Virus record (IMG/VR): IMGVR_UViG_3300021440_000130
Coordinates: 1 to 22,287 of that record
Length of the DNA stretch: 22,287 bases
Direction: 5' to 3' (one strand)
DNA from: a virus
The stretch's first letter is position 1. Every line of letters starts with the position of its first letter. The notes under the pieces were generated by a model, which saw only the letters and a list, made by a program, of their open reading frames with translations, made no database searches and was not told the origin of the DNA. This document shows positions 1 to 22,287 of this stretch, in pieces. Made by a program: the position numbers and the translations under genes.

Positions 1-1293
1 CGTGCCGAAGGAGTAGCCCGCGAGGTCAGTGGAGACCAGCGGCTGCACCTGCTTCACGTGCTTCGTGCGCCCCGGCGCGCCGAGGTGCGTGAATGCCGGA
101 AGGCACCGTGCGGAGATGGCGGTCCCGTTGTCCGAGCCTCCATCTTCCGCACGGTACACCGCCCCAGCAGCGGTCCCGAAATAGATGTAGCCCTGAAACA
201 ACTCCCAGCAGATGGCATTGATGCCCTTGAAGCGGCTCCATGCCTTGGTCGACACGTTGTAGGCGAACTGCACGGACGCGCCCGCATCGCCAGCGCCGGG
301 CACGTTGATGAGCGCCATGGACGCCTTGGGCAGCGTGATGACTTGCCAACCGAACTGCGAGCCATAGTCGCGCGCCACGATGCGGTAGGCGTCCACGATC
401 TGCGCCGAGAGCGACTTCTCTGCAGCCGACAGGCGGTCGAAGCGCATGACGTTCGACAGGGCGAGGACGCCGTCCTCGGAGATCATCGCGAGGTCGCCGC
501 CGATGGGATAGAGCGGCCTGTCGCCCAGCGGCTTGCCGGACGTGTAGCGTCCGACGATGGCGTAGTCGCTCGATGGGTTCGAACCCGAGTAGACTAGCAC
601 CTCTCCCTCGCTCGACCAGATCGCGAGGAGGTCGTCCATGCCGGAGCCGCTGTCAACCGACCACGGCGAAATCGCCACGATGCGCCCGCCCTTGAGGAGC
701 TGCGAGCCCACCTCGAATGCCGTGGCCGCGCCAGCGATGCTGTCCACCGGGAGGTAGTACAGCGTGGTGCTGTTCGCCTTCACGAACCACAGGCGGCTCT
801 TGTGCGCCGTCACGTAGCTGAACGTCGAGCTGGTGGCACCCGTGATGGCGGGCACCGTCCACGTCGAGCCGTCGTAGTAGCGGGCGCTGTCGGCACCGTT
901 CACCATGTAGAGGTACTGGCCGCCAGCGGTGGCGAAGTTGATGTAGCTGAACTTGGTGGACGACAGGCCGCTCTGCACGGAAGCACCCAGCGCGCCAGCG
1001 GTCGTCACGTCGTATATTTTGCCATCTCCCGCAGCGAAGAGCTTCTGGGTCGATCCCGACACGTAGCCCATCAACGTGTTCACTGCTGCAGCGATCCCGG
1101 TCACGCGCTGGGTGAAGCCCTTGCGCGGCCTGATGGAGGTTGCCTCGGGGAAGAAGTTGTCCATGAGGACGGCAGTGCCCTCCTCCGCCTCGATGGGCAG
1201 CGCGTTGGCGCTCCAGCCCTTCGTGGGGGCGGCAATGACGGCGGTCTTGGAGACGGCAGCGCGTCCTTGGTTCGGGCGGAATGCTTTCCTCAC
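1..1293 (-). CDS. Tail nozzle / packaged-DNA stabilisation-like protein (partial, 3' end outside window)
   Basis: I read an uninterrupted frame of 431 codons from a GTG at 1293 to the left edge, so the C-terminus is missing. The start overlaps the adaptor gene's stop by four bases, and a GGGGG tract lies about 10 bases upstream. The N-terminus has the pattern MDNFFPE..SIRPRKG (about residues 43-58), which I associate with phage nozzle/DNA-stabilisation proteins. It is followed by repeated beta-strand stretches rich in G, Y and W, such as GGQYLYMVNGAD, SRLWFVKAN and DLLAIWSSEGEV, resembling a beta-propeller. Its position directly after a gp4-like adaptor matches the P22 gp4-gp10 order. I infer a structural role sealing the portal/adaptor end of the head. 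The family name is by pattern and context, not by alignment; a T7 gp12-like nozzle is the alternative. Confidence 0.7.
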   Translation of the reverse strand, partial: MRKAFRPNQGRAAVSKTAVIAAPTKGWSANALPIEAEEGTAVLMDNFFPEATSIRPRKGFTQRVTGIAAAVNTLMGYVSGSTQKLFAAGDGKIYDVTTAGALGASVQSGLSSTKFSYINFATAGGQYLYMVNGADSARYYDGSTWTVPAITGATSSTFSYVTAHKSRLWFVKANSTTLYYLPVDSIAGAATAFEVGSQLLKGGRIVAISPWSVDSGSGMDDLLAIWSSEGEVLVYSGSNPSSDYAIVGRYTSGKPLGDRPLYPIGGDLAMISEDGVLALSNVMRFDRLSAAEKSLSAQIVDAYRIVARDYGSQFGWQVITLPKASMALINVPGAGDAGASVQFAYNVSTKAWSRFKGINAICWELFQGYIYFGTAAGAVYRAEDGGSDNGTAISARCLPAFTHLGAPGRTKHVKQVQPLVSTDLAGYSFGT

Positions 1294-1991
1294 GGCGTGA
1301 TCACCCCCGGCCAGTATGTGTCAGGCAGTGAGCCGTGGAACGGGTCGGAGAGCTGGGTGGTGATGGTAGCACGGTTGTTGGCGAGGATGATCTCCTTGCG
1401 CCGCGTGGCGTCCTGCATGGCCTCGGCGTAGTCGATGCCGATGGCAGCCTTCCAGCGCCAGATCAGCTCCAGCACCAGCAGCTCGTCGTCGATGACAGGC
1501 GTGTCGTCGTCTATGGTGAACTCGTCCTTCGGCGCGGCGGCGGACGACAGCACCCAGTTCTTCGACTGGTAGGAGTAGCTGAACTCATTCGTCACGCTCG
1601 GGGCCGGGTAGATGTTGAACTTGCCGCCGATCAGCGCCCAGTACTTGTCGCCGCCCGTGGTGGTGTTCGTGATCAGGTTCAGCCAGTTGTCGGCGGAGAT
1701 CGGGCCGACAGCGGGGCGCTTCAGCGACACGTCCCACAGCGCGGCCTTCGGCGTCAGGCGCTGGTAGTCGCTCGGCGGCTCGACTTGGAGCTGGGCCGCC
1801 ACGGCGGTGAAGGTTCGCACGGTCATCAGCTCGTTGAAGGCGATCTCGTTGATCAGCGTCCTGCCGGACTTGTTCAGCAGGCGGAGCATTCGGATGGGGG
1901 TTTCGAGGGTCGAGGACGCCACCACGCTCGGTCGCGGCTGGCCCACGTCTGAGCAGGCATCCTTAACGATCTGCAGCAGCGTCCTCGCCAT
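1290..1991 (-). CDS. Head-tail adaptor, P22 gp4-like
   Basis: This 233-residue protein probably sits under the portal ring as the head-to-tail adaptor that helps retain packaged DNA. The N-terminal helix MARTLLQIVKDACSDVGQ is typical of the gp4-like adaptor family: a short helical start, then helices around LNKSGRTLINEIAF. It continues with a beta-rich middle (YWALIGGKFNIYPAP) and helices near VLELIWRWKAAIGIDYAEA. The length is close to that of podoviral adaptors, though P22 gp4 itself is somewhat shorter. It begins one base after the stop of the 79-residue gene with a GAAGGG Shine-Dalgarno, and its stop overlaps the start of the nozzle-like gene. The call rests on N-terminal pattern plus order; confidence is good for role and moderate for family. 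Confidence 0.72.
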   Translation of the reverse strand: MARTLLQIVKDACSDVGQPRPSVVASSTLETPIRMLRLLNKSGRTLINEIAFNELMTVRTFTAVAAQLQVEPPSDYQRLTPKAALWDVSLKRPAVGPISADNWLNLITNTTTGGDKYWALIGGKFNIYPAPSVTNEFSYSYQSKNWVLSSAAAPKDEFTIDDDTPVIDDELLVLELIWRWKAAIGIDYAEAMQDATRRKEIILANNRATITTQLSDPFHGSLPDTYWPGVITP

Positions 1992-1992
1992 G

Positions 1993-2232
1993 TTACTTGC
2001 CCTTCTTCTTCAGGCCGGGGGCGTTGCCCACGAGCCCGGCGTTGTTTTCCGCTGTCAGCGCGGCCAGATACTCGGCCCACAGCTTGGCGTGGTTCTCCTT
2101 GTCGATCCTCGTCGCCACCCGAGGCCCGACGCCGTTGCGGCTGTCGATGCGATGCTCGAAGTAGTCGTTGCCATCGACGCGGTAGAAGCGAGGACCGTAG
2201 TGCGGCTGGAGCATGCGGTCGAGGTTGCCCAT
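1993..2232 (-). CDS. Small virion-module protein of unknown function (79 aa)
   Basis: A 79-residue protein beginning MGNLDRMLQPHYGPRFY and ending in a lysine tail (LKKKGK). I chose the ATG at 2232 because it overlaps the upstream stop (TGATG) and has AAGGAG eight bases before it. The longer in-frame extension to 2577 reads as arginine/glycine-rich shadow of the neighbouring gene and is rejected. The middle (HAKLWAEYLAALTAENNAG) looks helical. Its place between the coiled-coil gene and the adaptor suggests a virion or assembly role, but I recognise no domain. Confidence 0.75.
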   Translation of the reverse strand: MGNLDRMLQPHYGPRFYRVDGNDYFEHRIDSRNGVGPRVATRIDKENHAKLWAEYLAALTAENNAGLVGNAPGLKKKGK

Positions 2233-2819
2233 CAGTGGCGCTCCTTCTGCATCTCGTCGAAGCGCGCGGACATCTGCGCCATCTGCGCCTTGAGCGTTGC
2301 CAGCTCCTGATCGCGCTGGTTCAGCTCGTGCTGCATCTTTGTGACGATGGCGCTGTCCTTCGCGGCGGCCAAGTAGGCCTCGGCCTTCTTGCGCAGATCG
2401 CGCAGGCCCATCATGCGCTGCATCGCCTGCTCCGGTGCCTGCGCGAGGGTCTCCAGCGTGTGGATGTTGATGGCCTTCAACTCCATCACCACGGCCTTCG
2501 ACAGGAACGGCACGGTCTCGACGGGCGTGCCATCGACCACCTGCTCCTGTGTGGCCTTCCACTTGCGATAGGCCCACGCCACGTACTCGTCCTGCTTGGC
2601 CTTCTTCTCGGCCAGCAGCACGACCTCGTCGCGCGAGCCGGGGTTGGTGATGCCGACGAAGTCCATGTCCTTGAACACGGGCCTTCCCTGTTCGGCGCTC
2701 TGTGCCGTCTGCTCGACGGGCTCGGTGTAGAAGCGGAGGATTGGGCGAGGGCCTTTGCCCTGCTGCTGCGGCGGCGCGTTTGCCGCGAAGAAGTCGTCGT
2801 TCAGTGTGGGATCGAACAT
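2232..2819 (-). CDS. Coiled-coil protein of the head-assembly module (195 aa)
   Basis: This 195-residue protein has a flexible Q/P-rich N-terminus (about residues 14-25), a central charged region and a C-terminal coiled coil from about residue 150 to the end (ELNQRDQELATLKAQMAQM). Start at 2819 is supported by AGGA eight bases upstream. A segment near residues 115-145 (LKAINIHTLETLAQAPEQAM..MMGLRDLRKKAEAYL) resembles a small helix-hairpin-helix-like fold (I-T-LE-LA / GL-DLRKKA), which in other phages appears in proteins of unknown role next to the capsid genes. It follows a strong hairpin and overlaps the 79-residue gene by one base. I infer a structural or assembly function; exact role unknown. 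Confidence 0.75.
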   Translation of the reverse strand: MFDPTLNDDFFAANAPPQQQGKGPRPILRFYTEPVEQTAQSAEQGRPVFKDMDFVGITNPGSRDEVVLLAEKKAKQDEYVAWAYRKWKATQEQVVDGTPVETVPFLSKAVVMELKAINIHTLETLAQAPEQAMQRMMGLRDLRKKAEAYLAAAKDSAIVTKMQHELNQRDQELATLKAQMAQMSARFDEMQKERH

Positions 2820-2852
2820 GACTTGGTTCCTAGTTGCTGGGGCTTGGTAGAA

Positions 2853-2876
2853 GGGGCGGAGATTGCTCCCCGCCCC
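2853..2876 (-). terminator. Strong GC hairpin in the gap after the decoration gene
   Basis: On the minus strand a 10-bp stem (GGGGCGGGGA pairing with TCTCCGCCCC, one G-T pair) closes a GCAA tetraloop, a very stable GNRA loop. It lies in the 77-base gap between the capsid/decoration genes and the next gene. The tract after it is only TTCTACC, so it is a poor classical terminator. It may be a partial terminator, a 3'-end stabiliser for the abundant capsid transcript, or an RNA-processing site. Confidence 0.55.
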
Positions 2877-2896
2877 GCTTGTCGCCGTCCCGAAGG

Positions 2897-3388
2897 TTAG
2901 GCCGCGAGGCCGTCGTCCATCGCCGGATAGGCGATTTCGAACTCCGCGAGACCAGTGCCGGGAACGTCGAGGTTCGACGCGCCCTTGCAGTTCTTCACGC
3001 GGTCACCAGCAACGACGGCATCGTCCACCGAGCCCGCCGTGGCGGTCGCATAGACGTTGGCATTGTCGAGGAAGCCCGCGAGGGCCTTGCCGATGGCCTT
3101 GCCGTAAATCTGATACCAGCCGTACTGGCTGGCCACATTTGCGGACATGGCAACCGCAGTCGGGCCGATGTCGTTCGCGGCCAGCAAGCTGGTCGTGAAG
3201 TCGTCCGGGTTGAAGGTGACCCACGAGCCCACCACCGTCGAGGCAACGCCCTTCAGGTAGATGAACTCGCCATCGCCGTAGGTCGGATCGTAGGCATGCA
3301 GGCGGGTGCCGAGCGGCACCTTCTGCACCGTGTCCGTGTCGGTGATGACGGGGGCACCGATGTATTCGTCGCGAACGTGCCAGACCAT
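2897..3388 (-). CDS. Probable head decoration / capsid-associated protein (163 aa)
   Basis: This 163-residue protein lies immediately downstream of the major capsid gene, the usual place for a decoration or cement protein. It is beta-rich, with a first half of short strands (GTRLHAYDPTYGDGEFIYLKG, here quoted only to its edges) and a motif SQYGWYQIYGKAIGK (about residues 87-101) followed by ATATAGSVDDAVVAGDRV. I remember this latter pattern from small proteins next to capsid genes in proteobacterial phages, but not a named family. Start 3388 has GGAGGG eight bases upstream. No catalytic motif is visible. The alternative is a capsid-stabilising protein with no surface role. Confidence 0.6.
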   Translation of the reverse strand: MVWHVRDEYIGAPVITDTDTVQKVPLGTRLHAYDPTYGDGEFIYLKGVASTVVGSWVTFNPDDFTTSLLAANDIGPTAVAMSANVASQYGWYQIYGKAIGKALAGFLDNANVYATATAGSVDDAVVAGDRVKNCKGASNLDVPGTGLAEFEIAYPAMDDGLAA

Positions 3389-3403
3389 ATCTGTGTCCCT
3401 CCG

Positions 3404-4372
3404 TTACTTCTGCAGCACGCCCTGAAGCGAGCGGTTGGAGGCGGTCATGTTGCCCGCCCAGCCGATCAGCTTCACGACTGCGTCTTGGTTGGTGTTCATG
3501 CGCTCGCCGCCCATGACGACCATGTTCCGCTCGCTGTGAGGGCGATAGAACAGGTAGTCGCTGTTCAGGAAGTACATGTGGTCAGCCGGGCAGCCACCGC
3601 CGACGCCGCCGTCCAGCACCACGTCGGCATCCATGTACTTCAGGTTGGTGAAGCCAGCCTGACCAAGGTTGTCGTTGGTGATGCGCTGGATCGCCTGCAG
3701 AGAGGCGAGGTACAGCAGCCAGTTGTTGTTATCGGTGATGATCAGGTCCGGGCGGTCGGTTCCACGAACAAGGCTCGTGTACATGATGCCCATCTCCGAC
3801 TGGATCGTGGTAGCCGACAGCGTCACGCCCGCGACAGAGCTGTCACGAGTGATGTTGCGCCAGAAGGTCCACGTGCCCTGATTGATACCGCCCACGATGC
3901 CCGAGGAGACGGTATCGGCGACGAGGCTCTGCAGACCACCGATTTCCTTGCCACCGTTGCCAGTGCCATCGGCGTAGCAGCCGAGGGAAATCTTGTTCAT
4001 CATGGTCTTCTCGGCCACGTCGATGCGGCTTTCCAGCAGGTCAAGGATTTTCTCCTTGCCGCTGTTCTGGAGCTGCTCCAGACCGCTGATGGTGACAGCG
4101 ACCGCAGCCTGCTTCCAGTCGAACTCCGCAGCCGTCATCACGTCCGTTGCGGCGATGTCGAGCGGATCGTAGCCCGAGTACCACATGAACGTGCTGTTCT
4201 CCTGATAGGCCAGCTCCTGCACGAGGGTCCGGCCACCGCTGGCGGGCTTGTTACGGCCACGCTGCTTCAGGCGATACAGGAGGGCATTGTTCTTGGTGAC
4301 GTTGTCAGCAAGCTTGCCCGTCCGGTTGCGGAGAGTGGTCGTGATGATTTCGCTCAGATTGGGCGATGCCAT
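3404..4372 (-). CDS. Major capsid protein
   Basis: A 322-residue protein that I call the main shell subunit, probably with the HK97 fold. Supporting features are the N-terminal helix (LSEIITTTLRNRTGKLAD), the RTLVQELAYQEN..F.WYSGYD segment (about residues 48-69), a long helix containing LEQLQNSGKEKILDLLESRI, and the C-terminal ERMNTNQDAVVKLIGWAGNM strand region typical of phage coat proteins. It follows the scaffold gene by 12 bases, and AAGGAG stands eight bases before the ATG. The length is normal for a coat protein. There is no separate protease or long N-terminal delta region, which fits scaffold-driven P22-style assembly. It is not close enough for me to name a reference phage. Confidence 0.85.
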   Translation of the reverse strand: MASPNLSEIITTTLRNRTGKLADNVTKNNALLYRLKQRGRNKPASGGRTLVQELAYQENSTFMWYSGYDPLDIAATDVMTAAEFDWKQAAVAVTISGLEQLQNSGKEKILDLLESRIDVAEKTMMNKISLGCYADGTGNGGKEIGGLQSLVADTVSSGIVGGINQGTWTFWRNITRDSSVAGVTLSATTIQSEMGIMYTSLVRGTDRPDLIITDNNNWLLYLASLQAIQRITNDNLGQAGFTNLKYMDADVVLDGGVGGGCPADHMYFLNSDYLFYRPHSERNMVVMGGERMNTNQDAVVKLIGWAGNMTASNRSLQGVLQK

Positions 4373-4384
4373 CTCATCTACTCC

Positions 4385-5419
4385 TTAAATGCCTTGCGCA
4401 TCGCCCCATGCTTCGTTGAGGGCATCGCGCAGGCTGTTGCTTTGGGAGCCGTTGGCATTGTTGCCCACAGGCGCTCCGGTTTTCAGACCGCTCGATGCGC
4501 GTCGGGCTTGATCGACGCGGGCTCGTGCGTTCTGTGGAGCGGCCTGCTCTTTGATCAGCAAGTCGCCGATTTCGGGATGCATCCGGCAGGCCTTGTTGTA
4601 GGCCTCTTCCAGACTGGCGGCGCGGCCCTCTCTGATGAGGAGCGCCATGTCTGCCCGGACATCCTCGAAGTACATGTGGTCAGCGGAGAAGTCGGCCAGA
4701 TGCTGGTTGATGGCATCCTGTTCGGCGCGCTCCCGCTCACTGATCAGTGTACGGACGGTGTCCTGTGTATCACGAAGTTGCCTTGCCAGCAAGCTCATGT
4801 CCTGTGATGGCTGCGGCTGGCCCGGCTGCGGCTGGCCTCCCTGTCCGCCGAACACGCGAGCGAACTGCTGTACCAGCTGCATCGGGTGCACCTGATACAT
4901 CTGGCAGAGGTTCGCGATGCCGCCGAAGAAATCGCGCTCCAGACTGTCCTCCGCAGCGCGGTAGCGGTCGAGAGCATCCTTCAGCGTGGTGCCGGACGTG
5001 CGCGCCATGTCGGCATACTCGTCGAGGCCCTTGTACTCGCGCAGCTTGGCGAGGCCGTTGTTGACCTCGACCTCGCGGCGCGCGACGGCCTCCTGCACCT
5101 CGGGCGGCAGGCTGGCGTAGGCGGCCTTGGCGGCGGGGGCCCAGCCGGGCGGCGGTGCGAGGCGCAGTTCCTGCTGCTGGCCATCGGCCTGCTGCTCCTG
5201 CTGTTCCTGCTGTTCGCGCTGCTGCTGCTCGTAGTGTTCCTGCTGCGCCTTCGTCCAGCGACCGCGCTCGTCGCGGGGCTGGCCATCTTCGTCGAGCTGG
5301 GGCTCGGTGTCTGGCTGCTGATCGTCCGTGGACTGATCATCGCCGTCCATGGCGGTGAGGAGCTGGTCCCGCAGGGAGACTTCCTGCTCCTCGACTTCGT
5401 TCTCAAGTTCAGGCGGCAT
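4385..5419 (-). CDS. Scaffolding protein
   Basis: A 344-residue acidic, glutamine-rich protein directly before the capsid gene, the standard location of a scaffold that directs procapsid assembly and then leaves. The N-terminal third is acidic and Q-rich (many EQQEQQ-type runs around residues 55-85). Then comes a helical core (PPEVQEAVARREVEVNNGL; DMARTSGTTLKDALDRYRAAE) and a basic C-terminus (about residues 290-325), as expected for binding coat subunits. I chose ATG 5419 over the longer in-frame ATG at 5452 because ACGGAGGG precedes it by about eight bases, and the longer start would overlap the previous gene. The region LERDFFGGIANLCQMYQVHP is recognisable in other phage scaffolds. Confidence 0.82.
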   Translation of the reverse strand: MPPELENEVEEQEVSLRDQLLTAMDGDDQSTDDQQPDTEPQLDEDGQPRDERGRWTKAQQEHYEQQQREQQEQQEQQADGQQQELRLAPPPGWAPAAKAAYASLPPEVQEAVARREVEVNNGLAKLREYKGLDEYADMARTSGTTLKDALDRYRAAEDSLERDFFGGIANLCQMYQVHPMQLVQQFARVFGGQGGQPQPGQPQPSQDMSLLARQLRDTQDTVRTLISERERAEQDAINQHLADFSADHMYFEDVRADMALLIREGRAASLEEAYNKACRMHPEIGDLLIKEQAAPQNARARVDQARRASSGLKTGAPVGNNANGSQSNSLRDALNEAWGDAQGI

Positions 5420-5433
5420 TTGATAGCCCTCCG

Positions 5434-5760
5434 TTACGTGTGATGCTCCCAAGCCGCCTTCAGGTCATCCTTCAGGCCCTTGGGAGTTGTCGTCTCGACG
5501 GCCCGCTCATGCGCTTGCGTGATCGAGCTGTCGTTTCCGGCGATCTCGCACCCGGCGGCCTTCACGGCGGCGTAGTAGGACGACTTGCTGTCGTACACCT
5601 TGCCATCGACCGGGTTCCAGACATCGTCCAGACTGTCTCGGATCAGGAGCGGAGCTGCGAAGTCCGCCCTGTTCCAGTTCCTCTCGGGGCGGCAGTTGTC
5701 CGGCCATGGCTGGTCGAGATCGTGCCACCCCCTACACACCTTGCAGAACCGCTGGGTCAT
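5434..5760 (-). CDS. Small Cys-motif protein upstream of scaffold (108 aa)
   Basis: A 108-residue protein with an N-terminal CKVC..WH....PDNC pattern (C6, C9, H13, C23) that could bind one zinc ion. The centre reads WNPVDGKVYDSKSSYYAAVK, followed by GCEIAGND. I know this central pattern from small conserved proteins upstream of the scaffold in other phages, where no function is known. A GGAGG sequence precedes the ATG. It lies 14 bases before the scaffold start, so the two are probably translated from one message. An assembly chaperone or minor head component is possible but not shown. Confidence 0.72.
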   Translation of the reverse strand: MTQRFCKVCRGWHDLDQPWPDNCRPERNWNRADFAAPLLIRDSLDDVWNPVDGKVYDSKSSYYAAVKAAGCEIAGNDSSITQAHERAVETTTPKGLKDDLKAAWEHHT

Positions 5761-5779
5761 GCATTCCTCCGTGTACTGA

Positions 5780-6940
5780 TCATAGTGCCATGGCCATTAC
5801 CACCATCAGCTCCTCCTCGCGAGCGGCTTCGAGTGCCATCTCGCGCTCTATCAGCGCCCAGCGCTCGGCGGCCTCGCGGGCCTGCCCCATGGCGATGCGC
5901 TCCTGCTGGTCGATGAGGCCCTGCAGGAAGGCCTGAAGGTCGAGCAGCTCGACCAGCGACTGGTCGAGGCCCCCCATGGGCACGACCGTCTCGGGCTTGG
6001 CGGCCTCGATCTTTTTGGCGACATTTGCAACCGCCTCAGAAGCCCGTACAGCGGCTTCCTTGCGCTTGGCGGGGGTAGTAGCGGGCACCTTGTCGAAGAG
6101 CCGTCTAGCCTCTTCCCTAGCCTCGCGAATGCCATCCCAGCGGGTATCCCCCTGTCGGTGAACCGCAGCACCGAAGCCGAAGGCCCCGGTGGCGGTCGAA
6201 GGCGGCGCTACCGGGGTGTAGACCAGCCCGGCGTCGGTGCCGGACATCACGTAGAAGCCGGGGCTGGCGAGCAGCTTGCGCGCACGGATCAGGCCGACGC
6301 TCTGCCCGGTCATGGCGTAGGAGCCCGGAGCTGCGGCGATCAGGCGGGACTTGAGGATGTTGGCGGACTGGCCCGTGAGCGCGTACGAGCCGACGCCTGC
6401 GGGAACCTTCCAGCCGCGCAGCACGCCAGCGCTCTGCCCGGTCATGGCGTAGGAGCCGACGCCTGCGGGCATCTTGCGGCTGTACACCAATCCAGCCGAC
6501 TGCCCGGTCATGGCGTAGGAGCCGACGCCTGCAGCGACCTTCCAGCCATGGATGACGCCAGCGGACGAACCACTGAGCGCGTACGAGCCGACGCCTGCGG
6601 GAACCTTCCAACCGCGCAGCACGCCAGCCGAGACGCCGTTGAAGCTGTACGAGCCAACGCCCGCTGCGACCTTCCAGCCGTGCAGGACACCTGCCGCCGA
6701 GCCCGTCATCGAGTACGAGCCGACGCCTGCAGCGACCTTCCATCCACGGATCAATCCGGCGGACTGGCCCGTGAGCGCATAGGAGCCGACGCCTGCGGGA
6801 ACCTTCCAGCCGTGCGCGATCCCGGCGACGGTGCCCGTCATCGAGTACGAGCCAGCGCCAGCCGCCAGCGTCTTGTTCACTGCTGTAGCGGCTGGCGATC
6901 CGGCTACGGCAAGTCTGCCGAGTGCGTCGAACCCAAGCAT
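5780..6940 (-). CDS. Protein of ten 22-residue repeats with a coiled-coil tail (386 aa)
   Basis: Residues 23-242 consist of ten 22-residue repeats with the core GSY(A/S)(L/M)TGQSAG flanked by GWKVPAGV or similar. The last two copies have drifted. The remainder (243-386) is charged and helical (REAREEARRLFDK; ERWALIEREMALEAAREEE), probably a coiled coil. Short G-S-Y-T-G repeats of this kind occur in phage proteins and probably form beta-solenoid or beta-hairpin rods. I infer a fibrous virion or host-contact component, but no family name can be defended. The gene ends 19 bases before the small Cys-motif gene and starts three bases after the stop of its upstream neighbour. Copy number could vary by recombination between repeats. 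Confidence 0.75.
   Translation of the reverse strand: MLGFDALGRLAVAGSPAATAVNKTLAAGAGSYSMTGTVAGIAHGWKVPAGVGSYALTGQSAGLIRGWKVAAGVGSYSMTGSAAGVLHGWKVAAGVGSYSFNGVSAGVLRGWKVPAGVGSYALSGSSAGVIHGWKVAAGVGSYAMTGQSAGLVYSRKMPAGVGSYAMTGQSAGVLRGWKVPAGVGSYALTGQSANILKSRLIAAAPGSYAMTGQSVGLIRARKLLASPGFYVMSGTDAGLVYTPVAPPSTATGAFGFGAAVHRQGDTRWDGIREAREEARRLFDKVPATTPAKRKEAAVRASEAVANVAKKIEAAKPETVVPMGGLDQSLVELLDLQAFLQGLIDQQERIAMGQAREAAERWALIEREMALEAAREEELMVVMAMAL
6215..6874 (-). repeat. Ten tandem 66-bp coding repeats
   Basis: Ten consecutive 66-bp units encode the 22-residue repeats of the 386-residue protein. The middle copies are close to identical in DNA as well as protein (for example the recurring GGAGCCGACGCCTGCGGGAA on the plus strand), while the outermost copies are diverged. 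Near-identity of the inner copies suggests expansion or gene conversion within the array. Confidence 0.9.
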
Positions 6941-6943
6941 TGG

Positions 6944-7234
6944 TTACATCTCTTCGATGACCGAGACGGTGGCTTCAGCCTGCTCCTTGGCGACCTCGAC
7001 CTCGAAATCGCGCGTGTCGGTGCGGATCGCGCCCCAGAAGGTATCGACCACGCGGTCGAAGATTTCGTTGGTCTTCTGCATCAGTTCCTGCGCGCCGGGC
7101 CGCGATATGTCGTTGAAGTATTTCGCGTTCGACGCCGCGAGGATGCGCAGGATGTCCGCATCCCCGATGTTGATCTCTCGGGAGTAGACGTTCCCGGTGA
7201 CGCTCGACGTGACGGTGATGTTGATCGAAATCAT
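6944..7234 (-). CDS. Hypothetical protein of 96 aa
   Basis: This small protein has an N-terminal beta segment ([20 protein letters not shown]) and a helical acidic C-terminal part ([21 protein letters not shown] region). I chose the ATG at 7234 because it forms an ATGA overlap with the fibre-like gene's stop and lies seven bases after AGGAG. An upstream ATG at 7240 has the AGGAG too close. It lies between a fibre-like gene and the repeat protein, so a virion-appendage or chaperone role is plausible. I do not recognise the family. Confidence 0.68.
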
Positions 7235-8703
7235 GTCCATGCTCCTACCGATGTTTCCGCGCTCTCGCCCACCTTCACGATCTTGAAGTAGCTGCCCGCC
7301 TTGGCGATGGCGGCGGCGGCCGTCGTGAGGGCGATGGATGGGATGATGGTGCCGCCGGGCGTGATGCGCACGAGGCCCTTGACGAACGTGTAGAGGCCCG
7401 TGTTCACGGCGGCGGTCGCTGCCGGGAACGAAGTGGACACCTGCACCGAGCTTTGCCCGGCAACCGCCGTCGTGGGCGTGCTGGTGTCCGCACCATGGAC
7501 GAGCGCGCCGATGCGGCCATAGGTGGCCGTGCCCGCGAGACTGAAGGTGGCGTTGCCGCTCGTGGCGCTCATCGTGGTGACATAGATCAGCCATTCGAAC
7601 TCGTAGACGCCAGCGGCCACCGTGAGCGCGCCGTTGGCCGTCGTGTTGAAGAACTTCTGCGCAGCCGTCTGGGATGTCAGCGTGTAGTCGGCATCGAGAT
7701 GTATCCAGTGCGCCGCCATGAGTACGCCGGAGTTGGCGGATGCGTTCGTCTTGGTGCGCAGCACGCCATCGACGCCGATGCGCAGGCGCTCCGCCACCGT
7801 GCCAGCGGAGGCGGTATTGATGATCAGGTCGGCGTCTTCCGACGCGGCGGTCGGATCGGTCAGGATCGCTTGGATGTTGGCGTATTCCTGCACCGCAGCG
7901 CCGCTATCCCTGCCCGTAAACTTCACCTGACCCATCACGTCGCTCGCGGCTGGCGAGGCGCTATCGCGGAACATGTCCAGCGTCGGCCCCACCGTCGCTC
8001 CGGCGTCCACCCACGTCATGGTGGCGGAGGTCGTGATGTTCGGCGTCGTGAGCGTGGGGGAGCTGCCGTAGCTGATCGATCCCGACCCATTTCGTCCCGA
8101 TGTCGATCCACAGTAGTTCAACTGCCACGATGCCGCCGTCGTTCCGGTGGTCAGTACACAGAACAATTCGATGGTGGTCGCAGTGAACGTCGATGCGATT
8201 GTATTGCCGCCCGACGACTGGATGGTGATGTTGCTGCCGCTGACGAGGGTCAGTACTTTGTAGTCCCACCCGAGGGCGAGCTTGGTCACGTCCGGCATCT
8301 GGATGGTGTGCGCGCTGGCACCCGACACGATGATGAGGCGCGCGCTGTCGGCAGTCAGGGTCGTCGTGCCGCCGGATGCGGTGATGAACAGGATGTCGTT
8401 GTCCGCACGCTGCAGCAGCGTTGCAGGGGCCGTGATCGCGACCTCCGCCGATCCCGACAACACCAGAAGCGATCCGGTCGAGGACGACTTCAGCGTGCGC
8501 GACAGCGTGGTGCCGACCGCCGTGTATGTGCCTACGCCGATCTCCCAGTCCGTGCCGTCCTCGATGACGTAGTGCACGATGTCGCCGTCGATCACTCCGG
8601 CTGCGGAGAACGACTGATACTTCGAGACGGCGGAGCCGAGGGTGATCGTGCCGGAGCCCGCCGTCGCCGTCGTCATCCTCGCACGGTTATAGACTTTCGC
8701 CAT
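7231..8703 (-). CDS. Beta-rich tail fibre / virion appendage-like protein (490 aa)
   Basis: The N-terminal about 95 residues ([19 protein letters not shown], then [21 protein letters not shown] and [12 protein letters not shown]) form a module I know from many phage fibre/appendage proteins. Residues about 100-330 are low-complexity T/S/G beta structure. The C-terminal part (about 340-490; [13 protein letters not shown]..., [21 protein letters not shown]) looks like a compact jelly-roll-type head domain that may contact the host surface. I chose ATG 8703 because GGGAGG precedes it by seven bases and it overlaps the upstream stop (TAATG). An in-frame upstream ATG at 8751 lacks support. The role is inferred from composition and module resemblance. 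Confidence 0.65.
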
Positions 8704-9110
8704 TATCTGGCCTCCCACATAGGACGATAATCCAGACCACCGATGCACCATGCCGCCTTGCAGCAGCCGTCGTGGATGACGCCGCGCTCATCAGGCACAC
8801 CGTCCGCCACGCGCTTCTCGCAGACGCGACAGTAGAACTTGTAGAGGTCCGGCACGCCAAGATCGCGATCCGCTGGTGACGAGTACCACGCCTCGATGTC
8901 GTAGTTGGCCGGGTCGCGGCAGCACGACAGGGGCGAGACCACCTGCAGCTTGGCCATCCACTTGCCCTTCCCGGCGTCCTCCACACGGTCCTTGACCGAC
9001 ATGTAGTCCACGCGGGGGCAGGCGAGGATGTGCGTGCTGTCAAGCGGCTCCTCGGCGAGGTTCTTCGGCTGGTTGGCGCGGACAGCCATGGTGCTGGGTT
9101 CCATGGTCAT
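8703..9110 (-). CDS. Cysteine-rich protein of 135 aa, putative zinc binder
   Basis: Nine potential metal ligands are visible: C31, C63-C64, C94, C97, H113, C116-C117 and C122. The tightest set is FYCRVCEKR with [13 protein letters not shown], resembling a zinc ribbon. The longer open frame upstream to 9296 is arginine-rich shadow of the neighbour, so I start at ATG 9110, which overlaps the preceding stop (TGATG). A weaker alternative is the ATG two codons later. No strong ribosome binding site is seen, consistent with translational coupling. It sits among appendage genes, which is an odd place for a Cys-rich protein. Function unknown. Confidence 0.62.
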
Positions 9111-9544
9111 CAGCCAAGCGTCCAGAACGACACGCCGAAGTCGAGCAGCAGCGTCTCGGTGTCGGCGACGGTGAAGGTCGCGCCATAGTCGTAGCTGTTC
9201 AGCAGCGGCTTGACTGGCGATGCGACCGTGTCGTCGTGGATCGAGATGTAGCGTCCGGTGGTCGATGCGCCGAGGTTGCCGCCCGATGCGGTCCACGTCA
9301 CGTCGGTCGCCGTGGCGGTGATGGTGGCACCGGAGCGCGTCGAGTTGAAGGTGATCGACGTGCCGCCCGTGGTGTAGCCGTTCGAGCCCGCGATCTGGGT
9401 GAGGTCCGCCAAGACGGTGTCGGTCGCCGGGACCGGGGCGTCGGTGTGGATGACGGCCTTGAACGTGTCCTGATTGCCGAACACGTCCATGACCTTGTTG
9501 GCGATCTGCTCAATCGCGCTTTCGTATTTAGTGTAAGTTGCCAT
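9110..9544 (-). CDS. Small beta-rich virion protein, unknown role (144 aa)
   Basis: A 144-residue protein with a helical start (YESAIEQIANKVMDVFG) followed by a beta-rich T/S/G body (LADLTQIAGSNGYTTGG; NSTRSGATITATATDVTW; FTVADTETLLLDFGVSFW). The combination of a short helix with a beta sandwich is usual for small capsid- or tail-associated proteins. AGGA stands about nine bases before the ATG. It is one of a run of four to five genes between portal and scaffold that look like external virion parts. I cannot name a family. Confidence 0.65.
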   Translation of the reverse strand: MATYTKYESAIEQIANKVMDVFGNQDTFKAVIHTDAPVPATDTVLADLTQIAGSNGYTTGGTSITFNSTRSGATITATATDVTWTASGGNLGASTTGRYISIHDDTVASPVKPLLNSYDYGATFTVADTETLLLDFGVSFWTLG

Positions 9545-9554
9545 TGCCGTTGTC

Positions 9555-9782
9555 CTAAGTTGCGTTGATCTTCGTTACATTGGCGACGGCTTCCCGTGCC
9601 GCTTCCTGCTCCGCGTCGTAGACGAGCCCTTCGAGCGTGGTGCAGAACTGCTGTCGGAGGGTCTCCACCACCTCCGCATCCGAGCCCGTCGGCATGCCGA
9701 ACTTGCGCCGCAGCGCCGCGAGGACGCGCGGGATGTCGGCGTTCTGGATGACGATGGGAAATTGAACGGTCGTCGTTGCCAT
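9555..9782 (-). CDS. Hypothetical small protein following the portal (75 aa)
   Basis: The 75-residue product begins MATTTVQFPIVIQNADIPRV and continues as helix (ALRRKFGMPTGSDAEVVETL; EAAREAVANVTKINAT). The ATG follows the portal stop by one base. The beta-strand start with a helical end resembles small phage structural proteins of unknown function. No membrane segment or catalytic motif. Confidence 0.65.
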   Translation of the reverse strand: MATTTVQFPIVIQNADIPRVLAALRRKFGMPTGSDAEVVETLRQQFCTTLEGLVYDAEQEAAREAVANVTKINAT

Positions 9783-9783
9783 A

Positions 9784-12198
9784 TCAGTTCACCGCCGTTT
9801 GCGCCGTGTACTGACGACCATCGGGTGCTGTGATGACCTTCGGTGCCGTGAGCGCGGTTAGGAGTTGCTGGTTCGACGCGAGTACCTGCTCGTTCGACAT
9901 GGTGACGCTCTGCATGAGTTGGCCCAGCGTGGTCTGCAGCACCTGCGCCACGCCGTTCACCTGCTCGCCCGGCTGGCCGAGGAAGGCGTCCTGCTCCTCC
10001 GCCAGTATCTGGTCGCGCAGCTTCGCCTTGCCCGTCGAGAGGCCCAGCTCGCTCGTCGCCTGCGCCGTCCTGATCTGGTGGTCGGCCTGCTCGTTCTTGA
10101 TCTGCATGTCGAGCTGGTGGCTCTGCTGCTTGTGCTGAAGGTCGAGAGTGTTCGACGCCTGCTTGTGCTGCAGCTCGATCTCCTTCTCCTTCTTCTTCGC
10201 CTCCAGCAGCGCGGCGTTCGGGTCCGGCGGCTGCTGCTGCGGCTGCGACAGGCGATCCTGCACGGCCTTGAAGGCCTGCTCGATCACGTCTTCGAGCTGA
10301 CGCCCGGCGCGGAAGCCGCGAGCGGTGAACAGGATGGTCTCGCTGACCAGCGGTGCCAGCTCCGGCACCTGACCAAGGAGCGGCACGGCCTGCTGCATGA
10401 GGCCGCCGATGGCCGTGACGAACTCGGTGCGGCGCTGCTTCTCCGCGTCCTCGTCCGGCTGGATCGTGCTGTCCGTCTCGATCTCGATGCGGTAGCCGCG
10501 CATGTCGTCGTTCTTCAGCAGGGCGAAGGCGTCGTCCACCTTCTGCATCTCGGCCTGATAGGCCTGCTCCGCCTGCTGGTACTGCTGCATGGCGGCCTGC
10601 TGCTGCTGCATCGCCTGCTGGTACTGCTGCATGGCCTGCTGGTCGCGCTGCTGGTCGCCTGTCGGCTGCGGCGGCGGCATCTGCTGCTGCTGCGGCGGCG
10701 GAGGCGGCGGCTGCGGGCGCTCGACGTTGGTGACGGTGAGCAGGTACTCCGGCTCGTACTGTTCAGCGATCACCTCGCACACCATCCTCGTCAGGTCGCG
10801 AGCGAAGCGCACCAGCTCCTGCTGGCGATCCCTGATGCGAACACTGCCCCACTGGGCCTTGATCGACTGGGCTGTTGCGGTCTCGCCGCTCTCGGTCGCA
10901 CCGCGCAGGATGTCGCTGATGCCTGTGATCTGGTAGACGTCTTGGATGGCTTGGTTTCTGATCTCGATGCATGCGCGCAGGGTCTCGACCACGTCCTTGA
11001 TGGGAAGCCACACGATGGCGTTGCTGCCGCCACGCTCGGTGAACGCGGCCCAGCTCGCCACCGGGATCATTTGGCTCTCCGTCGCTGGCGACAGCGCCTT
11101 GGCCATGGCCTCGCTCACCTCGCCCTCGGCACCAGCCGGGTAGAAGCCGACGAGCTTGAGGCTGTCGATCAGGTTGGAGATGCGCGCCGTGAGGAGGTCG
11201 ATCTCCTCCGCCTGATCCTGATAGTACTTGTAGTCTGGCGTCGGGATCAGCGTGTTATTGGTCAGCGTGGCATAGACAGGCTTCGGGCAGGGGAAGAAGC
11301 CCTCGAAGTCGAGCAGCGGCTCGGCCTCCTCCAGCACGGCATTGGCCCCCTTCGCGACGAAGAAGACCTTCTCGTGGACCTTCGACCAGATTTCGTAAAC
11401 CGTCGCCTGCGCCTCCTGCGCATTGTCGAGCTTCGGGTCGCGAATGCCGTCACCACCGTCCGTGGACTGTGCCTTGTTGTCCATCGGCACGGACTTCCAT
11501 TTCGCGCCGAACCGCTTCTTGCCCTCCTCGTCGGTCATGTAGGCGATCTTCGCCACCCAGCCGACTTCCTCCCAGCGCCGGGCGGGCTGGTGCAGGAACT
11601 GGCGATAGTGGATGTAGTCCACGCACGTCTTGTGTTCCTTGATCGTCGGGGCCGTCGCCGCCATGGGCGATGCGGGCTGGCCGTCCGACAGCATGCCCTG
11701 CACGGGCTGGTCGTCGCTCTCCTGCGCCTCCGCAGGATCGTCCTCGCCCTCGATCTCCGCCTCGTAGCGCACCCACGCGGTGCCACGACCGGGCAGCAGC
11801 AAGTCGTCACGCACGGCGCGCAGGCAGTTGTCGAGACCCATGCGCTCGAACTCGAAGCTGGCGGCACGTTCGAGGATTTCCGCAGCGAGGCGGCCCACCG
11901 GGTCCTTGTCGCGATAGCGGCGCGACACCTGCGGCACAGGCGGGCGCGCGTAGACAGACGGCTTCAGCACCTCGGTGTTCGCCCACAGCATGGCGAACTT
12001 GCGCTTGCCATCGCTCTTGCTCTCCTGCTTCGCATAGAGCTTGTAGAGCTTGTCGGCCCGTTTCCAAAAGTCGCCGAAGAACTTCTCGGCCCGCTGGATT
12101 TCCTTCTTCCAGTAGTCCTGCATTTTGTCTACACTGTCGGCCCCTGCGCGCTTCTCGTTTTCGGGCTGCGCGTTGGCTGCGGCCATATTCAGAACCAT
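9784..12198 (-). CDS. Portal protein, P22-type
   Basis: An 804-residue protein forming the dodecameric ring at the head vertex through which DNA is packaged and ejected. The N-terminal pattern (WANTEVLKPSVYARPPVPQVSRRY, edges quoted) and the later ITGISDILRGATESGETATAQ, SIKAQWGSVRI and RDRQQELVRFARDLTRMVCE segments are typical of P22-type portals. The C-terminal part is a long Q-rich helical region (about 660-750) matching the barrel-like extension of that family. A Pro/Gln-rich low-complexity insert covers about residues 498-558. The length is somewhat above P22's portal. Start 12198 has AGGGGG upstream; an ATG four codons on is an alternative. The terminases lie upstream, with the large zincin protein and a plus-strand gene in between. 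Confidence 0.85.
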   Translation of the reverse strand: MVLNMAAANAQPENEKRAGADSVDKMQDYWKKEIQRAEKFFGDFWKRADKLYKLYAKQESKSDGKRKFAMLWANTEVLKPSVYARPPVPQVSRRYRDKDPVGRLAAEILERAASFEFERMGLDNCLRAVRDDLLLPGRGTAWVRYEAEIEGEDDPAEAQESDDQPVQGMLSDGQPASPMAATAPTIKEHKTCVDYIHYRQFLHQPARRWEEVGWVAKIAYMTDEEGKKRFGAKWKSVPMDNKAQSTDGGDGIRDPKLDNAQEAQATVYEIWSKVHEKVFFVAKGANAVLEEAEPLLDFEGFFPCPKPVYATLTNNTLIPTPDYKYYQDQAEEIDLLTARISNLIDSLKLVGFYPAGAEGEVSEAMAKALSPATESQMIPVASWAAFTERGGSNAIVWLPIKDVVETLRACIEIRNQAIQDVYQITGISDILRGATESGETATAQSIKAQWGSVRIRDRQQELVRFARDLTRMVCEVIAEQYEPEYLLTVTNVERPQPPPPPPQQQQMPPPQPTGDQQRDQQAMQQYQQAMQQQQAAMQQYQQAEQAYQAEMQKVDDAFALLKNDDMRGYRIEIETDSTIQPDEDAEKQRRTEFVTAIGGLMQQAVPLLGQVPELAPLVSETILFTARGFRAGRQLEDVIEQAFKAVQDRLSQPQQQPPDPNAALLEAKKKEKEIELQHKQASNTLDLQHKQQSHQLDMQIKNEQADHQIRTAQATSELGLSTGKAKLRDQILAEEQDAFLGQPGEQVNGVAQVLQTTLGQLMQSVTMSNEQVLASNQQLLTALTAPKVITAPDGRQYTAQTAVN
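10526..10710 (-). repeat. Pro/Gln low-complexity insert with a 42-bp tandem duplication
   Basis: This stretch encodes about residues 498-558 of the portal: six prolines, then Q-rich sequence with alternating Q, A, M and Y. Inside it a 24-base segment occurs at 10570-10593 and again at 10612-10635, exactly 42 bases (14 codons) apart. Each copy encodes the QQYQQA-type unit. It probably forms a flexible or helical insert that tolerates length change. Confidence 0.75.
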
Positions 12199-12209
12199 GG
12201 AGACCCCCT

Positions 12210-12401
12210 ATGGCAAAGGATTTGCTTGATCAGCTCTCGCCCGCATTCGGGTGGGACGAGAACGGCATGTGGAATGGCATGACGCGCGACGAGGTCGAGG
12301 CCAAGCTCAACGCCATGAAGGCCGAGCTGAACAAGCGACAGCTCGATGCTTGGCGTCTGCATCAGCTCGCTCACTGGACGCCCCCGTCGTTGCCGAACTG
12401 A
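12210..12401 (+). CDS. Plus-strand small protein between portal and zincin genes (63 aa)
   Basis: This is the only convincing plus-strand gene in an otherwise leftward block. It begins MAKDLLDQLSPAFGWDENG and contains an amphipathic helix (DEVEAKLNAMKAELNKRQLD), ending WTPPSLPN. A GGAG at 12199-12202 is seven bases before the ATG, and third codon positions are GC-rich as in the neighbours. It fills the 172-base gap exactly where no minus-strand frame makes sense and overlaps the 3' end of the zincin gene by 31 bases. Its ribosome site abuts the portal start codon on the other strand. No known family; no clear plus-strand promoter was found. It could be a regulator or a small assembly factor, or an antisense transcript with a peptide. 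Confidence 0.6.
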   Translation: MAKDLLDQLSPAFGWDENGMWNGMTRDEVEAKLNAMKAELNKRQLDAWRLHQLAHWTPPSLPN

Positions 12402-15400
12402 GATTGCGCAGCACCGCCGAGGAGGGCAGCGCCCGCGAAGGCCGGGATGATGCCCTTCTTGACGGCTGCATCGATGGCGTTGGGCCATGACGGTCCAGCC
12501 TCGGTGATGATCCGGCGCACGCGGTCGATGACCGTATTGGCCGGGATGCCCATGTCCTTCTCCCACCTGTCCGACACCGCCTGCACGCGCTCAAGGCCGG
12601 GGATGATGTCGCGGTCGAAGGTGCCCTTGAGCTTCGGGTTGGCGCGCGTGTCGTCGAACAGGCGATGGTAGCTGTCGGGGTTCTGGAAGGCCGGGGCCTG
12701 CTTGAACACGTCCGGCACGTAGGGGCTGGCACCGGGCTGGTCGAACTGCACGTACCGGAAGTCGTTGCCGACATCGCGCTCGACAATCGGGCCGAACATC
12801 TGCTCGCCCTTCTTGTTGATCGTGGTCGGCTCGATCTGGGTGCCGCCGGGCGACAGGTCCATGCCCGCCTTCTGCGCGAGTTGCTGGAACTGCTTGTTCG
12901 GCATGTCGCCGATGTTCTTGATGACGGCCTCGCCGTTCTTTCCGGGCTGCACCACGACGCTCTTGAACCACTCGGGGCCGAAGTGCGCCTTCACGGCTTG
13001 GAAGGCGCGCTCGTAGTCGTCGTAGCTCTTCAGCGGCGCGCCGATGGGGGCGAGGCTTGCCGTGGCCTGTGTCGCGCCGTCCGTGCGCCCGACCGTGATG
13101 GCACCGCCCTCCTGCCCGAGGCCGATCTGGTTCCAGTCGCGCACCGCGCCCATGGCCGTCGCGCTGGCGGGGTCAATCACCTTGTCGGGGCCGGAGCCCA
13201 TGGTGCCGACGCCGTAGCGCACGGCACGGTTCGGCTCCATCATGTCGCCCCACTGGCCGAGGCCCTTCTCCATGGGCGGCGTCATGCCGAGCGAGGCCGC
13301 TGGCAGGTTGCGACCGCGTCCATCGCTGAAGGCGTCCATCATTTGGTCCGTGTACTGATCTTTTACCGACAGCGGGGCATTGAGCAGAGCCTTGTCCACA
13401 CCTGTCGATGGGCCGGGGATCGCGGCCACCTGTGTCAGGGCCGAGTTCTCCTGCATGATCTTGTCGGCGGGCAGCACCTCGAACTTCTCCTGCTTTTGCC
13501 GCTCGATGTCCCACAGGTCAGCCTGCGCACGCTCGTAGGTCTTGCTCCCGGTGCCCAGCCGCCCCCGCAACTCGGGATCACGACGCGCCTCGCGCACCAC
13601 CTTGTTGTAGATGCGGTCCATCCACAGGTGTTCGGTGTCGCTGGCGGCGTTCTGCTTGTTCTTCGGGTTGCGCGGGAACTGGGTGGCCTCCTTGTCCCAC
13701 GTGTCGTGGACGGCCCGGCCCGGCTTTACCGCGCGCTCGCCGCCGAAGGCGTAGTCTTGGAAGTCCGCAGGCCGAAACTCCTCCGGCAGCAGATGGTACG
13801 TGTACTGACCAGTCTTGGGGTCAGCCGACATGCGCCCGGTCGAGAAGTCGTCCGCGATCTTGGCACCCGAGGCGTTGGGGTAGAGACCCGCCTTGACCGG
13901 GTAGCCCACGGCGTCTTGGTTCATGGCCTTCAGGGCGTGCGTGGTGTTCGGCAGGGGCGACATCTGGTTCGAGGTGTGGCCCGAGGCGGTGGCGAACTTC
14001 TGCGCGGTCGTGGGGTTGCCCGTCCAGTTGCGGATGGCGTTCTGGAAGTCATCGTAGAAGTTGGTGCCCTGCCCCTTGTAAGCCCGCAGGCGCGTCAGGA
14101 TGTCGGCCACCAAGGCGTTCTCGGCCTCCGGCGTGGAGATGTGCGGGGGAGCGCCCACGAAGCCGCCGCGCTGGCTGACCTTGCGGGGGGTGTCGATGGC
14201 TTGCTGCAGCAGCTCGTCGGCGGAGGCTTCAGGAGCCCGCCCACGGCGAGGACCGTTCTGGGCTACAGGGGTAGCGGCCTCCTCCATGGAGCCCGCCTGA
14301 CGCGGCTTGTAGCCCTTCTGCGGCCCCCTTAGAACGCGGAAGGTCGGATCGCCTGTCTGGAGGTCGATGTCGCCTGTCGGAACGCGGATCGAGCCGTCCA
14401 CATCCCTGATCCACTGCCTGTCAGCCGGATAGTCCATCATGGCACCGGGGAACTGCCCGACACGGGTTGGCATGTCCATGTACAAGCGCTTGTCGGTCAG
14501 GCTGGCGAGGTTCTCGCTGCTGTTGCGACGATAGGCACGATAGGGCTCGCTCCAGCCGTAGCCCATCTGCGTGAAGCTGGGCCGCTCCAGACCGCGCGCG
14601 GCATCGTCGGCCTGAATGAACTTGAAGGCATCGTCGCCCGGCATCGCGCCGTTCGGGAGGTCGTTGATGTAGTCCACGAGGTGCTGCCCCTCGTGCGCGA
14701 GGATGCGCCGGAGGTTCTTCTCGCCCACCGCCCGGCCAAACTGGTCAACGCCGCCGTTGAATGGCGAGCCGTACGCCTCCACGAAGCCGCCGGGGCCGAT
14801 GTCGCTGCGGAACTGGCCGGAGCCGCCGCCGTCGTTGGCAATCGAAGCGTAGGCGTCCATCGCCTCGGGCTGGGCCTCGTAGAGCTGGTCGTGCTTCCAA
14901 AGCTTGGGCAGCTTCTCGGGCATCAGCGTCTTGTCCATGGCGCGCGGATCGGCGGCGTAGACGCTGCCTGCGCCCGTGATCTTGCTCTCGTTGTCGGGCA
15001 GCTCCCAACGCCACTGGCCATCGGGAGCGCGCCACCAGCCGCTCTTGCCGTCGCGCGCCGTGCGCTGCCAGATTTCCTCGGCTGGTGTGCCGAGCTTCTC
15101 CAGCCGCTTCGCCTCGTCCAGCGTTTCCATCGGGGCGTTCTTCACGCCGGGCGGCAGGAAGATGCCGAGCCCGAGCGCACCCATGCCCACGGCCTTCCAC
15201 GCTGCCAGCTTGTCGTTGTCGGCCCATGCGTCGATGTACTCCGAGCCGGACTGGCCAAGCTGCATGGCGTCACCGATGCCGGGCGTGGCCGCTGCCACGT
15301 TGTTCACCAGCTCGCCAGTGCGCCCGAGGCTGTCCGACACGTGCGGGCCGCCGTAGTAGTCGATGGCCTTGCCCACAGCTTGGATCGGCTTGTCGATGGC

Positions 15401-15757
15401 CTCCGCCACCTTCAGGCGTTTGCGCTCCATGGCCGAAGCCGGGCGCATCCTCTTCCGGTCGCCAGAACCCGGCTGGACGCCCGGCGCGAGGTCACCAGCG
15501 GCCTTCCGCTGGGCGGCGATAGGTCCGAGGCCCGTCGCGGTGTTGGCCGTCACGCGGCTTCCCATGGGGTCGTCCAGCGTGTGGCCGTAGAGCTTGATCT
15601 CCTTCTGCTGCTGCTCGTAGACGGCAGCGGCGTTGGCCATCTTGCGCTTCTCGTCCGCGAGCTGGGCGTCCTTGCGCTGCTGATCCCAGTAGGCGGGGTC
15701 GGCCTCCGGCATCGGGACGCGCGGGGCTGTGCCAAGGCCTGCGATGCGTGATGCCAT
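12371..15757 (-). CDS. Large virion-type protein with zincin (HEGQH) domain (1128 aa)
   Basis: A 1128-residue protein between large terminase and portal. Residues about 222-253 (GTPAEEIWQRTARDGKSGWW, then DGQWRWELPD) match a module I know from phage internal/minor virion proteins. It is followed by a metalloprotease-like motif LAHEGQHLVDYI at 353-364 (H355, E356, H359). A conserved SSENLASLTDKRL segment (E415) is a candidate third zinc ligand region. This arrangement resembles the large polyvalent-protein zincin domains. The C-terminus carries a hydrophobic stretch (GIIPAFAGAALLGG, 1102-1115). I chose ATG 15757 because it overlaps the terminase stop (TGATG); the ORF extends further upstream without support. 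I infer an ejected or internal protein that may cleave peptides. Regions 430-1100 are unassigned. Confidence 0.7.
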   Translation of the reverse strand: MASRIAGLGTAPRVPMPEADPAYWDQQRKDAQLADEKRKMANAAAVYEQQQKEIKLYGHTLDDPMGSRVTANTATGLGPIAAQRKAAGDLAPGVQPGSGDRKRMRPASAMERKRLKVAEAIDKPIQAVGKAIDYYGGPHVSDSLGRTGELVNNVAAATPGIGDAMQLGQSGSEYIDAWADNDKLAAWKAVGMGALGLGIFLPPGVKNAPMETLDEAKRLEKLGTPAEEIWQRTARDGKSGWWRAPDGQWRWELPDNESKITGAGSVYAADPRAMDKTLMPEKLPKLWKHDQLYEAQPEAMDAYASIANDGGGSGQFRSDIGPGGFVEAYGSPFNGGVDQFGRAVGEKNLRRILAHEGQHLVDYINDLPNGAMPGDDAFKFIQADDAARGLERPSFTQMGYGWSEPYRAYRRNSSENLASLTDKRLYMDMPTRVGQFPGAMMDYPADRQWIRDVDGSIRVPTGDIDLQTGDPTFRVLRGPQKGYKPRQAGSMEEAATPVAQNGPRRGRAPEASADELLQQAIDTPRKVSQRGGFVGAPPHISTPEAENALVADILTRLRAYKGQGTNFYDDFQNAIRNWTGNPTTAQKFATASGHTSNQMSPLPNTTHALKAMNQDAVGYPVKAGLYPNASGAKIADDFSTGRMSADPKTGQYTYHLLPEEFRPADFQDYAFGGERAVKPGRAVHDTWDKEATQFPRNPKNKQNAASDTEHLWMDRIYNKVVREARRDPELRGRLGTGSKTYERAQADLWDIERQKQEKFEVLPADKIMQENSALTQVAAIPGPSTGVDKALLNAPLSVKDQYTDQMMDAFSDGRGRNLPAASLGMTPPMEKGLGQWGDMMEPNRAVRYGVGTMGSGPDKVIDPASATAMGAVRDWNQIGLGQEGGAITVGRTDGATQATASLAPIGAPLKSYDDYERAFQAVKAHFGPEWFKSVVVQPGKNGEAVIKNIGDMPNKQFQQLAQKAGMDLSPGGTQIEPTTINKKGEQMFGPIVERDVGNDFRYVQFDQPGASPYVPDVFKQAPAFQNPDSYHRLFDDTRANPKLKGTFDRDIIPGLERVQAVSDRWEKDMGIPANTVIDRVRRIITEAGPSWPNAIDAAVKKGIIPAFAGAALLGGAAQSQFGNDGGVQ

Positions 15758-17208
15758 CAGATGCGCTCCCTGTGCGTGGGCTCGCGGAGCTTCTCCCAAG
15801 CCTCGTTCATGGTGATCTCGTAGACGGTGCGGGGCGGCTGCTCGGCGGGCTTCTTCTTCGGCACCCACGGGCGCGACATGCAGGCGTAGCGCAGCTCGTC
15901 CGCCGCGTGGTCCTCCTGCTTGGTGTCGAGGTCTTCCGGGCGGTCAGGGTCGTGCTGCAGGATCGGCAGGGTGCGGGTCAGCTCGGTGCAGGTGGAGAAG
16001 TTCACGAACATGGGGTGGTCTTCCTCCCCGATGATCCGGGCACGGACCATGTCCCAGCCGCCCATCGCGCCGCGAGCGCCCATGCGCCGATTGTCGCCGC
16101 GCTTGAACACCACACCAGCACGAGCGAAGCGTTCAGCAATAGATGGGCCGCCGTTCTCGCTGAAGGCGGCAGGGTCGATAACGCTGAATGCATACTTCTC
16201 ACCCCCCGACATCTCCTTGATGCGCTCCGACAATTGCTCCGTGGTCAGACGAAGTCCGACGTTCGGCTGTCCGGGCTTCATAGCATACAACTCGCGATAC
16301 CGCACTAGGCAGCCACGCCGGAGCCCGAACTCGTGCGCGTCATCCCCCGCGACGGCGTACCAGCCCATCGAGAACGGCGCGCCATAGCCCCAGTCGGCGG
16401 CCCTGAAGCGCAGCCAATCCTCCGGCACCGGGAACGGCTTGACCACGTTCAGGCTCGACCACGTGTCGAAGAACGCGCCCTCGACGATGTTCCAGTCGCC
16501 CAGCAGCCACGCCTTGATCAGGTTGTCGTTGCCCACCTGCTGCAGGGTGGCCACGTAGTCCGCGCCCAGATACTTGTTGTCGGTGATCAGGCTGGGGATG
16601 AAAATCCGTGTACGGTCGATCCGCTCGCGGGTGAAGGGATTGACGAAGGTCTCGGTGATCGGGTGGAAGCCCAGCGGTGCCGGGTCGATGTAGCGGGCCT
16701 TGACCCACTGGTGGCCGGGGCCGCCGGGGTTGCAGGTCAGGACCATGCGGCAGGGCACGCCAGCGCCGGATCGCAGGGTGGCCATGAGCTTGAAGATCGG
16801 GGTGGGCGAGGGGAAGTTGCCGCACTCCTCGACGTAGACGCGAGTGTAGCTGTGACCCTGATACCCCTCGGCGTCGGCGTCACGCTCCAAGTATGCAAAG
16901 CGCAGGCGGGCTCCGTTGGGAAAGGTCCACATGGACTTCTGGTCGTTGAAAGAAGCTCCGAGCGGCGTGTAGAGGGCCTTGGATCGCTCAATGGTCTCCA
17001 CCAGCTCGGTGCGCTTGCGTCGGACCATGAGACCGATGGCGTCTGCCCCGTACTCAGCAGCGTGGCTGGCCCACTCCCCCAGCACACCGTCAGTCTTCCC
17101 TCCACCTCGGGCTCCGCCGTAGCAGACCTCGGCCACCGGGCAGGTGAGCAGGGCCGTCTGGGGGCCGGGCTGAGGGCTCCAGACGGTGTGGATGGGCTCC
17201 TCCCCCAT
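15757..17208 (-). CDS. terL: Terminase large subunit
   Basis: A 483-residue packaging motor: an N-terminal ATPase and a C-terminal nuclease. The Walker A loop GGARGGGKT is at residues 31-39. Walker B RVYVEE is at 123-128, with E127/E128 as the catalytic candidates. The coupling motif LTCNPGG is around 157-163. The RNase H-like nuclease has acidic residues D272 (ADWGYG), D345 (SVIDPAAF) and D433/D437 (EDHAADELRYA). The length is typical. It starts one base after the small-subunit stop with only a distant GAGG upstream, and its stop overlaps the zincin gene. All key motifs look intact. It should act with the small subunit and portal to fill the head. Confidence 0.93.
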   Translation of the reverse strand: MGEEPIHTVWSPQPGPQTALLTCPVAEVCYGGARGGGKTDGVLGEWASHAAEYGADAIGLMVRRKRTELVETIERSKALYTPLGASFNDQKSMWTFPNGARLRFAYLERDADAEGYQGHSYTRVYVEECGNFPSPTPIFKLMATLRSGAGVPCRMVLTCNPGGPGHQWVKARYIDPAPLGFHPITETFVNPFTRERIDRTRIFIPSLITDNKYLGADYVATLQQVGNDNLIKAWLLGDWNIVEGAFFDTWSSLNVVKPFPVPEDWLRFRAADWGYGAPFSMGWYAVAGDDAHEFGLRRGCLVRYRELYAMKPGQPNVGLRLTTEQLSERIKEMSGGEKYAFSVIDPAAFSENGGPSIAERFARAGVVFKRGDNRRMGARGAMGGWDMVRARIIGEEDHPMFVNFSTCTELTRTLPILQHDPDRPEDLDTKQEDHAADELRYACMSRPWVPKKKPAEQPPRTVYEITMNEAWEKLREPTHRERI

Positions 17209-17209
17209 G

Positions 17210-17605
17210 TCACTGCTTGACCTCGTCCGCCTTCAGGGTGATGGCCGCCTTGGGGGCGTATTCCCGCAGCCAGTCCTCGGTGGACTTGGAGGGCTCGGGG
17301 GCTCTCAGCACAAACGTCTTGGTTTCCTCTGACGTTACGGCAATGGATTGTGGTGTTGGCAGGAGCTTGTCGAGGAGGGCGCGAGCTGCCTGTATCTGCT
17401 CCTTGGACATGGCGGGCTTTCGGGTGCCGTCTGCCATCTCGACCATCAGGCGTGGGGTGTCGTTGGTGGTGTCCATCACCAGTGTGCCGAGGGCGAAGTC
17501 CTGCAGGCGGGTGACGAGCTGGCCGCCTTGGATGCGGGAGCGCAGGCGCTCGATTGACGTGGGGTCCAGCTTGGGCCTGAGAACGGCTGGGGTGGGGCGC
17601 GCCAT
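17210..17605 (-). CDS. terS: Terminase small subunit
   Basis: This 131-residue protein precedes terL by one base, the standard terS position. The N-terminal basic half (RPKLDPTSIERLRSRIQGGQL) could bind DNA. The centre is helical (KEQIQAARALLDKLLP), and the C-terminal part is acidic. I prefer ATG 17605 (weak GGACGG upstream) because the earlier ATG at 17644 falls in the loop of an inverted repeat. With it the protein would be 144 residues. No HTH signature is clear enough to list, so the call is mainly from position. It would recognise the packaging site and load TerL. Confidence 0.72.
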   Translation of the reverse strand: MARPTPAVLRPKLDPTSIERLRSRIQGGQLVTRLQDFALGTLVMDTTNDTPRLMVEMADGTRKPAMSKEQIQAARALLDKLLPTPQSIAVTSEETKTFVLRAPEPSKSTEDWLREYAPKAAITLKADEVKQ

Positions 17606-17627
17606 GGGTGTATCCGTCCGTTTGATT

Positions 17628-17662
17628 GTCCGTGCCCGGAGCATATCAGTCAGGGCACGGAC
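17628..17662. repeat. 10-bp perfect inverted repeat before terS
   Basis: GTCCGTGCCC (17628-17637) and its exact complement GGGCACGGAC (17653-17662) flank a 15-base loop. It lies between the stop of the 75-residue gene and the preferred terS start. No U-tract follows it on the minus strand. It could be an RNA hairpin in the terS leader, or a binding site such as a packaging sequence or operator. Confidence 0.6.
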
Positions 17663-17665
17663 GAT

Positions 17666-17893
17666 CTAGGGGGTGTTCTTCAGCGCACGGATGGCGGTGC
17701 GCTTTGCTGCCGTGGCTTCCATCCATCCTTTTAGAAACATCGCCTGTTCTTCCATGCTGCCTGTGAACTTAAGGGGCGTCGCCTTTACCAGTGCCGCTTC
17801 CTCCAGCGCGAGGTCGATGTAATCCCAGACCGACACATCGGAATGTGGCAGTAGCGCTTCGACCTTTCCCACCAGCGCGGCGCGGTCAGCCAT
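17666..17893 (-). CDS. Small accessory protein, array type A, copy 2 (75 aa)
   Basis: The product begins MADRAALVGKVEALLPHSDV, then VWDYIDLALEEAAL, and ends AIRALKNTP. It is a paralogue of the 61-residue protein at 18894-19079: a 50-bp segment (17793-17842) is identical to 18976-19025. The middle (FTGSMEEQAMFLKGWME) is an insertion not present in copy 1. ATG 17893 sits inside the end of the preceding gene, whose AAGGAG codons serve as its ribosome site. No known function. Confidence 0.68.
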   Translation of the reverse strand: MADRAALVGKVEALLPHSDVSVWDYIDLALEEAALVKATPLKFTGSMEEQAMFLKGWMEATAAKRTAIRALKNTP

Positions 17894-18164
17894 TGGCCTT
17901 CTCCTTCAGCGCGCGGATGGCGGCGTCAGCTTCGTCAATGTAGACCAGTGAACCGTCAGACGTTTGCGTCAGGCTGTCAAATATCTCGCGGTCCCAGCGA
18001 GGCACCGAGTAGAGAGCCGTGAGAGCTTCCTCCAGCACCTCGGCGCGGATGAGGTCGATGGCGGCTTCCATTGCGGGCCGCATCTTCCCAGTGGTGTCGT
18101 AGCGCAAACAGTAGGCGGCTAATGCTTTCTCCACCAGCGCGGCGCGGTTATCTATGCTGGGCAT
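17886..18164 (-). CDS. Small accessory protein, array type B, copy 2 (92 aa)
   Basis: The product begins MPSIDNRAALVEKAL and contains AIDLIRAEVLEEAL (about residues 35-48), ending AIRALKEKANG. It is a paralogue of the 95-residue protein at 19072-19359, sharing a 39-base segment with two mismatches (18025-18063 against 19199-19237). The start lies in the tail of the zinc-motif gene after AAAGGA. The last codons (KEKANG) contain AAGGAG, which serves the following gene. Predicted mostly helical; function unknown. Confidence 0.68.
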   Translation of the reverse strand: MPSIDNRAALVEKALAAYCLRYDTTGKMRPAMEAAIDLIRAEVLEEALTALYSVPRWDREIFDSLTQTSDGSLVYIDEADAAIRALKEKANG

Positions 18165-18508
18165 TCGTGCGGTCCTTTGCTCTCATCAGCGCCACAGTAA
18201 TAGCACCAGTGGTCTAGCGGGCAATGGCGGCCCGACTTGTGCGGCTCGCCATCACGGTTCTGCGGGCATTCCGGCCAGCTACAGTCACCATCGCGGGAGG
18301 CGTGGCAGCGGTCATCCAGCGCGGCGCGGTCAGCGGCCTTCTTCGCACACGGCCAGCACTGAAATGACCGCTTATCGCCAGTAAACTCCTTTTCGCAGTT
18401 GGAGCAGCGGCACATATAGCTTCCGGGCGCATATCCTCCCAGCGCGGCGTGTGGTTGGTCGGCCTTGAGGACGTCATCAGGCCATTTGGCGCGGCGGTCA
18501 GCGGTCAT
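18152..18508 (-). CDS. Cys/His-rich protein with two zinc-type clusters (118 aa)
   Basis: Residues 33-54 hold CRCSNC with a partner CWPC (C33, C35, C38, C51, C54), a zinc-ribbon-like pair. A second set (C68, C76, C81, C96, H100, C102, C105, C116) surrounds GRHCPLDHWCYYCG. The start at 18508 overlaps the membrane peptide's stop (ATGA). It lies inside the duplicated array but has no counterpart in unit 1, so it was probably inserted or lost. It may bind DNA, RNA or protein. Confidence 0.68.
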   Translation of the reverse strand: MTADRRAKWPDDVLKADQPHAALGGYAPGSYMCRCSNCEKEFTGDKRSFQCWPCAKKAADRAALDDRCHASRDGDCSWPECPQNRDGEPHKSGRHCPLDHWCYYCGADESKGPHECPA

Positions 18509-18603
18509 GGCTGCTTCACCAGCGCAACGATCAGCCAGAAGCCGATGCCGCCAAGCATCAGCACGGGCCAGAGATAGTCGTATACGAATGTTTCAGCGGT
18601 CAT
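18505..18603 (-). CDS. One-helix membrane peptide (32 aa)
   Basis: MTAETFVYDYLWPVLMLGGI, then GFWLIVALVKQP, gives one hydrophobic helix (about residues 10-29) with a charged end. The ATG follows AGGAG by seven bases within the tail of the type C gene, which it overlaps by 11 bases, and its stop overlaps the zinc-motif gene. Its good ribosome site and precise coupling support expression. It might be a small membrane-acting regulator or holin-like peptide; nothing proves this. Confidence 0.55.
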   Translation of the reverse strand: MTAETFVYDYLWPVLMLGGIGFWLIVALVKQP

Positions 18604-18862
18604 TCTGCTTCTCCTGTGCGAGTGCTTCGTGAAGTTTCTTGCTCCACGGGTTCGGCTTGTCTGGCCCAAACATATATGAATATGCGTCAAGCAATTCTGT
18701 TGCAGCCACCCGCAGCCGTTCGTTGTCGGCGCGGAGGGTGGTGATTTCAGACAACGCATCTTCGCCATCTTTGATCGTGCAAAAAATGCAGTAGTTTTCG
18801 TTGTCGGCAAACGGCTTGGACACAATTACTGCGTGGCGCAGCCTCTCTACAATGTCACTCAT
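18593..18862 (-). CDS. Ead/Ea22-like accessory protein, array type C, copy 2 (89 aa)
   Basis: The product begins MSDIVERLRHAVIV, has a CIFC pair (25-28), a coiled segment ITTLRADNERLR (40-51), and ends EALAQEKQNDR. It is a shorter relative of the 211-residue protein at 19480-20115: both begin M(S/T)DIVERLR with the same DNA (18836-18856 region against 20090-20109). They also share a 21-base C-terminal segment (18605-18625 against 19486-19506). I start at 18862 (CAGGAG upstream). An in-frame ATG at 18901 would add MDEDRAALAQESP, which looks like a remnant. The type resembles phage Ead/Ea22-like proteins, whose role is unclear. Confidence 0.62.
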   Translation of the reverse strand: MSDIVERLRHAVIVSKPFADNENYCIFCTIKDGEDALSEITTLRADNERLRVAATELLDAYSYMFGPDKPNPWSKKLHEALAQEKQNDR

Positions 18863-18893
18863 TGGGCTCTCCTGTGCGAGTGCGGCGCGGTCC

Positions 18894-19079
18894 TCATCCA
18901 TTGGTCTTCTCCTTCAGGGCGCGGATGGCGGCGGCTATAGGTTCTCCCGCTGCATTCCATCCTTGCGCCACCCTCGCCGCTTCCTCCAGCGCGAGGTCGA
19001 TGTAATCCCAGACCGACACATCGGACTGGGGCAAAAGTTTCTCAACCTTCTCCACCAGCGCGGCGCGGCGGTCATCCAT
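18894..19079 (-). CDS. Small accessory protein, array type A, copy 1 (61 aa)
   Basis: The product begins MDDRRAALVEKVEKLLPQSD, then VSVWDYIDLALEEAARVAQG, and ends AIRALKEKTNG. It shares an identical 50-bp segment with copy 2 (18976-19025 against 17793-17842). It also shares a 45-bp identical segment with its neighbour's end (18894-18938 against 19072-19116). ATG 19079 lies within the end of the type B gene, seven bases after AAGGAG. The centre would be an amphipathic helix. Function unknown. Confidence 0.68.
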   Translation of the reverse strand: MDDRRAALVEKVEKLLPQSDVSVWDYIDLALEEAARVAQGWNAAGEPIAAAIRALKEKTNG

Positions 19080-19359
19080 TGGTCTTCTCCTTCAGGGCGC
19101 GGATGGCGGCGGCTATTTCTTTGGCCGCGCACTCATAGCCGCTGTTGGTGTCACTCGACCATTCAGGCGATCCGCACCTGTATTCCGCCACCTTCGCCGC
19201 TTCCTCCAGCACCTCGTTGCGGATGAGGTCGATGGCGTCGGTGGCTTGGGCGTGGTATCCCGCTGCACAGCATGTATCTCCGTCAGGATGTTGGCAGGGG
19301 CTTTCGCAACACATAATCTCGGCCACCCTCTCCACCAGCGCGGCGCGGTCAGCGGTCAT
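19072..19359 (-). CDS. Cys-rich accessory protein, array type B, copy 1 (95 aa)
   Basis: The product begins MTADRAALVERVAEIMCCE and carries a Cys/His cluster (CCESPCQHPDGDTCC, residues 17-31). The AIDLIRNEVLEEAAKVAEY helix follows, then two further Cys, and the end AIRALKEKTNG. The AIDLIR helix and both ends match copy 2 (17886-18164), but the Cys cluster is not found there. Start 19359 has AAGGAG six bases upstream, inside the tail of the 44-residue gene. A zinc-binding N-terminal module is possible. Confidence 0.68.
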   Translation of the reverse strand: MTADRAALVERVAEIMCCESPCQHPDGDTCCAAGYHAQATDAIDLIRNEVLEEAAKVAEYRCGSPEWSSDTNSGYECAAKEIAAAIRALKEKTNG

Positions 19360-19483
19360 GGGGCGGCTCCTTATAGAGGTATTCCAGCGCGGCCAACAGT
19401 TCGTGCATGGCGCTGGTACTGGTGGGCCATTGCGGCGTGCCGATCTGTAGCGCGGAGACGGGTTTAGGCTTGCGGCGGATCAT
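19349..19483 (-). CDS. Short basic protein in the array (44 aa)
   Basis: A 44-residue product, MIRRKPKPVSALQIGTPQ followed by a helix HELLAALEYLYK. ATG 19483 overlaps the type C stop (ATGA) and lies eight bases after GGAG. The longer open frame upstream of it is Cys/Arg shadow and rejected. The basic N-terminus could contact nucleic acid. Its counterpart in unit 2 is replaced by the membrane peptide and zinc-motif gene. Confidence 0.5.
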   Translation of the reverse strand: MIRRKPKPVSALQIGTPQWPTSTSAMHELLAALEYLYKEPPHDR

Positions 19484-20115
19484 CCCTGCTTCTCCTGTGC
19501 GAGTGCGGCTTCGACGGCTTCTAGCGCCGTGGCAAAATGTTCCTCGGCAACACCGCCACAATCACCAGACACCAAGCACGGTCTGGCCCACAAATCGTCT
19601 GGCACCCTGTAAGGGTAGCTCGGGTGATCCGTCCCGGCGTTGTCCAGCGCCCATTCCAGCGCCGCCCGCAGGCGCTCGTTGTCGGCGCGGAGACAATCCA
19701 TCGCGTGAGCGTAGTCGCTGGGGATAATCTCGTGCGGGCCTAGCCATCTGTCTGATTTCAGCCTCTCCACCTCGGCGCGGAGGTCGCTGATGTTCCTGAC
19801 ACAATCCTTGCCGTGGTCCTCCTCTATGGCCAAGTCGCCCTTCAGCCTCTCCACCTCGGCGCGGAGGTGTCGGCTTGCATCACACGTTCCGCACTTGTAC
19901 GGGTTCGACGGGATGATATAGCGCTCATCTTCCGCCAATATTCCGTATCCTAGCGCAGCCTGCATTTGGATGTTCTCGATTTTCAGCCTCTCCACCTCGG
20001 CGCGGAGGGTGGTGATGGTGTCGGCGGCTCGCAGGAACAACGTGCCGGGAAGCGTGTTCTCTTCCTCTGGATAAATCCGTCCAAAGTCGCGCAGCCTCTC
20101 TACAATGTCAGTCAT
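19480..20115 (-). CDS. Ead/Ea22-like coiled-coil accessory protein, array type C, copy 1 (211 aa)
   Basis: This 211-residue protein has three LRAEVERLK units (37-45, 84-92, 112-120) and one LRADNERLR (142-150), separated by unrelated inserts, one holding a CGTC pair (75-78). It begins MTDIVERLRDFG and ends ALAQEKQG. I chose ATG 20115, which overlaps the stop of the 81-residue gene and follows GGAGGAG. The protein is likely a helical coiled-coil rod. It resembles the Ead/Ea22-type proteins of other phages, whose function is not settled. See the array entry for its duplicated relative. Confidence 0.68.
   Translation of the reverse strand: MTDIVERLRDFGRIYPEEENTLPGTLFLRAADTITTLRAEVERLKIENIQMQAALGYGILAEDERYIIPSNPYKCGTCDASRHLRAEVERLKGDLAIEEDHGKDCVRNISDLRAEVERLKSDRWLGPHEIIPSDYAHAMDCLRADNERLRAALEWALDNAGTDHPSYPYRVPDDLWARPCLVSGDCGGVAEEHFATALEAVEAALAQEKQG
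19757..20009 (-). repeat. Three near-identical 28-bp coding repeats
   Basis: A 28-base segment occurs at 19757-19784 and 19841-19868 (identical) and at 19982-20009 (one change at its end). Spacings of 84 and 141 bases are multiples of three. Each encodes the LRAEVERLK unit of the 211-residue protein. Confidence 0.85.
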
Positions 20116-20360
20116 CACTGCTCCTCCTGCGGCGGGAGGGGGAGGATGAGTACGGCGTAGCGAAACACTGTTCCATGTGGAAGCGGGTCAAACCTGAACC
20201 CATCACGCCATTCCTCTTTGGCTCCCTCCCACGCCGCGAGGGCTGCGGCGATGGCGGCGCGTACGTACCGCTGATGCCCTGCCATTCCGGGTAACTGCAT
20301 TGCAGCCGCCTCCACCACCTCGGGCGGGATGCGGATCGTCTTCGGGTCGATGGTGGTCAT
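20115..20360 (-). CDS. Hypothetical small protein (81 aa)
   Basis: The 81-residue product begins MTTIDPKTIRIPPEVVEAAA and has a helix GHQRYVRAAIAAALAAWEGAK, followed by a basic/aromatic stretch and a proline-rich tail (ILPLPPQEEQ). The IPPEVVEAAA start is a pattern I have seen in short phage accessory proteins of unknown function. GGAG is nine bases before ATG 20360. It is the first gene before the duplicated array and shares its stop with the type C start. Confidence 0.65.
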   Translation of the reverse strand: MTTIDPKTIRIPPEVVEAAAMQLPGMAGHQRYVRAAIAAALAAWEGAKEEWRDGFRFDPLPHGTVFRYAVLILPLPPQEEQ

Positions 20361-20372
20361 GGTGCGGGTCTC

Positions 20373-20504
20373 CTAGAGGAAAACGTGAAGGATCGCCCAG
20401 ATGATGAACGACCCGGCGCAGCCAAGGCAGAAGCCCGTGGCAAACATCTGCCGCCCGAGGGCGACAGCTTCGTCGTGTGGAACGTAGAACACAGGCTCGC
20501 GCAT
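20373..20504 (-). CDS. One-helix membrane peptide (43 aa)
   Basis: A 43-residue product, MREPVFYVPHDEAVALGRQM followed by a hydrophobic helix (FATGFCLGCAGSFIIW and AILHVFL, about residues 21-43). I chose ATG 20504 because GAGG lies eight bases upstream. The ATG two codons earlier has it too close. The large frame upstream is shadow. The soluble N-terminus with a C-terminal membrane anchor is reminiscent of small phage membrane peptides, but no function can be assigned. Confidence 0.5.
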   Translation of the reverse strand: MREPVFYVPHDEAVALGRQMFATGFCLGCAGSFIIWAILHVFL

Positions 20505-20518
20505 CGGCATGTCCTCGA

Positions 20519-20809
20519 TCAAATCTTCCGGTTCAGGGCTTCGGAGACGCGCCCCAAGTTCACGCCAAAATGAGCCGCGATGTTCTGCATGCTCTCCTTC
20601 GGGTGCCCCTTGGCGTGCGCCCTGATCTCGCGCGCCATGCGCGGGGTCAGCTCCTTCGATGTCACCGGAGCCTTCCGCACGGGCTTCTCCCGGTAGAGGC
20701 ATTCGCGAATGATGATGCGAAGCTGCTGCGCCGCATTGGGGTAGCGCCTCGCCTCCAGTAGTTCCGCCAGCTCGTAGAGCCGCACACGCGCTTTCGGGAT
20801 GTCCGACAT
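20519..20809 (-). CDS. Small helix-turn-helix DNA-binding protein (96 aa)
   Basis: A 96-residue protein with a basic linker (REKPVRKAPVT) and a C-terminal helix-turn-helix: SMQNIAAHFGVNLGRVSEAL at about 73-92, with the expected helix, glycine turn and recognition helix. The N-terminal 40 residues are helical (LYELAELLEARRYPNAAQQL). The ATG follows the upstream stop directly. It probably regulates transcription, perhaps of this operon or at the palindromes at 22.1 kb, but that is inference. Confidence 0.7.
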   Translation of the reverse strand: MSDIPKARVRLYELAELLEARRYPNAAQQLRIIIRECLYREKPVRKAPVTSKELTPRMAREIRAHAKGHPKESMQNIAAHFGVNLGRVSEALNRKI

Positions 20810-21208
20810 TTACTGCCCCGTCCACGTCAGGGCCTTCACGGCCCACATGGTTGCGTCCATCTGTCGGCGGATGGCCTCCTCCACGATCATGCGGTGGTTG
20901 GCGTCGAGGTAGCGCTGGCCGTCCTTCTCGGTGGTGCGCAGGGGGAGGTTGGCGAGCTGGTCGATGCATTTCGAACCGCGCAGCTTCATCAGCGTGACCT
21001 TGAAGTCGCCGCTCGGATTGAAGCTGTAGCCAACCAAAATCTCCCCTTGCGTAGGGGGCAGCTTGGGTTCCTCCGTGGACGGAGGAATGTTCGCGGCACC
21101 CAGATCGGGCGGCACGAAGTCGAGGACGTTGTCGGGGCTCGCGTTCACAGCCACCGGGCCACGCGCGATGTCGTCGGCAGTAGAGTTCTCGGGCGGTTCT
21201 CTCGTCAT
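20810..21208 (-). CDS. Acb2/Tad1-like cyclic-nucleotide sponge with N-terminal extension (132 aa)
   Basis: The C-terminal half has the pattern of the Acb2/Tad1 hairpin family: VGYSFNPSGDFKV (59-71) with a following helix, then a second helix ending DATMWAVKALTW (118-129). MWAVKA is a hallmark of the family. These phage proteins bind and hide signalling nucleotides of CBASS (cyclic di/trinucleotides) or Thoeris (cyclic ADP-ribose isomers). Acb2 itself is about 94 residues. Here an extra 55 residues, proline-rich and probably disordered, precede the hairpin. Y61 and K75 are candidates for ligand contacts by position. ATG 21208 has AGGA eight bases upstream. A longer frame to 21346 is leucine/arginine shadow. 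Family call is by pattern, not alignment. Confidence 0.72.
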   Translation of the reverse strand: MTREPPENSTADDIARGPVAVNASPDNVLDFVPPDLGAANIPPSTEEPKLPPTQGEILVGYSFNPSGDFKVTLMKLRGSKCIDQLANLPLRTTEKDGQRYLDANHRMIVEEAIRRQMDATMWAVKALTWTGQ

Positions 21209-21226
21209 GCTGGGGTTCCTGAAATG

Positions 21227-21252
21227 AAAAAAGCCGAGGCCTAAGCCCCGGC
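21227..21252 (-). terminator. Intrinsic terminator upstream of the Acb2-like gene
   Basis: On the minus strand an 8-bp stem (GCCGGGGC pairing with GCCTCGGC, one G-T pair, loop TTAG) is followed by six T. It lies only 18 bases before the Acb2-like start. A second, weaker hairpin (GGGGCCT with AGGCTCC) occurs upstream in the same gap. This looks like a true terminator or an attenuator. Confidence 0.75.
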
Positions 21253-21358
21253 CCAAGTTTAGGGAGGTCGTCGAACAACTGCGGGAGGATCGCCCCCTCA
21301 GAAGCAGAAGGAGCCTATCACAGGCCCCCTCTTCCGTCATCGACATTCAGTGCGCGGA

Positions 21359-21853
21359 CTATGCTCCATGGCCGGAGATCATCGTCTTCGCGGCGTGTTC
21401 CTTCGCGCGTACCGCAGCAGCCTCGGGGCTGTAGTCCACCTCCGCCTCGCTGATGCCGCGCTCGGTGAGCAGCAGCTCGCGGTCGAGGAGGGCGATGGCA
21501 TTCACGGGCTTCACGTTGCGCAGCGCCTTGATCAGGCGGTCGCGCCAGTCGTTCGGCCAGATCGCCTCCATGTGGCGGGCGAGGGCGCGCATGCCGTAGA
21601 TCGGCACGATGGGGTCGAGCGTCGGGGTGCCGTCCTTGCCGCCCATGGCCCAGCGGGCGCAGAGCGTGCCGAGGTTGTCCGAGTAGGTCGAGAGGCGGAC
21701 ATAGGCGGGCTGGTAGTTGAGGATGTTGTCGATGGCGAGCTGCTTCAGGTCGCTGTCGTAGCCCTTCTGGCCAGACGCTGCGATCTCGTTCTCGACGCAC
21801 ATCTTGGCCATGGACGAGAGGTCCGTGCCGGGTGCGTGGATGATGACAGTCAT
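21359..21853 (-). CDS. Hypothetical protein of 164 aa
   Basis: The product begins MTVIIHAPGTDLSSMAKMCV and contains mostly helical segments (LKQLAIDNILNYQPAYVRL; MRALARHMEAIWPNDWRDRL), ending in a charged part (SPEAAAVRAKEHAAKTM). I chose ATG 21853 because GGAG stands about eight bases before it. An in-frame ATG at 21865 is a weaker alternative, and the longer frame upstream lacks support. It is the first gene after a candidate promoter, so it may be expressed at high level. I do not recognise a family. Confidence 0.7.
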   Translation of the reverse strand: MTVIIHAPGTDLSSMAKMCVENEIAASGQKGYDSDLKQLAIDNILNYQPAYVRLSTYSDNLGTLCARWAMGGKDGTPTLDPIVPIYGMRALARHMEAIWPNDWRDRLIKALRNVKPVNAIALLDRELLLTERGISEAEVDYSPEAAAVRAKEHAAKTMISGHGA

Positions 21854-21889
21854 GGGGGTCTCCATGCGGGCGGGATTGCCCGACAGCAC

Positions 21890-21918
21890 AGTGTAGCACA
21901 ACCACGGAACCATGCCAT
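21890..21918 (-). promoter_or_regulatory. Candidate leftward promoter
   Basis: On the minus strand ATGGCA (21913-21918) and an extended -10, TGCTACACT (TACACT 21890-21895), are 17 bases apart. Each hexamer matches consensus at four of six positions. Transcription would start about 30 bases before the 21359-21853 gene. A palindrome CTGCGCGCAG (21922-21931) just upstream could be an operator. Confidence 0.35.
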
Positions 21919-21931
21919 GCGCTGCGCGCAG

Positions 21932-22287
21932 ACCTGCCATGCGGTCGATTTTCGTTGACCCTGTAACTTACTGATAAACAATGACGAATTTGACACCTCG
22001 TAGGAAGGCCGCTGAGTGCCCTCGGACGTGGGGGCCGCTAGGGTAGGATGGGTCCGGCACGAACGCCGCCTACGGGCCTCCTATTGAATAGGTATGCATC
22101 CAGCACATGTCTGTCATGCATGATGGTCGCTTAACTTCGCTCTACAGCGGGCGCATATAGAGGGGGCACCGAGGTGTGCAGCGAGGTCCCAGCCTCTAGC
22201 CCTCCCTCCCGGCGCGCGCTGATTGACATCGTGAATAGCAGATCGAAACCCCGGCCCGAGCCCGAGGCGCACCCGAACGCGACCCGC
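21932..22287. other. Non-coding right end, AT-rich patch and palindromes
   Basis: I find no convincing gene in these 356 bases. A tract at about 21948-21993 is clearly AT-rich against its surroundings and could be a promoter or control region. Palindromes lie at 22080-22121. A short open plus-strand frame from a GTG at 22174 with AGGGGG before it continues to the edge. A minus-strand frame open from the right edge to about 22119 is also present. Neither is reliable. Confidence 0.5.
22080..22121. repeat. Series of four palindromes spaced about 11 bp
   Basis: CCTATTGAATAGG (22080-22092), ATGCAT (22094-22099), ACATGT (22105-22110) and ATGCAT (22116-22121) follow one another with centres 10.5, 11 and 11 bp apart. 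They therefore lie on one face of the helix. This would suit cooperative binding of a dimeric protein. Confidence 0.6.

Follow-up and report, generated by a model that had tools for sequence, protein, structure and literature searches.

The minus-strand gene at positions 20810..21208 of the window, the 22,287-nt stretch of viral DNA analyzed here, encodes a 132-residue protein that almost certainly belongs to the Acb2/Tad1 hairpin family, as judged from homology and predicted fold. It is best explained, with good probability, as a divergent Acb2-type nucleotide sponge in which a core that would form hexamers carries an additional N-terminal tail. The open reading frame (132 codons plus stop, called from the frame itself, its ribosome-binding site and its profile score) is confirmed as the initial annotation had described it, with FNPSG at residues 63-67 and MWAVKA at residues 121-126. 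The ribosome-binding site AGGAA (21216..21220, minus strand) is read directly from the sequence, 7 nt ahead of the ATG at 21208. The protein divides into a hairpin core of residues 53-132 (20813..21052, minus strand), delimited by profile match, AlphaFold2 and BFVD, and a proline-rich tail of residues 1-52 (21053..21208, minus strand), predicted to be unstructured and described by AlphaFold2, composition and codon-position GC.

The family assignment, made earlier from the two motifs, is borne out through intermediates that match PF24729 or phrog_717, together with the predicted two-helix hairpin. The window protein itself finds no direct match in Pfam, PHROGs, NCBIfam, PADLOC or the PDB sequences, and a single-sequence scan of viral contigs with it returned no relative. 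The initial annotation had proposed a search with the Acb2/Tad1 profile and had named a missing match as evidence against the family; the direct hmmscan indeed gave none, and it is the PF24729 matches of the relatives that speak for the assignment. With tblastn, the window protein matches EcP1, Aaphi23, S1249, Pmp11, PSTCR8lys and PS3 over residues 47-129 (best E 9e-7). Four of these relatives were scanned: all match PF24729 (Acb2_Tad1_hairpin), two with scores exceeding its 27-bit cut-off, and all match phrog_717, PS3 weakly. Aaphi23 ORF38 (17.0) and PS3 (23.9) score under the PF24729 cut-off, so this profile misses clear relatives. T4 Vs.4 reaches 71 bits with PF24729, which spans both Acb2 and Tad1, and also matches phrog_717; its discoverers equate the group of Vs.4 homologues with PHROG 717 (PMC10097602). 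Two alignment-based scans of viral contigs were made, from which the best 80 of 482 and the best 80 of 82 relatives were kept. A profile built from 116 unique relatives, the window excluded, gives the window protein 70.7 bits over residues 53-130; none of 1,000 shuffled versions exceeds 4.5 bits, which shows that the match is not due to chance. Individually, 31 members of a 43-member alignment match PF24729. Profile A4 found only the seed genome among 398 genomes of one bacterial phylum, and PF24729 matched nowhere in four genomes that hold relatives, nor in the controls. A branch of Acb2 sponges that is partly missed by curated profiles is now placed.

The AlphaFold2 model, computed for monomers only on a 38-member alignment, predicts in the core a short helix (residues 54-59) followed by two long antiparallel helices (69-86 and 103-128) with a beta hairpin (92-101) between them, all at pLDDT above 90; modelled alone, the core has a mean pLDDT of 96.3. 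The two-helix hairpin that was anticipated for this part of the protein is therefore present in the monomer model of residues 53-132. As its top two structure matches, BFVD returns proteins with the Acb2/Tad1 hairpin (E 5.7e-4 and 1.6e-3, probability 1.00). Foldseek against the PDB at E ≤ 0.001 gave no match at all, a solved Acb2 included. In the second-look structure list 7uq2_D stands first (Z 6.1, 68 residues, 3.6 Å), tied with unrelated helical hairpins, and the list obtained with the core-alone model holds no Acb2 chain.

In T4 Vs.4, cGAMP is contacted by Y8, H11, K23, R79 and F82, and the S74N mutation interferes with its binding (PMC10097602). In PF24729 coordinates, F63 of the window protein falls on Y8, the residue that stacks on the base, K125 on R79, and T128, adjoined by W129, on F82. 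K75 was paired with K23 by eye across a loop that is three residues shorter, and H11 is without a counterpart, Ser66 standing at its place. F63, K75, M121, V124 and K125 are identical in all 116 relatives and kept in the window protein; F63 and the stretch M121-K125 are partly favoured by the search patterns themselves, whereas K75 is not. At position 120 the window protein has Thr compared to Gln in 116/116 relatives, and T4 has Ser74. Since this site is otherwise invariant and corresponds to S74 of T4, the range of ligands may differ from that of the nearest relatives, as far as sequence can suggest. We consider it probable that the protein is a sponge for cyclic oligonucleotides acting against CBASS-type signalling.

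In the mechanism that we propose, residues 53-132 would form the helical-hairpin protomer, for which the homology is demonstrated and the fold predicted. By analogy with T4 Vs.4 and PaMx33 Acb2, the protomers would assemble into a hexamer that captures cyclic di- and trinucleotides but leaves them intact, and such sequestration in the infected cell would keep CBASS effectors switched off. Six tails would then project from each hexamer; most likely the tail, predicted to be disordered, binds a partner from phage or host, or influences stability. If it does bind a partner, the sponge would do more than passively absorb nucleotides.

The protein shares with T4 Acb2/Vs.4 (PDB 7UQ2; phrog_717; PF24729) the helical hairpin, the small size of a phage protein and the correspondence of Y8, K23 and R79 to F63, K75 and K125. 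It differs in its 52-residue tail, in the predicted beta hairpin between the long helices, and in having T120 and T128-W129 where T4 has S74 and F82; pairwise BLAST between the two proteins gives no match. The PaMx33-type Acb2 (p26; PDB 8H2J, 8IXZ and others) is placed in the same family by a T4-based search and lacks a tail, and a single-sequence search detects no similarity between it and the window protein. In Acb2, cyclic dinucleotides and trinucleotides bind in pockets that are independent of each other (PMC12043709). The closest named sequences, EcP1 gp26, Aaphi23 ORF38, Pmp11_0039, PSTCR8lys and PS3 Stuart_43, are 32-59% identical over the core and share the invariant residues. In contrast to the window protein, the short FNPSG/AQMWAVKA sponges are about 65-90 residues long, lack a long tail and have Gln120; they are annotated as hypothetical, and we found no experimental test of them. 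Acb4 (PF13876) is also a nucleotide sponge but belongs to another Pfam family, which has no match in the window protein; extensions also occur on some Acb4 homologs (PMC11722364).

The initial annotation had named the immune nucleotides of both CBASS and Thoeris as targets. The former are the most probable ligands, and the latter appear weak candidates. Tad1 binds gcADPR. Its C-terminal helical hairpin belongs to PF24729 as well, and a Tad1-like sponge blocking Thoeris, with the extra half serving as the Tad1 N-terminal domain, would fit a family that includes Tad1 and an extension that lies at the same end as in Tad1. The N-terminal part of Tad1 is a four-stranded beta sheet (PMC12043709), whereas residues 1-52 of the window protein are modelled as coil at a pLDDT near 65 without any strand, and the relatives are short proteins of Acb2 size. 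By the model, the architecture is not that of Tad1; the absence of its N-terminal beta domain makes Thoeris binding less likely, and we regard a Tad1-like sponge as very improbable.

The extra N-terminal half noticed in the initial annotation is indeed unusual, at about 52 residues compared to the 55 given there: 62 residues precede FNP in the window protein, compared to 11-30 in most relatives. Proline makes up 11 of the 52 residues. In the AlphaFold2 model, residues 1-40 are all coil with block means of pLDDT of about 62-68. At third codon positions, the front half of the gene has a GC of 0.78, like that of the neighbouring genes (0.73-0.92), and therefore the extension is most likely translated rather than the product of a mis-set start. 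Translation might additionally begin at an internal TTG, codon 58, in front of which stands AAGGGGAG, so that long and short subunits would mix. The GGGGAG 3 nt ahead of this codon and the classical size of the product (75 aa) are in its favour, but this spacing is tight, TTG initiates weakly, and the product would lack G55, present in 111 of the 116 relatives; we think a second, short form improbable.

Residues 27-36 of the tail (21101..21130, minus strand) form the motif NVLDFVPPDL, which reads NVLSFCPPGL in a sister phage. The syntenic ortholog there, L234:1495-1809(-) on contig G455 (IMG/VR 3300042691_019595), is a protein of 105 residues with AAGGAG ahead of its start. It is 34% identical to the window sponge over 106 residues, compared to 84% for the head protein and 74% for terL between the two phages. 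The two tails have S..NVL.F.PP.L in common (P about 0.0003 on shuffling either tail), and about 4.8 million residues, obtained by translating the fetched loci in all six frames, contain the pattern NVLxFxPPxL in no other protein; the conservation of the motif is that of two sequences. A third copy was found neither with an alignment of the window and sister proteins as query nor with the sister alone. A weak tail match in contig G488 lies antisense to a gene for a tail protein and was discarded as fortuitous; a second weak match, at 33929-34081 of G455, lies within a 989-aa frame. The gene preceding the sponge gene (21359..21856, minus strand, 165 aa) has orthologs of about 39% identity in the sister contigs G454 and G455 and none in named phages. 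In the sister phage, a 140-aa ORF between the preceding gene and the sponge gene was compared with a 128-aa ORF of another sister, with which it does not match.

Conservation of the motif in a syntenic ortholog lends support to the idea, raised earlier, that the tail tethers or targets the sponge. It also bears on the possibility that the sponge is active and the tail neutral, a captured upstream start whose disordered residues are idle. Low complexity, richness in proline and lack of predicted structure would fit such a tail, and so would the sponge of locus L185 (IMG/VR 3300037883_000018), which has an Acb2-type core and an independent, clearly proline-rich N-terminal tail of roughly 40 residues (Pro 14/40). 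The two tails are unrelated in sequence: homology between them was rejected, as they do not align (shuffle P 0.90). However, NVLxFxPPxL is kept in an ortholog of only 34% overall identity and, within the translated loci, is confined to these two proteins, which speaks against an idle tail; we hold a neutral tail possible but somewhat unlikely. The apparent 56-residue extensions of four further loci (L196, L200, L218 and L223) were set aside, since each has a closer ATG; in three of the four the upstream part resembles a translated tRNA end. In L196 (match 4001-4210), the frame ahead of the sponge reads AKDYERAAKVREVIK, which is UVR-motif-like and may stem from a gene fusion or from a start further upstream.

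The core of the sister ortholog has lost FNPSG and MWAVKA but keeps K75, an Arg at position 125, D83 and W129, and it has no Acb2/Tad1 match in Pfam. With the window gene it has in common its synteny, the tail motif and a GC leader hairpin, and the tail motif thus outlives the usual pocket signature in this long-tailed form of sponge. The sister protein is possibly an inactivated or re-aimed sponge. Such loss of the pocket has a precedent, as the Acb2 of T2 is probably mutated in its dinucleotide site and Panoptes punishes phages that bear sponges (PMC12657218). It could be argued that in this phage lineage the hairpin has given up nucleotide binding altogether and the protein now serves as an adaptor or partner-binder whose tail carries the function, which would explain why the sister keeps the tail motif without FNPSG and MWAVKA and why both members of the lineage deviate from the Gln120 found in all 116 relatives. 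The window protein, though, retains F63, N64, P65, K75, M121, V124, K125 and T128, all otherwise invariant or nearly so, and the signature is lost in the sister only; a pure adaptor is thus an unlikely reading of the window protein.

A terminator-like hairpin, consisting of a G+C-rich stem of 10 pairs followed by a T run (21227..21254, minus strand; stem 21254-21231, TTTT after it), ranks first among the terminator-like matches of the scanned window, in agreement with the strong terminator described earlier just before the sponge gene. Only 22 nt, with the ribosome-binding site in between, separate this hairpin from the ATG, so that a promoter between hairpin and gene is hardly possible; a scan covering the sigma-70 type found no such promoter on the strand of the sponge gene. 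A 10-pair GC hairpin is likewise present in the leader of the sister gene; its T run is shorter, and it is absent from the output of the terminator scan. The leader hairpin may play a role in read-through or antitermination, or as part of the mRNA leader. The initial annotation had taken the position after the terminator as suited to early supply, which finds no support: there is hardly room for a promoter, no sigma-70-like site was found, and related sponges tend to lie beside terminase genes. The sponge gene lies 3.2 kb upstream of the presumed small terminase subunit gene, terS (17210..17644), on the same strand, and with related sponges clustering near terminase its position is no argument for early expression. 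On the minus strand, terS adjoins the large subunit gene, terL (15757..17208; phrog_2, 9e-36), and its homologs adjoin TerL in the sister phages.

Among the 19 contigs of relatives with a detectable phrog_2 terminase, the sponge lies within 2.5 kb of it in 12 (L007, L015, L020, L038, L046, L066, L075, L079, L171, L173, L185 and L193), compared to 2.8 expected under uniform placement. The corresponding P is about 1e-5, and the true value is weaker because several loci are close kin. In these 12 the sponges lie on either side of TerL, which is on the opposite strand in two. The L185 sponge gene (3881-4219) overlaps the terminase gene, its ATG sharing bases with the TGA (TGATG), a further difference from the window gene. 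Staphylococcal CBASS is triggered by terS-terL RNA (PMC10686824), which makes the sponge-terminase neighbourhood worth testing and no more; the clustering renders a link between the positions of CBASS trigger and antidote testable. More speculatively, and with rather low probability, NVLxFxPPxL could be a partner-binding peptide displayed six-fold and kept while the pocket diversifies, coupling sequestration to a second target, and sponges might adjoin terminase because its transcripts can trigger CBASS, the antidote being co-transcribed with the trigger.

The window has a G+C content of 64% and carries its genes on the minus strand. They include those for the portal (9784-12198; phrog_12082), the major head protein (3404-4372; phrog_9953) and a tail protein (1290-1991; phrog_6013), and the sponge gene is followed by one for a helix-turn-helix-like protein of 96 residues (20519..20809; phrog_23243). 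By portal protein, the closest named phages, at about 41-43% identity, have Bradyrhizobium and Rhizobium as hosts. The minus-strand frame at 5780-6940 encodes 386 residues in which a unit of the AGVGSYAMTGQSAGVLRGWKVP type recurs about a dozen times, perhaps a repetitive structural or surface protein. Between terS and the sponge gene, the minus strand at 17666-19359 holds small related ORFs, among them 17666-17893, 17886-18164, 18894-19079 and 19072-19359, which share the pattern DRAALVEKVE...ALKEK and look like tandem duplications.
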